NCBI RefSeq assembly: GCF_000317895.1
Contig: NC_019567.1
Span: forward strand, 1-64,000
DNA from: Bdellovibrio bacteriovorus str. Tiberius
GTDB lineage: Bacteria > Bdellovibrionota > Bdellovibrionia > Bdellovibrionales > Bdellovibrionaceae
Direction: 5' to 3'
DNA length: 64,000 bases
Under the pieces are notes generated by a model that was not told the DNA's origin, did no database searches, and saw nothing but the letters and a program-made list of their open reading frames with translations. Positions 1 through 64,000 of this stretch are shown piece after piece (within the stretch, counting starts at the first letter, position 1; every line of letters begins with the position of its first letter). Made by a program: the position numbers and the translations under genes.

Positions 1-1416
1 GTGGAATTAAACTCGTCTTTTTGGACACTTATCAAAACAAAGATGAAAAGCCGGAACGACAACAATAAGTTGTTGGATACTTGGCTTGATCCTATTGAGT
101 ACGTGAGCACCACGGGCTCGGCGGATCGTCCGCGCCTGGTCCTTGGAGTACCCAACGCCCTTCACCAGTACTTCGTTATCGAGAACCTGCAGGATAAGAT
201 TTATACTGAGATTTCAGATACTTATGGTAAGCCTTTCGAGGTTGAGTTCAGTATTACGGGGAACAAAATAAATTCTCATATTGAGACATCCACAACCCCG
301 GACGAGGTTTTAAGCGGTTCTGAGATCCTCCAGGCTCAATTGGCACGTGCTCAGAATATCCAGCCTACTCAACCAAGGTCCAGTTCGGATACTTTGAACT
401 CTGAACTTACTTTTTCGACCTTTGTCGTGGGGAAAAACTCAGAGTTTGCCCATGCAGCCTGTTTTAACGTCGCCCGAAACCCAGGGGCCGATGATTACAA
501 CCCTCTCTATATATATGGACCGGTCGGAATGGGTAAAACCCATCTTTTGCATGCGGCTGGGAATTATATTCGCGAACAATATCAGCAACTTAGAATTACC
601 TACATCTCGGCAGAACGCTTTATGAATGAATGTATTTCTGCCATCCGTCGCCATGAAATGGATAAGTTCCGCCAGAAGTACCGTGAAAACTCGGACATCC
701 TTTTGGTGGACGACGTTCAGTTCATCGCCCGGGGTGAGGCCGTTCAGGAAGAATTCTTCCACACCGTGAACAGCTTCATCGACAGCCGCAAACAGGTCAT
801 CTTGGCCAGCGATCGTATGCCCAAGGATATCCATGGCCTTGAAGACCGCAGCCGCACCCGTCTGGAGCGTGGCTTAATTGCAGACATCACCATGCCGGAT
901 CTGGAGACCCGTATTGCGATCCTTCGCTACAAAGCTGAAAAATTCAACGTGCGCCTGCCTGAAGACGTCGTGAACTACATAGCCAGAATATCCAAACGTT
1001 CCATCAGAGAGCTTGAAGGCAATCTGAAGAAGGTGAAGATGTTCTCCGAACTTCAGGGTCTGCCGATTGATCATGAACTGGTGAAGCGTATTTTGGCCCA
1101 CCACGAAACTCAAAGCACGATTTCTGTGGAAGAGATTATGAAGCTTGTGGCAGATCATTTTAAAGTGCGTGTTTTGGACCTTAAATCTTCAACCAGAGCC
1201 AAGCCGATTGTCGTTCCACGTCAAATCGCGATGTATCTGATTAAGAAGTTCCTGGATAAATCTTTGGTGGATATCGGCAAGTCTTTCGGAGGCAAAGATC
1301 ACACAACTGTGATGAATGCTCTGGAACGGGTTAAGAATCTACAGGCGGCGGACCAGGATATCGCCAAAGATATCGAAGACTTGGAACAAAGAATCCACAA
1401 TATCACAGGGGTGTGA
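1..1416 (+). CDS. dnaA: Chromosomal replication initiator DnaA
   Basis: DnaA binds 9-mer boxes in oriC, forms an ATP-dependent filament and melts the origin to load DnaB. The 471-residue product has the usual four domains: an N-terminal helicase/regulator-binding domain (about 1-90), a short variable linker, an AAA+ core with Walker A G173-T180 (GPVGMGKT) and Walker B around D237-D238, and a C-terminal helix-turn-helix with the box-recognition signature GGKDHTTVMNA near residue 430. The start codon is GTG, the first base of the window, so its promoter lies outside. The gene is followed directly by oriC and dnaN, the classic arrangement. The length is normal and nothing is missing. Confidence 0.98.
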   Translation: MELNSSFWTLIKTKMKSRNDNNKLLDTWLDPIEYVSTTGSADRPRLVLGVPNALHQYFVIENLQDKIYTEISDTYGKPFEVEFSITGNKINSHIETSTTPDEVLSGSEILQAQLARAQNIQPTQPRSSSDTLNSELTFSTFVVGKNSEFAHAACFNVARNPGADDYNPLYIYGPVGMGKTHLLHAAGNYIREQYQQLRITYISAERFMNECISAIRRHEMDKFRQKYRENSDILLVDDVQFIARGEAVQEEFFHTVNSFIDSRKQVILASDRMPKDIHGLEDRSRTRLERGLIADITMPDLETRIAILRYKAEKFNVRLPEDVVNYIARISKRSIRELEGNLKKVKMFSELQGLPIDHELVKRILAHHETQSTISVEEIMKLVADHFKVRVLDLKSSTRAKPIVVPRQIAMYLIKKFLDKSLVDIGKSFGGKDHTTVMNALERVKNLQAADQDIAKDIEDLEQRIHNITGV

Positions 1417-1517
1417 ATGTGGACTGTGGAAAGAGTTGTGGAAGAGTTTGGGGCTTAAAATGTGGATCTGAGTTACCCCCAAAAAAGGCTCAAAAACTGC
1501 AAAGTTGTACAGAGTCT

Positions 1518-1526
1518 TTATCCACA
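1518..1526 (+). promoter_or_regulatory. Perfect consensus DnaA box
   Basis: TTATCCACA is an exact match to the high-affinity DnaA 9-mer. It lies 51 bases before the box that borders the CTA triplets, within the dnaA-dnaN gap. Confidence 0.85.
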
Positions 1527-1568
1527 AATGTTTTTTAGTGTTTACATGGACTTAGGGGATTTGTTAGG

Positions 1569-1595
1569 TTTTCCACGCCCCTACTACTACTACTA
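1569..1595 (+). promoter_or_regulatory. DnaA box plus DnaA-trio (basal unwinding element)
   Basis: TTTTCCACG (1569-1577) is followed by a GC-rich CCC spacer and then CTA repeated five times (1581-1595). Read 3' to 5' on the other strand this is GAT repeated five times, the DnaA-trio element that guides DnaA from duplex to single strand in Bacillus subtilis. The order box, GC-rich spacer, trios, AT-rich tract is the described basal unwinding system. Its role here is inferred from this match. Confidence 0.8.
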
Positions 1596-1648
1596 GATAT
1601 TTATATATATAGAATTAGATAATAAGAGCGTTCAAAAGAGGGTCTTTC

Positions 1649-2755
1649 ATGAAATTAGAGATTGATAAGCGAGATCTGTTAAGTCTTATCGGAAAAACAC
1701 AGAACATTGTTGAGAAGCGCAACACCATGCCCATCCTCATCAACGTTTTGCTGGAAGCTGATCAGAACACTTTGAAAGTTTTTGCAACCGATCTGGAAGT
1801 AAGCCTTACCGATCAGATCAAAGTTCAAGTTCACCAGGCTGGTAAAGTGGCCGTCAGTGCAAAAAGTCTTTTCGACATTGCCAAGGAACTTTCTGAAGGT
1901 CCGATCACTTTGATCAAAAAAGAAAACAACTGGCTTGAAATCAAACAAGGCAAGTACACTTCCAAAATCGTTGGTATCTCTGCTGAAGAATATCCGATCT
2001 TCCCTACTTACAATTCTCAAGCCTTCATCAAAATTCACGCTCAGGTGCTGAAAGAGATGATTGATAAAACGATTTACTCTGTTTCCACAGACGAGACTCG
2101 TTACCACCTGAACGGTGTGTTTTTTGAATTGAATCCGCAGACAGGTTTCAAAATGGTTGCGACCGATGGTCACCGTATGAGCCTGGTAAACAAACCTTCC
2201 GAGGACATCAAGGTTAACGCCACTCAAGGTGTGATCATTCCGCGCAAAGGTTTGCACGAAATCAAAAAAATTCTTGAAAGCATCGACGGCACCGTGGAAA
2301 TAGCTGTGGAAGGCTCCCAATTCGTATTGAAACATTCATCAACAATTCTGATGATTCGTTTGATCGAAGGAAAGTACCCGAATTATCAACAGTTTATTCC
2401 ACAGAAGCTTCCGCAAAAAGTGATGATCAGCCGAGATGCATTCCTGACTTCACTAAAGCGTGTGTCTTTGTTGGCGAATCAGAAATCCAAGGCGGTGTTG
2501 TTGAATCTTTCCAACGGCCGTATGGAGATTTCCTCGAACAATCCGGAACTGGGTGATGCGAAGGAAGAGATCGAAGTGGATTACATGGGCGGCGAAATCA
2601 AAATCGGTTTCAATGCAAAGTACATCACCGACATTCTGACCAGTATGAACCAGGACAAAATTGATTTCGAACTGAATGATCATCTTTCACCAGGATTGAT
2701 GAGACCTCACAACGACCAGACTTACACCTGCGTTGTGATGCCAATGAGAATCTAA
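1649..2755 (+). CDS. dnaN: DNA polymerase III beta sliding clamp
   Basis: DnaN forms the dimeric ring that tethers DNA polymerase III to DNA and is a docking site for Hda, MutS, LigA and polymerases. The 368-residue length matches the family, with three repeated clamp folds. Recognisable stretches include the TDGHRMS motif near the middle (about residues 173-179) and the conserved C-terminus ending VVMPMRI, which helps form the clamp-binding pocket. An AGAGGGT ribosome site lies just upstream of the ATG. Its stop overlaps the recF start by one base (TAATG), so the two are translationally coupled. Confidence 0.98.
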   Translation: MKLEIDKRDLLSLIGKTQNIVEKRNTMPILINVLLEADQNTLKVFATDLEVSLTDQIKVQVHQAGKVAVSAKSLFDIAKELSEGPITLIKKENNWLEIKQGKYTSKIVGISAEEYPIFPTYNSQAFIKIHAQVLKEMIDKTIYSVSTDETRYHLNGVFFELNPQTGFKMVATDGHRMSLVNKPSEDIKVNATQGVIIPRKGLHEIKKILESIDGTVEIAVEGSQFVLKHSSTILMIRLIEGKYPNYQQFIPQKLPQKVMISRDAFLTSLKRVSLLANQKSKAVLLNLSNGRMEISSNNPELGDAKEEIEVDYMGGEIKIGFNAKYITDILTSMNQDKIDFELNDHLSPGLMRPHNDQTYTCVVMPMRI

Positions 2756-3879
2756 TGATTTTCGAAAAACTGCGTCTGGTTAATTTCCGAAATTATCGGG
2801 ACGTGGTTTTGTCCTTCTCTCCGCGAGTGAATGTTTTCCTCGGAGAGAACGGACAGGGTAAAACTAATCTCCTTGAGGCGATGTACATGATCTCTCAAGG
2901 GGACTCCTTCCGCTACTCTGACAACTCCACCCTGATCAACTCGAACACATCTGAGTCGGTTATCCAGGCGCTGATTACTCAGAACGATCTTCATTACAAA
3001 CTGAAGTTAGGTCTTTCAAAAAGCCGCAAGGTTTTAACTTTGAACGACAAGCGTGTGAATTCGGCCGACATCCGAAAAATTTTTGCCAGTGTTGTGTTCA
3101 GTCCAGAAAGTCTTTCTTCGATCAAAGAAGGGGCTGACCACCGCCGTGAACTGGTGGATGAGCTGCTGGTGACTTTTGACCGGAAAAACGCCCATTTGAT
3201 TGCCGATTACCGAAAAGCGCTTAAAACGCGCAACAAGATCCTGAAGAACTTTTTGGAGGGTTTGCAGGACAAAGTGGTCACCGAGAACCTTTTGGAGTCT
3301 CTAAACCCCCAATTTGTGCGTTTAGCGACCGATTTGACCCATGCCCGCATCACGGCATTGCAGGGACTTTCCAAAGACTTCAATAATGCCATGCAGTATA
3401 TTTCTGGCAATTCCACTGTGGATATCTCGGTGGAATACCTTGTTTCTGATCAAAACGCGGTGAGTTTCACACGTGAAGAAGTCGAAAATGCAATCACAAA
3501 ACGACTTCGTGAACTGCATGATGCGGAGCTCTCAAGCGGGACAAGTTTGGTGGGTCCTCATAAGCACGATATTGTGTTCCTATATGGGCAAAAAGACTCA
3601 CGATTTTTCTGTAGCCAGGGGCAGCAGAGAGCGATCATTCTTTCTTTCAAAATGGCCCAAATTGTGTATCATAGGAAGGCTCACGGGACCTATCCTGTGC
3701 TGATGTTGGACGACGTACTTTCCGAGCTTGATAAAGCCAAAAGAGATGCACTGATTACGTTCTTACACGAGATCAATACGCAGATTTTTGTGACAACCAC
3801 GGATTTCACATTGCCCGATTCTTTCAGCCTCGATCAGCTTTCCGTTGTGCGCATCAAGGATGGCCAAATTCTTGAGTAG
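2755..3879 (+). CDS. recF: DNA replication and repair protein RecF
   Basis: RecF is an SMC-like ATPase that helps load RecA at single-strand gaps and stalled forks. The 374-residue protein shows an N-terminal Walker A (GENGQGKTNLLEA, about residues 30-42), the ABC-type signature SQGQQRA in the C-terminal third and a Walker B LMLDDVLSELD. Length and motif order are normal. It starts inside the dnaN stop codon and is followed by a 101-base gap with inverted repeats before gyrB. The dnaN-recF-gyrB order is widely conserved near bacterial origins. Confidence 0.96.
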   Translation: MIFEKLRLVNFRNYRDVVLSFSPRVNVFLGENGQGKTNLLEAMYMISQGDSFRYSDNSTLINSNTSESVIQALITQNDLHYKLKLGLSKSRKVLTLNDKRVNSADIRKIFASVVFSPESLSSIKEGADHRRELVDELLVTFDRKNAHLIADYRKALKTRNKILKNFLEGLQDKVVTENLLESLNPQFVRLATDLTHARITALQGLSKDFNNAMQYISGNSTVDISVEYLVSDQNAVSFTREEVENAITKRLRELHDAELSSGTSLVGPHKHDIVFLYGQKDSRFFCSQGQQRAIILSFKMAQIVYHRKAHGTYPVLMLDDVLSELDKAKRDALITFLHEINTQIFVTTTDFTLPDSFSLDQLSVVRIKDGQILE

Positions 3880-6401
<2,522 letters not shown>

Positions 6402-6424
6402 TTTTTTAAGGGATTTGAAAGTTT

Positions 6425-8908
6425 ATGGAAAATAATCAAGAAGAAAAAGGCGTCACGTTAGTTGATATCAGCAAGGAGATGCGCGGAGCTTATCTGCAGT
6501 ACTCCATGTCCGTGATCGTGGGCCGTGCCCTGCCGGATGTTCGTGACGGTTTGAAACCGGTTCACCGCCGTGTCTTGTTTGCACAAAGTGAAATGAACAA
6601 CCGCCACAACAGACCGTACCTGAAGTCTGCCCGTGTGGTCGGCGACGTGATCGGTAAATATCACCCGCACGGTGATGCTTCCGTTTACGATACCATGGTT
6701 CGTATGGCCCAGGATTTCTCCCTGCGCTACCCGCTTGAAGATGGTCAGGGGAACTTTGGTTCCATCGACGGTGACTCTCCGGCAGCCATGCGTTACACCG
6801 AGATCCGTTTGACCGCTTTGGCAGAAGAGCTGCTGAACGATCTGGAAAAAGAAACTGTTTCTTTCGGTCCGAACTACGATGACTCTTTGTTGATCCCGAC
6901 GGTTCTTCCATCCAAGTTCCCGAACTTGCTGGTGAACGGTTCTGCGGGTATCGCGGTTGGTATGGCGACGAACATTCCTCCGCACAATCTGGGCGAGGTT
7001 ATCGACGGATGTATCCATCTTATCGGAAATCCTGACTGTCAGATTGAAGACCTCATGCAACACATCAAGGGTCCGGATTTCCCGACTTGCGGTGTGATCG
7101 CCGGCCGTGAAGGCATCTTGCAGGCTTATAAAAAAGGCCGTGGCATCGTCACTATCAAGGCGGTTGCAGAAATCGTTCAGGTCAAAGACCGTGAAGAGAT
7201 CATCATCACCGAGATCCCGTACCAGGTGAATAAAGCCAAGCTGATTGAAAGCATGGCGGACCTTGTTCGTGACAAACAAATCGAAGGTATCTCTGATATC
7301 CGTGATGAATCTTCCCGTGAAGGTATGCGTATCGTTGTTGTTCTGAAACGTGGTGAAAACGCCAGCGTGATCCTGAACAGACTTTACAAGTACACCCAGA
7401 TGCAGACGAGCTTCGGTATCATCATGCTAGCGTTGGATGCGAAAAACCAACCGGTGACTTTCGATCTGAAAGGCATGCTGGAAGCGTTCGTTGATCACCG
7501 TCGTGACGTTGTCACGAAACGTTGTATCTTCGAATTGAAAAAAGCCCAGGAGCGCGCGCACATCCTGGAAGGTCTGAAAAAAGCCCTGGATCACATTGAA
7601 GAGGTGATTAAAACCATCCGTGCTTCCAAAGAGGCTAACGCCGCTCGTGAAGCGTTGATGTCGAAATTTGAATTCTCTGAAAGACAGGCTATTGCGATCC
7701 TGGAAATGCGTTTGCAACGCCTGACGGGCCTGGAGCGTGACAAGATTGTTGCGGAACTGGCTGAGTTGATGAAACAAATCGACTGGCTGAAATTCGTTCT
7801 TTCTGATGTTCGCGAAATCTACAAAATCATCGTGAGCGAACTGGAAGAAGTGAAAAAACGTTACGCCGATCCAAGACGCACTCAGATCACTGGTGACTTA
7901 AGCGATCTGGAAGACGAAGACCTGATTGCCGATGAACCGATGGTCGTGACTGTGACCAACACGGGCCTGATCAAACGTATCCCGGTTGAAGAATACCGCG
8001 TGCAAAAACGCGGTGGTAAAGGTCTGAAAGGCATGGAGACCAAGGACGAAGACTACGTAACGGACATCTTCTCTGCGAGCACTAAAACCATGCTGTTGGT
8101 CTTCACTGACAAGGGTAAAGTTTACTGGTGCAAGGTTCACCGTCTGCCGTTGGGCTCCAGAACTTCCAAAGGGAAGTCTTTGGCGAACGTGGTTCAGCTT
8201 TCAAATGGTGAAAGTGTTCGTGCGATTCTGCCGGTGAATGAATTCAGCGAAAACAAATACGCTGTGATGCTGACTGAAAAAGGTGTGATCAAGAAAACAT
8301 CCCTGGATGCTTTCGCAAACCCAAGAACTGCAGGTATCATCGCACTGACCACTGATCTTGAAGACGGTGTTATCGATGTGAAGATCTCTGATGGTCAGTC
8401 AGACATCTTCATCGCGACCAAAGAAGGCATGTCCATCCGCTTCAACGAAGCTGATGTGCGCGAGATGGGCCGTACCGCCCGCGGCGTGAAAGCAATCACT
8501 TTGGCAAAAGACGATGTCGTGGTGGCAATGGAAGTTCTGGAGAAGAACACCAAAGACACCATTTTGATGGTGACCTCCAAAGGTTACGGTAAACGCTCAG
8601 AAACGGGCGAATACCGCATCCAGTCCCGTGGTGGTGTGGGTATCATCACTCAGAAAACGACAGACAAGGTCGGTCTGGTCATCGGCACCAAAAAAGTCGC
8701 AGACAACATGGAACTTATTCTTTCCACCGATAAAGGACAGGTTATCCGCATGAAAGTGACGGACATCTCTGTTCTGGGCCGTAACACTCAAGGTGTTCGC
8801 CTGATCAATATCGATGAAAAAGACGAAACCGTGACTGGTGTTGCGGTTGTGGCGGAAGACGATACGGCGGCGGAGGAAACTCCGGCACCGGAAGGCGCAC
8901 CACACTAA
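6425..8908 (+). CDS. gyrA: DNA gyrase subunit A
   Basis: GyrA cuts and rejoins DNA in the gyrase A2B2 complex. The 827-residue protein has the N-terminal block SMSVIVGRALPDVRDGLKPV, the active-site tyrosine in AAMRYTEIRLT, a long coiled-coil and a C-terminal beta-pinwheel with a clear GyrA box (QKRGGKG) needed for wrapping. It ends in a short Ala/Glu/Pro tail. In the quinolone-determining region, GD-A-S-VYD places alanine (A85) where E. coli has Ser83. It lies 23 bases after gyrB, and a lipoprotein gene starts one base after its stop. Confidence 0.97.
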   Translation: MENNQEEKGVTLVDISKEMRGAYLQYSMSVIVGRALPDVRDGLKPVHRRVLFAQSEMNNRHNRPYLKSARVVGDVIGKYHPHGDASVYDTMVRMAQDFSLRYPLEDGQGNFGSIDGDSPAAMRYTEIRLTALAEELLNDLEKETVSFGPNYDDSLLIPTVLPSKFPNLLVNGSAGIAVGMATNIPPHNLGEVIDGCIHLIGNPDCQIEDLMQHIKGPDFPTCGVIAGREGILQAYKKGRGIVTIKAVAEIVQVKDREEIIITEIPYQVNKAKLIESMADLVRDKQIEGISDIRDESSREGMRIVVVLKRGENASVILNRLYKYTQMQTSFGIIMLALDAKNQPVTFDLKGMLEAFVDHRRDVVTKRCIFELKKAQERAHILEGLKKALDHIEEVIKTIRASKEANAAREALMSKFEFSERQAIAILEMRLQRLTGLERDKIVAELAELMKQIDWLKFVLSDVREIYKIIVSELEEVKKRYADPRRTQITGDLSDLEDEDLIADEPMVVTVTNTGLIKRIPVEEYRVQKRGGKGLKGMETKDEDYVTDIFSASTKTMLLVFTDKGKVYWCKVHRLPLGSRTSKGKSLANVVQLSNGESVRAILPVNEFSENKYAVMLTEKGVIKKTSLDAFANPRTAGIIALTTDLEDGVIDVKISDGQSDIFIATKEGMSIRFNEADVREMGRTARGVKAITLAKDDVVVAMEVLEKNTKDTILMVTSKGYGKRSETGEYRIQSRGGVGIITQKTTDKVGLVIGTKKVADNMELILSTDKGQVIRMKVTDISVLGRNTQGVRLINIDEKDETVTGVAVVAEDDTAAEETPAPEGAPH

Positions 8909-8909
8909 C

Positions 8910-9707
8910 ATGATCAGAGCCTTGCTGGTCGTTCTAGTTTTGGCTCTGTCCGCCTGCTCTTCACAGGAAGAGGCGGATTTTAAACAAGCTCAAAAATCCA
9001 TATCCCAGGGTCATCATCGGATCGCCCTGGGGTACCTGGATCGGGTTATTAAAAGAAACAGCGACAGCAAATTCCCGCTGGAAGCTGCCCGTGAAGCCGC
9101 AAGAATCTCGTTCTTTGAGATCAAAGACTTCAATAAAGCCATCAACTATCATCATTACATTGTTCTGCATTCAACCGACGAGGCGGAACGCCTTGAATCC
9201 CAGAAACAGATTGCTTCGATTTATTTCAACAATCTGCAGAACTATCAAATGTCGATCATTGAATACAGCAAGCTGCAACAGATGCCTCACACGGATCTGG
9301 AGGCGGCCCAGTACAAGATGAACGTGGCGCGAGCGCAGTACTATCAGAACAATTTCTTCCAGGCTGAATCTGAGATTGATTCTTTGCTGAAACTAAAAAG
9401 CGATGACAACATCCGTTTCAGTGGTTTGATGCTTAAGGGTAATATCCTGGTTGCGAAGAAGGACTTCAAGAATGCCGCCGCGATCTTTAAGGAACTGATT
9501 GATAAGTATCCGGACAAAGCGGTTCAGGAAAATGTCGCCCTGACCCTGGCGGTTTGTTACGAAGAAAATTTGGACTTCAAAAACGCCATTGCCGTGCTTG
9601 AAGAGCACCGGGGCAAGTACAACCCTCCTGAGTATATCGAACTGCGAATCAAGCGCCTGCAGGAGCGTATGAAGAACGCTCCGGGAGCGAAAGGGTTCAG
9701 GAAGTAA
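8910..9707 (+). CDS. TPR-containing outer-membrane lipoprotein
   Basis: The protein of about 265 residues starts with a lipoprotein signal whose lipobox LSAC puts the lipidated cysteine at residue 16. Serine at +2 suggests outer-membrane sorting. The rest is helical with TPR-like repeats (for example AAREAARISFFEIKDFNKAINYH in overlapping parts, and later FKNAAAIFKELIDKYPDKA and FKNAIAVLEEH), recalling BamD/YfiO-type or YbgF-type adaptor proteins. No enzyme motif is seen. The ATG at 8910 lies one base after the gyrA stop and its own stop overlaps the next start, so it may be co-expressed with gyrA and the following atp genes. The exact partner is unknown. Confidence 0.75.
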   Translation: MIRALLVVLVLALSACSSQEEADFKQAQKSISQGHHRIALGYLDRVIKRNSDSKFPLEAAREAARISFFEIKDFNKAINYHHYIVLHSTDEAERLESQKQIASIYFNNLQNYQMSIIEYSKLQQMPHTDLEAAQYKMNVARAQYYQNNFFQAESEIDSLLKLKSDDNIRFSGLMLKGNILVAKKDFKNAAAIFKELIDKYPDKAVQENVALTLAVCYEENLDFKNAIAVLEEHRGKYNPPEYIELRIKRLQERMKNAPGAKGFRK

Positions 9708-9943
9708 TGAAAAAGTATATAATCTTTGCATCCATCGGCTTTGAACTTGTCGGTTTGATCCTGGGATGTTTTTACCTTGGCCAATATCTTGATCAAAAGT
9801 ATCAAACCAAGGGTCTTATCTTTGCCGGATTAAGTCTTGCGTGTTTGGTGGGCTGGCTGATCAGGGTTGTCTGGTTGCTGAATCGAATTCAGAAACAAGA
9901 TGAGAAAGAATCAGAATCCAAGAAACCACCCGGGACGCCATGA
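9707..9943 (+). CDS. AtpZ/AtpI-like small membrane protein
   Basis: This 78-residue protein has two hydrophobic segments (about 5-25 and 37-60) joined by the loop LGQYLDQKYQTKGL, as in the F0F1-ATPase subunit AtpZ/gene-1 family that sits ahead of atp operons. The C-terminal tail is charged. Family members are thought to help assemble the c-ring or carry magnesium/calcium. The start overlaps the preceding stop (TAATG), and its end overlaps the next gene by four bases. The assignment rests on topology and context more than on strong motifs. Confidence 0.7.
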   Translation: MKKYIIFASIGFELVGLILGCFYLGQYLDQKYQTKGLIFAGLSLACLVGWLIRVVWLLNRIQKQDEKESESKKPPGTP

Positions 9944-10296
9944 AATATGTACTCGCCATTCAAGCCCTAACCACCCTTCTTGGGGGCGTCCTTCTGTGGC
10001 TTTTTGCCGCACCACAACAGAGCTATTCCTTCATTTCAGGCGCTTTGGTCATTTTGGTGAGCTTTTTCCTGATGGGATGGGCCTGGGGATTGATCTTCAG
10101 TAAGAAATTGGTTGCCCTAGCTATCGGGATCATTGTATTTAAGTACGCGATTTTAGGGATTATTATCTTTAAGCTTGTAGATCAAACTTGGTTCGACACT
10201 TTGTGGTTCGCACTGGGAGTCGCAAGTTTTATTCTTTCAGCGCTTGGATATGCGGTGAAAGAAGCCTTAAGAGAAGGAAAAGAAGATGTCATTTAA
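9940..10296 (+). CDS. ATP synthase assembly protein AtpI-like
   Basis: The 118-residue protein has about four predicted membrane helices and the AtpI/UncI arrangement, including the segment SYSFISGALVILVSF. AtpI acts as a chaperone for assembly of the c-subunit ring. It overlaps the preceding gene by four bases (ATGA) and overlaps atpB by 11 bases, so it is translationally coupled within a short atp cluster. Family-level assignment is likely; no residue-level function can be assigned. Confidence 0.72.
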   Translation: MKYVLAIQALTTLLGGVLLWLFAAPQQSYSFISGALVILVSFFLMGWAWGLIFSKKLVALAIGIIVFKYAILGIIIFKLVDQTWFDTLWFALGVASFILSALGYAVKEALREGKEDVI

Positions 10297-10975
10297 CTGG
10301 ACACAATTGGTTCCGGGTGTTGGTCACGAGTACGCACACGTTGCGACTCTGGGTATTGCCACTGTAGCAGCAGTAGGTATCGGTGCAGCTGCACGTGCTT
10401 CCCTTGGTAAAGGTGAAACCGCTGTATTGCCAGCAAGCAAGTTCTCTTTGCGCGGTATCTTCGAGCTTCTGACTGAGATGACTTCTGGTCTGGCTGACAT
10501 GGTTATCGGCGAGCACGGTAAACACTACATCCCGTTTTTTGCTTCCGTGTTCTTCTTCATCCTGTTCAACAACTTGTTGGGCATGATCCCGGGTATGACT
10601 CCGGCGACTGAAAACATGAACACCACATTCGGTTTCGGTGTGTTGATGTTCTTGTTCTATAACTTCCAGGGTGTAAAAGAAAACGGACCTGTTGCTTACC
10701 TTAAGCACTTCATGGGCCCGGTTATCTTCCTGGCTCCGTTGATGTTTGTGATCGAGATCGTTTCCCACATCGTTCGCCCATTCTCTTTGGGTCTTCGTCT
10801 TGCGAACGTAATGATGGGTGACCACACGGTTCTTTCCGTGTTCCTTGATCTGGTTCCAATCGGTGTACCAATTCCATTCTATGTAATGGGATTGTTCGTA
10901 TGCTTTGTTCAGGCTTTTGTATTTACTTTGCTTTCAATGGTCTACGTGGCATTCGCGATTGCACACGATCACTAA
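10286..10975 (+). CDS. atpB: ATP synthase F0 subunit a
   Basis: Subunit a forms the ion half-channels beside the c-ring. The 229-residue protein is strongly hydrophobic. It carries the conserved helix RPFSLGLRLANVMMGDH, holding the essential arginine (SLGLRLAN), and the downstream segment FVQAFVFTLLSMVYVAFA. The N-terminal part has FFFILFNNLLGMIPG, also typical. It starts within the end of the AtpI-like gene and is followed after 32 bases by atpE. Subunits b, delta, alpha, gamma, beta and epsilon are not in this window, so the operon is split. Confidence 0.95.
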   Translation: MSFNWTQLVPGVGHEYAHVATLGIATVAAVGIGAAARASLGKGETAVLPASKFSLRGIFELLTEMTSGLADMVIGEHGKHYIPFFASVFFFILFNNLLGMIPGMTPATENMNTTFGFGVLMFLFYNFQGVKENGPVAYLKHFMGPVIFLAPLMFVIEIVSHIVRPFSLGLRLANVMMGDHTVLSVFLDLVPIGVPIPFYVMGLFVCFVQAFVFTLLSMVYVAFAIAHDH

Positions 10976-11007
10976 AAGGCAAATTTTTAAACCATAAGGA
11001 GTTCCAC

Positions 11008-11325
11008 ATGAAAAAAATGATCATCGCAGCTATCGCTATGTTCGCATCTTCTTCCGCTTTCGCTCAAGAAGCAGCTGTTGCAGTTACTGAAACTGTAGTT
11101 GCTAACTCTGACCGCGGTCTTGTTGCTATCGCAGCAGCTCTTGCAATCTCTATCTCTGTATTCGCAGGTGCAATGGCCCAAGGTAAAACTGCTTCCACAG
11201 CTTTGGAAGGTATCGCTCGTAACCCAGCGGCTTCTGGTAAGCTTTTGATCCCAATGATCTTGGGTCTAGCTCTTATCGAATCCCTAGTTATCTACGCTTT
11301 GATCATCGCTTTGGGCTTGAAATAA
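11008..11325 (+). CDS. atpE: ATP synthase F0 subunit c
   Basis: Subunit c forms the rotating ion-carrying ring. The product of about 105 residues begins with a signal-peptide-like stretch ending AFAQ, then two helices joined by the ARNPAA loop. Helix 2 carries the ion-binding glutamate in ALIESLVIY. Helix 1 has Gln 13 residues before the loop arginine, and Ser and Tyr follow the Glu at +1 and +5. These match ligands known from sodium-type c-rings such as that of Ilyobacter tartaricus. The start ATG at 11008 has AAGGAG upstream; an in-frame longer reading from 10900 lies inside atpB and is rejected. A strong terminator follows. Confidence 0.95.
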   Translation: MKKMIIAAIAMFASSSAFAQEAAVAVTETVVANSDRGLVAIAAALAISISVFAGAMAQGKTASTALEGIARNPAASGKLLIPMILGLALIESLVIYALIIALGLK

Positions 11326-11373
11326 TTCAGGCTTGATCTTTTGATCAAGAAGGCCGGTTCAATGGTCTTTAGA

Positions 11374-11408
11374 AACCCACAACTTTCATCGGTTGTGGGT
11401 TTTTTATT
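11374..11408 (+). terminator. Intrinsic terminator after atpE
   Basis: ACCCACAAC pairs with GTTGTGGGT around a TTTCATCG loop, followed by TTTTTTATTTT. It ends the atp transcript and could also serve the convergent gene that ends at 11424. Confidence 0.9.
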
Positions 11409-11423
11409 TTATGCTGATGAATT

Positions 11424-12347
11424 CTAGTACGCCGGCGTAAGCGACTTCTTCAGCCCGGTGCTTTCATACACTTTCACACCGTCCTTCTTTAACTCTTTCG
11501 CCTGATGGCAGACCGCCTTAAGCTCTGTTAGCAGTGCCTGATCCTGCGCCGTAAGAGTCTTTGCCAGATCCACGCAGTCTTCCAGAATCAAACGCAAAGC
11601 CTCCTGGGCCTTGAAGGACGTATTATAAACGTAGCGGTCACTTCGTTCGATGTCTTTGTGAGTAAAACCGTGAGGCTTGTGAGTCACATGGTAATTGCGC
11701 AGAAGTTTCTCGATGGTGGTTTCTTCAAGGCTAGCGGAGCGCTCAAAGAAAATCTGCATTTTCGCGTAAAGAACAAAGCTCTGGATCGTGCGTTTCTTGT
11801 GCTCCTCATCCCGATATCCTCCCAAGTTGCGAAAGGACTCTTTGGCGTCAAAGAAGTCCTCTTGCGCGTCTTCAGAATGCATCAGGTGCATGGATTCCCG
11901 GGTGTCATCTTCCATCAAACGAGCGCGATCAAACAGGTAGTGCGCAAACTCGTGAATCACCGTCCAGTCATCGACACTTTCAATGAGTAAAATCGTCGGC
12001 TTTTTCACCATGTAGGCATAGTTGGTTTCGGTCATGTACTGCCCGATTGCGCCTTCCGAAAACAGCTTGATAAACTTGGCAGGAATAAGGTCTTCAGTGG
12101 CGTAGGGAAGATACGGCACAGTGATGGGCAGATTTTCCGGATCCTTCACGGCATAGACATCAATACCGAAAGACTGCACGTAGGTGATCTTTTCCTTCAG
12201 CGACATATGCAGCATCGGGGTCAGCAGATTCAGCTGGATGTTCTTTTCAAAGTCCACGGTCGTACAGTCCCGGCAGTCCGCCATAGAAACGGAAGCACTA
12301 AAAGCCACAGAAAGAATCACAGCTGCCAGTCGAATCAGAGTCATCAC
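11424..12347 (-). CDS. Exported HExxH protein, putative zinc metallopeptidase
   Basis: The 307-residue protein has a clear Sec signal peptide (about residues 1-23, SVSMA before a Cys-rich start CRDC). An HEFAH motif (H132, E133, H136) lies in WTVIHEFAHYLFD, the zinc-binding pattern of gluzincin-type peptidases. A downstream glutamate ligand is not certain; SEDAQEDFFDAKESFR is a candidate region. I do not recognise a named family. Start ATG with GAGGTG upstream. It is transcribed toward atpE. Inferred role: periplasmic or secreted protease, fitting the many other exported proteases in the window; inactive homologues are possible. Confidence 0.65.
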   Translation of the reverse strand: MMTLIRLAAVILSVAFSASVSMADCRDCTTVDFEKNIQLNLLTPMLHMSLKEKITYVQSFGIDVYAVKDPENLPITVPYLPYATEDLIPAKFIKLFSEGAIGQYMTETNYAYMVKKPTILLIESVDDWTVIHEFAHYLFDRARLMEDDTRESMHLMHSEDAQEDFFDAKESFRNLGGYRDEEHKKRTIQSFVLYAKMQIFFERSASLEETTIEKLLRNYHVTHKPHGFTHKDIERSDRYVYNTSFKAQEALRLILEDCVDLAKTLTAQDQALLTELKAVCHQAKELKKDGVKVYESTGLKKSLTPAY

Positions 12348-12489
12348 TTCACCTCGTGGGGTCTTAAATGCAAATGATATGACAGCTTAAAAGCCCCAGA
12401 TTTCAGGATAGAAATTATAAGTGTCGAATACTTAGACAGGGGCCTTTTTCCGTCTTGAGAGGCCGTTAAGGCCTTGGTATTTATGGAGT

Positions 12490-12966
12490 ATGAAGCAATT
12501 TGAAAACCGCTGGATCTTTGAGTTCTTTGAAGAAAAGTCCGACGCCATTATCAAGTCGATGTTCGGTGGCCTGGCGCTTTATTACCAGGGCCAGTTGAAG
12601 ATGTTGTTGTCTGAAAATGCCGGCGATTATTCCTATCGCGGCAAAGAATACGACTTTGAAGTGTGGAATGGTGTTTTGATTGCGACGGACCGAATTCATC
12701 ACGAATCCCTGTTAAAGCAATTTCCTTTTCTGGTAAATCATCCGGTGCTGCCGAAGTGGTTGTATCTGCCTTTCACCTTTGAAGGATGGGAAGAACGCAT
12801 TGAAATGATCACCCGTCTGGTGCGAAGTGCTGATCCGCGTGTGGGTGTGTGGCCCCAGGAAAAATCGCGCAAGAAAACGAAAAAGAAATCCGTCAAAAAA
12901 CTGGTTAAAAAGAAAGTGGCCAAGAAATCCGTCTCTAAATCAAAAAAACCTGCGAAACGCCATTGA
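12490..12966 (+). CDS. TfoX-like N-terminal domain with histone-H1-like lysine tail
   Basis: The 158-residue protein has an N-terminal fold recalling TfoX_N proteins (IKSMFGGLALYYQGQLKMLL) followed by HPVLPKWLYLP and ADPRVGVWP blocks. The last 35 residues are almost all Lys, Ser, Arg, Val and Ala, with repeats like KKSVKK and KKVAKKS, similar to histone H1/AlgP-type tails. The tail suggests nucleic-acid binding. TfoX/Sxy proteins regulate competence in some Gammaproteobacteria, but this member lacks context to support that. It stands alone, upstream of a MerR regulator on the same strand (44-base gap). Confidence 0.6.
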   Translation: MKQFENRWIFEFFEEKSDAIIKSMFGGLALYYQGQLKMLLSENAGDYSYRGKEYDFEVWNGVLIATDRIHHESLLKQFPFLVNHPVLPKWLYLPFTFEGWEERIEMITRLVRSADPRVGVWPQEKSRKKTKKKSVKKLVKKKVAKKSVSKSKKPAKRH

Positions 12967-13010
12967 CCTTAACCCAGCGTCAACGTTGAGAGTTGTCTTT
13001 AGAGGTAAGA

Positions 13011-13988
13011 ATGAAAAACTGGCTGACGATCGGACAATTTGCCAAAGCTTCGGGCCTTTCCCCCAGAGCCCTGCGCATTTATGAAGACATGAATCTGCTG
13101 GTGCCACCCTATCGTGGGGACAACGGCTATCGCTATTATCAGGAAAGCCAGCTTTCCGAAGCCGCTCGGCTGAAAGAGTTTAAAGACCTGGGATTTCAGC
13201 TGGAAGAAGTGAAAGCTCTTCTTCAGGCTGACCGCGAATTGGATAAATCACGTCTGGTCAGGTCACTCAGTCACCGTCTGGATCTGGTGCGTGAGCAGTC
13301 CGATCAGTTGCAGGATCAGCGCCGGCAGATAGAACAACTTCTTTCCTCTTTGAAGAACAACACAAAGCCCATCTCGGCTGATGAGAGGAGAGCAATCATG
13401 AGTTATCAGGGTAATCCGGCCATTGTGGTCACAGGAATCCAGGGCCTTCAGAAAACGGCTGAATATATTCAAAAGCACCTTCAGGACCGCCACATTCCCC
13501 TGCTGTTCTGGAGTGAAAATCTGGAACTTCCAGAGTCCTATATTCTTGTTCTTCCTGAAGACAACCTCGGGGATAAAGGTGTGGAAAACCTTGCGCCCAA
13601 TGTGATTGTCCTGAATTCCGTCAGTGGTTCGGACAGTGCGATTCGGAAAAATTATCTGCGTCTTTATAACTTTGTTGGCTCTCATGTGACGACGGTGATT
13701 CATGCGGAAGATCAGGCGCTGCTTGAGATTGTTTCCAACGAAAGAATCAGAGGCACCTACTACCAGTATTATTCAAAAAACCGCGCTTTGGAAAAGCAGA
13801 TCAAAAAAATCGGCGGACTGGTTTGTTCCGGCAGTGAACTTTCGATGTACGGATATAATCTGCAGAAAGAGGCTGTGCATCTGAAGTTGGAGAGCCCTTT
13901 GGGATTTACTGACGAGCTGGCACTTTTAAGTTCACTCGCAGCCGTGATGAAACTGGGACTGCCGACAGAAAGTCTTTGTCTGAAATAA
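13011..13988 (+). CDS. MerR-family transcriptional regulator
   Basis: The 325-residue protein begins with a MerR-type winged helix: LTIGQFAKASGLSPRALRIYEDMNLL, then GYRYYQESQL, followed by a coiled-coil dimerisation helix (about 75-115) rich in Arg/Gln. The C-terminal two thirds (about 130-325) is an effector domain I do not recognise, with no Cys metal-binding set, so a metal sensor is unlikely. The start ATG at 13011 has AGAGGT upstream; an upstream TTG at 12993 is less likely. Followed by a bidirectional terminator. MerR proteins usually act by distorting promoters with long spacers; the target is unknown. Confidence 0.85.
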   Translation: MKNWLTIGQFAKASGLSPRALRIYEDMNLLVPPYRGDNGYRYYQESQLSEAARLKEFKDLGFQLEEVKALLQADRELDKSRLVRSLSHRLDLVREQSDQLQDQRRQIEQLLSSLKNNTKPISADERRAIMSYQGNPAIVVTGIQGLQKTAEYIQKHLQDRHIPLLFWSENLELPESYILVLPEDNLGDKGVENLAPNVIVLNSVSGSDSAIRKNYLRLYNFVGSHVTTVIHAEDQALLEIVSNERIRGTYYQYYSKNRALEKQIKKIGGLVCSGSELSMYGYNLQKEAVHLKLESPLGFTDELALLSSLAAVMKLGLPTESLCLK

Positions 13989-13989
13989 A

Positions 13990-14021
13990 AAAAGCCGGGT
14001 TCATCACCCGGCTTTTCATTT
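13990..14021. terminator. Bidirectional intrinsic terminator
   Basis: AAAAGCCGGGT and ACCCGGCTTTT form a perfect stem around TCATC, with A-runs before and T-runs after. It sits between the convergent MerR gene and the phosphomannomutase gene and can serve both. Confidence 0.9.
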
Positions 14022-15389
14022 TTAAAGATACTTGTTTACGATGGCTTCAACGCGGTTGCGGATCGCATCCAGCCCCGCCTGGGACGAGGATTCGTAACGA
14101 ACCACCACCACTGGCTGTGTGTTGGAAGAGCGGCACAGTGCCCAGCCGTCAGCAAAGCTCAGGCGGATACCATCCGTAAAGTCCACTTTATAATCAGCAC
14201 CCTCTTTAGCCGGGAAAGCTTCAATCATTTTTTCAACGATCAGAACCTTCTTTTCTTCAGTGGTGTCGATGCGGATTTCTGGAGTGTTGAAAGACGGAGG
14301 CAAACCTTCCAGCAACTGTGGAATTGTTTTGCCGGTTTTTGCCAGGATTTCCACCAAACGCAAAGCTGCGTAAGGAGCATCATCGTAACCGTGATTGCGG
14401 TCGGCAAAGAACACGTGACCGGACATCTCGCCACCGAATGGCGCTTTTTCAACTTTGATTTTTTCTTTCACCAAAGAGTGTCCGGTTTTCCACATGATTG
14501 GCTGACCACCGTGTTTGGCAACATCGTGGTACAGACGATCAGAGCACTTCACATCGCCAATGATCTTAGCCCCTTTTTGTTCAGCCAAAATCGCGCGGGA
14601 AATGATCACCATCAATTCATCACCGTAAACCATGCGGCCCGTGTGATCGACAACACCGATACGGTCGGCATCGCCGTCAAAGCCGATGCCCGCCACGGCG
14701 CCCTCTTTAAGAACCTGGGCCTTAAGGTCCACCAGGTTTTCTTCAACCGTTGGATCCGGGTGGTGATTCGGGAATGTGCCATCTGGCTGTTCAAACAAAA
14801 TGGTGGGTTTCAAACCGCAGGCTTCAAACAAGCCGCGCACCACAGATCCGCCAGCACCGTTACCGCAGTCCAAAACAACTTTGGTGTCTTTGATGTGGCC
14901 GAATTCTTTAGCGTAACGTGCGTAGTACATTGGCTTGATGTCGAAAGATTCTTCTGAACCCTGACCGTCAATGAATTCGCCTTTTTGAATGATGTGCAAA
15001 AGTTTCTGGATTTCGACGCCAAAGATGGTGCCTTTACCCACAGAAATTTTAAAGCCGTTGTATTCTGGAGGATTGTGCGAACCAGTTACCTGAACCGCGC
15101 CATCGACTTTCAATTCAAACGTGGCGAAGTAACAAACCGGCGTGGTTACCAGACCCAGGTGAATAACGTTCGCGCCTGAATCCATCAGACCTTTTGCAAG
15201 ATTCTTGATGATGGCCGGAGAGCTTTCACGCGCATCACAGCCCAACGCCACGGTTGGATTAGTGATGTTCTTGTTTTGTTTCATGTAAACGACGTAAGCG
15301 CGACCCAGCAGGTAAGCAAAGTTGTCGTCGAACTGTCCGTTATAGACGCCGCGAATGTCGTATTCTCTAAAAATGACGGGTTGAAACAT
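14022..15389 (-). CDS. Phosphomannomutase/phosphoglucomutase
   Basis: This enzyme of the alpha-D-phosphohexomutase family interconverts hexose 6- and 1-phosphates for LPS and polysaccharide precursors. The 455-residue protein has the phosphoserine loop VTGSHNPPEYNG (S104), the metal loop DGDADRIG in domain 2, the sugar-binding GGEMSGH in domain 3 and a C-terminal phosphate-binding RYESSSQAG. This is close to the AlgC/ManB type rather than to PgcA or GlmM. Length is normal. Stands alone on the minus strand between pdxA and the MerR terminator. Confidence 0.92.
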   Translation of the reverse strand: MFQPVIFREYDIRGVYNGQFDDNFAYLLGRAYVVYMKQNKNITNPTVALGCDARESSPAIIKNLAKGLMDSGANVIHLGLVTTPVCYFATFELKVDGAVQVTGSHNPPEYNGFKISVGKGTIFGVEIQKLLHIIQKGEFIDGQGSEESFDIKPMYYARYAKEFGHIKDTKVVLDCGNGAGGSVVRGLFEACGLKPTILFEQPDGTFPNHHPDPTVEENLVDLKAQVLKEGAVAGIGFDGDADRIGVVDHTGRMVYGDELMVIISRAILAEQKGAKIIGDVKCSDRLYHDVAKHGGQPIMWKTGHSLVKEKIKVEKAPFGGEMSGHVFFADRNHGYDDAPYAALRLVEILAKTGKTIPQLLEGLPPSFNTPEIRIDTTEEKKVLIVEKMIEAFPAKEGADYKVDFTDGIRLSFADGWALCRSSNTQPVVVVRYESSSQAGLDAIRNRVEAIVNKYL

Positions 15390-15436
15390 ATATCACCTCA
15401 ATTATTTCAAGGGCTTAGGATTATAATTTCTGCGCT

Positions 15437-16387
15437 CTAGAGTCGAGCTAATTTTACCGCCCAGCGAACGGCATCAATCATCGAATGGGGGTTGGCTTTG
15501 TTTTTACCAAAGATATCCTTGGCAGTGCCATGATCCACACTGGTGCGAATAAACGGGATCCCCAGGGTCATATGCACGCCACTGTCCTGCCCGTGAATCA
15601 TTTTAAACGGAATCAGGCCCTGATCGTGATACAGGCTCAAATATACGGAATATTTCTTCCAGTTTTGCGGGAAGAAAGCCGCATCCGGAACCAAGGGTCC
15701 TTCAAACGGAATCTTCTTTTCTTTGGCAAAACTTACAAGCTCGGGGAAGAACAAAAGCTCTTCCTGCCCGATCAGGCCCGCCTCGCCGGCATGGGGGTTG
15801 AGCCCCAAAACGCCGATGGGTTTTTTAGCCTGGGCTGCGGGAAGCTTCTTTCTTAGTTCATTGGCGTTAAGAAGTGCTTCCGCCAGCACGCTGAAACTTA
15901 AGTGCTTGGTGATTTCTTTCACCGGTAGATGTGCCGTTGCCAGAACCACGTTGAACTTTTCACCGACAAAACCCATGTGCACATGTTTGGCGCCGGAAAG
16001 TCTTTTTAAAATATCCGTGTGTCCCAGGTCTTTAAAGCCCGCCGCTTTGATCGAGGTCTTCGACAGGGGCGCAGTGGCCAGCGCGTGAATATCTTTCTTC
16101 AGGCAGGCTTTGGCGCTTGATTCCACCCATTCTGCAGGTGCGAGGTCCGAGGCAATATCAATCAGGTAGGGACCTTCGATTTCCAGAGCCTGGGAAAGGT
16201 CATCCACGGTGATACGCTCAAATTTTTGATCAATCAGTTTCAGATACTTTTGTGAAGCACCGTCTTGGCGCCACAACAGAAACTGCACGCCTTTTTGTGG
16301 ACCCAGGTGATGCAGAGCCTTGGCCGTGACTTCAAAGCCAATGCCATCCACATCCCCGGTCGTAAGTGCGATTCGAAGTTTACTCAT
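15437..16387 (-). CDS. pdxA: 4-hydroxythreonine-4-phosphate dehydrogenase PdxA
   Basis: PdxA oxidises 4-phosphohydroxy-L-threonine in pyridoxal 5'-phosphate synthesis. The 316-residue reading has the N-terminal TTGDVDGIGFEV (family: GDPAGIGPE, so partly diverged), GHTDILKRLS and the metal-binding LYHDQGLIPFK and SVDHGTAKDI histidines. Start choice: the ATG at 16387 overlaps the surA stop as ATGAGTAA, the same arrangement as the two genes upstream; an in-frame ATG at 16408 would add seven residues. surA-pdxA adjacency is conserved in many Proteobacteria. It is the last gene of the operon. Confidence 0.9.
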   Translation of the reverse strand: MSKLRIALTTGDVDGIGFEVTAKALHHLGPQKGVQFLLWRQDGASQKYLKLIDQKFERITVDDLSQALEIEGPYLIDIASDLAPAEWVESSAKACLKKDIHALATAPLSKTSIKAAGFKDLGHTDILKRLSGAKHVHMGFVGEKFNVVLATAHLPVKEITKHLSFSVLAEALLNANELRKKLPAAQAKKPIGVLGLNPHAGEAGLIGQEELLFFPELVSFAKEKKIPFEGPLVPDAAFFPQNWKKYSVYLSLYHDQGLIPFKMIHGQDSGVHMTLGIPFIRTSVDHGTAKDIFGKNKANPHSMIDAVRWAVKLARL

Positions 16388-17324
16388 TGATACGGATGAA
16401 GGATTCATCGCGTTTGGATTGCAGCCAGTTTTTCAACTGACGTTTGAAGCTGTTTTCCAGAAGCTGCGCCTTGATCTTGTCTTTGGCGCGTTCAAACTTC
16501 GGATCGGTGGTCAGTTTTTTACCGGTCAGTTTCACGATGTGGAAGCCCATGCGGGATTTCACAATCGGAGTGGTCTCGTTCACTTTCAGGCTGGAAATAG
16601 CCTCTTCAATTTCCGGAAGGAAGTCGCCGGATTTGAAAGTTCCCAAGGCGCCACCGGTGGAGAAATTGGGATCTTCACTGAACTGCTGCGCCAGGTTTTC
16701 AAAGTTTTCACCGCTGCGAAGTTTACCCAGCACGGTTTCAGCACGTTTGATGGACGCTTCCGCGCCGCCTTTTTTCGGGTTGAAGAAGATGTGGGAAACC
16801 GAGAACTCGTCAATGGAAGGACGGTTGTTCGGATTCGTTTTCAGGTATTCATTCAAAGCGTCTTCATCAGAGATGCGCAGTTTGGAAATGATCTCGGCAT
16901 CCATCAAAGAGCGTTTTTCAATGCTGTCTTTCAGGAAGCGGCGATAGTCATCCATGGAAACGCCCTGTTGCTGAATCACTTTTGCCAGTTCTGTTTCGCT
17001 GACCTGGTTTTTGCGGGCCATTTCTTTCAGTTCGGATTCCACGCGATCGTTGGTGACGGCCAGATTCAGACGTTTGATCTCTGACTGCAGGATCTTTTCG
17101 TTGATCAGGTAATCCAGTTGCGCTTTGCGGTTGCCGACAAGGCTGGTGGCTGGTTTATCAAACAACAAAGACTCATCAACCATGCCCTGTTTTGGAATGC
17201 GTTTTACAAGATCTTTGAAGTCAGATTCCAAAACCAGTTCGCTATTTACGATAGCCACAGTTTTTTCCACAATCTCGGCATGACTTGGTGTAGCCACTAG
17301 CAAAGCAAAAAGAAGATTAATCAT
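16380..17324 (-). CDS. surA: SurA-like periplasmic chaperone/peptidyl-prolyl isomerase
   Basis: SurA-type proteins guide outer-membrane proteins through the periplasm. The 314-residue product has a signal peptide (cleavage about after PSHA), a SurA N-terminal helical domain starting VEKTVAIVNSELVLESDF, and one parvulin domain (about residues 172-270: VSHIFFNP, FENLAQQFSEDPNFSTGGALGTF, GFHIVKLTGKK). E. coli SurA has two parvulin domains, so this is a one-domain version. It overlaps the upstream lipoprotein gene by eight bases (ATGATTAA) and pdxA by eight bases. Confidence 0.88.
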   Translation of the reverse strand: MINLLFALLVATPSHAEIVEKTVAIVNSELVLESDFKDLVKRIPKQGMVDESLLFDKPATSLVGNRKAQLDYLINEKILQSEIKRLNLAVTNDRVESELKEMARKNQVSETELAKVIQQQGVSMDDYRRFLKDSIEKRSLMDAEIISKLRISDEDALNEYLKTNPNNRPSIDEFSVSHIFFNPKKGGAEASIKRAETVLGKLRSGENFENLAQQFSEDPNFSTGGALGTFKSGDFLPEIEEAISSLKVNETTPIVKSRMGFHIVKLTGKKLTTDPKFERAKDKIKAQLLENSFKRQLKNWLQSKRDESFIRINE

Positions 17325-18285
17325 TGGTTCCTCGTGTATCCACCTTGATGGAATTCATCAGTTCATAGTCCTTTAAGACTTTACTACTTCTGAGCTGGGC
17401 ATCAAGCCACGCCACGTATTCCGCCTGCTCGCGTTGTGCGCGAAGCGCCCGGATAATCTGTGGTTTGACCTCTTCCAGCGACAAAGTGGAGGCCGGAGCC
17501 TTCTTTTCCACACGAATCAGATGGATTCCGAAGGGACTTTTGATTGTTTGCACGCCGGAACCGACGTTAAACAGGGGATCAAAGTAATCCACCGAGCCTT
17601 TTTCAATCCAGCCTACAACCCCACCCTGCTTGGCTTCAGGAGTGATGGAATACTTTCTTGCAAGTTCCGCAAAATCGCCGGTTTTCAGGTCGACTTTGAT
17701 GGCGTCAGCCTTGGCGTCCTCGTCCACCACGATCTGGCGCAGGTACACGCGCTCTTTGCGCTTGTAACGGTCCTTGTTGTCTTCGTAGTAGCGTTTGATC
17801 TCTTCTTCAGTGGGGGCCTTGACCTTTTCGTTGATCTTTTTAAAGACCTCTCGTTCGACCAGGGAATATCTCAGTTCTTCACGCCATTCCGAAAATGACA
17901 GATTTTCCAAAGCCAGGGCCCGGCGGAAAGAAAGATCATCCGGATAGTTCGCGCGCAGTTTGTCGACTTCTTTATCCAGGGTGTTTTCCGATATCACGAT
18001 ACTCTGAGCCCTTGCCCAGTCCAGGGTCAGGCTTTTCACCAGGAAGTCGCGCAGAATTTCTTCTTTGATACGGTGGATGTTGTTGGGATCCTTTGCCGCC
18101 AGGGCGTCGAAGTTTCTTAGTCTTCGTGCCAGCTGGTTGGCGAACTGCTTGGAGGTCAGAACGTGATCATTCACCTTCTCCACGGGTTTCGTGGAGAGTT
18201 TCTGATAGCTTGATGGACATCCCGCCAAAGCGAGGCTCATAAAAATAAAAAGCCCCGTCAGTGCGGGGCTCTTTGAAAATTTCAT
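17317..18285 (-). CDS. Parvulin-type peptidyl-prolyl isomerase lipoprotein
   Basis: The 322-residue protein has a lipoprotein signal with lipobox LAGC (C23), so it resembles membrane-anchored PrsA-type foldases. The N-terminal half is SurA-like (VNDHVLTSKQFANQL), and the parvulin domain is about residues 170-265 (VYLRQIVVDEDAKAD, FAELARKYSITPEAKQGGVVGW, GIHLIRVEKK). It is the middle of three tandem PPIase genes. A terminator-like hairpin lies in its first 15 codons (18241-18270). The start has AAGGAT nine bases upstream. Inferred role: foldase for exported proteins. Confidence 0.88.
   Translation of the reverse strand: MKFSKSPALTGLFIFMSLALAGCPSSYQKLSTKPVEKVNDHVLTSKQFANQLARRLRNFDALAAKDPNNIHRIKEEILRDFLVKSLTLDWARAQSIVISENTLDKEVDKLRANYPDDLSFRRALALENLSFSEWREELRYSLVEREVFKKINEKVKAPTEEEIKRYYEDNKDRYKRKERVYLRQIVVDEDAKADAIKVDLKTGDFAELARKYSITPEAKQGGVVGWIEKGSVDYFDPLFNVGSGVQTIKSPFGIHLIRVEKKAPASTLSLEEVKPQIIRALRAQREQAEYVAWLDAQLRSSKVLKDYELMNSIKVDTRGTND
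18241..18270 (-). terminator. Terminator-like hairpin inside the start of the PPIase lipoprotein gene
   Basis: On the minus strand AGCCCCG, loop CACTGA, CGGGGCT is followed by TTTTATTTTT. It has the form of an intrinsic terminator but lies within codons 6-15 of the gene that starts at 18285, 28 bases past the upstream gene's stop. It may partly end transcription of 18298-19107 and attenuate the downstream genes. Confidence 0.6.
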
Positions 18286-18297
18286 CGGATCAAATCC

Positions 18298-19107
18298 TTA
18301 TTTAAGAAGACCTTTGTTTTCTTTGATCGGATAAGACTTCTTCATTCTTTCGAAGTAGTCGTTAAAGACCTGTTTTCTTTTTTCATCGAAAACGGCCGCT
18401 CTGATCTGGCGTTTGTTCGCGTTCTCAAAGCTTCTGCGACCGGTCAGTTTAATAACGTGGAAGCCAAACTGAGTTTCGATAAGCCCCGTAACCTCACCGA
18501 CCTTCATGTTGACAACCGCTTCGTAGTAATTCGGAACCAGTGTCACGCGGGATTGCCAGCCGATATCGCCGCCAACCTGCTTGGAAAGAGCATCATCAGA
18601 GTAAAGCTTAACCAGCTCTTCAAATGGTCTTTTGCTCTTTTTAACCTCTTCGTAGATTTCTGTCGCACGTTTTTTTGCTTCAGCCACCTGCGCCGGAGTA
18701 GCCCCTGCTTTAAACTCAATCAGGATGTGGCTGGTGCGAAGTTCCGGATTTTTGGCATACCATGCTTTCATTTCCGCATCAGAAACCTGGATCTTCTGAA
18801 CACGCTGACCGATGTCTTTTTCCAGAAGGGCTTTGTACATCTCCTGGTCAAAGCGGGATTGAACGACAGGGTCTTTTTGCAGATTGCGCTTTTCCGCCTC
18901 TTGAACACCCATTTCAAAGCGAACCAGGTCTTCCAGGAATTGTTCTTTGGTTGGCGGGTTGATGGTCTGAGACTTCACTTCGTTGTACTTTTTATTGAAG
19001 TCTTCAAGCGTGATAGTTTTTTTACCCACCTGAGCCACGACGTCCGTGGATTTCTGTGCAAAAGCGGTCGCAGAGATGAGCAACAAGATGCTGATTACAA
19101 GTTTCAT
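18298..19107 (-). CDS. Secreted parvulin-type peptidyl-prolyl isomerase
   Basis: The 269-residue protein has a signal peptide (cleavage about after TAFA), a SurA/PrsA-like N-terminal segment (VVAQVGKKTITLEDFNKKY) and a parvulin domain (about 123-225: RTSHILIEFKAGATPAQ, FEELVKLYSDDALSKQVGGDIGW, GFHVIKLTGRR). It is the first gene of a run of three PPIases leading to pdxA, with 12 bases to the next. No lipobox, so probably soluble in the periplasm. Paralogous expansion of this family may reflect heavy protein export. Confidence 0.88.
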   Translation of the reverse strand: MKLVISILLLISATAFAQKSTDVVAQVGKKTITLEDFNKKYNEVKSQTINPPTKEQFLEDLVRFEMGVQEAEKRNLQKDPVVQSRFDQEMYKALLEKDIGQRVQKIQVSDAEMKAWYAKNPELRTSHILIEFKAGATPAQVAEAKKRATEIYEEVKKSKRPFEELVKLYSDDALSKQVGGDIGWQSRVTLVPNYYEAVVNMKVGEVTGLIETQFGFHVIKLTGRRSFENANKRQIRAAVFDEKRKQVFNDYFERMKKSYPIKENKGLLK

Positions 19108-19154
19108 GCTTCAAAAGTCCCTTTAAAAAGTTGAATGAGAACTATGCTAAAACG

Positions 19155-19820
19155 CTAGCACTGGGCATCATTATCCGCAATGAATTTAAGAGCTTGCTGC
19201 CTAGCTTGGTGCAAAAGAGCCTCTAACTCTAGAGCAAGGTCTGGGTTTCGCGGATCGATTTCTTTGCTCACTGGAGCCATCGGTCCCACCCAGTAAATGA
19301 TCACTTTGGCGAAGGGTTTTGGCAGGAAAGTTTTATTCCATGATCTTGGGAAATGAATCGCACGATCACACGCCACGCCCGCGGCGTAAATCGGACCGTG
19401 AATCATGCGTGAAAGCTCGAACACTCCGGGTTTGACTTTGTGTAACGGGCCTTTTGGACCATCCACAGCAAAGCTGCAATTTCCCCCGTCTTTTACCAAA
19501 CGCAAAAGACCTTTCAAGGCTTGCACCCCACCACGCGTGGAAGAACCGCGACTGGTTTTTGCCCCCAGCCATTTCAGCACGGTCGCCATCAGTTCGCCGT
19601 CCTTGGATTGCGAAGCGATGGTGGCAATACGGTATCTTTTGACGATGGATAAAAGTGCCAGCTCATCACCGTGAAAATGCGCAAGCACCACCGGAGATGG
19701 AGTTGCGGAATCAACAGATTGTTTCAGGGAGTCAGGCTCGATAAGCCGAACCCTCCATGTCCATGAGAGGGTTCGGTAGAAGACGAAAACAATAATCGGA
19801 AGAATATACTTTCTAAACAC
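19155..19820 (-). CDS. DUF374 lysophospholipid acyltransferase-like protein
   Basis: The 221-residue protein begins with a hydrophobic helix (about 7-22) and has the DUF374 blocks: VLAHFHGDELAL (in place of the HxxxxD of classic acyltransferases), SQSKDGELMATVLKWLGAKTSRGS in part, and FAVDGPKGPLHKVKPGV. The family is related to PlsC-like and LpxL-like acyltransferases and is thought to act on lipids at the inner membrane. The start is GTG, two bases after the etfA stop, so it is likely transcribed with etfBA. Confidence 0.8.
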   Translation of the reverse strand: MFRKYILPIIVFVFYRTLSWTWRVRLIEPDSLKQSVDSATPSPVVLAHFHGDELALLSIVKRYRIATIASQSKDGELMATVLKWLGAKTSRGSSTRGGVQALKGLLRLVKDGGNCSFAVDGPKGPLHKVKPGVFELSRMIHGPIYAAGVACDRAIHFPRSWNKTFLPKPFAKVIIYWVGPMAPVSKEIDPRNPDLALELEALLHQARQQALKFIADNDAQC

Positions 19821-19822
19821 GA

Positions 19823-20791
19823 TTAGTGGTGAAGAGCTTTTTTGAACTCTTCTGTCAGTTTTGGAACGATATCCAGGGCGTCACCCACAATGCCGTAAGT
19901 CGCTTTCTGGAAGATCGGTGCGTTGGCATCGCTATTGATTGCCACGATCACTTTGGATCCGCTCATACCAGCCAAGTGCTGGATAGCGCCGGAGATACCC
20001 ACCGCGATGTACAAAGTCGGAGCCACTGTTTTACCAGTCTGGCCAACCTGCATGCCGTGACCAACCCAGCCCGCATCAACAACTGCACGGGAAGCACCTA
20101 CCGTGGCACCCAAAACGTCAGCAAGATCATTCAAAATCTTGAAGTTTGCCGCTTCTTTCAGACCACGACCGCCGCTGACAACGATGTTAGCTTCAGTCAG
20201 ATCCAATTTCTCGGAAGCACCTTTCACGATTTCTTTGATCAAGGTTTTAAGGTCTGCCGCAGCTGCCGCGTGTTCAACCACGTTTGCAGTTTTAGAAGTG
20301 TCCGCTGCCGCCACTGGAAGCTGATTGGCGCGCATCAAAACGATTTTAACTGCGCTGTTTTCAAAGTTCACCGTCGCAAAACATTTGCCGGAGTACATTG
20401 GTTTAACCGCAGTCACGTTGTCACCGGAAATAGTCAAAGTCGTGCAGTCACTTGCAATACCCACGCCCAAACGAGCCGCCACGCGAGGGAACAGATCCTT
20501 GCCGGTGGAGGATGCGGAAGCCAGGATGATGGAAGGCTGAACCTTGCCGATGATCGCTGCGATGTTTGCAGTGAAAGCCTCTGGATTGTATGAATCCAAA
20601 GAAGCGTCTTTAACCACGTGAACTTCAGAAGCACCATTGTGACCCAAAGCTGCGGTCACATCACCTGCGTGAGAACCGAAAGCCACCGCAACAACCGTGT
20701 TGCCGGAAGCGGCTGCCGCCTGAAGAAGCTCTTGAGAGCTGCGTTTTAGTTTACCGTTTGTGTGTTCAGCAAAAACCAGAATTTTACCCAT
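19823..20791 (-). CDS. etfA: Electron transfer flavoprotein alpha subunit
   Basis: EtfA carries the redox-active FAD and passes electrons from acyl-CoA and other dehydrogenases to the quinone pool. The 322-residue protein has the C-terminal FAD-binding domain with [39 protein letters not shown] and [12 protein letters not shown], then [11 protein letters not shown]. The N-terminal half is the beta-like domain. It follows etfB by ten bases. The pair suggests use of fatty acids and amino acids, which fits growth on prey contents. Confidence 0.96.
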
Positions 20792-20801
20792 GTCTTAATC
20801 C

Positions 20802-21575
20802 TTACAGAACCTTCGCTTCATCGCGAAGAAGTTTAACCAGCTCGGACGCTTGTGCAGAAGCATCGCCAGAAAGCATTTTTACAGCTGGTTTATCAGCCGG
20901 AAGAGTAAAGCCGGAGTATTTGATTTTGATTTCAGAAGCCGGGATGTTCAAAGAAGCGAATTCGATTTCTTTGATCACTTTCTTTTTGGCTTTCATGATG
21001 CCTGGAAGACTTGCGTAGCGAGGCATGTTTAAACCTTTGTTCGCCGCCACAACCGCTGGAGTCATCATTTGCACTACTTCTTTTGCACCACCTTCGATGT
21101 CGCGCTCAACAACAACGTTTTCGCCATTGAAATTGAATTTCGATACCACTGTGGTGTGAGGAACGTTCAGGAATTCAGCCATCATCTGGCTGACAGAGGA
21201 AGCATTGTCATCAATTGCAAGTTTGCCGGAGAAGATGACTTTTGCGCCGCCTTCAGCCTTGATCACTTCAGCCAAAGCTTTTGCCGTGGCAAAGTTGTCC
21301 AGACCTTCGCCGTTAACCACGATCGCTTCGTCAGCGCCCATAGCCAATGCCGTACGCAAGGATTCAACCACACGAGCCTTTGGTCCAACAGACAGAACCC
21401 ATACTTGGGATCCCGGATTTGCGTCGCGAAGCTTGTTGGCTTCTTCAACCGCATACTCGTCATAAGGGTTCATAACCCATTTAATACCCGCCGTGTCGAT
21501 ACCAGTCTGGTCGGGAGAGATCTTAATCTTTGTTTCGGTGTCAGGCACCTGCTTGATACACACAAAAATCTTCAT
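20802..21575 (-). CDS. etfB: Electron transfer flavoprotein beta subunit
   Basis: EtfB is the AMP-binding partner of EtfA. The 257-residue protein starts MKIFVCIKQVPDTE, and has the family blocks MNPYDEYAVEEAN, AMGADEAIVV and the C-terminal recognition region around MPRYASLPGIMKAKKK, including the Leu loop used to contact dehydrogenases. Length is normal. It is the first gene of an etfB-etfA-DUF374 transcript. The 180 bases upstream, shared with the divergent sdhC, hold the promoters for both. Confidence 0.96.
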   Translation of the reverse strand: MKIFVCIKQVPDTETKIKISPDQTGIDTAGIKWVMNPYDEYAVEEANKLRDANPGSQVWVLSVGPKARVVESLRTALAMGADEAIVVNGEGLDNFATAKALAEVIKAEGGAKVIFSGKLAIDDNASSVSQMMAEFLNVPHTTVVSKFNFNGENVVVERDIEGGAKEVVQMMTPAVVAANKGLNMPRYASLPGIMKAKKKVIKEIEFASLNIPASEIKIKYSGFTLPADKPAVKMLSGDASAQASELVKLLRDEAKVL

Positions 21576-21674
21576 GTTTTACCCCGTTTTTAAGAGGGTT
21601 TCGTTCTATCCCAAGTCCAGGAAAGGCAAAACTAAATTGTATATTTAACGTGTCGCGAAACATGACGGGGGACA

Positions 21675-21704
21675 TGGACAAAAAGCTGCACCCGGGAGTA
21701 TGGT
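21675..21704 (+). promoter_or_regulatory. Candidate sigma70-type promoter for sdhCAB
   Basis: TGGACA (21675-21680) and TATGGT (21699-21704) are 18 bases apart, matching the -35 in five of six and the -10 in four of six positions, about 50 bases before the sdhC start. Position is right but the match is moderate; the transcription start is not known. Confidence 0.3.
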
Positions 21705-21755
21705 AAGTGGAAACTTATTGAGAAAATACACACCAAAAACAAGGGGTTCTACACC

Positions 21756-22415
21756 ATGTCTGGATTTCTCGGATCTACCGTCGGGAAAAAGTACCTAATG
21801 GGAATCACCGGTTTAGTATGGGCGGGATTTGTTCTCGCACACATGGCCGGCAATCTACTCATCTTCGTAAGTAACGATGCCTACAATGCTTACGGCCACG
21901 CACTCACAAGCGGGAATATCATCTACGTCGCAGAAACCGTTCTGGTTCTGGCGTTGATCGTTCACGTTTTCTGCGCCATCAGCCTTACGAAAAACAATCG
22001 TGAAGCGAAAGAGCAGAAATACGCAGTGGCGGCAAAAGGATCGAAGCGCGTTTCCCTGGCTTCAAGAACAATGGCGATTCAAGGATCTTTGATTCTGATC
22101 TTCGTTATTCTTCACCTGATCACTTTCAAATACGGCACGCACTATGAAACCACCGTTAACGGCGTGGTGATGCGTGACCTGGCGAAACTGATGTTTGAAG
22201 TTTTCCAAAGCCCTGCTTACATCGCATGGTATGTGGTGTGTCTGGTTCTTCTGGGCTTCCATCTTAGTCACGGTGTTGGTTCCACCTTCCAGTCATTGGG
22301 TTTGATGGAAGGCACTTACAGAGACACGTGGAAAAAACTCAGCTACGGATATGCCGTGGTTGTGGCTGCGGGTTTCATCGCTCAACCTGTTTACATTTTC
22401 CTTATCGGTAACTAA
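21756..22415 (+). CDS. sdhC: Succinate dehydrogenase cytochrome b subunit (B-type)
   Basis: This single membrane subunit anchors succinate dehydrogenase and carries two haems in the B-type enzymes of Bacillus, Epsilonproteobacteria and related groups. The 219-residue protein has five hydrophobic helices with histidines at suitable places ([32 protein letters not shown]). The block GSTFQSLG after the last His is typical. A GGGGTT site precedes the ATG. No separate sdhD exists, which agrees with a one-subunit anchor. First gene of sdhCAB. Confidence 0.93.
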
Positions 22416-22426
22416 GGGGACACACA

Positions 22427-24343
22427 ATGGCTAACAAATTAGACAGCAAAATTCCCAGTGGTAATATTGAAAGCAAATGGACGAATCACAAGTTCAGTTC
22501 CAAGCTGGTAAATCCGGCGAACAAAAGAAAGCACTCCATCATCGTGGTGGGCACCGGTCTTGCCGGCGCATCCGCCGCTGCTTCTTTGGGTGAACTTGGT
22601 TACAAGGTCAAAGCCTTCTGCGTGCATGAATCCCCTCGCCGTGCCCACTCAGTGGCGGCTCAGGGTGGTATCAATGCGGCGAAAAACTACCAAAATGACG
22701 GCGACTCTGTTTACCGTCTTTTCTACGACACCGTAAAGGGCGGGGATTTCCGCGCTCGTGAAGCCAACGTTCACCGTCTGGCGGAAGTGTCCACGAACAT
22801 CATCGATCAGATGGTGGCGCAAGGGGTTCCTTTCGCCCGTGAATACGGCGGAACTCTTTCCAATCGTTCTTTCGGTGGCGCGCAGGTGTCCCGTACCTTC
22901 TACGCCCGCGGCCAGACCGGTCAGCAGCTGTTGCTGGGTGCGTATTCTGAAATGATGAGACAAGTGGATGCAAAAACCGTGGATCTGTACAACCGCCGCG
23001 AAATGCTGGATGTTGTGGTGATCGACGGCAAGGCCCGCGGAATCATCGTTCGCAATCTTTTGACGGGCGAAATTGAATCCCACGAAGCTGATGCAGTTGT
23101 GATCGCTTCCGGCGGTTATTCCAACGTCTTCTTCCTTTCCACCAATGCGATGAACTGTGCGGTGACGGCAGCGTGGAAAGCCCACAAACGTGGCGCTTAC
23201 TTCGCAAATCCTTGTTACACACAGATTCACCCGACGTGCATCCCGGTTCATGGCGACAATCAGTCCAAGCTGACGTTGATGTCCGAATCCCTTCGTAATG
23301 ACGGTCGTGTGTGGGTTCCTAAGGCTGTCGGTGACAAACGTCATCCGAACGAGATCCCTGAAAACGAACGCGATTACTATCTGGAGCGCATCTACCCGTC
23401 ATTCGGGAACCTGGCTCCGCGTGACGTTTCTTCCCGTCAGGCGAAATACCGCTGTGACGAAGGCCGTGGTGTGAATGAAGCTGGTAAAGCGGTTTACCTG
23501 GATTTCGCGGATGCGATCAAACGTCTGGGTGAAGACAAGATTTCTGAAAGATACGGAAACTTGTTCGACATGTACGACAAAATCACCGGTCAGAATCCAT
23601 ACAAACAGCCAATGATGATTTACCCGGCTCCTCACTACACCATGGGTGGTTTGTGGGTGGACTACAACCTGGAATCCACAATCCCGGGTCTGTTCGTTGC
23701 GGGTGAAGCAAACTTCTCTGACCACGGTGCAAACCGTCTGGGCGCTTCCGCGCTGATGCAGGGTCTGGCGGATGGTTACTTCGTTCTTCCATACACTCTG
23801 GGTAACTATCTGGGTGGAACAAAACTTGAAAAAGTGGCGACGACTCACGAGGCGTTCAAGGCCGCTGCTCATGGCGTGAAAGAAGAAATCACCAAGATGA
23901 TGAATATCAAGGGTGCTCGCACGGTCGACAGCTTCCACAAAGAGCTGGGCAACGTGATGTGGGAATACTGTGGTATGGGTCGTAACGAAGCTGGTTTGAA
24001 AAAAGCCCTTCAAGAGATTCCAAAAATCAAAGAGGAATTCTGGAACAACGTGCGTATTCCGGGTGATGCGAACTATCTGAACGTGGAGCTTGAAAAAGCC
24101 GGCCGTGTGGCGGACTTCATTGAGCTTGGCGAATTGATGTGTCGTGATGCTTTGGAGCGTAACGAATCCTGTGGTGGTCACTACCGTGAAGAGTATCAGG
24201 TGGATGGCGAAGCCAAACGTGATGACGAGAACTTCTGTCACGTGGCTGCTTGGGAATACACTGGCGACAACAAACTGTCAGTTCGTCACCAGGAAGAGCT
24301 TACTTTCGAAAACGTACACCTAGCAACTCGTAGCTATAAATAA
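22427..24343 (+). CDS. sdhA: Succinate dehydrogenase flavoprotein subunit
   Basis: SdhA oxidises succinate to fumarate using covalently bound FAD. The 638-residue protein has the dinucleotide fold [19 protein letters not shown], the flavinylation histidine in [15 protein letters not shown], the substrate region with QIHPTCIPV and the active-site arginine region [35 protein letters not shown] in two parts closes the FAD site. The length is that of the B-type, longer than E. coli SdhA. A short N-terminal extension (about 35 residues) precedes the FAD fold. Eleven bases separate it from sdhC. Confidence 0.96.
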
Positions 24344-24353
24344 GAGGCGTAGC

Positions 24354-25142
24354 ATGTCTGGAAAAAATATTAATCTGACTTTGAAAGTTTGGAGACAAAA
24401 AGGCCCGAAAGACCAAGGGGCCTTTGCAGAGTATCAGGCAAAGAATGTTTCTGAAGACGCTTCTTTCCTGGAAATGCTGGATGCTGTGAACGAAGAACTG
24501 GTGGCAAAAGGTGATATGCCGATTGCTTTTGACCATGACTGCCGCGAAGGCATCTGCGGGACCTGCGGTTTTGTGATCGACGGTGAAGCTCACGGTCCGA
24601 TGAAATCAACAACCGTGTGCCAGTTGCACATGCGTAATTTCAACGACGGTGCGGTTCTGACAATTGAACCATTCCGTGCAAAAGCCTTCCCGATGATCCA
24701 GGATTTGATGGTGGATCGTTCGGCTTTGGACCGCGTGATTTCTTCTGGCGGTTTCATTTCCACGAACACCGGCAATGCCGTTGATGCCAATGCGATTCTG
24801 GTTCCGAAAGCGGATGCCGATGAAGCAATGTCTTCTGCGACTTGTATCGGTTGTGGTGCGTGCGTGGCGGCTTGTAAGAATGCCTCTGCGGCGCTGTTCA
24901 CTTCTGCCAAGATCTCTCACATGGCTTTGCTTCCGCAGGGTCAGGTTGAAAGAAAAGAACGTGCGATGCGCATGGTGGGCGCGATGGATGCTGAAGGCTT
25001 CGGTGCATGTACCACAACAGGTGCCTGCGAAGCGGCTTGCCCGAAAGAAATCCAGCTGACTAACATCAGCCGCATGAACCGCGAATTCTTCGTGGCGAAC
25101 GTCACAAAACGTGAAAAACACAAAGACGGCGGCGCCGGCTAA
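24354..25142 (+). CDS. sdhB: Succinate dehydrogenase iron-sulfur subunit
   Basis: SdhB carries electrons from FAD to the haem anchor. The 262-residue protein has a plant-type ferredoxin site ([11 protein letters not shown] then a later Cys in TTVCQLH) for the [2Fe-2S] cluster, and two bacterial-type Cys groups, [13 protein letters not shown] and [14 protein letters not shown], for the [4Fe-4S] and [3Fe-4S] clusters. It follows sdhA by ten bases. The stop codon touches a 13-base inverted repeat, and a terminator follows. Confidence 0.95.
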
Positions 25143-25304
25143 AAGGTGCCTGGTTGTTATTTCTGGCAACAATGCATTAAAGGGAGTCCCAAGGACTCCC
25201 TTTTTCTTTTCTAGAATCTAAGATTTGTTTTTTCAACCCCGCGTGATTTCAGTTACTTAGGTAAGATGACGCGTTGTAGGTGTAAAAAATCACCAGGCAC
25301 CTTT
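25142..25304. repeat. REPIN-like pair of 13-base inverted repeats
   Basis: AAAGGTGCCTGGT (25142-25154) is the exact reverse complement of ACCAGGCACCTTT (25292-25304). The 137 bases between hold the sdhB terminator and AT-rich sequence with no gene. The size and form recall REPIN units, two short palindrome-forming repeats in inverted order. No second copy of the motif was seen in this window. Confidence 0.5.
25181..25210 (+). terminator. Intrinsic terminator after sdhB
   Basis: AGGGAGTCC, loop CAA, GGACTCCCT, then TTTTCTTTT. A clear rho-independent terminator 38 bases after the sdhB stop. Confidence 0.9.
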
Positions 25305-25424
25305 AACCTTTAAATTCTGCATCAAAGGTCTGTCTTATTGAGAGACATCTTTGAATCAAATCATCTTCGAATACTTCTAAAGCTTGTTCAGCAAACTTCC
25401 GAAACTAGACCAAGGATTGGGCTT

Positions 25425-25673
25425 ATGAAGAAGATTGATCAACTGATGGCAGAACTGGGCTTTAACAAAAACGCACCTGACAGTGTGAAAGAAGCCTTTA
25501 TCAAGCACCTTATTAAAGCTTCAACGGGCGTCAACGTGGTGACCCCGTCGGAGAAAAAAGAGATGGCGGCAAACCCTGAACGCATTGTTCAGTTTAAAGC
25601 TCCTCAACAACTCAGCTTTGATTTTGTTGAAGAGTCACCTAGACCAAAGCCCAGCAAAAAAGCTGTGTCTTAG
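25425..25673 (+). CDS. Small hypothetical protein (82 residues)
   Basis: Start ATG at 25425 with AAGGA eight bases upstream; a longer TTG start at 25338 lacks a good ribosome site. The product is mostly helical at first (MKKIDQLMAELGFNKNAPDSV), then has a TGVNVVTPSEKKEM segment and a C-terminal PQQLSFDF motif before a Pro/Lys tail. QLSFDF resembles the clamp-binding QxxLxxF motif (Q-L-S-F-D-F), so contact with the DnaN clamp is possible but speculative. No known family was recognised. Confidence 0.55.
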   Translation: MKKIDQLMAELGFNKNAPDSVKEAFIKHLIKASTGVNVVTPSEKKEMAANPERIVQFKAPQQLSFDFVEESPRPKPSKKAVS

Positions 25674-25883
25674 TCGAGAGCCCGGTGCAATTCCCTGCTC
25701 ACCACTGGACTTTCGTCTGGATACTACTGGACTTTGAGCCAAAATTTTTAAGAAATCTAACCACAATCGAAAGATAGATAACCAGCCCCCTCTCACATTG
25801 GTACCATTTTGGAACTAGGAAACGTCTGGGAAAATTTTTCCCCTTCGCTTTCTGGAAAATCACCCAATGAAGGAGAGGATCAT

Positions 25884-27527
25884 ATGACAGGGCTTATCGG
25901 AAGAGCCTCCAAGGCAGCCATCTTTGGTTTGCTGATCACAGGATTGAACGCGTTTGCAGCAACGCCTGAATCCGTACCTGGTGAATTCATCGTAAAATTC
26001 AAGGACGAGGCCGTAGCTGTTTCTTCCATGAAAGAGCTGAGCCAGGATCTGGGTTCTTACATTAAAGATGTAATCCCCGGTCAAAACATCGTCGTGATCA
26101 AACGCCCGGTGTTTGAAATCCAATCCAACGTGATGAAGTCCCTGGCGATGAATCCAAACGTGGACATCGTAGAACCAAACTTCATCTATAGAATCAACAA
26201 AACTCCCAACGATCCAATGCTGGGTCAATTGTGGGGCATGATCAACACCGGTCAGGCGGATTCCCAAAAACGTGAAGGCATTGCCGGCATCGATGTCGGT
26301 GCGGAAGCAGCCTGGAACATCACGACGGGTTCCAAAGATGTTGTTGTTGCCGTGATCGACACAGGCATCAACTACAACCATCCGGATCTTAAATCCAATC
26401 TTTGGACGAACGATGCAGAACTAAACGGTAAAGCCGGCGTGGACGACGACGGCAACGGCATCATCGATGATATCTACGGTGCAAACTTCGTAACCGCGGC
26501 AAAACCTACTGGCAATCCACTGGATGACCACGGTCACGGTTCCCACTGCTCTGGCACGATCGGCGCTTCCGGTGATGACGGCAAAGGCCTTGTGGGTGTG
26601 GCTTGGAATGTTCGCATCATGGGTGTGAAATTCCTTTCTGCGAGCGGTTCCGGTTCTTTGGATGGCGCTTTGAAAGCCATTGATTACGCAACTTCCAAGG
26701 GTGCAAAGATCCTTTCCAACTCCTGGGGTGGCGGTGGCTACTCTGAGACTTTGAAACAGGCGATCGAAAGATCCAATGCAGCAGGTACTTTGTTTGTGGC
26801 GGCTGCGGGGAATGAATCCAACAACAACGATTCCAACCCGACTTACCCTGCAACTTACGATGTGCCAAACGTGTTGTCTGTAGCAGCTATTGATAACCGC
26901 GGTCAGATCGCTTCCTTCTCGAACTATGGTAAAACCAAAGTTCACGTGGGCGCTCCGGGTGTGAACATCGTTTCCTCCATCACAGGTGCGGGTTATGATT
27001 CCTGGTCCGGTACGTCCATGGCGACACCTCACGTGTCTGGTATGGCGGTTCTTCTGGCAACGGCTGAGCCGAATCTGACGGGTATCGAGATGAAAGAAAG
27101 AATTATCGCGACGTCCAAGCCTCTGGCGGGTCTTCGTGGTAAATCCAAAGGTGGTTTGGCAAATGCTTACACCATGCTGACAAACACCCTGCCCCAGCCG
27201 GATCCAAACGATCCAGTAAACTGGCAGACTGTGGACGTGGCCCACTCCACTCCGCACCCGTACACCAACAAATCCAACCTGGTGTATGAAGTTTCTGTAC
27301 CGGGCGCAAAACAGATCTCCGTCTATTTCTCCAAGTTCGACACTGAGAGAGACTATGACAAAGTGGAGTTCTTTGATGCCAATGGAAAACTTGTCGGCAA
27401 CATGAGTGGCAAGAACGATGAAACATTCTCTCCGGTTATTGATGGAGAGTATGTGAAGATCGTCTTCACTTCCGATGATTCAGTTAACAGATACGGTTTC
27501 GATATCACTAAAGCGGCGTGGAGATAA
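25884..27527 (+). CDS. Secreted subtilisin-like serine protease
   Basis: The protein of about 547 residues has a signal peptide (AFA|A near residue 25), an inhibitor_I9-like propeptide (about 30-105: GEFIVKFKDEAV, NVDIVEPNFIY) and an S8 catalytic domain with Asp159 (VIDTGINYNHPDL), His218 (GHGSHCSGTIG) and Ser378 (GTSMATPHVSGMA). The C-terminal 95 residues form a beta domain resembling CUB-like modules (YDKVEFFDANGK, FTSDDSVNRYGFDI). Start ATG at 25884 has AGGAGAGG upstream. Likely exported to digest prey or envelope proteins. Single-gene unit with its own terminator. Confidence 0.93.
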   Translation: MTGLIGRASKAAIFGLLITGLNAFAATPESVPGEFIVKFKDEAVAVSSMKELSQDLGSYIKDVIPGQNIVVIKRPVFEIQSNVMKSLAMNPNVDIVEPNFIYRINKTPNDPMLGQLWGMINTGQADSQKREGIAGIDVGAEAAWNITTGSKDVVVAVIDTGINYNHPDLKSNLWTNDAELNGKAGVDDDGNGIIDDIYGANFVTAAKPTGNPLDDHGHGSHCSGTIGASGDDGKGLVGVAWNVRIMGVKFLSASGSGSLDGALKAIDYATSKGAKILSNSWGGGGYSETLKQAIERSNAAGTLFVAAAGNESNNNDSNPTYPATYDVPNVLSVAAIDNRGQIASFSNYGKTKVHVGAPGVNIVSSITGAGYDSWSGTSMATPHVSGMAVLLATAEPNLTGIEMKERIIATSKPLAGLRGKSKGGLANAYTMLTNTLPQPDPNDPVNWQTVDVAHSTPHPYTNKSNLVYEVSVPGAKQISVYFSKFDTERDYDKVEFFDANGKLVGNMSGKNDETFSPVIDGEYVKIVFTSDDSVNRYGFDITKAAWR

Positions 27528-27553
27528 TAAGCCCCACTGGTGATTGAAAAAGC

Positions 27554-27590
27554 AAAAGCCACTCGGTAAATGAGTGGCTTTTTTATTTTT
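27554..27590. terminator. Bidirectional intrinsic terminator after the subtilisin gene
   Basis: AAAAGCCACTC and GAGTGGCTTTT pair around GGTAAAT, followed by TTTTATTTTT. It lies between convergent genes and can serve both. Confidence 0.9.
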
Positions 27591-27595
27591 CGGAT

Positions 27596-28480
27596 TCAGA
27601 TTTTTCTTTCTTTGACGTCGATCAGGAATTTTTCGATTTTCAGATTGGTGTAGTCCGGGAAATCCAGCTGTGTGCAGTGGGACCCGTAAGGCACCAGGGC
27701 AAATTCCGAGTGTTTGATTTTTTCTTTGAAGTGATACTGAAAGCGGATCGGCGTGACCATGTCTTTTTCGCCGGAAATAATCAGCACCGGCACTTCGATT
27801 TTTTCAAGCACCGGTTCGCCGTCGTATTTCATCAGCTCTTCAAACAGTCTCAGGAACACTTCCAGATTCATGCGGGCCACGCCACGGGCATAGACCTCGA
27901 TGTCTTTGAAATGCGTGACTTTCAGATTGAATCCACCCGCCAGGGCTGCGATGTACATCGACATCGGATTATCAACGGCCAGTTTCCACAGAGTATTCCA
28001 CACGTCCGGCTGATTTTCGTATTGTGACTTCACAAAATAGAAAAACGGTTCAACGACATCCAGGCCGAACATGCCCTTGATCGGATTTTTTGCAAAGCCG
28101 TTGATGAAGACCATCGACAAAAACAGTTCCGGCTTTTTTTCGTACAAATCCAGCAGCAGAGGCGCGCCAAAACTGTGCCCGGCAAAGTGAGCCTTGCGGA
28201 TATTTAAATGCGCCATAAGCCCGATAATGTCCTTGGAAAGGGCTTCCACGGTCAGTTGGCTGACGTCGGCGACGGGACAGGATTTCTGATGCCCGCGCAG
28301 ATCAAAACTGATGACCTGATATTTCTTCGAGAAGTATTCAATCTGGTGATGCCAGTGATTCAGCAGACAGGCGATGCCATACACCAATACCAGAGGCTCG
28401 CCCTCGCCGCGCACTTCGTAGTAAATCGGAGTGCCGTCGAAGCTTTCAAAGCTGCCGGTGGTTTTGGGTGTGGTCTGCAT
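27596..28480 (-). CDS. Alpha/beta-hydrolase fold protein
   Basis: The 294-residue protein has the lid-type alpha/beta-hydrolase plan: GEPLVLVYGIACLLNHW (oxyanion side), YQVISFDLRGH, the nucleophile elbow GHSFGA, the acid in ISGEKDMVTP and the His in YGSHCTQLDFP. Substrate is unknown; esterases, haloperoxidase-like enzymes and lipases share this pattern. No signal peptide, so cytoplasmic. It is the second gene after the FHA protein, 11 bases apart, and the two may be one transcript. Confidence 0.85.
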   Translation of the reverse strand: MQTTPKTTGSFESFDGTPIYYEVRGEGEPLVLVYGIACLLNHWHHQIEYFSKKYQVISFDLRGHQKSCPVADVSQLTVEALSKDIIGLMAHLNIRKAHFAGHSFGAPLLLDLYEKKPELFLSMVFINGFAKNPIKGMFGLDVVEPFFYFVKSQYENQPDVWNTLWKLAVDNPMSMYIAALAGGFNLKVTHFKDIEVYARGVARMNLEVFLRLFEELMKYDGEPVLEKIEVPVLIISGEKDMVTPIRFQYHFKEKIKHSEFALVPYGSHCTQLDFPDYTNLKIEKFLIDVKERKI

Positions 28481-28491
28481 GATGCCTTCCT

Positions 28492-29181
28492 CTAGATGTA
28501 GGTGACTTTAATAAGGGTGTTCCCCACAGAAATCAAATCCCCATCTTTTAACATTTCGGCATCTACGGATTTATTGTTAAGGGTGACCCGGCCAGGTGCT
28601 TTAATTTTAATTTCCACCATGCCCGGTCCTGAGTGCAGTTCAAAGGCCTCTTTAGGGGCTTCGTCGTCCAAAAGCTCAATATCCAGGCAGTCGGCCCCGG
28701 CCTTTCGGGGGCCGTACCCTAAAATAATTTCCTCATCGGTTTGGATACCCTGAATGAACTGTAGACGCAGCGCAGGACTGAAGCTTTGCAAGGTTGGCGG
28801 CTCGGAGGTTTCAGGGGCCGTCAGCGCCCCCAAGCGGTCTTGCAAAATACTGCGCCAGGTGATCAGGCGGCTGAAATCCAATGCGAGTTCTTCTTCGACG
28901 GTCACGACTTTGAACTGGGTCCTTCCCAGCTCAAAGATAACCCCCGGTAATAAGGCCACTTTTTTCACACGGCGGCCATTGATATGGATCCCGTTGGAAG
29001 ATTCCAGATCCTGCAGAACGTACTGCCCCTTCCCGTCCACCGCAAACTGGGCGTGGGTGCTGGAGACTTTTCCGTCCTTGATGATGATGTCGGCCTTGGA
29101 TCGACCCAGGGTCAAACCCTCTTCAACTTTGAAGCGGGAACCTTCGTTGGGGCCGTCCATAATCTCAATAAATGTGACCAT
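28492..29181 (-). CDS. FHA-domain protein with two FHA-like modules
   Basis: The 229-residue protein starts with a canonical forkhead-associated domain (about 1-95): LTLGRSKADIII, KVSSTHAQF, and DLESSNGIHINGRRV supply the G-R, S-x-x-H and N-G residues that bind phosphothreonine. After a Pro-containing linker, the C-terminal 85 residues look like a second, degenerate FHA-like fold (GRVTLNNKSVDAEML, LKDGDLISVG). Such proteins read Ser/Thr kinase signals. No kinase lies nearby. Two FHA modules could bridge partners. Confidence 0.85.
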   Translation of the reverse strand: MVTFIEIMDGPNEGSRFKVEEGLTLGRSKADIIIKDGKVSSTHAQFAVDGKGQYVLQDLESSNGIHINGRRVKKVALLPGVIFELGRTQFKVVTVEEELALDFSRLITWRSILQDRLGALTAPETSEPPTLQSFSPALRLQFIQGIQTDEEIILGYGPRKAGADCLDIELLDDEAPKEAFELHSGPGMVEIKIKAPGRVTLNNKSVDAEMLKDGDLISVGNTLIKVTYI

Positions 29182-29329
29182 TTACACATTCTAGGGCTGG
29201 TTTCTTGGGGATTCAATTGCCTATTCCTTGTGCTTGGGCCAAAGCCGTGCTAAACCCGTAAAACATTTTAAAAAGTCATCCTTGCTCCCGCACACAGAGG
29301 TGGGGGCTATAAACCGAAAGGATAGTTCA

Positions 29330-29788
29330 ATGGAAACTACTACAACGAAAAAACCTTACGAGGTTGTCGTTCTTATGCACCCAGATGCTACTCTGGAAGA
29401 TCAAAAAGATCTTTTCAAGAAGAACAAAGCTACGATTGAATCCTACAAAGGTTCCATCAACTCTTTGGAAACTTGGGGTAAAAGAACTTTGGCAACTCCA
29501 ATTGGTAAGCTGAAAAAAGCTGTCTACTTCCACTCTACATTTGAAGCAGATACTCAAGCTATTGCAGAGCTTGAAAGAACTATGCGTATCAACGACAAAG
29601 TTCTTCGCTTTATGCACACTCGCCTGGATGAGCGCACTTCATTGGGCAAATTCATGGAAGGCTTCAAAAAAGGCCTTGCTGAATCTGCAGCTCGTGAAAA
29701 AGAACGTGAAGCAAAAGCTGCTGCCCGTAAAGCTGCATTTGCTGCTGCTAAAGCAGAGCGTTCTGAGCGTTACGACAAAGGCGAATAA
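29330..29788 (+). CDS. rpsF: 30S ribosomal protein S6
   Basis: S6 binds 16S rRNA beside S18 and S15. The product of about 152 residues has the S6 fold: YEVVVLMHPDATLED, YKGSINSLETWGKRTLATPI in overlapping parts, and a conserved RTMRINDKVLRFMHTRLDE. The C-terminal tail is long and rich in Lys, Ala and Glu, beyond the usual 95-135 residues. Start ATG at 29330 with AAAGGA upstream; an earlier start at 29228 is not supported. The usual partner rpsR (S18) does not follow. Confidence 0.96.
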   Translation: METTTTKKPYEVVVLMHPDATLEDQKDLFKKNKATIESYKGSINSLETWGKRTLATPIGKLKKAVYFHSTFEADTQAIAELERTMRINDKVLRFMHTRLDERTSLGKFMEGFKKGLAESAAREKEREAKAAARKAAFAAAKAERSERYDKGE

Positions 29789-29807
29789 TTTAGAAAAGGC
29801 GTAAGCC

Positions 29808-30698
29808 ATGAAGAAGACGGCGACCCCACAGAAGTTCATCACAATTTCATCTCTCTCGATTTTGTTGTCGATGCTCACTGTGGTTATGGGCGCCCCTCTT
29901 CTGCGTGTTTTGCGCCAGACTTACGGCCCCGTCGCCTTTTGGATTTTGGGGATCGTGGTCACAGGAGCAGCGTGGCTCCTGAACGCTCAACCTCTCGCTC
30001 TGTTTCTAGGCTCTGTTTGGATGACTTTAGGCGCCTATATGGAAATGGAACAAAGAGGACTTGGGTGGTGGATTTCGGGCCTGCTGAGTGTCTTCGTGGG
30101 ATCTGTGGCCGCTGGCCTGGGTATCCTGGGGGCTTTCAAAAGAAACGGCATCAACACGTATGCTGAAGTTCAGGGACTGGTGGAAAAGTTCGCACAGAAG
30201 GTTCAGGAAATGAATCCCGCTGTGAAAATGGATCCGGGTGTTCTGATGCAGCAGGTTCCCTCGGCCGTGGTTATCATTTTGGTGTTAGCCCTGGGTTTGG
30301 GACTTATTTTTGAGAGAAGGGTTTTTTCGTGGCTCAATTTGCCCCGCGAGAAAATTGCCTCTCAGCTCAAGTTGTTGGAATATCGTTTGCCCGATTATTT
30401 TATCTGGGTGGCGATGACAGCCTTCCTTCTGACAATGGTGAGTTTTGGCGGTAAGGCCATTGCTATCCTCGCAGTAAATATTTTGAACGTCGCAATCGTT
30501 CTTTATTTCTTCCAGGGGCTGGCAGTGTTGGAGGTATTTCTGAATTCGATGAGAGCAGGATTGTTCATTCGGGTTCTGACGTACATAATCTTGGTCGGTC
30601 AGTTATTGCCGATTCTGGCAGTGGTTGGCTTGATCGATTACTGGGTTGATTTCAGAGCGCGTCTTCGCAAAATGAAGGCACCGTCTGAAAACAGCTAA
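29808..30698 (+). CDS. DUF2232-like polytopic membrane protein
   Basis: The 296-residue protein has about eight hydrophobic segments, from LSILLSMLTVVMGAPLL to the C-terminal IILVGQLLPILAVVGLIDYW, and the soluble-looking part NPAVKMDPGVLMQQVPSA in the middle. It fits the DUF2232/YybS membrane family that is often found between the small-subunit genes rpsF/rpsR and rplI. Function is unknown. It is 19 bases after rpsF and 16 bases before rplI, so it is co-transcribed with ribosomal genes. Confidence 0.75.
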   Translation: MKKTATPQKFITISSLSILLSMLTVVMGAPLLRVLRQTYGPVAFWILGIVVTGAAWLLNAQPLALFLGSVWMTLGAYMEMEQRGLGWWISGLLSVFVGSVAAGLGILGAFKRNGINTYAEVQGLVEKFAQKVQEMNPAVKMDPGVLMQQVPSAVVIILVLALGLGLIFERRVFSWLNLPREKIASQLKLLEYRLPDYFIWVAMTAFLLTMVSFGGKAIAILAVNILNVAIVLYFFQGLAVLEVFLNSMRAGLFIRVLTYIILVGQLLPILAVVGLIDYWVDFRARLRKMKAPSENS

Positions 30699-30714
30699 AA
30701 ACTATGGAGATCAC

Positions 30715-31158
30715 ATGAAAGTTATTCTTCAAAAAGACGTTAAAGATGTAGGTCGTGTTGGTGAGTTGGTGAACGTTTCTGAAGGTTTCGCGAGAAACTT
30801 CCTGTTCCCACGCAAACTGGCTGCTGAAGCTACTGAAAAACGCGTAAAAGAGTACGAGCACTTGCAACGTGTTGCTGAAGCGAAAAAGAAAAAAGCTTTG
30901 GCTGAAAGACAAGAGATCCTGAACAAAATCAACGGCACTACAGTTACATTCAAATTGGCTGCGGGTGACACTGACAAATTGTTCGGTACTGTAACAACTA
31001 CAGACATCTCTAAAGAACTTCAGAAAATGGGTCACTCTGTTGACCGTCGTGACATCCACTTGGAAGAGCCAATCAAAGTATTGGGTCAGCACAAAGCGGT
31101 TGTTCGTTATTCTGAAGGCATGGAAGCAAAGATCCAGATCGCTGTTGAGCGCGCGTAA
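30715..31158 (+). CDS. rplI: 50S ribosomal protein L9
   Basis: L9 is an elongated two-domain 23S-binding protein. The 147-residue sequence has the N-terminal signature MKVILQKDVKDVGRVGELV, GFARNFLFPRKLA, a long connecting helix rich in Lys/Glu, and a C-terminal domain with KLFGTVTTTDI and VVRYSEGMEAKIQIAV. Start with GGAGAT upstream. Ends the rpsF operon; a strong terminator follows 37 bases later. Confidence 0.97.
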   Translation: MKVILQKDVKDVGRVGELVNVSEGFARNFLFPRKLAAEATEKRVKEYEHLQRVAEAKKKKALAERQEILNKINGTTVTFKLAAGDTDKLFGTVTTTDISKELQKMGHSVDRRDIHLEEPIKVLGQHKAVVRYSEGMEAKIQIAVERA

Positions 31159-31194
31159 GCCGCATTACAGTCTTCTGAAAGCTGAATGTTTCTT

Positions 31195-31226
31195 AAAAGG
31201 GACCCTTGTAGGGTCCCTTTTCTTTT
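31195..31226 (+). terminator. Intrinsic terminator after rplI
   Basis: AAAAGGGACCC, loop TTGTA, GGGTCCCTTTT then CTTTTT. A clear rho-independent terminator. Confidence 0.9.
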
Positions 31227-31329
31227 TATCCATAAGACTTTTTTATGGACCACATTTGAAAAATTGTATTGCACCGGTGCCATTTTGGGTGTTTAACGGC
31301 CTCACCTTTTGGGGAAGGTAGGGGGCGAC

Positions 31330-32205
31330 ATGAAACTAATCAACGTATCTAAAGCATTGGTTCTGACGACGACGGTTCTGGCAGGTTTGGTGGCGTGTTC
31401 ACCGGCTTCTCAAAACGCGGTAAACACTCAAGGCACAAGCATTATCGGCGGCGAGCCGGTAGAGACTTCTGATTCCATCGCAAAGACCACAGTGGCTATT
31501 ATCGCTTCTGTACAAACTCAGGATGGCCAGGAAGGTTCTTTCATCTGCACGGGTTCCCTGCTTAAAAACAACATGGTTCTGACGGCAGGTCACTGCGTTC
31601 CGGTTGTGGGCGAAGAATACAAAGAAGTCGCTATCTATATTATTTTCAACACTGACATCAATAAAATGGAAAGAACAGATGTTCGCCTGGTGACGGATGC
31701 AGTTGTTCATGAAGACTACGGCAAAATGGGCGAGCAAGGTGAAGACGCCAACGACGTGGCGGTTTTGAAGTTCGCGGGCAACATGGCTCCGGGCTACAAA
31801 GTGGCGAAGTTCCTGTCTGATGAATCCCTGCTGGTTGCAGGCACGAAAGTGACTTTGGCGGGTTACGGTCTGATCGAAACAGATGGCGTGAACACAAAAT
31901 CTGACGATCGTCTTCGCAAAGTGGATGTTGAGATCGTTGAATCCTTCGGTAAAACTGAAATCCTTCTGGATCAGTCCCAGGGTAAAGGTGCTTGCCACGG
32001 TGACTCCGGTGGTCCGGCGTTCCTGGAGGTAAAAGGTCAGCAGTACGTTTGGGGTATCACCAGCCGTGGTGCCGGTAAAGACGGTAAAGATGACTGCTCT
32101 CTGGTCAGCGTTTACACGAAAGTGAAATCTCAAGCGGATTTCATCAACGGTGCGATGAAGACTTTGCAAAAAAGAGCGAAACAAACAGCGGTAGCGGCGA
32201 AGTAA
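31330..32205 (+). CDS. Trypsin-like serine protease lipoprotein
   Basis: The protein of about 291 residues has a lipoprotein signal with lipobox LVAC (C23, Ser at +2, suggesting outer membrane), then an S1 domain that starts SIIGGEPV. The catalytic triad is His88 (LTAGHCV), Asp142 (DANDVAVLKF) and Ser226 (GACHGDSGGPAF). A late Cys in KDDCSLVSVYTKV may pair with another. The residue six before Ser226 region reads GKGAC rather than a clear trypsin Asp, so specificity is unsure. Start ATG at 31330 has AGGGGG upstream. Likely surface protease for prey interaction. Own terminator follows. Confidence 0.9.
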   Translation: MKLINVSKALVLTTTVLAGLVACSPASQNAVNTQGTSIIGGEPVETSDSIAKTTVAIIASVQTQDGQEGSFICTGSLLKNNMVLTAGHCVPVVGEEYKEVAIYIIFNTDINKMERTDVRLVTDAVVHEDYGKMGEQGEDANDVAVLKFAGNMAPGYKVAKFLSDESLLVAGTKVTLAGYGLIETDGVNTKSDDRLRKVDVEIVESFGKTEILLDQSQGKGACHGDSGGPAFLEVKGQQYVWGITSRGAGKDGKDDCSLVSVYTKVKSQADFINGAMKTLQKRAKQTAVAAK

Positions 32206-32226
32206 TTCCCCACCGGGTTTAAAAAC

Positions 32227-32258
32227 AAAAAGCCACACTGAGATAGTGTGGCTTTTTT
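32227..32258. terminator. Bidirectional intrinsic terminator after the trypsin-like gene
   Basis: AAAAAGCCACACT, loop GAGAT, AGTGTGGCTTTTTT. It lies between convergent genes, so it can serve both. Confidence 0.9.
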
Positions 32259-32279
32259 CGTTTTAAGGGGTTGAATTGA

Positions 32280-32483
32280 TTAAGCGCTCTCGGCGCCATC
32301 CTCGACATGCATTTCCAGGAAGACCATCTGCAGGTATTCCGCCATCACCTCGCGCAGTTCTTCCAGCGTCAGGCTGTCGGGATTCTTCCCGTGCTTTTCC
32401 AGCAAACTGTTGAATTCTCTTTCGACAGGGTCCTGTGGCAGTCCAGTTGCCGCAACCACTGTCTTCGCTAGATTATTTCCCAT
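32280..32483 (-). CDS. Small hypothetical acidic protein (67 residues)
   Basis: Start ATG preceded by a good GGAGG site. The product is helical and acidic, with DSLTLEELREVMAEYLQMV near the C-terminus and no membrane segment or Cys. I recognise no family. It stands alone between the trypsin terminator and the SDR gene (115 bases to the SDR stop), and a strong ribosome site plus a terminator support it as real. Confidence 0.6.
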   Translation of the reverse strand: MGNNLAKTVVAATGLPQDPVEREFNSLLEKHGKNPDSLTLEELREVMAEYLQMVFLEMHVEDGAESA

Positions 32484-32598
32484 GATCAGCCTCCATGCTT
32501 TTCAAAGGTCTCTATATTGAAGACGACTTCAGTCCATCAAGAGGTTAACGGGAACTCAACCCCAAACCCCCAAACAAGTCCAAGGTCCAGTTGGCCGC

Positions 32599-33525
32599 CT
32601 AAGAGCGCCTGTGCGTGTGCTCTTTAGCCCAATGCCGCGCCCCCGGCAGGCACCAGTACAGGAACGGCAACAGCACCCGGCGTGGCAGCAGTCGGCGGAT
32701 ATAATAAAATACCGTCGCATCCAGGGTCGCCGGAATCCACAGTGGCGGGTTTTCGGTTTTCATGGTGTGCAGAATCTGTTTGGCGACTTTTTCCGGAGTG
32801 GTCAGCGACATGTTCATCATGTTTTCCACAAACGGGGTCATGTTCTTATAGAAATCACAATACGGTCCATTCCAGTTGCGGGCCGGATCCGAGTTCTGGG
32901 TGTGATAGACGTTCTTGTGGGAAGGGCTGTGGATGAAGCCTGGTTGCACCAGAGAGATCGTCACCCCAAAGGGGCGCATCTCATACCACAAGGCTTCCGA
33001 AGCGCCTTCCAGCGCGAACTTCGAAGCCGAATACGAAGACATCGTCGGCATCGCCAGCATCCCGCTGACGGAAGACACGTTGATGATCTTTCCCCTGCCC
33101 GTTTCACGCATGTGCGGAAGGCACAGACGGATCAATCCCATCGGCCCGAAATAGTTGGTGGCCATTTGCAGCTCTTCATCTTTTTCGGTCATGTGTTCAA
33201 CCACGGCACGATAAGAAATGCCGGCGTTGTTGATCAGAATATCGATGCCGCCCCAGATTTTGCTGACCTCATTCACCAGCAGTGAACGATCGGTTTCAGA
33301 AGTCACATCCAAGGGACGAATCAACAGGCGTTCATCTTCCAGAAATTCATCGCGAAGTCTATCCAGGCTTTTTTCCCGCGCTGTCAGCACCAGGCGGTAT
33401 TCAGGATGCCGGCGCAAAAGATGCGCAACCGCAAGACCGATCCCGGAGGAACATCCAGTGACTAAAACGACCGGTTTGAACTCTTGTTTGTGTTTTCGTT
33501 TGAAGAAATGAAAAAGGGGCCCCAT
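32599..33525 (-). CDS. Short-chain dehydrogenase/reductase (SDR)
   Basis: The 308-residue protein is a classical SDR: cofactor motif TGCSSGIG (about residues 24-31), LDVTSETDR for the adenine side, NNAG, the Ser-Tyr-Lys set NVSSVSG and YSASK, and PGFIHSP after it. The C-terminal part has a hydrophobic helix (FYYIRRLLPRRVLLPFLYWC), so it may sit at a membrane. The basic N-terminal 15 residues are unusual. Substrate unknown; the layout resembles retinol/steroid-type or fatty SDRs. The start codon falls in the terminator-like hairpin following dnaB. Confidence 0.85.
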   Translation of the reverse strand: MGPLFHFFKRKHKQEFKPVVLVTGCSSGIGLAVAHLLRRHPEYRLVLTAREKSLDRLRDEFLEDERLLIRPLDVTSETDRSLLVNEVSKIWGGIDILINNAGISYRAVVEHMTEKDEELQMATNYFGPMGLIRLCLPHMRETGRGKIINVSSVSGMLAMPTMSSYSASKFALEGASEALWYEMRPFGVTISLVQPGFIHSPSHKNVYHTQNSDPARNWNGPYCDFYKNMTPFVENMMNMSLTTPEKVAKQILHTMKTENPPLWIPATLDATVFYYIRRLLPRRVLLPFLYWCLPGARHWAKEHTHRRS

Positions 33526-33535
33526 AGGACCCCAT
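33511..33535 (-). terminator. Terminator-like hairpin after dnaB overlapping the SDR start
   Basis: On the minus strand GGGGTCC, loop TATG, GGGCCCC (one G-T pair) is followed by TTTTT. It begins five bases past the dnaB stop and contains the SDR start codon. Confidence 0.55.
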
Positions 33536-33539
33536 TATG

Positions 33540-34955
33540 TTAGACCGTTGAACCCGGTGCAAAGTTTTTAGGTCTGCCGCCCGGCATTGGTGGGGGCGCC
33601 TGTGGTGGAGGCAGTGGACTCACCGGGCTGCCTTCCGGATCTGCATCACGGAATCTATTGTACTGGGCATCGAAGCGCATTTTCACAGGGCCGGTGGCAC
33701 CGTTACGCTGCTTACCCACGATCACTTCGGCGTGACCTTGTTTGTCCGGATTTTCTTTGTCGTAGTAGTCATCACGATAAAGCATCATGATAACGTCGGC
33801 ATCCTGCTCGATGGATCCGGATTCCCGCAGGTCAGAAAGCATAGGTTTCTTCTCGGTACGTCCCTCAACCCCACGATTCAGCTGGGCTAGTGCGATCACT
33901 GGAATCTGCAATTCCTTGGCGATAGCTTTCAGGGATTTGGAGATTTCCGCAACCTCTTGCTCACGCGAGGACATTTTCTGTTTCATGCTCATCAACTGCA
34001 AGTAGTCGATCATGATCAGATCAAGACCGTGTTCGGCTTTCAGACGACGGGCACGGGAACGAATCTCAAACGGAGAAACACCCGGTGTATCGTCGATGAA
34101 GATGGAAGCTTCAGAAAGCGCGCTGGCGGCGTTGATAAGTTTCGGCCATGCAGAATCCTGGATGCGGCCGTTACGGATTTCGCTCATGCTGACTTTGGAT
34201 TCAGCAGACAACATACGCATCATCATGGACTCTTTACCCATCTCCAGGGAGAAGTAAGCAACAGTCTTTTTCAGACGAAGCGCCACGTGCTGGGCGATAT
34301 TCAGAGAGAACGCGGTTTTACCCATCGACGGACGAGCGGCGATAATCGTCATCTCACCCGCGTGCAGACCCGCAGTCATTTCATCCAGTTTTTTGAAACC
34401 GGTGGCAAGACCCGTGATCTCCGCCTTATTTTTGTAAAGCTCTTCGATTTTCTGGATGGAAGCTTTAACGATCTCCATAGAGCCCACCAGGCCCGTTTTG
34501 GCTTTGGTATCACCAATTTTGAAGATCTCGGATTCCGCCTGATCGACGAAGGATTCAACGTCGATGAAATCCTGATCATACGCTTTTTCAATCAACGAAG
34601 AGTTGATTGAAATAAGACGGCGCAAAGTCGCCTTGTCTTTCACGATTTTCGCGTGAGTGGAAATATTCGCAGAAGAAATTGTTTTATCCAGAAGGCTGAT
34701 CAGATATTCAGGACCGCCGGCAACATCCATGTGTCCCTGGGACTGCAGAACGTTGGTCACAGTGATGATATCGATGGGCTGGCCCTTGGCGTGCAAATCT
34801 TTGATGGCTTCGTAGATTTTCTGGTGACCAGGCTTGTAGAAGTCATCGGCCATCAGGACGTCACCGACCTGATCGAGAGCTTCGCGATCCAGCATCAAAC
34901 CGCCCAGGATGGACTGTTCGGCATCAAGATTTTGTGGTGGAATTCGCGTACTCAT
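33540..34955 (-). CDS. dnaB: Replicative DNA helicase DnaB
   Basis: DnaB is the hexameric helicase that unwinds the fork. The 471-residue protein has the N-terminal domain (NLDAEQSILGGLMLD, then a collar) and a RecA-like motor: Walker A ARPSMGKTAFSLNIA, Walker B LIMIDYLQLM, and the DLRESGSIEQDAD block with the arginine finger region. QRNGATGPVKM near the C-terminus is typical. The last 30 residues form a Pro/Gly-rich tail (SPLPPPQAPPPMPGG) that is longer than usual. It follows the Fis-like gene on the same strand. Confidence 0.96.
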   Translation of the reverse strand: MSTRIPPQNLDAEQSILGGLMLDREALDQVGDVLMADDFYKPGHQKIYEAIKDLHAKGQPIDIITVTNVLQSQGHMDVAGGPEYLISLLDKTISSANISTHAKIVKDKATLRRLISINSSLIEKAYDQDFIDVESFVDQAESEIFKIGDTKAKTGLVGSMEIVKASIQKIEELYKNKAEITGLATGFKKLDEMTAGLHAGEMTIIAARPSMGKTAFSLNIAQHVALRLKKTVAYFSLEMGKESMMMRMLSAESKVSMSEIRNGRIQDSAWPKLINAASALSEASIFIDDTPGVSPFEIRSRARRLKAEHGLDLIMIDYLQLMSMKQKMSSREQEVAEISKSLKAIAKELQIPVIALAQLNRGVEGRTEKKPMLSDLRESGSIEQDADVIMMLYRDDYYDKENPDKQGHAEVIVGKQRNGATGPVKMRFDAQYNRFRDADPEGSPVSPLPPPQAPPPMPGGRPKNFAPGSTV

Positions 34956-35057
34956 TGAACCCCTCTAGAGTGGCGAAAATTAATAGAACTCAAAATTTGC
35001 GGGCCTCGTGCGTGGTGGTGGTTCTAGGTGGCCCGCTGATGCAAGACTTGAACGATA

Positions 35058-35357
35058 CTAGTTCATTTTCTTTACACGAATCTTATAGTTGTCAATTTTC
35101 TTCTTAAGAGTGTTGCGATTGATGCCAAGCATTTGCGCGGTTTTCACCTGATTGCCGTTATAGGCACGCAAAGCAAGCTCAAGAAGAGGTTTTTCCACTT
35201 GTTCCAGAACCACATTGTACAAACCGTTCAACTCAACTTGTGCTTCTTTTTGCTGGGCAAAAAGAACTTCTAGTTTGCTTTTAACTAGTTTCTCCAAGCT
35301 TACAGATTGAAGGTTAGCGACAAAAAGATTATCGGAACTGTTTAGGTTCGGCGTCAT
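35058..35357 (-). CDS. Fis-family helix-turn-helix protein
   Basis: The 99-residue protein ends in a Fis-type HTH: LLELALRAYNGNQVKTAQMLGINRNTLKKKI, the same fold as the C-terminus of NtrC-type activators. The N-terminal half (about 1-45) is helical, as in the dimerisation arm of Fis. Fis proteins are nucleoid-associated and also regulate rRNA and growth-phase genes. GGGAG lies five bases before the ATG. It is between queE and dnaB on the same strand. Confidence 0.85.
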   Translation of the reverse strand: MTPNLNSSDNLFVANLQSVSLEKLVKSKLEVLFAQQKEAQVELNGLYNVVLEQVEKPLLELALRAYNGNQVKTAQMLGINRNTLKKKIDNYKIRVKKMN

Positions 35358-35392
35358 GGAACTCCCAAAATTTCAGACTGAATAGTTAGAGA

Positions 35393-36031
35393 CTATACTC
35401 CGCGTGTTTCGGGATTCCAAATATACTTATGGAGCTGTAATTGCAACCTTGCTGATGAATTTTTCTGCAAAATTTTTTCTGCCAACCAGCGTTCAGACAC
35501 TTGGCCGTATGATGGGCTGTATAAAACCACAAATTTTTCAAATAAATTATGTTGACGGCAGAAATCCTCAGACCATTCGAAATCTTCTTCTGAACAGATG
35601 ACGAACTTGTATTCCGTGCTGGCAGTGGAAAAGCCGATGTTGGCCATCACAAATGAATCTGCAGCACCGCTGTCAGGAGTTTTCACATCCAAAATAATTT
35701 TTACGCGAGGATCCACCAGTTCAACACTTTTTGATCCACTTGTTTCCAAAGAAACCAAGTAGCCTTTGTCGCACAAAGTTTTCATCAAAGTGTGAACTTC
35801 TTTTTGCAACAGTGGTTCACCACCGGTGATGCAAACATTAGGTGCCTTATGAGAATCGATTTCGGCGATGATGGCTTCCAGGGTCTGCATCTCACCTTCA
35901 TAGTACGAATACTTGGTGTCGCAGTAAGTGCAGCGCAGGTTGCAGGCGGTCAGGCGCACGAACACCGTGGGGCAGCCCACATAGGTCGTTTCACCTTGAA
36001 TACTATAGAAAATCTCATTTATTTTAAGCAT
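35393..36031 (-). CDS. queE: 7-carboxy-7-deazaguanine synthase QueE
   Basis: QueE is a radical-SAM enzyme forming 7-carboxy-7-deazaguanine for queuosine. The 212-residue protein begins INEIFYSIQGETTYVGCPT in part, followed by the radical-SAM CX3CX2C cluster site in ACNLRCTYCDTKY, TGGEPLLQ and VSLETSGSKSVE. Length is normal. Other queuosine genes (queC, queD, queF) are not in the window. The stop lies 35 bases before the Fis-like gene's start. Confidence 0.93.
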   Translation of the reverse strand: MLKINEIFYSIQGETTYVGCPTVFVRLTACNLRCTYCDTKYSYYEGEMQTLEAIIAEIDSHKAPNVCITGGEPLLQKEVHTLMKTLCDKGYLVSLETSGSKSVELVDPRVKIILDVKTPDSGAADSFVMANIGFSTASTEYKFVICSEEDFEWSEDFCRQHNLFEKFVVLYSPSYGQVSERWLAEKILQKNSSARLQLQLHKYIWNPETRGV

Positions 36032-36123
36032 TTGACTGGCTCTTTGTCGGGCATACCGGGGCTTAAGTCAAGGAAGGCCCCTGCGAGCATGACTAACTGC
36101 TGGGAATTTCGTAAATTTTTTAA

Positions 36124-38517
36124 ATGAACCAATTCCTTAAAAAGTTTCGACAGGACGTCATTTCAATAGGCTTTTTAGGCTTGGGGCTTTTCCTCGCCCT
36201 GGCCCTGGTTAGCTATAACCCTATGGACCCTTCCCTGAATTCAATGGGACAGGGCCTAAGATCCACAAATTACTGCGGAATTGTCGGAAGCTTCCTGGCG
36301 GATATGCTTTATCAGGCGATGGGCCTTGCGGCCTGGGTGGTGGTGGCGTGTTTTGCCAAAATCGCCTATGCAAGCTTTAAGGGTGAATCCCTGAACCTTA
36401 AAAACATTCGTTTTGTCTGGGCTTTGCTGCTGATCGTGAACGTGGCGGCTTTGTTCAGTCTGTATCTGCCCAACACCAAGATCTTCCAGGGGCAGATCTA
36501 TCTGGGGGGCCTTTTGGGTTTGGGCGTGTCCCAGGCGCTGATGCAGGCGTTTAACTCCGTGGGTGTGCAGGTGATTTTGTGGTCTTTGATGGCCGTGCTG
36601 GTGGTGTTCTATTCCGAACGCACACTGCAGGAACTGGCAGAGATTCCCCAGGGTCTTTTTGCTGACATGAAAAAGAAAAAGTTCACCGACAAAATTGCGG
36701 CGTTCTTTTCTGGCATGTTCGTGAAGGAAGAAAAAACCAAGAAGTCCAAGAAAGACGAAAAAGCCAAAGCGGCGATCTTCCCTCTTTCCGATAAAAAATT
36801 CGTAGAAAAAGCATCTGAAGAAGAGGAAGAGGACGAGGAGCTGGAAGAGCTTCTGGCCGCGGCCGAAGAAGAGGATGAAGAGGAAGTCGAAGAAGACGAG
36901 GAAGAATCCGACGACGAAGAAGAGGAAGAAGTTCCTGCTGTTCGTCTGGCGCAAAAACGCAAAGTCGTGATGAAAGCCAAGCCTCCGCGTCGTATTGAAA
37001 ACTGGGATATGCCGAAATTGGCGTTGTTGGAAGATCCTCCAGCATCCCGAATCAAGATCGACAAGGCCGAGATTCAGCGCAAGGCCGATTCACTGGTTGA
37101 AAAATTGAAGAACTTCTCCATCGAAGGCAGCATCCAGGACGCCAAACCTGGCCCGCTGGTCACGATGTATGAATTTAAACCCAATGCCGATGTGAAGATC
37201 TCAAAAATCTCAGAACTGGAAGACGATCTGTCTTTGGCTTTGTCTTCAGAATCCGTGCGTGTGGTGGGTCACATCCCGGGCACTGATGTTGTGGGTATTG
37301 AAACCGCGAACTTAAAGCGTGAAACCGTTTATTACAAAGACTTGATCGCGGAAGACACCTTCTGGAGCGAAGATCTGGCACTGCCGATGGCCGTGGGCCG
37401 TGCGGTGGATGGGGAACCAAAAGTTGTGGATCTGAGAAAGATGCCGCACTTGCTTATCGCCGGGACGACGGGTTCTGGTAAGTCCGTGTTCGTGGGCTCG
37501 ATCATCACGGGTCTGTTGTTCAGACACTCACCGAAAACGCTGCGCTTGGTGCTGATTGACCCGAAAATGGTCGACTTAGCACCATTCTCGACCGTTCCGC
37601 ATCTGGTGCTTCCGCATGTGACCGAGCCGAAGAAGGCTGCGACTGCGCTGAAGTGGGCGGTGCGTGAGATGGAAAAACGTTATAAGTCCCTGTCGAAATT
37701 CGGTGTGGGTAAAATTGAAGCCTTCAACGAAAAGACCGGCAATCTTTCCAAGGCCGACGTGGAAGAGCACGAAAAGATCAATCAGGATCTGGAAGAAGGC
37801 AAAGCGAAGCTGGATCAGTACTATTACCAGCCACTGCCTTATATCGTGATCGTGGTGGATGAGTTGGCCGACTTGATGATCGTTGAAAAACAAAACATTG
37901 AAGAGCCGATCCAGCGTCTGACGCAAAAAGCCCGTGCCTGCGGAATCCATTTGATTCTGGCGACACAGTCTCCGCGTAAAGACGTTGTGACCGGTTTGAT
38001 TAAAACGAACATCCCAGGCCGAGTGGCTTTGAAAGTGGCGTCCAAGATGGATTCCCGTATCATCATCGATGACTCGGGCGCTGAACGTCTGCTGCCAAAC
38101 GGGGATATGCTGTTCCAGGCGCCGGGTGTGGGAAAACCAACTCGTCACCATGGTCCTTATTTGTCAGACGCCGAAATCGGCAATGTCGTGAAACACTGGG
38201 CATCGCAGGCAGAGCCGGAATACGATCCACTGGCGATGAAAGCCCTGGATGGATTTGCTGGCGGTGATGGCGGCGAAGCTGGTGGCGGCGACGGCGGCGG
38301 CTTTGGTGAAGAAGAGTATGATGAAAGATACGACGAGATTCTGTCTTGGGCTTCTGAGCAGAAAGAAATCTCTGCGTCTTTAATTCAGCGCAAATTCAGA
38401 CTCGGTTATCCGCGTGCCGCCCGCATGATTGAGATCTTCGAAAAAGAAGGTGTTGTGGGGCCAGCGAATGGCAGCAAGCCGCGTCAAGTTCTTGTGAGTA
38501 GTTACAGAGAACAATAA
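36124..38517 (+). CDS. ftsK: DNA translocase FtsK
   Basis: FtsK couples division to chromosome segregation by pumping DNA and activating XerCD at dif. The 797-residue protein has an N-terminal membrane domain with about four helices (residues 1-170), a linker of about 100 residues that is largely Glu/Asp (residues about 235-275), then the alpha/beta motor with Walker A AGTTGSGKS, Walker B IVIVVDELADLMI, and a C-terminal gamma winged helix (SASLIQRKFRLGYPRAARM) that reads KOPS. A Gly-rich spacer (GGDGGEAGGGDGGG) joins motor and gamma. The acidic linker is shorter than in E. coli. Confidence 0.95.
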   Translation: MNQFLKKFRQDVISIGFLGLGLFLALALVSYNPMDPSLNSMGQGLRSTNYCGIVGSFLADMLYQAMGLAAWVVVACFAKIAYASFKGESLNLKNIRFVWALLLIVNVAALFSLYLPNTKIFQGQIYLGGLLGLGVSQALMQAFNSVGVQVILWSLMAVLVVFYSERTLQELAEIPQGLFADMKKKKFTDKIAAFFSGMFVKEEKTKKSKKDEKAKAAIFPLSDKKFVEKASEEEEEDEELEELLAAAEEEDEEEVEEDEEESDDEEEEEVPAVRLAQKRKVVMKAKPPRRIENWDMPKLALLEDPPASRIKIDKAEIQRKADSLVEKLKNFSIEGSIQDAKPGPLVTMYEFKPNADVKISKISELEDDLSLALSSESVRVVGHIPGTDVVGIETANLKRETVYYKDLIAEDTFWSEDLALPMAVGRAVDGEPKVVDLRKMPHLLIAGTTGSGKSVFVGSIITGLLFRHSPKTLRLVLIDPKMVDLAPFSTVPHLVLPHVTEPKKAATALKWAVREMEKRYKSLSKFGVGKIEAFNEKTGNLSKADVEEHEKINQDLEEGKAKLDQYYYQPLPYIVIVVDELADLMIVEKQNIEEPIQRLTQKARACGIHLILATQSPRKDVVTGLIKTNIPGRVALKVASKMDSRIIIDDSGAERLLPNGDMLFQAPGVGKPTRHHGPYLSDAEIGNVVKHWASQAEPEYDPLAMKALDGFAGGDGGEAGGGDGGGFGEEEYDERYDEILSWASEQKEISASLIQRKFRLGYPRAARMIEIFEKEGVVGPANGSKPRQVLVSSYREQ

Positions 38518-38547
38518 ATAGAGTCTTGACTGCACCACCCTTGGTCG

Positions 38548-38566
38548 TGGTCTCATTAGGAGACCA
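38548..38566. repeat. Perfect inverted repeat upstream of an exported-protein gene
   Basis: TGGTCTC, loop ATTAG, GAGACCA. It lies 31 bases after the ftsK stop and 24 bases before the next start. No T-run follows, so it is more likely a 5'-UTR hairpin or operator. Confidence 0.45.
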
Positions 38567-38589
38567 TATAACCATTCAAGGAGGAATTT

Positions 38590-39162
38590 ATGTTCAAGGC
38601 TCTTATTGCGGCCCTAGGTTTGGCGTTCTCTGTTAATGCAGTTGCAGCACCATCTATCACGGAAGTAGTAGTTCAGGCTCAAATGCCTGGTATTCTGGAA
38701 CAGGCTCAAACAACTGGTTTGGACTGGAAAGTTGGCGACAGAGCTGACTACAGCATCGACATGGGCTTCATCAAAGGCTCCATGATCACGTCTGTAGCTT
38801 CTATCGGCGCTGATGGCATCTGGATGAATCAGGATATGGATCTTGGTTTTGCTGGTAAGCAAAAAATGGAAATGCTGATCGATCCAAACACTGGCGAAAC
38901 CAAAAAATTGCTGGTGAACGGTAAAGAACAACAAATCCCTAAACAAGACATCGAAGTTATCGAAGTTAAAGAAGCGCGCATCACAGTTCCTGCTGGAACT
39001 TTCGATTGCATCCACGCTCGCCTTAAAAACAAAGAAGACAACTCTGAAATCAACGCATGGATCAATCCACAGTTGGTTCCAATGTCCGGTTTGTTGAAAC
39101 AAGTTGCTCCAAGCCAATTCGGCCAAGTGACTGTTGCTTTGAAATCATTCCAGAAGAAATAA
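38590..39162 (+). CDS. Exported protein of unknown function
   Basis: The 190-residue protein has a clean signal peptide (cleavage about after VAA, residue 19-20) and a mostly beta mature part: WKVGDRADYSIDMGF, then repeated sheets and VPAGTFDCIHARLKN, ending LVPMSGLLKQVAPS. The pattern, including VPAGTFDC, recalls DUF3108-like periplasmic beta proteins, and similar ones may bind lipids. No enzyme motif. AAGGAGG lies upstream of the ATG, suggesting high expression. Three bases separate it from the next gene. Confidence 0.7.
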   Translation: MFKALIAALGLAFSVNAVAAPSITEVVVQAQMPGILEQAQTTGLDWKVGDRADYSIDMGFIKGSMITSVASIGADGIWMNQDMDLGFAGKQKMEMLIDPNTGETKKLLVNGKEQQIPKQDIEVIEVKEARITVPAGTFDCIHARLKNKEDNSEINAWINPQLVPMSGLLKQVAPSQFGQVTVALKSFQKK

Positions 39163-39165
39163 TTC

Positions 39166-40032
39166 ATGAGAATGACAGTGATGAGAGCCGCCTTAACAGC
39201 GGCTCTTTCCTTTTTTGCCCTGCCCGCTTTTTCTCAGACCAAACTTCCAAAGTCTGAGACCTACAAAGATATTATCGAAAAAGCCTACAATTTGAGTCTG
39301 CAGCGTGATCGCACCCAGGCGCTCAATATTCTTTCCAGCGCGATTCAAAGAGAAACCCGCCCCCAGGCGGTGGCTGAACTTAAAAAAACCGTCAGCGAAG
39401 TTTCCAACATCTTTTTCAGCGACAAGTCCCAGCAGCTTTATGAAACCGGCGTGTCTTTGCGCAAGGCCGATGTGAATCAGGCTTTGGACAAAGTTTCGGA
39501 AGCCGCGCGCATTGAGCCAGACAATTTCCCGATCGTGATTGAAATGGCGAGACTTATGATCGCCAAGGGCGACTGCAAGGCGGGCTTGGAAACTGTAAAA
39601 AAGCAGCTTCTGGTGGTGCCTTTTGATGAAGATCTGAAACTGACCCAGGCCCAGGCTTTGGCGTGTCAGACCAAGTGGCCGGAATACCAGAAAGTCTATG
39701 ACACGGTGGCTGTGAAGAAGTCTCCGCTGCAGAAATACTGGTACGCCCTGGAGGTTCAAAAGTTTCTGGATCTTAACAATCCGCTAAAAACTCAGGAAAC
39801 CCTGGGTCTTTTGAAGAAAGCGGACGAAAAATATCCTGAATCCTTCTATTGGCAGTGGAAAGTGGCTCATTCTCAGAAAAGGATGAACACCGAGCAGGCT
39901 CAGAAATACGTGATGACCTGCAAAAACATTTCTGCGAACCAGTACAGACAGTATATGATAGACCCCATGCTTTGCCGCCGCGTTTTGGAAGTCGAAGGCG
40001 AGCTTAAGGGGATGAATGGAACCACTGAATAA
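39166..40032 (+). CDS. Exported helical-repeat (TPR-like) protein
   Basis: The 288-residue protein has a signal peptide (MRMTVMRAALTAALSFFALP and cleavage about after FSQ) and a helical mature part with TPR-like periodicity (AYNLSLQRDRTQALNIL, VIEMARLMIAKGDCKAGL, FLDLNNPLKTQETLGLL). A few Cys are spread through it. Likely a periplasmic scaffold or adaptor. Its last 17 bases overlap the next gene, so it is coupled to the lptM-dap operon; start codon choice among three close ATGs is not certain. Confidence 0.7.
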   Translation: MRMTVMRAALTAALSFFALPAFSQTKLPKSETYKDIIEKAYNLSLQRDRTQALNILSSAIQRETRPQAVAELKKTVSEVSNIFFSDKSQQLYETGVSLRKADVNQALDKVSEAARIEPDNFPIVIEMARLMIAKGDCKAGLETVKKQLLVVPFDEDLKLTQAQALACQTKWPEYQKVYDTVAVKKSPLQKYWYALEVQKFLDLNNPLKTQETLGLLKKADEKYPESFYWQWKVAHSQKRMNTEQAQKYVMTCKNISANQYRQYMIDPMLCRRVLEVEGELKGMNGTTE

Positions 40033-40231
40033 AATCCTTCTGTTTGCAGTATTGGCCCTGGCTGTCTCCGCGTGCGGAGTCAAGGGCCGTCCCCTGCCAC
40101 CACTGAACCCGGCGCCGCTGGGCCGTGGTGAGCCGACCTTCAAGGATGCCAACCAAGCACCGAATCCAAAAAAGAAAACCATCAAAAAAAATCAGGATGA
40201 CGACACCGCCGCCGAGACGGAGGAGCGATGA
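40016..40231 (+). CDS. lptM: LptM-like small lipoprotein
   Basis: The 71-residue protein has lipobox VSAC with C20 and continues GVKGRPLPPLNP, close to the ACGLKGPLYFP start of E. coli LptM (YifL). LptM binds and helps oxidative maturation of the LptD-LptE complex at the outer membrane. The remainder is short, charged and disordered. Gene order supports this: in E. coli yifL lies directly before dapF, and here the stop overlaps the dapF start (ATGA). It starts inside the preceding gene (17-base overlap). Confidence 0.75.
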   Translation: MEPLNKILLFAVLALAVSACGVKGRPLPPLNPAPLGRGEPTFKDANQAPNPKKKTIKKNQDDDTAAETEER

Positions 40232-41085
40232 ACCGACTGCTACCGCTTTCCATCACCAAGATGTCCGGAGCGGGAAATACATTTTCACTGATTGATGCCC
40301 GCAAAGGATCGGTGTGGGCGGATCTGGAAAAAACCCTGGGCATGACTCGCCCGCAGTTTGCCAAACTGGTGTGTGACCGCGTTCTGGGTCTGAGCACCGA
40401 TGGTTTCTTGCTGATTGAAGATGGCAGCGAAGGTTTTGATTTTCACTGGGATTTTTATAACAACGACGGCTCCACCGCGGAAATGTGCGGCAATGCTGCC
40501 AGATGTGCGGCCCGTTTTTGCTATGACACTTTAGATGCCAAAGGCACGGGCATCCTGCGCTTTAAAACCGGCGCGGGCCTTGTGGTGGCGCAGATTCTGG
40601 GTAACAGCCGCATCCGCGTAAAAATGCCGGAGGCGCGCTTCATCCAGGAGTTGATTGAACTTAAAACCAAATCCAGTTCGACGGAAAAATTCGCCCTGGT
40701 AAACACCGGTGTTCCGCATCTGGTGCAAAAGATCCATGCGTTTTCAGACACCGTGGCTTTAAAAGACATGGCCCGCGAAGCCAGATCCCATCACGATCTG
40801 CAACCCGCAGGTGCCAACGTCACTTTCTTTGCCGAGGAAACAGCCGGGAAAATCAGAGCCGTGACTTTCGAGCGCGGGGTCGAGGATTACACTCTGGCCT
40901 GTGGCACGGGCGCTGTGGCGGCGGCTTTGGTTCACAGCAATGAAAGCAAAGATACCAGCGTGGAAGTGCAAATGCCCGGTGGATCAATGCAAGTGACGTT
41001 CATCAGTGGTGATCCCCACCCGCTGATGGAAGGTGATGCGGTTTTTGTCGGGGACTTTAAATACAATCTTGAGGTGGTAGGATGA
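40228..41085 (+). CDS. dapF: Diaminopimelate epimerase
   Basis: DapF converts LL-DAP to meso-DAP for lysine and peptidoglycan. The 285-residue protein starts with SITKMSGAGNTF, carries the first catalytic Cys in NDGSTAEMCGNAARCAARF in overlapping parts and the second in LACGTGAVAAAL. Length is normal. ATGA overlap with both the LptM-like gene before and dapA after shows tight coupling. Co-location with dapA and dapB gives three of the steps to meso-DAP. Confidence 0.95.
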   Translation: MNRLLPLSITKMSGAGNTFSLIDARKGSVWADLEKTLGMTRPQFAKLVCDRVLGLSTDGFLLIEDGSEGFDFHWDFYNNDGSTAEMCGNAARCAARFCYDTLDAKGTGILRFKTGAGLVVAQILGNSRIRVKMPEARFIQELIELKTKSSSTEKFALVNTGVPHLVQKIHAFSDTVALKDMAREARSHHDLQPAGANVTFFAEETAGKIRAVTFERGVEDYTLACGTGAVAAALVHSNESKDTSVEVQMPGGSMQVTFISGDPHPLMEGDAVFVGDFKYNLEVVG

Positions 41086-41963
41086 AAAATTTCAAAGGCA
41101 CGTTCACCGCACTGGTAACGCCATTTAAAAACGGAAAAATTGATTACGCTTCTTTGGATAAGCTTTTAAAACAACAGCTGACTGGCGGCGTGGATGGTTT
41201 TGTCGTGAACGGTACGACAGGTGAAAGCCCGGTGCTGACTTCTTCTGAAAAAGCCGAGCTGTTCAAGCACATCCGCAATATTTGCGGTGACAAAGTTGTT
41301 TTGATCATGGGAACCGGGTCCAACAACACGGCCCAAACGATTGAAGATTCCCGCAAAGCTGAAGAAATGGGTGCGGATGCCATCCTGGTCGTAGTTCCTT
41401 ACTACAACAAACCACCACAGCGTGGACTGTATGAACACTTTAAAGCCGTGGCGTCTTCGGTGAAGATCCCAACGATTCTTTACAATGTCCCCGGCCGCAC
41501 GATCACATCCCTTGAAAGCAGCACCATTCGTGATCTTTCCAAGGTCACGGGCGTGGTCGGCATCAAAGAAGCCACGGGCAAAATTGATCTGGCCAGTGAA
41601 ATCATCAAAGCCTGCGGCAGTGAATTTGTGATGCTGTCCGGGGATGATGGCACGTATGTGGAATTCCTGGGCGCTGGCGGTCACGGGGTGATCTCGGTGG
41701 CGTCACATGTGATTCCCGCACAAATGGTTCAGTGGAAAAAATGGGTGTCTGAAGGCGCCCTTGAAAAAGCCCGCGCGGACATCGCGAAATACAACGACAT
41801 GATCAATCTGCTTTTCGTTGAAGCCAACCCGATCCCGGTGAAAAAGGCTTTGCAATTGATGGGCATTTTGGATTCTGCAGAACTGCGTTTGCCACTGGTG
41901 GAGCTGGGTTCTGAAAACACCGCAAAACTTCAGGCCGAAATGAAAAAAGTGGGTGTGCTGTGA
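41082..41963 (+). CDS. dapA: 4-hydroxy-tetrahydrodipicolinate synthase
   Basis: DapA condenses pyruvate with aspartate semialdehyde. The 293-residue TIM barrel has the Schiff-base lysine K162 (GVVGIKEATG), Tyr134 in YNVPGRT, and the GTTGESPVL pocket near residue 46. Length is typical. It is the fourth gene of the lptM-dapFAB unit. Start ATG overlaps the dapF stop (ATGA), and its own stop overlaps the GTG start of dapB. Confidence 0.96.
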   Translation: MKNFKGTFTALVTPFKNGKIDYASLDKLLKQQLTGGVDGFVVNGTTGESPVLTSSEKAELFKHIRNICGDKVVLIMGTGSNNTAQTIEDSRKAEEMGADAILVVVPYYNKPPQRGLYEHFKAVASSVKIPTILYNVPGRTITSLESSTIRDLSKVTGVVGIKEATGKIDLASEIIKACGSEFVMLSGDDGTYVEFLGAGGHGVISVASHVIPAQMVQWKKWVSEGALEKARADIAKYNDMINLLFVEANPIPVKKALQLMGILDSAELRLPLVELGSENTAKLQAEMKKVGVL

Positions 41964-42646
41964 AGAAAATCAAAATCGGCCTGATGGGTTCGGCCGGTCG
42001 CATGGGTCAAGAGATCGCCGGGGTGATTAAAGCCAATCCCCGCTGCGAACTGGTGTATGCTCCACTGCGCGCGGAAAAATGGGATTCCAAGAAAGCCAAT
42101 CAGGTGGATGTGTGGATTGATTTCACTTCACCAGAAGCTTTGAAGGATGTTTTGAAAAAAGCCAGCGAAGCCAAAACACCGGTGGTGTGCGGAACGACGG
42201 GCTTTTCCAAAAAAGAAAAAGAGCTGCTTAAAACCTACAGCAAAAAAATCCCGGTTTTGTGGTCTTCCAACATGAGCCTGGGTGTGGCTGTGCTGAACGA
42301 GGCGCTGAAAGCCTTTTCTGCGATTTCGCACTTTGATTTCCAGATTGAGGAAATCCATCACAACCGCAAGAAAGACAGACCTTCCGGAACTGCGATCACC
42401 CTGCAGGAGAATCTGGAAAAAGCTGTGGATAAGAAACTTCCTGAAGCTTTGGCCATCCGCGGAGGCGGCGTGTTTGGCGTGCATAAGATCTTTGCCATGA
42501 GTGATGAAGAGGTTCTGACCTTTGAACACACGGCTTTGAACCGCACCGTCTTTGCGAAAGGCTCTGTCCAGGCGGCAGAGTGGCTGGTGAAACAAAAGCC
42601 CGGTCTTTATCAGATCCGCGATGTTCTTTTCGGAAAAAACAAATGA
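41960..42646 (+). CDS. dapB: 4-hydroxy-tetrahydrodipicolinate reductase
   Basis: DapB reduces the DapA product with NAD(P)H. The 228-residue protein has the nucleotide motif GLMGSAGRMGQ, CGTTGFS, and the catalytic EIHHNRKKDRPSGTA block (His and Lys). It is a little shorter than E. coli DapB (273), with a shorter middle. The start is GTG overlapping the dapA stop (GTGA), and the stop overlaps the next start (ATGA). Confidence 0.93.
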   Translation: MKKIKIGLMGSAGRMGQEIAGVIKANPRCELVYAPLRAEKWDSKKANQVDVWIDFTSPEALKDVLKKASEAKTPVVCGTTGFSKKEKELLKTYSKKIPVLWSSNMSLGVAVLNEALKAFSAISHFDFQIEEIHHNRKKDRPSGTAITLQENLEKAVDKKLPEALAIRGGGVFGVHKIFAMSDEEVLTFEHTALNRTVFAKGSVQAAEWLVKQKPGLYQIRDVLFGKNK

Positions 42647-43152
42647 GTCCTGTGCGGCATTCGGCATTGATATATCTGACGCTGGATCTGGTCGGCGGCA
42701 CGGAGAAGGCCAAAGCACTTTTGGCTAAATTGTCAGAGTGTGGAGACATTGTGGCGATTTCTTCGGTGTACAAACGTTACCTGACTCCGGAGCGTCTGGA
42801 TCTGAGTGCCCGCATGGAATTTGTGATCCGTTTTGAAACCATGATGTCTGTGGATCAGTGTCTGCACGTGGTTCTTTCCGGCTGCGCGGAAGGGGCGCCG
42901 GGTTTGCTTCAGCGCAGCCATGCTGAACTGACCCTTTTGACTTTCGATGACATGATTCTGATGTCACCGCGTTTGACGCTTCCCTATCCGCAACTGCACC
43001 AGGATCCGCTTATTATTCGCTGTGCCGCAGAGGCCTGGGGGCAATATGAGCATCCCATCTATCAAAAGAGCTTAAGCGAAATTGCGCGCTCCGCCCTTCC
43101 TGCCAAGCAGGCCGAGTTCCATATTCAGGGTAAAAGCCTGGTTGATTTTTAA
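42643..43152 (+). CDS. HPPK (FolK)-like protein lacking catalytic aspartates
   Basis: The protein of about 169 residues follows the 7,8-dihydro-6-hydroxymethylpterin pyrophosphokinase plan: an N-terminal strand-helix ALIYLTLDLVGGTEKAKALL, ISSVYKRYLTP, MEFVIRFET, and the late PRLTLPYPQLHQDPLIIRC block. Where active HPPK has R..LDLDILL (two magnesium-binding Asp), this reads AELTLLTFDD, so Glu and Thr replace them. The N-terminal G-S-N-L-G-D is also lost. It is translationally coupled to dapB (ATGA). Probably an inactive or repurposed paralogue; it may not be a folate enzyme. Confidence 0.65.
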   Translation: MSPVRHSALIYLTLDLVGGTEKAKALLAKLSECGDIVAISSVYKRYLTPERLDLSARMEFVIRFETMMSVDQCLHVVLSGCAEGAPGLLQRSHAELTLLTFDDMILMSPRLTLPYPQLHQDPLIIRCAAEAWGQYEHPIYQKSLSEIARSALPAKQAEFHIQGKSLVDF

Positions 43153-43213
43153 TCCTGGAAAACGTACAAATTGAGGGTATCCAAAAATCACGTTTCCAGA
43201 CTCGGGAGTTCCC

Positions 43214-43861
43214 ATGAAGTTTTTCATTGATACAGCAGAAATTGAAGAAATCAGACAAGCCAATCTTCGTGGTTGGGTTGACGGTGTTACTACAAATCCT
43301 TCTTTGATCGCAAAAAGCGGCAAGGACTTCCACACTGTGATCAAAGAGATCTGCAAAGAGATCACGGGTCCAGTATCTGCCGAAGTGATCAGCCTTCAGC
43401 ACGAAGAAATGGTTCGTGAAGGTAAAGAGCTGGCGAAACTGGCTTCCAACGTTGTGGTGAAAATCCCGATGTGTGAAGACGGCATGATCGCTGTAAAAAA
43501 ATTGAAATCTGAAGGCATCAAGACCAACGTCACACTGGTGTTTTCTCCGATGCAGGCATTACTTGCTGCTAAAGCGGGCGCGACGATGGTTTCCCCGTTC
43601 GTGGGTCGTCTTGACGACATTGGTGTTGAAGGCATGCAGATGGTTGATCAGGTTATTCAAATGTACCGCAACTATGACTTCGAGACTGAAGTATTGGTAG
43701 CCAGCGTAAGAAGCCCGATGCATATCCAACTTGCAGCTGAAATGGGCGCGGACATCGCGACTATTCCGTTCAAAGTCATGCAATCCATGACTCACCATCC
43801 GTTAACTGACAAAGGTATCAAGATGTTCATGGATGACTGGAACAAGGCTCAGAAGAAATAA
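43214..43861 (+). CDS. Fructose-6-phosphate aldolase / transaldolase-like protein
   Basis: The 215-residue protein belongs to the small transaldolase subfamily (FSA/TalC/MipB). It starts [13 protein letters not shown], has [11 protein letters not shown], the Schiff-base lysine K83 in VVKIPM and [19 protein letters not shown], then [10 protein letters not shown] and VASVRSPMH. Members can be fructose-6-phosphate aldolases or true transaldolases; the sequence alone does not separate these reliably. Start preceded by GGGAG. Its stop overlaps the next start (TAATG). Confidence 0.92.
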
Positions 43862-44304
43862 TGATGAAGACCTTCGTCTGGGTATTCCTTTTTGCATCGA
43901 CGCTTTTTTTTGCTGGTTGTCGCACTGGTGGGGTGATCTTGCGTGAAACCCCACTGAACTTGAGTGAGACCCGACGCGCGATTGTGGCTGTGATTGGTGA
44001 ACCCAAATCCATCAGCCAGAACGGGCGCGAGATGACGTCTCAGTACTACGACAAAAAAGGCAAGAATATCGACAAGATGGATATGGCCAGAGAACGTTTC
44101 TACACCCATGTCACTGTTTTAGGCGACCGTCGCCCTTACGATGTTCAGGTCCAGGTTCTGGTCGAAGGTCGTAATGAAGACGGCGGTTTCGACCTGCTTG
44201 ACCGCGACGACGACAAAGCCGCACCCATCGCGGAAAAGATCCGCCAGTCCCTTAACCAAAGTCGCGACAGTCGCAACGTGATTGACGACTTCCGTTCCTT
44301 CTAA
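43861..44304 (+). CDS. Small lipoprotein of unknown function
   Basis: The 147-residue protein has a lipoprotein signal with FAGC (C20). The mature part is about 125 residues and moderately charged: TRRAIVAVIGEPKSISQNGREM, and a beta region RFYTHVTVLGDRRPYDVQVQVLVEG that ends in DRDDDKAAP. It looks like a small alpha/beta envelope lipoprotein. No family recognised. An in-frame ATG at 43864 is nearly equal as a start. It is coupled to the transaldolase-like gene by a one-base overlap. Confidence 0.7.
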   Translation: MMKTFVWVFLFASTLFFAGCRTGGVILRETPLNLSETRRAIVAVIGEPKSISQNGREMTSQYYDKKGKNIDKMDMARERFYTHVTVLGDRRPYDVQVQVLVEGRNEDGGFDLLDRDDDKAAPIAEKIRQSLNQSRDSRNVIDDFRSF

Positions 44305-44317
44305 ATACGATTAAGGC

Positions 44318-44333
44318 TAGTCAGAAATGACTA
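44318..44333. repeat. Small hairpin with GAAA tetraloop
   Basis: TAGTCA, GAAA, TGACTA followed by TTCTTC. A short stem with a stable tetraloop just after a lipoprotein gene; could be a weak terminator. Confidence 0.35.
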
Positions 44334-44362
44334 TTCTTCAAATGAGGTGACTGTTGCAAGGA

Positions 44363-46471
44363 ATGCGACTGAAGCGGTTCATTTTACCGCTCCTGGTATT
44401 AGCTGGAAGCTTATACTGGTCAAGCCCCACGGGTGGCTTGAAGTTCATTCCTATTTACGAAGCGCTCACCATCAAAGCTCAGAAAAATTCTCCACCACAT
44501 ATCGCCTTTGAAGAGCTGCTTGAATCCGAGAGGCAACTTGCAGAGTGGTCAAGAATTGAAAAAGTAAAACCATTGAATCTTGCCGCAGAAAAATCCACCG
44601 CACCGCTTTTTGCGAAGCGTGTGGAGATTTCTGAAATGGTGATTCAAAAAACTCCGGAAAGATTTATCGCGGAAGCGCCAACCACAAAGACGGTGGATGC
44701 CGATCCGACGGCATGGATGAATGACCTTTCCCCGGCTCAGGCCAAGCGCCTGCAAGCCGCTCAAAGCCGCAGCGAAGTTATTGGTCAGGACTGGAGCCAG
44801 CCAACGTGGTCTGACATGGCCAAAGAGGTTTTGGAAAAATCAGGCGTGTTGACTGAAGCAACAGCATCTTCCAATCCGCGTGTGTACGTGGCGGGAGTGG
44901 ATGCATCCGGCAAAGCCAGCACCAAAATCCCTCAAGCTGAAGTGCGTATCCCGGATCGCAACAACCAGCCATCTGATGACGGCATGAATCCTTCCTATGG
45001 TCTGGTGGAAGAACAAAGACCTGCAGGCATACGCACGATCTCGGGTCCTTTGGAAATCACCGGGGGTCTTGCGGTCACCAATGAACATCATATTGAGATC
45101 CGTCGCAGTGACGAGGGTGTCTTAAAAGAACTGGGCAAGGTCAATCTTGTTCAGGGTCAGTATAATATAGATGTTGAAGACGTGACCGGATCCATCATTG
45201 CCCGTCTGGTGGATAAAGAGGGTAAAACCCTGGGGGAAGGCAGCTTCCGCTTAAACCGTGTTGCCTCGATTGCGCAAAACCGGCTGCAAGGACCGAAGAT
45301 TCGCATCGAACCACATCCTGACTTTGGCGGTATTGTCACCAGTGCTTACAATCCAAAACCGGATGATGCGGCTCCGGCGAAGACTTTGGTGACCTTTGTG
45401 AAAGGTGCCAAAGAAGTCGCTCCGAAAAAAGACGGTGCGGTGGCGATGGACAATGTGACCAAGGGATCCACGACCGTGATGCGGGCGGCAGCGCCTTCAC
45501 ACATGCAGACGGCTTCCATTGTGGTTTCAGGTCAGGAATTCAAGACGCCTTTATATCCGGCCTCGATGATTCAGGCTTTGCAGGACATTTTAAGCCAGCA
45601 AAGACAGATGTCCTTTGAGGGCGCGCCAACCATCATCTGGGGTAAAGTCAGTCTGGATGGCAAAACGCTTTCCGGAATTGATGTGGTTGTTGAGTCAGAT
45701 CAAAGCCTTGTGCCGGTTTACTTTAATCAGTTCATGCTTCCGGATCCAAGTTTGAAAGCCACCGGGGACAACGGTTTGTTTGCCTTTGTGAATGCGGAGC
45801 CAGGCTTCCATTCCCTGCTGGCAACAAGAGCCGAAGCCATTGTGGGTTATCAGAACGTGGTGGTCGAAGAAGGTTCCGTGGCTCAAGGGGATATTCAGTC
45901 CACCATGAAAAACGAATCCGTTCCGCTGCGGGTGTATGATGCCTTTGCGGGTGACGCGGTTCCGGCCACCGTGACCATGCAAAGCCTGCAGAGTGAATTC
46001 GAAGTTCAGGGTGCCACCACGGTGACGTTGCCGAATCTGAGACGTTACGGTCTGATGCGCGTTCAGCCTGAGGGCACCGACTATGTGGCGGCGAGATATG
46101 TTTACAATGACAACGACGAATACGTGCATGCGCCGGTGGTTCGCTGGTCATGGTTAAGCGCCATCAAAGGTTATCTGAAGATTGATGATCTGCCGACGGC
46201 AGGTGTGATTGTGGGCTTTGTTCCGGATGAAAACTTTGAAGTATATCTGGCAGCGTATGATTCATTCAATCCACGCCAGATTGTGTACTTCGATATGCAG
46301 GGAAAAATCCTGCAAAACGGCAAAGGCATTGCGGGCGGTGGTTTCATTCTTTACAACGTGCCTGAAGACATTCACGAAGTTGTGGTGGTGGGCGAAAGAA
46401 CGCAGAAGATCTATTCCCGCGTTCTGCCGGTGGATCCAAACACGCTGTCCGTGCTTAGTTTCCGAGAGTAA
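44363..46471 (+). CDS. Large exported protein of unknown function, carboxypeptidase-regulatory-like modules
   Basis: About 702 residues from the ATG at 44363 (a TTG at 44354 is possible). The N-terminus has a basic start and one hydrophobic segment, so it is exported or membrane-anchored. The middle and C-terminal parts are beta-rich with phrases typical of carboxypeptidase-regulatory-like folds (TIIWGKVSLDGKTLSGIDVVVE, GDNGLFAFVNAEPGFHSLLA). The N-terminal third is helical and charged. No enzyme motif was seen. Its last 17 bases overlap the end of murD on the other strand. Confidence 0.65.
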   Translation: MRLKRFILPLLVLAGSLYWSSPTGGLKFIPIYEALTIKAQKNSPPHIAFEELLESERQLAEWSRIEKVKPLNLAAEKSTAPLFAKRVEISEMVIQKTPERFIAEAPTTKTVDADPTAWMNDLSPAQAKRLQAAQSRSEVIGQDWSQPTWSDMAKEVLEKSGVLTEATASSNPRVYVAGVDASGKASTKIPQAEVRIPDRNNQPSDDGMNPSYGLVEEQRPAGIRTISGPLEITGGLAVTNEHHIEIRRSDEGVLKELGKVNLVQGQYNIDVEDVTGSIIARLVDKEGKTLGEGSFRLNRVASIAQNRLQGPKIRIEPHPDFGGIVTSAYNPKPDDAAPAKTLVTFVKGAKEVAPKKDGAVAMDNVTKGSTTVMRAAAPSHMQTASIVVSGQEFKTPLYPASMIQALQDILSQQRQMSFEGAPTIIWGKVSLDGKTLSGIDVVVESDQSLVPVYFNQFMLPDPSLKATGDNGLFAFVNAEPGFHSLLATRAEAIVGYQNVVVEEGSVAQGDIQSTMKNESVPLRVYDAFAGDAVPATVTMQSLQSEFEVQGATTVTLPNLRRYGLMRVQPEGTDYVAARYVYNDNDEYVHAPVVRWSWLSAIKGYLKIDDLPTAGVIVGFVPDENFEVYLAAYDSFNPRQIVYFDMQGKILQNGKGIAGGGFILYNVPEDIHEVVVVGERTQKIYSRVLPVDPNTLSVLSFRE

Positions 46472-47759
46472 ATTCCGAAACACATTTCTTGAAATAGTTC
46501 CCGCGATCTTCAAACGACTTGAATTCATCAAGACTGGTGCCGCCCGGGCTTAACAGCACGGTGTCACCTGACTTTGCATTCCCCAAGGTGTCGCACATGG
46601 CTTCACCCAGGCGTGAAAAGGACTTTCCAGTCAGTGTGGATTTGGTTTGAGCCACTTCACGGCATTCGCCGAAGAAAACAAATTCAATGTCTTTCAGATT
46701 TCCCAGTGCTTTTAGATCCTGCCACGGAAGATTTTTATCGCGACCACCCAGCAGCAGCCACAGTTTTCCGGGTTTTGAAAGGGTGTCGTGGGCGGCAGCC
46801 GCGGCGATCAACACGCTGTCCATCGCAGTGGCTTTGCTGTCGTTGATAAAACGAATGCCCTTATGGGTGCCAACACTTTCCAGGCGGTGCACCAGGCCCT
46901 TAAAGGCCTTCATGCCTTCGATCGCCGAGGCCGGCCATTTTGCAGAAAGTGCCAGGGCACTGGCCAATGCCAGATTGTCCTGATTGTGCTGACCGATCAG
47001 TTGCGCTTTTTCAAGCTGCAAAGAAGTCAAAGCCTTGTCCGAGCGCGAGATGATTTTAACCTGTTCGGATTCACCATTCTTGTGGAAGTATTCAACCAGG
47101 TCACCACCCTCACGATTCAGCAGCAAAGCATCCTTGGTCAAAGACAGGATCTTCCATTTGGTGTCGTAATAGTGCTGAAGGTTGTCGTAGCGCTCGAGGT
47201 GATTGGAGGTCAGGTACGTGATCGCGGAATAATCCAGGGAAAGACCCTCGCAGTTTTCCAGTTGATAGCTGGAAAGCTCCAGAATCACCCAGTCGGCGCG
47301 CGGGCGTTTGCCTTCAATCACATCGGCGGCATAGTCCGCAAATGGTGTGCCCAGATTTCCACCGACAAAGCCGGTTTTGGAAAAGGCCTCAAGGCCTGCA
47401 CCCAAAATGGAAACCGTGGTGCTTTTCCCGACAGATCCGGTCACGCCGATCATTTTTTCAGTTTCCAGGGTCGCACAAGCCAGGGACAGTTCACTGGTGA
47501 TTTGGACTCCGTTTTTTTTCGCGTCTTGAATCCAAACTGAAGCCAGCGGAACACCCGGAGACACGACCAGAGTGCCGGGTTTTTGATTCATCAGGACCTG
47601 TGGGTCACGAAACTGAGCCGATTCCAGTTTTCCATCGAAAGTCAGAATGGATTCGGGGGCATGACCTGCCAAAGTCAGCAGGCGTTTGGCGGCTTCACCG
47701 CTTTTACCCATGCCGACAATTGCAATTGGAGTCTTCAGGTTCTTGATAAATTCTTTCAT
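46455..47759 (-). CDS. murD: UDP-N-acetylmuramoylalanine-D-glutamate ligase MurD
   Basis: MurD adds D-Glu to the peptidoglycan precursor. The 434-residue reading has the UDP-binding start IAIVGMGKSGEAAKR, the ATP loop GVTGSVGKSTTVSI, SSYQLENCEG, YLTSNHLERYDN, GQHNQDNLALASA, VHRLESVG, NDSKATAMDS and LLLGGRDK, all Mur-ligase family blocks. The start was placed at 47759, because the family begins about 9 residues before IAIVG; in-frame ATGs upstream are possible. Isolated from other mur genes, and convergent with the preceding gene. Confidence 0.93.
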   Translation of the reverse strand: MKEFIKNLKTPIAIVGMGKSGEAAKRLLTLAGHAPESILTFDGKLESAQFRDPQVLMNQKPGTLVVSPGVPLASVWIQDAKKNGVQITSELSLACATLETEKMIGVTGSVGKSTTVSILGAGLEAFSKTGFVGGNLGTPFADYAADVIEGKRPRADWVILELSSYQLENCEGLSLDYSAITYLTSNHLERYDNLQHYYDTKWKILSLTKDALLLNREGGDLVEYFHKNGESEQVKIISRSDKALTSLQLEKAQLIGQHNQDNLALASALALSAKWPASAIEGMKAFKGLVHRLESVGTHKGIRFINDSKATAMDSVLIAAAAAHDTLSKPGKLWLLLGGRDKNLPWQDLKALGNLKDIEFVFFGECREVAQTKSTLTGKSFSRLGEAMCDTLGNAKSGDTVLLSPGGTSLDEFKSFEDRGNYFKKCVSEFTLGN

Positions 47760-47788
47760 CTGCACGATCATAGACTTGGGAGGCAGAT

Positions 47789-49249
47789 TTGCCCACTTCT
47801 TTTTCAAGACCTTTTCCTGATTTTAAAATGGCGTCGCACACAGCGATCATCAGTGATTTGCATTTGTGTGAAGCTGAACCCGTGAACCTGCGCTTTCCGT
47901 TGTGGAAGAAATTCAAGACTCGTCAGTTCTTCTTTGATGACACGTTTGAAGTGTTCTTGAAGAACTGTGAAGAAAAGGCACAAGGCGCTTCCGTTGAACT
48001 TGTTCTGAACGGTGACATTTTTGATTTTGACAGCGTTCTGCGCTTACCGGATGAGCCGGTCTTTAATGTCAGCGGTCTTGAAAAGCGCCGCGGGCTTTTC
48101 CCGATTGAAGAGCGATCCCGTTTTAAAATTGAAGTGATTTTGAAGGACCATGCCGACTGGGTCCGTGCTCTGCGCGAGTTTGTACTTCGTGGCAACCGCG
48201 CGGTCTTTGTGATTGGCAATCATGATCTGGAACTGCACTTCACGGAAGTGCAGGCCGAGATCTATCGTCATCTGAACCTGCCGGAAGACAAAAAACATCA
48301 GGTTCGTTTTGTTGAATGGTTCTATATCAGCAATCAGGACACGTTGATTGAACACGGCAATCAGTACGATCCGTATTGCATGTGTGAGGATCCGATCAAT
48401 CCGTTTGTTCGTGGTTATAATTTTGTTTCATTGAAGCTGCCGTTTGGAAATCTGGCCTGTCGTTATCTGATGAATGGAATGGGTTTCTTCAACCCGCATG
48501 TGGACAGTAACTACATCATGAGTATTCCGCAGTACATTAAGTTCTTCGTGAAATACATGCTGCGTGCGCAGCCGGGACTGGTGCTGACGTGGTTCTGGGG
48601 TTCGGTGCTGACTTTGCTTCACTCGTTCTATGACCGACTGGCAGCGCCGATGAGAAATCCACTGAAGATCGAAGACCGTGTGTCGTTGATTGCGGAGAAA
48701 GCAAATGCCGAACCTCGCATGGTGCGTGAGCTGAAAGAGCTCTTTGTGGCGCCGGCGGCCAGCAATCCATTTTTGCTGGCGCGCGAACTGTGGTTGGATC
48801 GTGCGTTTATTATCTTTGTGGCTTTCTATCTGATCTTCCAGCTGATGATCTTTGTGCGGGCCATCTATGAAATCTCGTTCTTCTGGGCATTCATTCCACT
48901 GTTCTTGCTGCTGCCGTTTTTCCTATTTTACAGCAAGTCGGTGACGTCCCTCGTGTCTGGCTACAAAGAACCCGATGACCGGGTGATGGCCATGACCAGC
49001 GCAATCACCAAGGTGAATCGCATAGTTTACGGGCACACCCATCACACCCGTCATGAGATGATCGGGTCCGTCGAACACTTGAACAGTGGTTGCTGGTCGC
49101 CGGCCTTTTTGGATGTGGAATGCACCAAGCCGTTGGATCAAAAAACGTTCGTGTGGATATCGCCGGGTGAGGCCGGATCCCGTCAGGCAGAGCTTTTCAA
49201 GTTCGTTGACGGAAAGCCAGAGCTGTTAATGAACCCGGGTCGCTCTTAA
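47789..49249 (+). CDS. Metallophosphoesterase with membrane hairpin
   Basis: The 486-residue product has calcineurin-type metal motifs: SDLHL (about 23-27), NGDIFDFD, GNHDLELHF and, after a long insertion, GHTHHTRHE. Between the last two lie about 200 residues that include two strongly hydrophobic helices (AFIIFVAFYLIFQLMIFV and a second nearby), so the enzyme is membrane-anchored by a hairpin within the domain. LpxH-like enzymes share the SDLHL start, but this is much longer. Start TTG at 47789 has a GGAGG five bases upstream; an in-frame ATG at 47828 is the alternative. Confidence 0.82.
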   Translation: MPTSFSRPFPDFKMASHTAIISDLHLCEAEPVNLRFPLWKKFKTRQFFFDDTFEVFLKNCEEKAQGASVELVLNGDIFDFDSVLRLPDEPVFNVSGLEKRRGLFPIEERSRFKIEVILKDHADWVRALREFVLRGNRAVFVIGNHDLELHFTEVQAEIYRHLNLPEDKKHQVRFVEWFYISNQDTLIEHGNQYDPYCMCEDPINPFVRGYNFVSLKLPFGNLACRYLMNGMGFFNPHVDSNYIMSIPQYIKFFVKYMLRAQPGLVLTWFWGSVLTLLHSFYDRLAAPMRNPLKIEDRVSLIAEKANAEPRMVRELKELFVAPAASNPFLLARELWLDRAFIIFVAFYLIFQLMIFVRAIYEISFFWAFIPLFLLLPFFLFYSKSVTSLVSGYKEPDDRVMAMTSAITKVNRIVYGHTHHTRHEMIGSVEHLNSGCWSPAFLDVECTKPLDQKTFVWISPGEAGSRQAELFKFVDGKPELLMNPGRS

Positions 49250-49342
49250 ATTAGTGCGCCGCAAGAAGATTTCATATTGTCATTCACAGGACCCTATGCA
49301 AACCTTTTAGCTGTTCGATTAACATGGATGGAGAGGTATATC

Positions 49343-49537
49343 ATGGCAGAAGTACTTGTAGTAACAAGCAAAGTTAAAAAACTGATCAAAGAAAAAGGTC
49401 AAATGAACACATCTGCTGAGACTATTGACGTACTCAGTAAAGCCATTGAGCAACTGTGCTTGAAAGGCGTTGAATCTGCAAAAGCTGACGGTCGTAAAAC
49501 CGTAATGGCTCGCGATATCGTTATCGACCACCTTTAA
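49343..49537 (+). CDS. Bacterial histone-fold protein (HBb/Bd0055-like)
   Basis: This 64-residue protein is a single histone fold: a short helix with KVKKLIKE, a long central helix (SAETIDVLSKAIEQLCLK in part), and GRKTVMARDIVIDHL, where GRKT plus a late Asp is the same pattern seen in archaeal and eukaryotic histones. B. bacteriovorus has a stand-alone histone, Bd0055, reported as a major chromatin component that bends and coats DNA as dimers. Its sequence and position near the origin fit this gene. Start ATG at 49343 with GAGAGG upstream. It is a single-gene unit with its own terminator. The identity is strong; strain-level match is not proven. Confidence 0.93.
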   Translation: MAEVLVVTSKVKKLIKEKGQMNTSAETIDVLSKAIEQLCLKGVESAKADGRKTVMARDIVIDHL

Positions 49538-49577
49538 TTCGGTCGAACGAAAATTCGTTCAGCATTGGTTCAATTTT

Positions 49578-49617
49578 AAAACCCACGGCCCTGAAACCGT
49601 GGGTTTTGCATTTTTTA
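49578..49617 (+). terminator. Intrinsic terminator after the histone gene
   Basis: AAAACCCACGG, loop CCCTGAAA, CCGTGGGTTTT, then GCATTTTTT. It ends the short histone transcript. Confidence 0.9.
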
Positions 49618-49643
49618 GCACTGAAAATTCCCCCGGAGTTTGA

Positions 49644-52645
<3,002 letters not shown>

Positions 52646-52676
52646 TTAAATGTCGATAGACCGAGAGGAGCTTCCG

Positions 52677-52958
52677 GTGATTGACAAAAAGACGATCGAA
52701 GCGATTGCCAAACTTGCCCGCCTGCATGTGTCGGATGAAGAAGCCCAGGAATACAGCACCCAGCTGGCCAAGGCCCTGACTCACTTTGAGCAGATTTCAA
52801 AAATCAACACCGCCGGGATTGAACCTTTGGTGACGCCGACGGAGGTTGAATCCTATTGGCGTGAAGATGTCGTCAGTCAGGAATTCACTGCCGATGAAAT
52901 GACCGGCAATGCGCCGGACCGCGCGGGCAACCTTTTCAAAGTTCCACCGGTTGTTTAG
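52677..52958 (+). CDS. gatC: Aspartyl/glutamyl-tRNA amidotransferase subunit C
   Basis: GatC is the small subunit that stabilises GatA-GatB, which amidates mischarged Glu-tRNA(Gln) or Asp-tRNA(Asn). The 93-residue reading starts at GTG 52677, which has GAGGAG six bases upstream, and has the conserved KLARLHVSDEE helix and a C-terminal tail LFKVPPVV. An ATG at 52650 lacks a ribosome site. Ten bases lie between its stop and the gatA GTG. Confidence 0.95.
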   Translation: MIDKKTIEAIAKLARLHVSDEEAQEYSTQLAKALTHFEQISKINTAGIEPLVTPTEVESYWREDVVSQEFTADEMTGNAPDRAGNLFKVPPVV

Positions 52959-52968
52959 GAGGTTGATT

Positions 52969-54441
52969 GTGGATTTAACATTTGCCTCTATTTCTGAAAT
53001 CGCCGACGCCGTCAAATCCCGAAAAGTCAGCGCCAAGGAAGTTGCACAGCACTTTCAAAAGCGCATTGATGCCTTAAATCCAAAGTTGAATGCGTTCACT
53101 TCATTGAATCTTCAGGCCGTTCAAGACGCCGATGCCCTGGATGCCCGCATCGCCAAGGGCGAGGACGTCGGTCTGTTGGCGGGCGTGCCCTTTGGTATTA
53201 AGGAAATGTTTTGCACCAAGGGTCTGACAACCACTGCCGGAAGCAAGATTCTGGAAAATTTTGTTCCGCCCTATGATGCCACCGCCGTGGCTCGTCTGAA
53301 AAAATCTGGCATTGTGGTGATGGGAAAACTGAACCAGGATGAATTTGCCATGGGTTCTTCCAATGAAACTTCTTTCCACGGTGTAGTGAAAAACCCGTGG
53401 GACCTGGAACGAGTGCCCGGAGGATCTTCCGGTGGCTCTGCCGCCGCCCAAGCTTCGCGTCTGGTGGCAGGAACGCTGGGGACAGACACCGGCGGATCGA
53501 TTCGTCAGCCCGCAAGTTTCTGTGGCATTGTCGGCGTGAAACCCACTTACGGCCGTGTGAGCCGCTACGGCATCATCGCCTATGCGTCTTCGTTGGATCA
53601 GGCTGGCCCCATGGTCAGTTCCGTGAAGGATGCCGCTTTGACTCTGGAAGTGATTTCAGGATTTGACCCGCACGATTCCACCACCGCTCAGAAAAAAGTC
53701 CCGGCCTGGAGCCAGAGTCTGAAAGCCGATGTCAAAGGCATGAAGATCGGTCTGATGAAAGAATACATGACTGGTTCTTTGGATCCAGACGTGCAAAAGA
53801 CTGTGGAAAACTCGGTGGATACATTGAAAAAACTGGGAGCCGAGATTGTTGAAGTCTCTGTTCCCATGACCGAATTTGCCGTGCCGGTGTATTACCTGGT
53901 GGCGGCCAGCGAAGCGTCATCGAATCTTTCCCGCTATGACGGCGTGAAGTACGGATACCGTGCCGAATTTAAAAATCTTTCGGCCGTGGATCTGGAAGAG
54001 TTCTACAGCCAGACGCGGGGCCAGGCCTTCGGTGCTGAAGTCAAACGTCGTATTATGCTGGGGACGTATTGTCTTTCCAGTGGTTACTATGACGCCTTTT
54101 ACAACAAGGCCGGTCAGGTGCGCCGCCTGATTATGGAACAATACCTGGAAGCTTTCAAAAAATGTGATGTGATCCTAAGTCCGGTGACGACAGCGCCCGC
54201 CTTTAAGATTGGCGAACGGGTTTCTGATCCCCTGGCGATGTATTTGAATGACATCTTTACGACCTCGACAAACCTTGCCGGTCTTCCGGGAATGAGTGTT
54301 CCCTATGGGCAATCACAAAGCGGTCTTCCGATCGGCGTTCAGCTGACGGCGGGTCACTTTGAGGAACAAAAGATGCTGAATGTGGCTTACGCGCTGGAAG
54401 GCGCCTCTTTGGTGAAAGGAAAACATCCCCATGTCATCTAG
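52969..54441 (+). CDS. gatA: Glutamyl-tRNA(Gln) amidotransferase subunit A
   Basis: GatA is the amidase that releases ammonia from glutamine. The protein of about 490 residues has the catalytic Lys in PFGIKEMFCTKG, the Ser-cisSer-Lys set with GGSSGGSAAA and GTDTGGSIRQPASF. AGLPGMSVPYG near the end is also typical. The start is GTG 52969 with AGGAGG six bases upstream; a longer in-frame start at 52909 lies inside gatC. Its end overlaps gatB by 11 bases. Confidence 0.97.
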   Translation: MDLTFASISEIADAVKSRKVSAKEVAQHFQKRIDALNPKLNAFTSLNLQAVQDADALDARIAKGEDVGLLAGVPFGIKEMFCTKGLTTTAGSKILENFVPPYDATAVARLKKSGIVVMGKLNQDEFAMGSSNETSFHGVVKNPWDLERVPGGSSGGSAAAQASRLVAGTLGTDTGGSIRQPASFCGIVGVKPTYGRVSRYGIIAYASSLDQAGPMVSSVKDAALTLEVISGFDPHDSTTAQKKVPAWSQSLKADVKGMKIGLMKEYMTGSLDPDVQKTVENSVDTLKKLGAEIVEVSVPMTEFAVPVYYLVAASEASSNLSRYDGVKYGYRAEFKNLSAVDLEEFYSQTRGQAFGAEVKRRIMLGTYCLSSGYYDAFYNKAGQVRRLIMEQYLEAFKKCDVILSPVTTAPAFKIGERVSDPLAMYLNDIFTTSTNLAGLPGMSVPYGQSQSGLPIGVQLTAGHFEEQKMLNVAYALEGASLVKGKHPHVI

Positions 54442-55864
54442 AGGATATGAAGCCGTCATCGGTATTGAGATTCACGTGCAGCTTAGCACGAAAACCAAGA
54501 TCTTCAGCTCGGAATCAACGGCCTTTGAAGCTGGTGACAATGAAAACACCTCGCCGGTCAGTGTGGGCATGCCCGGCAGCTTGCCGGTTTTAAACAGCAA
54601 GGTGGTTGAGTACTCGATTAAAACGGGTCTAGCCCTGGGATGTGACATTCGCCGCAAATCTGTTTTCGCGCGCAAGAACTATTTCTATCCGGATCTTCCC
54701 AAGGGTTATCAGATCTCTCAGTACGATCAGCCTATTTGTGAAAATGGATCGATCACCTTCAAGGTGGATGGAAAAGAAAAAACCGTTTCCATCACCCGCG
54801 CCCATATGGAAGAAGACGCCGGTAAATCCAATCATCACGGTGAATACACATTGATTAACTACAACCGCTCGGGCATTCCTTTGTTGGAGGTCGTGTCCGG
54901 CCCTGACATGCGCACACCGCAGGAAGCGGCGGAATACGCGCGCACCATTCGTCAGATCGTTCGCTATCTGGATGTCTGTGACGGGAATCTGGAAGAAGGA
55001 TCACTGCGTTGTGATTGCAACGTCTCGGTTCGCAAAGAGGGTGCGACTCAGTTCGGCACCAAAGTTGAAATCAAGAATATCAACTCGTTCCGTTTTGTTG
55101 AAAAAGCCATCGAATATGAGATTGAGCGCCAGATTGATTGTGTCGAGCGTGGTGATAAGATTATTCAGGAAACCCGCCTGTGGGATCCGGATAAAAACCG
55201 CACGTTCTCCATGCGGGCCAAAGAAGATGCGCAGGACTATCGCTATTTCCCGGATCCGGATCTGCAGCCGGTGATTGTCACCGACAGCATTATTGAGAAA
55301 TACAAAAAAGAACTGCCTGAGCTTCCGATTGCCCGCGCCAAACGTTTCCAGGATGAACATGCCTTGCCGGAACTGGATGCCACGGTGCTGACCACGGAAA
55401 AAGATCTGGCTGATTTCTATGAAGACACCGCCAAAGAATCCAGAAACTTCAAGGCGTCCTCTAACTGGATTATGACCGAGCTTTTGCGCGAACTGAATTC
55501 TGCCAATAAAAACATCAAGGATTCACCAATCAAACCGGCGCAGCTGGGCAAAATGATTGCGATGATCGACAAGGGCACAATTTCCGGTAAAATCGCAAAA
55601 ACCATTTTCCAGGAAATGTGGGCCTCTGGAAATGATCCGGAAGTCATCATGAAGGACAAGGGCTTGGTGCAGATCTCGGATCCTGCCGCCATTGAAAAGC
55701 TGGTGGATGAAGTGCTGGCAGCCAACGCGCAGACTGTGGAAGATCACAAGTCCGGCAAAAAGAAGAACCTTTTTGGTTTCTTTGTCGGCGCAGTGATGAA
55801 AGCGTCCAAGGGTCAGGCCAATCCGGATCTTGTGAATAAGATTCTTTTAGAGAAATTGAAATAG
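54431..55864 (+). CDS. gatB: Aspartyl/glutamyl-tRNA amidotransferase subunit B
   Basis: GatB binds the tRNA and activates the carboxylate. The 477-residue protein has VIGIEIHVQLSTKTKIFS, YFYPDLPKGYQISQYD, NYNRSGIPLLE, LRCDCNVSVR and YRYFPDPDLQPV, and the YqeY-like C-terminal helical domain (KAIEKLVDEVLAAN region). Length is normal. Starts inside the gatA end. A GatCAB system implies tRNA-dependent glutamine and/or asparagine synthesis. Ppx-like gene follows after 15 bases. Confidence 0.97.
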   Translation: MSSRGYEAVIGIEIHVQLSTKTKIFSSESTAFEAGDNENTSPVSVGMPGSLPVLNSKVVEYSIKTGLALGCDIRRKSVFARKNYFYPDLPKGYQISQYDQPICENGSITFKVDGKEKTVSITRAHMEEDAGKSNHHGEYTLINYNRSGIPLLEVVSGPDMRTPQEAAEYARTIRQIVRYLDVCDGNLEEGSLRCDCNVSVRKEGATQFGTKVEIKNINSFRFVEKAIEYEIERQIDCVERGDKIIQETRLWDPDKNRTFSMRAKEDAQDYRYFPDPDLQPVIVTDSIIEKYKKELPELPIARAKRFQDEHALPELDATVLTTEKDLADFYEDTAKESRNFKASSNWIMTELLRELNSANKNIKDSPIKPAQLGKMIAMIDKGTISGKIAKTIFQEMWASGNDPEVIMKDKGLVQISDPAAIEKLVDEVLAANAQTVEDHKSGKKKNLFGFFVGAVMKASKGQANPDLVNKILLEKLK

Positions 55865-55879
55865 AACAGGATATTTGAA

Positions 55880-56794
55880 ATGAAAAAAGTTGCAGCACTT
55901 GATCTTGGAACCAACACCTTCCTGTGCCTGATTGCTTCAGGCGACAAGGATGGAATCAAAAAGGTGCACCGTGATCTGATGCAGGTGGTGCGTTTGGGTC
56001 AAGGAGTTGGGCAGACCGGTGAATTTCATCCGGATGCTTTAGCCCGAGCCCGTCAGTGTCTGACTGAATTCAAAAAAGAAATCGATTCTGAACACGTGGA
56101 TCAGATTCTGGCGATGGCGACGTCAGCGGCGCGTGACGCTCGCAATGGTCAGGAGCTTTTTCGTATCGGTGAAGAACTGGGCATTCCTATTGAAATCATT
56201 CCGGGCGAAGATGAAGCAAGAATTACTTATTTGGGCGGTACCGCGGGTGGCACCAATCCCAATGTGACTTCCCTGGTGGTGGACGTCGGTGGTGGCTCCA
56301 CTGAACTGATCGTTGGCAAAGGGGCTGACATCCTGTATGGCCACAGTCTTGATATCGGCGGAGTTCGTCTGACAGAAAAATTCATCACCAATCAACCGGT
56401 GATTGAAAAAGACCGCAAGCCTTTGGAAGCATTCATTCAGGAACAACTGAAAGCAATTCTGCCTGAAATTCAAAAGCACAAGATTGATCAGATCGTGGCA
56501 GTGGCGGGAACGCCAACCGCTCTGGTGGCGATTGAGGTTGGTGGCTTTGATGAAAAGAAGGTCGATGGCTTCTTCCTGAAGAAGGACCGTCTGGCTCACT
56601 GGGTGGAGGAATTTGCCCGTACCACAGTCGAAGAAAAAAAGACCAAGTATCATCTGGGCGGCCGAGCGGATATTATTTTTGCTGGAGCTTCGATTCTGCT
56701 GGCAGTGGTGGAAGCTTTGAAATTAGAAGGTATGGTTGTTACGACCAAAGGGGTTCGTTATGGTGTTGCGCTGGAAATGTTCTACGCTCGCTAA
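55880..56794 (+). CDS. Ppx/GppA-family phosphatase
   Basis: The family splits polyphosphate or pppGpp. The 304-residue protein has the two phosphate loops of the ASKHA fold, DLGTNTFLCLIA near the start and VVDVGGGSTELIVG (about 133-146), with GTPTALVA and ILLAVVEALK later. It is the short, core-only form without the C-terminal HD-like domain of E. coli Ppx. Such forms are often exopolyphosphatases, but pppGpp hydrolysis is possible. It is 15 bases after gatB and its end overlaps the DUF192 gene by 35 bases. Confidence 0.88.
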   Translation: MKKVAALDLGTNTFLCLIASGDKDGIKKVHRDLMQVVRLGQGVGQTGEFHPDALARARQCLTEFKKEIDSEHVDQILAMATSAARDARNGQELFRIGEELGIPIEIIPGEDEARITYLGGTAGGTNPNVTSLVVDVGGGSTELIVGKGADILYGHSLDIGGVRLTEKFITNQPVIEKDRKPLEAFIQEQLKAILPEIQKHKIDQIVAVAGTPTALVAIEVGGFDEKKVDGFFLKKDRLAHWVEEFARTTVEEKKTKYHLGGRADIIFAGASILLAVVEALKLEGMVVTTKGVRYGVALEMFYAR

Positions 56795-57227
56795 GTTTGT
56801 CATGTTCGCAGGACTGTTCCTGGTCCTGCTTCCGCAGGCCTTTGCGGCCAGGGACTTTTCAAAAAAGAAAGTCACTTTGGGCTCCAAGACTTTTGTCGTG
56901 GAGATCGCTGAAACACCGGACCAGCACGAGCGTGGTCTGATGTTCCGCTCGCAGATGGGCGAAGATGAAGGAATGCTCTTTATATTTAAGAACGAGGAAA
57001 CCCGGTTCTTCTGGATGAAGAATACATTAATAGATCTGTCCATCGGGTACTTCGACAAAAGTCTGACGTTGATTGATGTGAAGGAAATGAAGTCCGGCAA
57101 AGGTGTGCCGGACGCAGCCCTGCCGTCCTATGCCAGTGCACAACCTGCGAAATATGCGCTTGAAATGAACAAAGGTTGGTTCGATAAAAATAAAATAAAG
57201 ATGGGTTCCAAACTCAAGATCCACTAG
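56760..57227 (+). CDS. DUF192 exported protein
   Basis: The protein of about 155 residues has a basic start then a hydrophobic signal (FVMFAGLFLVLLPQAFA), followed by a DUF192 domain: ETPDQHERGLMFRS, GMLFIFKNEETRFFWMKNT and LIDLSIGYF. Function of DUF192 is unknown; it is a small beta fold common in bacteria. Start ATG 56760 has AAAGGGG six bases upstream. Starting within the ppx coding end (35-base overlap), it is likely coupled to it. Confidence 0.82.
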   Translation: MVLRWKCSTLAKFVMFAGLFLVLLPQAFAARDFSKKKVTLGSKTFVVEIAETPDQHERGLMFRSQMGEDEGMLFIFKNEETRFFWMKNTLIDLSIGYFDKSLTLIDVKEMKSGKGVPDAALPSYASAQPAKYALEMNKGWFDKNKIKMGSKLKIH

Positions 57228-57340
57228 ATCAAAAGTCCAGTGATTTTCTTAGTGTTTGCATGACTTCGATCTTGTGCTTAGATTGTTAATAACGCTTAAC
57301 TGAAACAGTATGTTTCGTGGCATCAATCAAGGATGAATAC

Positions 57341-58690
57341 ATGATGAAAAAACTCGTTATCTTACTAGCGTGCCTAGGTCTGGCATTCCAAGTAACAAGC
57401 TGTACGTCTAAAGATAGCCAAGCAGACGCTGAAGTTGCTTCCGACTTCGATTCCGCAGACCTTGAAAAACTAGAAGGTGATGACGCCCTTGAAATTGCTG
57501 GTGACGACTCTTTGGCCAGCGACCAACTTCCAGAAGATGCTCTGGGCGAAACCACTACCACTACTGAAACAACCACAACAACTGCTGAAACGACTCTAGG
57601 TGACGATCAGGCGACAACAGAACAGACCGACGTCGCGACCACCACCGAAACATTGCCAGCAGATCCGTTTGCCGAAGCTCCGGCGGCTGATGTTCCAGCT
57701 CCAACAACATCTGTGGCTGAAACAACGACCACGACGGACACTTCTTCCAACTCTGTTTTTGAAAGCTCGACTGTGACTGAATCCTCCACGACCGTGGTTG
57801 ATTCCTCTTCTGAGGCTCCGAAAAAAGCCAGCGCACCTCTACAAAAGGTTGCAACGACTCCTTGGAAAGCCGGCGGGACTTGGTTCAATACAGTTTACTT
57901 CGCTCGCCCGGGTGACAGCCTGAAAGGCATCAGCCAGATGATCTATGGCGCTGACAAGCGCAAGGAACTGAAAAAAGGAAATCCGACATTCAATTCCCGC
58001 GACGTTCGTGCTGGTGACAAGGTTTATTACAGCTCCCCTCATCGTCCGGACGATTCTGCACGCATGATCACTTACTACGAAGACAACGGCATTGCGCCAG
58101 AAACTTACGTGGCTAAATCCGGTGACAACATCAGAAAAGTTTCCAAAGACCTTCTGGGTTATGACAATGCCTGGAAAGAAGTTTGGTCTTCCAACTCTGT
58201 AGATTCCAAAGGCAACATTGCTGAAGGCACTGAGCTTCGTTACTGGAGAGGCGGCGCCGTGGCTGCTGCTCCGGCTCCGGCGCAACCTGCAATGGAACAA
58301 CCGCACCAGGAAGTGGCTGGCAACATGCAGGCTCCTGCAGAAGAGATCCCGGCTCCACCAATGCCGGAAGATCCAATGGCTCAACAAGCTCAAATGGACA
58401 TCCCGCCTCCGCCAATGGAACAAGCGGGTGATATGGCTCCGCCTCCTCCTCCGCCGGACATGGCTCAGGACATGGCGCCACCTCCACCACCACCAGTGGA
58501 AGCAATCAACCCTCCAGCTCCGCAAGTGGCTGAAGAAGCACCGACCGGCATGGACAACGACACAACAATGGCTTTGGCAGTTGTTGGTCTGGCAGCCGCA
58601 GGTTTGGCAGTACTGATTGTGATGAGAAAGAAAAGAAAACAGAAAGAGCTTGAACAACAGGCTATGGACAACACCCACGTAGGAACATAA
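57341..58690 (+). CDS. LysM-like lipoprotein with C-terminal transmembrane helix
   Basis: The protein of about 449 residues has a lipobox VTSC (C21, Thr at +2) then a Thr/Glu/Asp-rich stretch (about 60-155), a globular part with two LysM-like repeats (FARPGDSLKGISQMIYG about 188-204 and VAKSGDNIRKVSKDLLG about 248-264), a Pro/Met-rich segment (about 310-395) and a C-terminal helix LAVVGLAAAGLAVLIVM followed by KKRKQK. N-terminal lipid plus a C-terminal membrane helix with a basic tail suggests the protein could bridge outer membrane, peptidoglycan and inner membrane. Start ATG 57341 has AAGGA upstream. Own terminator follows. Confidence 0.8.
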   Translation: MMKKLVILLACLGLAFQVTSCTSKDSQADAEVASDFDSADLEKLEGDDALEIAGDDSLASDQLPEDALGETTTTTETTTTTAETTLGDDQATTEQTDVATTTETLPADPFAEAPAADVPAPTTSVAETTTTTDTSSNSVFESSTVTESSTTVVDSSSEAPKKASAPLQKVATTPWKAGGTWFNTVYFARPGDSLKGISQMIYGADKRKELKKGNPTFNSRDVRAGDKVYYSSPHRPDDSARMITYYEDNGIAPETYVAKSGDNIRKVSKDLLGYDNAWKEVWSSNSVDSKGNIAEGTELRYWRGGAVAAAPAPAQPAMEQPHQEVAGNMQAPAEEIPAPPMPEDPMAQQAQMDIPPPPMEQAGDMAPPPPPPDMAQDMAPPPPPPVEAINPPAPQVAEEAPTGMDNDTTMALAVVGLAAAGLAVLIVMRKKRKQKELEQQAMDNTHVGT

Positions 58691-58716
58691 TCAGGTTCCC
58701 GGGTTCTCCAAAAAAG

Positions 58717-58750
58717 AAAAGAGCGAGTTTTCACTCGCTCTTTTTGTTTT
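58717..58750. terminator. Intrinsic terminator after the LysM lipoprotein gene
   Basis: GAGCGAG, loop TTTTCA, CTCGCTC, flanked by A-run and TTTTTGTTTT. It lies between convergent genes and can serve both. Confidence 0.88.
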
Positions 58751-58758
58751 TGCGGATC

Positions 58759-59127
58759 TTATCCGACTTTCTTGAAGATCGTGTCCATCACTGACCGTCG
58801 ATCGTTTCGGGAGTTCTCCACGAAATAGATCAGGTCATCAACAATTTGAACATCGCGATTGTTCACCGGCATGAATTTCACACCGACCCCAACCGAATTG
58901 GTCCAGATCACATGAGCGGCGATCTTGCGCTCACGACCGGCCACGATAATGACCAGGTTTAGCTTCTCATTGGCGCGAACTTCTCCGCCCTCAAACTCTA
59001 AAAAGGCTCCCGTGATGCTGATATTCTTAAGCGTGCCTTTGGTCTCTTCGCGCGCGTAATTGCGCTTAAAAGACACCTCGAGGTTAAGAGGGGTTCTTGG
59101 TGCCGGAACTGTATATGTGTCCTCCAC
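58759..59127 (-). CDS. PilZ-domain protein
   Basis: The 122-residue protein is nearly all PilZ domain. It has R-N-Y-A-R (RxxxR) followed by LKNISITGAFLEF, where Asn replaces the common Asp of the DxSxxG motif, and VIWTNSVGVGVKFMPV. These features support cyclic-di-GMP binding, although the Asn may weaken it. Start GTG 59127 has GGAG seven bases upstream. It is divergent from rho and shares the 390-base gap. Cyclic-di-GMP is important for Bdellovibrio lifestyle switching; this protein's target is unknown. Confidence 0.85.
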   Translation of the reverse strand: MEDTYTVPAPRTPLNLEVSFKRNYAREETKGTLKNISITGAFLEFEGGEVRANEKLNLVIIVAGRERKIAAHVIWTNSVGVGVKFMPVNNRDVQIVDDLIYFVENSRNDRRSVMDTIFKKVG

Positions 59128-59517
59128 GTCAGACTCCTTGTGCTTAAATTGGATACTATCCTTTCGGTATTACTTACCAAAAATTAATAGGGGGTCCGGG
59201 TGATTTTTAACTTTTCGGATTAAAATTCTGAAAACTGGACTTACCCAGGCTCATATTTAAACACCTGAAATAGCTTCATTTTTAGAAAACAAGGAAAGTG
59301 TTAAACCCTCGAACATTATGAACAATCTTCTGTTTCCTCGACCTTGTTTCAAGCTGGTACAGGCTGGGGGGCGCAAGGGCCGCCAGAGTTTTGCTATTGA
59401 CAAGCGGGGGGCGGCTCAAGGACAGTGAGGTCATAACGAATAAGCATGAATCCAGTCGGATCAGCTTCCTATATATATCGCTCTTTTTTCTGATTAAATC
59501 CTACAAGGAGAATTTGT
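59128..59517. other. Long intergenic region before rho
   Basis: A 390-base gap with no convincing gene on either strand. It must hold the rho promoter and 5' leader and the PilZ promoter. A TTGACA stands at 59397-59402 but has no good -10 at 17 or 18 bases. A CTATATATAT tract lies at 59469-59478 and a pyrimidine-rich CTCTTTTTTC follows. GAAAAC/GTTTTC-like and GGGGGG tracts are present. No riboswitch fold was recognised. rho leaders are often autoregulated by early termination. Confidence 0.5.
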
Positions 59518-61263
59518 TTGTCTGAACCTAAAGATCAACAAGGCGTTGAGGTGGCAAAAAAACGTACTCGCACTGCGAAGAGTACATCTGAAGATACCTC
59601 CGCCCCCGCTGCTGAAGCTTCCCCAGCTCCGGCCGCCGAAGCCGCCCCTGCGGCCCCAGCACCTTCCGAAAATGCCCCTGTTTCAGCAGCTCCTGCCGCT
59701 GCTCCGGAAGCGCGCCAAGAAAGACCTCAGCAACAAAATCAACAGCGCCGTGAATTCCGCCCGCACAATCGCGACAATCGTGATCGTGGCGATCGCAATG
59801 ACCGCGGTGACCGTAACGACCGTGGCGACAGAAATGATCGTGGTGGTCACAGAAACGACCGCGGCAACAATCAGCGCCGTGACTTCCGCCATGACCGCAA
59901 CCGCGACGAAGCTCAGCCAATGGGTGACGATGCTCACTCCACAATGCCGGCGCAAGCCCAGGACGTGGATCTGGCCGACATCTCTTTGACCGACGAGGAA
60001 AAGAGCTGGTTGTCCTCCAAGGACTTGAAATCAAAAAACATCACGCAGCTGACAGAGCTTGCGAACAAACTGAAAATCGAAAACGCTGCCGGTCTTCGCC
60101 GTCAGGACATGATCTTCGAAATTCTGAAACGTGCCGCGAAACTGGGTCAGGACATTTATGGTTCTGGCGTTCTGGAAATCCTTCCGGACGGTTACGGCTT
60201 CTTGCGTTCTCCGGATTACAACTATCTTCCAGGTCCGGATGATATCTATGTATCTCCATCCCAGATCCGTCGCTTCGGCCTAAGAACCGGTGACACCGTG
60301 ACGGGCACAGTTCGTCCACCGAAAGATGGCGAGCGTTACTTTGCATTGTTGAAAGTGGATTCTCTGAACTTCGAGACCACTGAAAACGGCAAAGACAAAA
60401 TCCTTTTCGACAACTTGACGCCGCTTTATCCAAACGAGCGCCTGAAACTGGAACACAGCCCTGGTGAATACACCACGCGTGTTGTGGATTTGATGGCTCC
60501 ATTGGGTAAAGGTCAGCGTGCCTTGATTGTCGCGCCACCAAGAACGGGTAAAACCGTTTTGATGCAGCAAATTGCCAATGCGATCACGCACAATCATCCG
60601 GAAGTGAAGTTGATCGTTCTTCTGATCGATGAACGTCCGGAAGAGGTGACCGACATGCAACGTACCGTAAAAGGTGAAGTTGTATCGTCCACGTTCGATG
60701 AGCCACCAACTCGTCACGTTCAGGTTGCAGAGATGGTTATCGAAAAAGCAAAACGTCTGGTTGAACACAAACACGACGTGGTTATTCTGCTTGATTCCAT
60801 CACTCGTCTGGCGCGCGCTTACAACACCGTTGTTCCTCCATCCGGTAAAATCCTTTCCGGTGGTGTGGATTCAAACGCCCTTCACAAACCAAAACGTTTC
60901 TTCGGTGCGGCTCGTAACATTGAAGAAGGCGGATCTTTGACTATCATCGCGACGGCTTTGATCGATACGGGTTCCCGTATGGATGAGGTTATCTTCGAGG
61001 AGTTTAAAGGTACTGGTAACGCCGAGATCCACCTGGATCGCAAGCTGATGGAAAAACGTATCTTCCCTTGCATGGACATCAACAAATCCGGCACTCGTAA
61101 AGAGGACCTGTTGGTTGATAAAGCAGACTTGAACCGTCTGTGGATCCTGAGAAAAGTTTTGGCGCCAATGAACGTTATCGACGCGATGGAATTCCTGATC
61201 GATAAAGTTGAAGGCACAAAAACGAACAACGACTTCCTGAAAGCGATGTCCGGACCGGGCTAA
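59518..61263 (+). CDS. rho: Transcription termination factor Rho with disordered N-terminal extension
   Basis: Rho is the hexameric RNA helicase that ends transcription. The 581-residue protein is longer than E. coli Rho (419). Residues about 1-75 are Ala/Pro/Glu-rich, and about 80-130 are Arg/Asp/Asn/Gly-rich repeats of the type DRNDRG. The Rho core follows: [15 protein letters not shown], cold-shock-like RNA domain ([20 protein letters not shown] in part), Walker [20 protein letters not shown] and [11 protein letters not shown]. Start TTG 59518 has AAGGAG seven bases upstream. Own terminator follows. Confidence 0.96.
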
Positions 61264-61308
61264 GCTTTGCTTAGAGCTGGAAATTGGAGATTGGAAATTT
61301 GAAGTTAA

Positions 61309-61342
61309 GAAAAAAGGGAGTCGTTGGACTCCCTTTTTTTTA
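61309..61342. terminator. Bidirectional intrinsic terminator after rho
   Basis: AAAAAGGGAGTC, loop GTT, GGACTCCCTTTTT then T-run. It serves rho and the convergent gene that ends at 61344. Confidence 0.9.
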
Positions 61343-61343
61343 T

Positions 61344-61787
61344 TTATGGATTTGGTTGTGGCTGGGGTTGAGGCTCGGGCTGCGGCTGCGGTTGGGGTTC
61401 TGGTTGCGGTTGTGGCTCTGGTTCGGGAGTGGGTTCGGTCTTTTTCAAGGTGTCGGTTTCACAACCTCCGTAGATTTGATCGGTGTTGATGACACCTTCA
61501 AATGGATATACGAAGTCTGACATTCCGTCAGAGCCCTCTTTGGTCGTATTCACGGTCAACTTGTGGTTTAGCCCTTCAGAAGTGATGTGAATTAATCCGC
61601 CCTTATCAAAAGTCACTTTGCCGGTCAGCTCAACGGATCCCTGATCCGGGGTGGAGACTTTCACTTTGTTGGTGTCGGAATTATAGGACACAGAAATAAA
61701 GGGTTCAGTGAAGGTGCAGTAGATGCTTTCAGCCGATGCCACATGAGACAGAGTTAAAACGGCCGCAAAAGGGATCAGAAACTTCAT
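61344..61787 (-). CDS. Secreted protein with Pro-Gln-Glu repeat tail
   Basis: The 147-residue protein has a signal peptide (cleavage about after VASA), a beta-rich body of about 90 residues with a Cys pair (IYCTFTEP and GGCETD), and a C-terminal tail of PEPQPQP-type repeats (about residues 118-147). Such tails can span peptidoglycan or act as spacers. No family was recognised. Start ATG has AAGGAGG upstream. A repeat tail coded by near-repeats may vary in length between strains. Confidence 0.65.
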   Translation of the reverse strand: MKFLIPFAAVLTLSHVASAESIYCTFTEPFISVSYNSDTNKVKVSTPDQGSVELTGKVTFDKGGLIHITSEGLNHKLTVNTTKEGSDGMSDFVYPFEGVINTDQIYGGCETDTLKKTEPTPEPEPQPQPEPQPQPQPEPQPQPQPNP

Positions 61788-62121
61788 GGAAATCCTCCTT
61801 GTTATAGTGGCTCAAGGGTAGGTGCGCTGGGGGTGGCTCTCAAGAATCCGTCAGGGCCGAAGGCAAAATACAAGGGGCTGTCAGCTCTGGGGAGGTCTGG
61901 TTTTCCTAGGGGGTGCAGGAACCCCGCAAAGCAATCACCGGCTGCCTTCGATATTACTTAAATATATGTAATCACGAATGTTTGTATGAACTAAGGGGGC
62001 TTCTGGATCGGATGTCTGTTGCTAAAAAAAGCAGCGATTTATGCTCGACACGGGGTAGTCAGTATGTTACATCCTTACAGCTTAAGACCCATAGGTTAAA
62101 TTATTTAGAAGGAATCAGGTC
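61788..62121. other. Intergenic leader before rpmE2
   Basis: A 334-base gap between divergent genes. A short open frame of 70 codons (61913-62125) lacks a ribosome site and overlaps the rpmE2 start; I do not support it. The part before rpmE2 is AT-rich near its end and may carry its leader. No motif or riboswitch was recognised. Confidence 0.45.
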
Positions 62122-62367
62122 ATGAAACAAAACCTACACCCAAAAGTAAATACTGTTGTATTTAAAGATATCTCTTGCGACTTCAGTTTCTTGGGAACAT
62201 CTACTTTGCACTCTTCCGAAACTGTTAAATGGGAAGATGGTAAAGAATATCCACTAATCAAAGTTGAGATCTCTTCTGCATCTCACCCGTTCTTCACTGG
62301 TAAGCAACGTGTGATGGATACTGAAGGTCGTATCGATCGTTTCAAAAAACGTTACGGCAAGAAGTAA
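62122..62367 (+). CDS. rpmE2: 50S ribosomal protein L31 type B
   Basis: The 81-residue protein starts [21 protein letters not shown] and has [27 protein letters not shown]-like order (here [23 protein letters not shown]) and [11 protein letters not shown]. This is the type-B (zinc-free, C-minus) form, which has lost the CxxC zinc site of type A. Such paralogues are often de-repressed by Zur under zinc limitation, but here it could be the only L31, which the window cannot tell. Start with AGAAGGAA upstream. prfA follows. Confidence 0.95.
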
Positions 62368-62403
62368 ATTTCGGCCCTCCGTTCGGAGGACGTTCTTGTA
62401 TGA

Positions 62404-62440
62404 AATGCGGTTCAATCTTCGAACCGCATTTTCGTTTTCA
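62404..62440 (+). terminator. Intrinsic terminator between rpmE2 and prfA
   Basis: AATGCGGTTC, loop AATCTTC, GAACCGCATT then TTCGTTTTC. The stem is strong; the T-run is interrupted by CG. May reduce read-through into prfA. Confidence 0.75.
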
Positions 62441-62514
62441 GCGATGGTCCCAATCCCGATCAGCATGATTTATCAGACCTATCAATCGATCCGTTAGTAC
62501 CAGGAGCCTCAGCC

Positions 62515-63588
62515 ATGTTCTCGAAGTTGGATGCAGTCGAATCTCGTTACGAAGAAGTCAATATGGCTCTTCAAAGACCGGACATTGCCTCTAATCAGAC
62601 GCAATACCGTGCTTTGATGAAAGAACTGGGAAATCTGGAAAAGATCGTTCTGGTTTATCGCGACTATCGCAAAAAAACTGAAAATCTGAAAGCCAGCAAA
62701 GAGCTTCTGACTGCGGAACAGGATGCAGAAATGCGTGAACTGATCCGTGAAGAGGTGAAAGAGCTTGAGGCTGAGCTACCTGATCTTGAACAACAGCTTA
62801 AAATCGCATTGATTCCCAAAGACCCGAACGACGACAAGAATACCATTCTTGAGATTCGTGCCGGTGCCGGCGGGGACGAGGCGGCTTTGTTCGCGGATGA
62901 AATGTTCCGCGGCTATGTTCACTATGCGACTTCTCAGGGCTGGAAAGTGGAAATGATCTCTTTCTCTGAAGGTAATGCCGGTGGCGCCAAAGAGATCATT
63001 GCCAGCATCACCGGTGACTCGGTCTTCAGTAAAATGAAGTTTGAGTCCGGTGTTCACCGCGTTCAGCGTGTTCCTAAAACGGAAGCCGCAGGCCGTATCC
63101 ACACGTCCACTGTGACAGTGGCGGTGATCCCAGAGGTTGAGGTTTCTGAAATCAAGATCCCGATGTCTGACGTGAGAATTGAGACCATGCGTTCTCAGGG
63201 TTCCGGCGGTCAGTCGGTGAACAGAACTGAATCAGCGGTTCGTGTCGTGCATTTGCCGACAGGTATCGACGTAAAATGTCAGGAAGGTAAATCACAGTCC
63301 ACGAACCGTGAGCGTGCTTTCCAGATCCTTTACGCAAAACTGCAGCAGATCGAGGACGAAAAGGCCCGTAAAGAGGCTTCCGATGTCCGTCTGGAGCAAA
63401 TCGGTACGGGAGATCGCTCGGAGCGCATCCGCACTTACAACTTCCCTCAGACCCGCATTACCGATCACCGTATCGGTTTGACGATCCACCAGCTGGATCA
63501 GGTCATGAGTGGTTCATTTGAGTTGCTGATCGACCCACTCGTTGCTAACTTCCAGGCAGAGGCACTTAAAAAACAAACCTCTGCTTAA
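62515..63588 (+). CDS. prfA: Peptide chain release factor 1
   Basis: RF1 reads UAA and UAG. The 357-residue protein has the peptide-anticodon PxT motif as PKT in [14 protein letters not shown], the catalytic GGQ loop [16 protein letters not shown], and the RF1-specific ending [19 protein letters not shown] precedes them. Length and order are normal. It is followed three bases later by prmC, the enzyme that methylates the Gln of GGQ. Confidence 0.97.
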
Positions 63589-63591
63589 AGA

Positions 63592-64000
63592 ATGAAACTC
63601 AAAGAAATACTCGATAAAACCACAGCTTTCTTCAAAGACAAAAAAATCGATACTCCACGTTTGGATGCGGAACTGCTTTTGGCCCATGGGCTGAAACTGG
63701 AACGCATTCAGCTTTATTTGCGCTTTGACCAGCCGATGAAGGATGAAGAGCTGGCCGTTCTGCGTGAACTGGTCCGCCGTCGTGCTTCGGGGGAACCTGT
63801 GGCATACATCCTGGGCTATCGCGATTTCTTTAATCACCGTTTTGAGGTGAACAACCAAGTGCTGATCCCGCGCCCGGAAACAGAACACATTGTTGAAGAC
63901 GTGCTTGCCTGGGCTTCCGATAAAGAAGCTTCCTTGGGTCTTGTTGATCTGGGGTGTGGTTCGGGGTGCATTGGACTAAGTTTGTTGAAGGAATATCCGA
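63592..64000 (+). CDS. prmC: Release factor glutamine methyltransferase PrmC (partial)
   Basis: PrmC methylates the GGQ glutamine of RF1 and RF2. The visible 136 codons include an N-terminal helical domain (DTPRLDAELLLAH), GEPVAYILGYRDFF, LIPRPETEHIVE and the SAM-binding motif VDLGCGSGCIGLSL. The catalytic NPPY lies past the window end, so the gene is cut off. The prfA-prmC pair is conserved in most bacteria. Confidence 0.95.
   Translation, partial: MKLKEILDKTTAFFKDKKIDTPRLDAELLLAHGLKLERIQLYLRFDQPMKDEELAVLRELVRRRASGEPVAYILGYRDFFNHRFEVNNQVLIPRPETEHIVEDVLAWASDKEASLGLVDLGCGSGCIGLSLLKEYP

Follow-up and report, generated by a model that had tools for sequence, protein, structure and literature searches.

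A probable five-trio unwinding module at the Bdellovibrio chromosome origin, and a candidate bending site beside it

Between dnaA and dnaN of Bdellovibrio bacteriovorus Tiberius, a DnaA box is followed by five CTA triplets and an AT-rich tract. This raises the question of whether these elements open the chromosome origin in the manner of the basal unwinding system (BUS) of Bacillus subtilis, and whether the number of triplets has to do with life inside prey. The window analysed here is a stretch of 64,000 nucleotides (contig NC_019567.1, positions 1 to 64,000). We consider, with a probability of around 0.9, that this region is a BUS-type module at which the Bdellovibrio chromosome origin is unwound, a reading supported by an array that is unique and that stands in the correct place and order.

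Anatomy of the origin

The features of the locus, in window coordinates, are the following:

1 to 1416, plus strand: dnaA, open reading frame
1518 to 1526, plus strand: perfect DnaA box TTATCCACA, in the orientation of the DUE-proximal box, which lies 51 bp downstream
1542 to 1554, plus strand: element resembling the IHF consensus, TTACATGGACTTA, at a phylum-wide positional peak; putative function
1560 to 1568, plus strand: TTTGTTAGG, at the position where sister classes have the leading box of a tandem pair of DnaA boxes
1569 to 1577, plus strand: DUE-proximal DnaA box (box 1), TTTTCCACG, in the DnaA box 1 region of Makowski et al. 2016 (PMC5124646)
1578 to 1580, plus strand: GC-rich spacer CCC of 3 bp, by direct reading
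1581 to 1595, minus strand: five DnaA-trios, 3'-GAT-5', that is, (CTA)5 on the plus strand
1596 to 1625, no strand assigned: AT-rich DNA unwinding element (DUE), the region of published P1 cleavage and replication start
1649 to 2755: dnaN

Read directly, the dnaA–dnaN gap consists of TTTTCCACG-CCC-(CTA)5-G-ATATTTATATATATA, with the trios of the minus strand running from the DnaA box toward the AT tract, so that the box, CCC, five CTA triplets and AT tract described by the initial annotation are all found. Its description of the tract as AT-only holds for just 15 nt (1597 to 1611), flanked by a G on either side (1596 and 1612); beyond 1611 the DNA is AT-rich with isolated G (another one at 1618) up to about 1625. 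When up to two mismatches are allowed, (CTA)5 is matched in the window solely by this array, plus its own copy shifted by three bases, with 0.00 matches expected from 100 dinucleotide shuffles of the window. The run occurs once in the whole genome of 3,988,594 bases, where the backward-read control gives none. A comparison with Rfam gives nothing at or above a family's gathering score between positions 1380 and 1700.

BUS-type modules are predicted in most bacteria by Pelliciari et al. in 2021, whose rules, in the portion of the paper available, comprise at least three consecutive trios with a central adenine and allow a single box, box pairs being present in 57% (PMC8287927). Here, the DnaA box TTTTCCACG faces the DUE at 3 bp from the trios, inside the range of 0 to 16 bp, and five consecutive trios carry the central adenine. 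The usual tandem pair of boxes is missing, TTTGTTAGG at the partner position not being a box. Box 1 itself differs from TTATCCACA by two mismatches, a weak match that counts against the trio-module reading. On the protein side, the best PDB match of the DnaA encoded in the window is B. subtilis DnaA (8btg, 310 bits), and inspection of this alignment by residue pairs Asn209 and Ile212 with Asn187 and Ile190 of the B. subtilis protein, the trio-recognition residues of the BUS. According to the available text on the B. subtilis protein, Asn187 contacts the trio base and grips the central A through its amino group, C being an acceptable substitute and G and T poor ones, whereas Ile190 takes part in single-stranded DNA binding (PMC10721633).

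The order and polarity of box, GC-rich spacer, 3'-GAT-5' trios and AT-rich DUE are shared with B. subtilis, and phase and number are conserved in relatives (see below), as expected from the B. subtilis-type arrangement initially proposed. The two systems differ in that, as far as the B. subtilis module is described in the sources available, it pairs box 6 with box 7 and has six trios that vary in sequence, whereas in Bdellovibrio a single box is clear and all five trios are perfect. By analogy, DnaA bound to box 1 (1569 to 1577) would load ATP-DnaA beyond the short CCC spacer on the minus strand, one protomer per 3'-GAT-5' trio, and each protomer would capture the bases of its trio; the stretching of the five trios would then open the adjoining AT tract, allowing helicase loading. 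We infer that the trios themselves are required for opening in Bdellovibrio.

The unwinding site was initially presented as a fresh find in this lineage; it is already published, since Makowski et al. mapped DnaA-dependent unwinding and a trio array here in 2016. In the accessible parts of that study, which deals with the origin (BdoriC) of strains HD100 and Tiberius, the latter in silico, DnaA binding was shown by footprinting (DMS) and immunoprecipitation, P1 nuclease together with primer extension revealed an opening of about 55 bp, the start of replication was placed within the unwinding region by replication initiation point mapping, and Bdellovibrio DnaA alone gave only faint unwinding in vitro (PMC5124646). 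This faint opening counts against the trio-module reading, and the strong melting put forward initially is a conjecture. The locus is the same, with box 1, a short GC-rich region, the trio array and an AT-rich DUE; the array beside box 1 is counted there as four trios, at least in the text available (PMC5124646), versus the five present here. A trio unwinding site at the Bdellovibrio origin is thus known, and ordinary for bacteria.

Conservation of the array across the phylum

Loci were searched through DnaN in 59 genomes of a first set and 153 of a second one, from which 57 loci and 80 further genomes, respectively, were used (137 phylum loci). Two genomes of the first set (G009 and G049) were omitted from the 57 for a partial dnaN match at a contig end, and both show the array. 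The 57 order loci were positioned by the best match to the CTA array itself, which favours the outcome that each of them has an array; the centre-blind finder ignores the triplet centre, yet C and A at the edges of a triplet still raise its score. This finder misplaced L029 and L032, we think because dnaN starts too near the array; their arrays come from the trio-anchored placement and they are absent from the 53-genome counts. The anchors of L026 and L033 were shifted by 3 nt into the DnaA-box register.

The last 170 bp before dnaN, including the five triplets, are identical in a relative with a genome of 3,782,950 bases, which we take to be B. bacteriovorus HD100. Throughout the genus Bdellovibrio, five perfect triplets in phase and the CCC spacer are present in 23 of 23 genomes, the box being TTTTCCACG in 22 and TTTTCCACA in the other one. 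By eye, the five-triplet register is kept in all 57 order loci despite point changes, and it is found in 117 of the 137 phylum loci (57 trio-anchored, 58 centre-blind and 2 hand-set); the 20 loci without an accepted array include one of only 149 bases (L197) and one below threshold (G073). With the centre-blind finder, 27, 16, 8 and 2 of the 53 dereplicated order representatives have 5, 4, 3 and 2 perfect CTA triplets, and the corresponding numbers outside the order are 12, 7, 13 and 7 (n=39). The bases of the array vary and its length of 15 nt is constant. The initial annotation had named a lack of conservation in relatives as a reason to abandon the module; since the triplets are conserved in phase across the genus and in register across the order, this objection falls.

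The spacer measures 3 bp in 40 and 4 bp in 13 of the 53 order representatives, and 4 bp in 30 of the 39 genomes outside the order. A box-like 8-mer at a pitch of -8 or -9 from box 1 is present in 30 of these 39 genomes versus 4 of the 53 order representatives. In the sister classes (outside-order loci L194-L237), two tandem DnaA boxes stand at a pitch of 8-9 bp, the first of which looks decayed in Bdellovibrionales, and TTTGTTAGG (1560 to 1568) is probably the decayed remnant of that first box. This apparent loss of the tandem partner of box 1 counts against the trio-module reading.

One family (f15), presumably Halobacteriovorax-type, shows no recognisable trio array in any of its 14 sampled genomes, one of which (G138) is represented by a short piece only and another of which (G063) we take to be H. 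marinus. Its loci (L241-L247, L250-L252 and L254-L257) have DnaA boxes and an AT tract, with the CTA array absent. Trios are thus not indispensable in the phylum, given that this family has box and AT tract without the array, and its origins may open by a different route. As a separate observation, a contig labelled as a Streptomyces griseus metagenome-assembled genome (L091) carries a Bdellovibrionales-like origin and is probably mis-binned.

A candidate bending site upstream of box 1

The element TTACATGGACTTA (1542 to 1554) matches six of the nine letters of the IHF consensus, given as WATCAANNNNTTR in the available text of PMC10380432, and retains the core CA....TT; two other positions of the window also reach six of nine. 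Measured from box 1, the best agreement with the consensus falls at -27 in two sets of genomes, with a mean match of 0.74 against a background of 0.36 in the 53 order representatives and of 0.70 against 0.35 in the 39 genomes from outside the order. When order representatives outside the genus are aligned on the trios, a T at -29 is kept in 49 of 50. None of 1000 circular shifts attains the peak in either set, a test inflated by kinship within the sets, and the reverse-complement and CtrA patterns, which also peak nearby with lower scores, beat the same null. From these alignments, the agreement of two disjoint sets on one offset is a stronger argument than the shift null. The best far box is placed at -51 in 41 of the 53 order representatives and mostly at -75, -64 or -63 outside the order, so that the order, but not the phylum, is characterised by the 51-bp spacing.

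Candidate proteins for such a site are available. The Tiberius genome encodes four proteins of the HU/IHF family, one of them a clear IHF-alpha; another is matched best by IHF-beta, scoring 97.6 versus a curated cut-off of 115. Among 116 phylum genomes, 113 have an IHF-alpha above the curated cut-off, versus 2 of 14 control genomes.

The arrangement resembles the left DOR of Escherichia coli (R5M - IBS1 - R1 - DUE), with which it shares the order of far box, IHF-like site and DUE-proximal box. In E. coli (our locus L262) the IHF site and R5M stand at -31 and -55 from R1, the 24 bp from site to far box being equal to the Bdellovibrio value, whereas the spacing between boxes is 55 bp in E. coli and 51 bp in Bdellovibrio. 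E. coli, however, has no such trio array after R1, and its IHF consensus has the opposite orientation to that of the putative Bdellovibrio site. By this analogy, with the boxes at 1518 and 1569 in the roles of R5M and R1, IHF or HU would bend the intervening DNA at 1542 to 1554 in the way IHF does in E. coli, and the bend would help upstream DnaA to reach the opening DNA. We place the chances of such an assisting bend somewhat below even; against it stand the match of six letters in nine, the lower CtrA and reverse-complement peaks nearby and the IHF-beta score under the cut-off.

Nearly an even chance is given to the alternative that 1542 to 1554 is instead a CtrA-like site (TTAA-N7-TTAA) or part of a DnaA binding platform. 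At -28 the CtrA pattern, too, reaches a high score, 0.62 within the order and 0.59 outside, and by eye some Acidobacteria and one Spirochaete have a TTAAG motif by their tandem boxes. However, the IHF pattern is higher in both sets, with a common offset, IHF-alpha is near-universal in the phylum, and the distance to the far box is that of E. coli.

Number and centres of the trios

Two further alternatives concern the triplets themselves. A scan across phyla, with one genome per species, bears on both; it sought TCCAC-N(1-6)-(CTA)5, a pattern that requires at least five triplets, so that the frequency of shorter arrays cannot be derived from it. At least 117 stretches match; among the matches listed, the spacing is 5 in 96, 4 in 9, 6 in 4 and other values in 8, the 3-bp spacer of Bdellovibrio corresponding to a rarer form. 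The 105 listed matches with spacing 4 or 5 have a perfect run of five in 64 cases, six in 40 and seven in 1, which does not bear out the initial view of five as a high number. Runs of five or six are common, among the matches listed, in Clostridia, Acidobacteria, Streptococcus and others.

The triplets could be incidental, with AT-richness alone unwinding the DNA and the CTA run being a chance microsatellite: slippage can create triplet repeats, and the origins of family f15 consist of box and AT tract with no CTA array. We regard this as very improbable, given that number and phase show no drift, with exactly five triplets in all 23 genus members, that substituted arrays retain their 15 nt, and that arrays following a DnaA box turn up in many phyla, with a spacing of 5 after TCCAC in 96 of the 117 matches listed. 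Fainter still is the case for five perfect trios as an adaptation to repeated replication inside prey, which was part of the initial proposal and which the uniformity of the genus at five would favour, but which is opposed by the abundance of five or six perfect trios in unrelated phyla among the matches listed, by the five triplets (one of them TTA) of G025, which we take to be the epibiotic B. exovorus, and by family f15, where the array is missing in 14 of 14 genomes, including the one resembling H. marinus. No link of trio number with life inside prey emerges from these genomes, and the adaptive reading is disfavoured.

On a midpoint-rooted tree of 78 of the 117 phylum arrays, those with a usable DnaA C-terminus, changes at the centre on the trio strand comprise 13 from A to C, 7 from A to T and none from A to G, two further ones being reversals from C to A; at the third position there are 10 transitions and 7 changes by one transversion. 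Centre-blind pattern searches in 368 phylum genomes gave matches in 56 and 45, some of them repeats in coding sequences, and the backward-read control also matched; in the arrays judged by eye to be origins, CCA triplets are absent, and CGA and CAA types are present. The avoidance of G and preference for C partly fit the base-capture model. An amino-group rule as sole cause was rejected, as the seven changes to T oppose the poor tolerance of T in B. subtilis. The lack of changes to G could be partly an effect of local composition, against which argues the near-equal count of plus-strand G and C in the AT tract near the array (9 versus 7 from +16 to +28, counted by hand). With natural C-centred trios, evolution itself provides a test of the base-capture model of 2023, in which A and C are tolerated and G is not.

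Two side observations concern these arrays. Upstream of dnaN, several loci (L202, L203, L205, L225, L230 and L233-L236) carry TGA, CGA or similar triplets, that is, C at some trio centres; in one of them (L235, genome G073 of family f17), the series TGA TGA TGA CGA TGA apparently places C at all five. On the far side of the DUE, plus-strand TAG, AAG or TAA triplets occur as possible mirror-image trios at 1612 to 1626 of the window and in L154, L089, L125 and L100. Against dinucleotide shuffles, with relatives counted as independent, such triplets right of the DUE give z 3.6 in the order set (12 of 46 high, 5.3 expected) and z 1.7 in the cross-phylum set (18 of 95 high, 5.0 expected), the wrong-polarity controls not being raised. 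Mirror-image trios are not claimed, the score of the window itself being low (2) and no inverted DnaA box standing after the triplets here.

The C-leaning deviant trios and the IHF-like site at a fixed offset both look unreported. No report of this site was found among the papers listed on Bdellovibrio or Bdellovibrionota origins or on DnaA-trios with IHF, and in the available text of Makowski et al. IHF was found only in the title of one reference (PMC5124646). We tentatively propose, at odds short of even, that Bdellovibrionota origins outside family f15 are hybrids, combining an E. coli-like bend module, made up of far DnaA box, IHF site and DUE-proximal box at nearly the E. coli spacing, with exactly five B. 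subtilis-like trios whose deviants favour C. The literature, in the passages available, contrasts IHF-dependent with IHF-independent orisomes (PMC8235120), and a 2023 review, in its accessible part, has no regulator of initiation identified in Bdellovibrio (PMC11318664). If the proposal is true, the contrast between IHF-dependent origins and IHF-independent trio origins would be only apparent, and initiation of replication in Bdellovibrio would have a first candidate for its regulator, the IHF step; an IHF-like site throughout the phylum would join two origin mechanisms that are usually seen as alternatives.

Follow-up and report, generated by a model that had tools for sequence, protein, structure and literature searches.

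The histone HBb in Bdellovibrio bacteriovorus str. Tiberius: a known bacterial histone, its family context and a conserved upstream element

The gene at 49343-49537 in the 64,000-nucleotide stretch of DNA analysed here (the window) is very probably hbb, encoding an abundant nucleoid-associated histone that would work as a DNA-bending, chromosome-compacting dimer and be made from its own transcription unit, a reading to which a probability of about 0.93 is given. Judged by sequence, its product is the already known HBb/Bd0055, a real bacterial histone that is striking but not new, since it is identical, letter for letter, to the protein that has been crystallised and published. Textbooks have held that bacteria have no histones, a view that the bacterial ones overturn; taking into account that HBb is already their founding, crystallised example, the window represents a confirmation and not a discovery. 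Its contribution lies in placing HBb within the strain and the family: nearly every genome of the family encodes the histone, whose DNA-contact residues are essentially invariant, and the protease neighbour is accidental. Moreover, a conserved gene-specific upstream element provides a concrete handle on the regulation of histone supply in a predator.

Identity, class and distribution of the histone

The open reading frame, as read directly from the sequence, runs from an ATG start to a TAA stop and encodes 64 residues, MAEVLVVTSK...GRKTVMARDIVIDHL (full sequence, MAEVLVVTSKVKKLIKEKGQMNTSAETIDVLSKAIEQLCLKGVESAKADGRKTVMARDIVIDHL). In a phmmer comparison with PDB sequences, the product shows 100% identity over 64/64 residues to 8fvx_A and 8cmp_A (E 1.7e-35), and the same 64-residue sequence is present in five PDB entries (8FVX, 8FW7, 8CMP, 9EZZ and 9F0E), the structures of the identical protein belonging to HBb/Bd0055 of Bdellovibrio bacteriovorus (PMC10627809, PMC11317129). 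The Pfam model PF00808 (CBFD_NFYB_HMF; CBF/NF-Y/archaeal histone) matches with 23.7 bits, above its curated cut-off of 21.4 bits. The three-helix histone fold of a handshake dimer follows from the full identity to the crystallised 8fvx_A and 8cmp_A, and a dimer of this fold has been described for the HBb crystal structure (PMC11317129). The original prediction of a single 64-residue histone fold, and its identification as Bd0055/HBb, are therefore both upheld.

Table 1. Features in and around hbb (positions in the window)
Feature	Position	Strand	Basis
Calcineurin-like metallophosphoesterase	47789..49249	+	Pfam; upstream neighbour of hbb in 49/51 genomes
Conserved block with palindrome TGCGCCGCA (49255-49263), candidate operator	49254..49268	+	24-genome alignment; putative role
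TTGTCA-N12-TATGCAAACCTTTTA, near-invariant, candidate hbb promoter core	49277..49309	+	Conservation, single copy; putative role
Shine-Dalgarno-like GGAGAGG, 6 nt 5' of ATG	49330..49336	+	Direct reading
hbb (Bd0055), single histone fold, bacterial dimer class	49343..49537	+	PDB identity 64/64 and Pfam PF00808
Intrinsic-terminator-like hairpin and T run	49577..49618 (stem-loop 49577-49608)	+	Hairpin scan and folding
Exported or membrane-anchored astacin (M12A) protease	49644..50564	+	Pfam E 7.8e-42
NAD-dependent DNA ligase ligA, convergent neighbour	50561..52615	-	Pfam; synteny 44/51 genomes

HBb/Bd0055 of strain HD100 is the same protein (64/64) in near-identical surroundings, which include the astacin gene and ligA; the present strain differs from it in slightly different flanking DNA and in a longer genome (3,988,594 bp, a single contig), with no difference in the protein. 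The window begins with dnaA, dnaN, gyrB and gyrA, and a relative (3,782,950 bp) carries an identical hbb at nearly the same coordinate, 49361.

The archaeal histones HMfA, HMfB and HmvA, together with other bacterial histones, are weaker phmmer matches. HMfA (E 0.07) and HMfB (E 0.44) have the histone fold and the RKT...D motif in common with HBb; unlike it, they possess an alpha2 helix one turn longer and a long alpha3, and they polymerise into hypernucleosomes (PMC11317129). HLp, the face-to-face (FtF) histone of Leptospira perolatii (PDB 9QT0), is also an alpha3-truncated bacterial histone and matches HBb weakly (E 0.0034). However, HLp is a stable tetramer that wraps about 60 bp and its gene lies beside smc, whereas HBb is a dimer and its gene lies beside ligA.

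Among alpha3-truncated histones, HBb falls into the 'bacterial dimer' class. Its alpha2 helix is shortened, with a 4-residue gap against HmvA in the phmmer alignment (4-5 residues being the value for bacterial dimers), and its alpha3 is very short, the chain stopping 6 residues past D58 (D58-IVIDHL); both traits have been stated for the HBb crystal structure (PMC11317129). By alpha3, the one trait considered in this comparison, HBb lacks the full-length helix of archaeal nucleosomal histones. The identical protein gave 14 kDa in SEC-MALS, corresponding to a dimer in solution (PMC11317129), and bacterial dimers are reported to lack R48 and N52, the residues by which the FtF profile forms tetramers (PMC11390915).

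Conservation was assessed over 42 distinct family sequences. The histone-type R-K-T-xxxx-D motif of loop 2 and alpha3 (R51 K52 T53 ... D58), which had been noticed from the sequence beforehand, is invariant, as is the clamp D49-R51-D58 (42/42). The reported DNA-contact residues S9, K10, K12, T23, S24, K52, T53 and R57 are found in all 42, T8 in 41 and A25 in 36, and the alpha1 lysines K10, K12 and K13 are present throughout, with K16 in 41. At the level of genomes, 65/66 family members have a histone match, 63 of them with a close HBb orthologue and two with only a longer second type, and the sole genome with no match is 67% complete. In the phylum, 263/291 sampled genomes match at E 0.001 when all histone types are counted, which exceeds the 67% published for Bd0055 homologues (PMC10627809), although methods and thresholds differ.

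The longer type is also encoded in the present genome, where a second, bacterial-dimer-like histone fold at 3142860-3143030 (reverse strand) lies at the C-terminus of a ~169-residue protein, the gene occupying 1483-1992 (reverse strand) within the locus extracted around 3142860. The N-terminus of this protein carries CSSC, CSVSTC, CSVPC and HLPGARH, Pfam gave no match for it above the cut-off, and it reads as the ZZ-histone type described in PMC11390915 and as Bd3044. Bd3044, from the same species and encoded elsewhere in the genome, is about 49% identical to HBb over the histone fold; unlike HBb, it carries an additional Cys/His zinc-finger-like domain at its N-terminus, is expressed at a low level and is patchily distributed, and within the genus too this second type is patchy.

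Proposed mode of action and competing readings

Identity, gene anatomy, conservation and synteny were obtained in the present analysis, and the literature on the identical protein supplies the dimer, the structures, the DNA contacts, the bending, the abundance and the failed deletion. We infer that these published properties extend to the present strain and that HBb acts in vivo mainly by bending DNA. Thus, two 64-residue chains would pair through their antiparallel alpha2 helices into a histone-fold dimer, which would hold DNA of any sequence by its backbone on the minor-groove side. One chain would supply K12, T23, S24 and A25 to this contact and the other chain K52, T53 and R57, with T8, S9 and K10 making a further contact. 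The dimer would then bend and compact the chromosome in the manner of HU/IHF, with no nucleosome wrapping. The protein is proposed to come from a short transcription unit of its own, to be produced chiefly while the predator grows within its prey, and to be carried over into attack-phase cells. Several published observations bear on this scheme: residues contacting the backbone at the minor groove have been reported (PMC11317129), growth-phase expression of hbb is high in published data, and HBb ranks first in abundance within the nucleoid fraction (PMC10627809). High expression had been anticipated from the sequence, and HBb indeed ranks 12th among 2,125 attack-phase proteins (PMC10627809). 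Two laboratories obtained no hbb deletion, and on the basis of these failures HBb is apparently essential.

The in vivo binding mode is disputed. Bending and coating had been given in the original prediction as a single known mode; each of them has been published, but as two competing models. Bending by dimers, as with HU/IHF, is the model of PMC11317129 and PMC11390915, whereas Hocher et al. read the crystal packing as end-on binding, with a sheath of dimers round straight DNA (PMC10627809). That HBb acts mainly by coating straight DNA in this way accords with structure 8FW7 as interpreted in PMC10627809 and with the very high abundance of the protein; however, two further co-crystals, which show a second DNA interface, point to bending, as do in-solution and simulation data, and the lattice arrangement is not the same across crystals, so that a predominant sheath is considered unlikely. 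Bending is the favoured model, since it is what several crystal forms, solution assays and simulations all indicate. Far less probable, and largely refuted, is a role for HBb as a gene-specific histone-fold transcription factor of the CBF/NF-Y type instead of a chromatin packer: the PF00808 model does cover CBF/NF-Y subunits, but binding with no sequence preference has been published, and DAP-seq finds HBb across the whole genome with no motif.

Adjacency to exported proteases had also been put forward. One exported astacin-type protease does lie next to hbb, but the upstream neighbour is a calcineurin-like phosphoesterase, and the neighbourhood loses its significance when relatives are compared, the astacin gene being present between hbb and ligA in only 3/51 other family genomes. 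A functional coupling of HBb to this protease, for instance through secretion into prey or action on prey DNA, would draw on the fact that the two genes adjoin in the window, and is rejected on the synteny; in addition, hbb has its own terminator, HBb has no signal peptide, and published imaging showed no secretion of HBb into prey (PMC10627809), leaving such a coupling a negligible probability.

Conserved gene order around hbb

The order retained in the family is murD(-), metallophosphoesterase(+), hbb(+), ligA(-), gatC and gatA, with gatC and gatA usually next after ligA in the 51 other family genomes. The conserved convergence of hbb and ligA may be plain synteny. In several other genomes a gap of 0.4-2.2 kb with no astacin match separates hbb from ligA at the same spot, which looks like an insertion hot spot. 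From its occurrence in the synteny, the astacin gene is therefore an incidental, lineage-specific insertion outside the histone system. The middle part of the phosphoesterase is rich in hydrophobic, membrane-like segments. Further upstream, a 705-residue protein at 44354-46471, which has a signal-like segment at its N-terminus and is unmatched in Pfam, is a neighbour in much of the family, its identity being lower outside the genus.

Upstream element and limits of the transcription unit

A block of ~56 bp just 5' of hbb (49254-49309) is conserved far above silent codon sites. Over 24 genus genomes, mean majority identity reaches 0.968 at 49289-49309 (GGACCCTATGCAAACCTTTTA), where 15/21 columns are invariant, with 0.911 at 49269-49282 and 0.886 at 49254-49268; for comparison, the mean over hbb third codon positions is 0.744, and the best run of 21 successive third positions reaches 0.825. 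A degenerate TTTGTCA-N11..13-TATGNAA also precedes hbb in numerous genera elsewhere in the family. This conservation suggests that the block is probably the promoter or regulatory site of hbb itself.

The core (TATGCAAACC) exists as a single genomic copy even when 3 mismatches are allowed. A genome-wide regulon was rejected, as strict patterns match at hbb alone and the loose form at one further place, the rate of the control (2 genomic occurrences against 3), and across the genome the palindromic half occurs no more often than its reversed control. For the FliA attack-phase consensus (TTAAG-N16-CCGATA, from PMC3627812), the closest site is mismatched at 4 of 11 positions, and no sigma-70 promoter was reported upstream of hbb by a promoter scanner, the best match being 8 of 12. 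An element that is not of FliA type is consistent with the growth-phase expression of hbb. A small upstream frame, ATG CAA ACC TTT TAG (49296-49310), was also discarded, because its stop is not retained in relatives. It is tentatively proposed, at somewhat less than even odds, that a dedicated histone-specific element (palindrome TGCGSCGCA plus TTGTCA-N12-TATGCAAACCTTTTA) could be read by some regulator or sigma factor, by HBb or by another nucleoid protein, and could set the timing of histone production in the predatory cycle or restrict its amount. No discussion of the element was found in the text consulted from the HBb papers, PMC10627809 included.

The ribosome-site sequence GGATGGAGAG is retained in nearly all of the 24 aligned genus genomes. 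Beyond the hbb stop, a 12-pair hairpin is followed by a T run, the folding of this 3' region gives z = -4.3 against shuffles, and most relatives also show a hairpin and T run there. With the open reading frame, GGAGAGG, the hairpin with its T run and the fold score all present, the earlier observation of a histone frame flanked by a ribosome site and a terminator of its own is confirmed. An Rfam search of the window returned zero matches. Between the hbb stop codon and the terminator, an extra small palindrome, GAACGAAAATTCGTTC, lies at 49545-49560; of the genomes compared, just the three closest show it.
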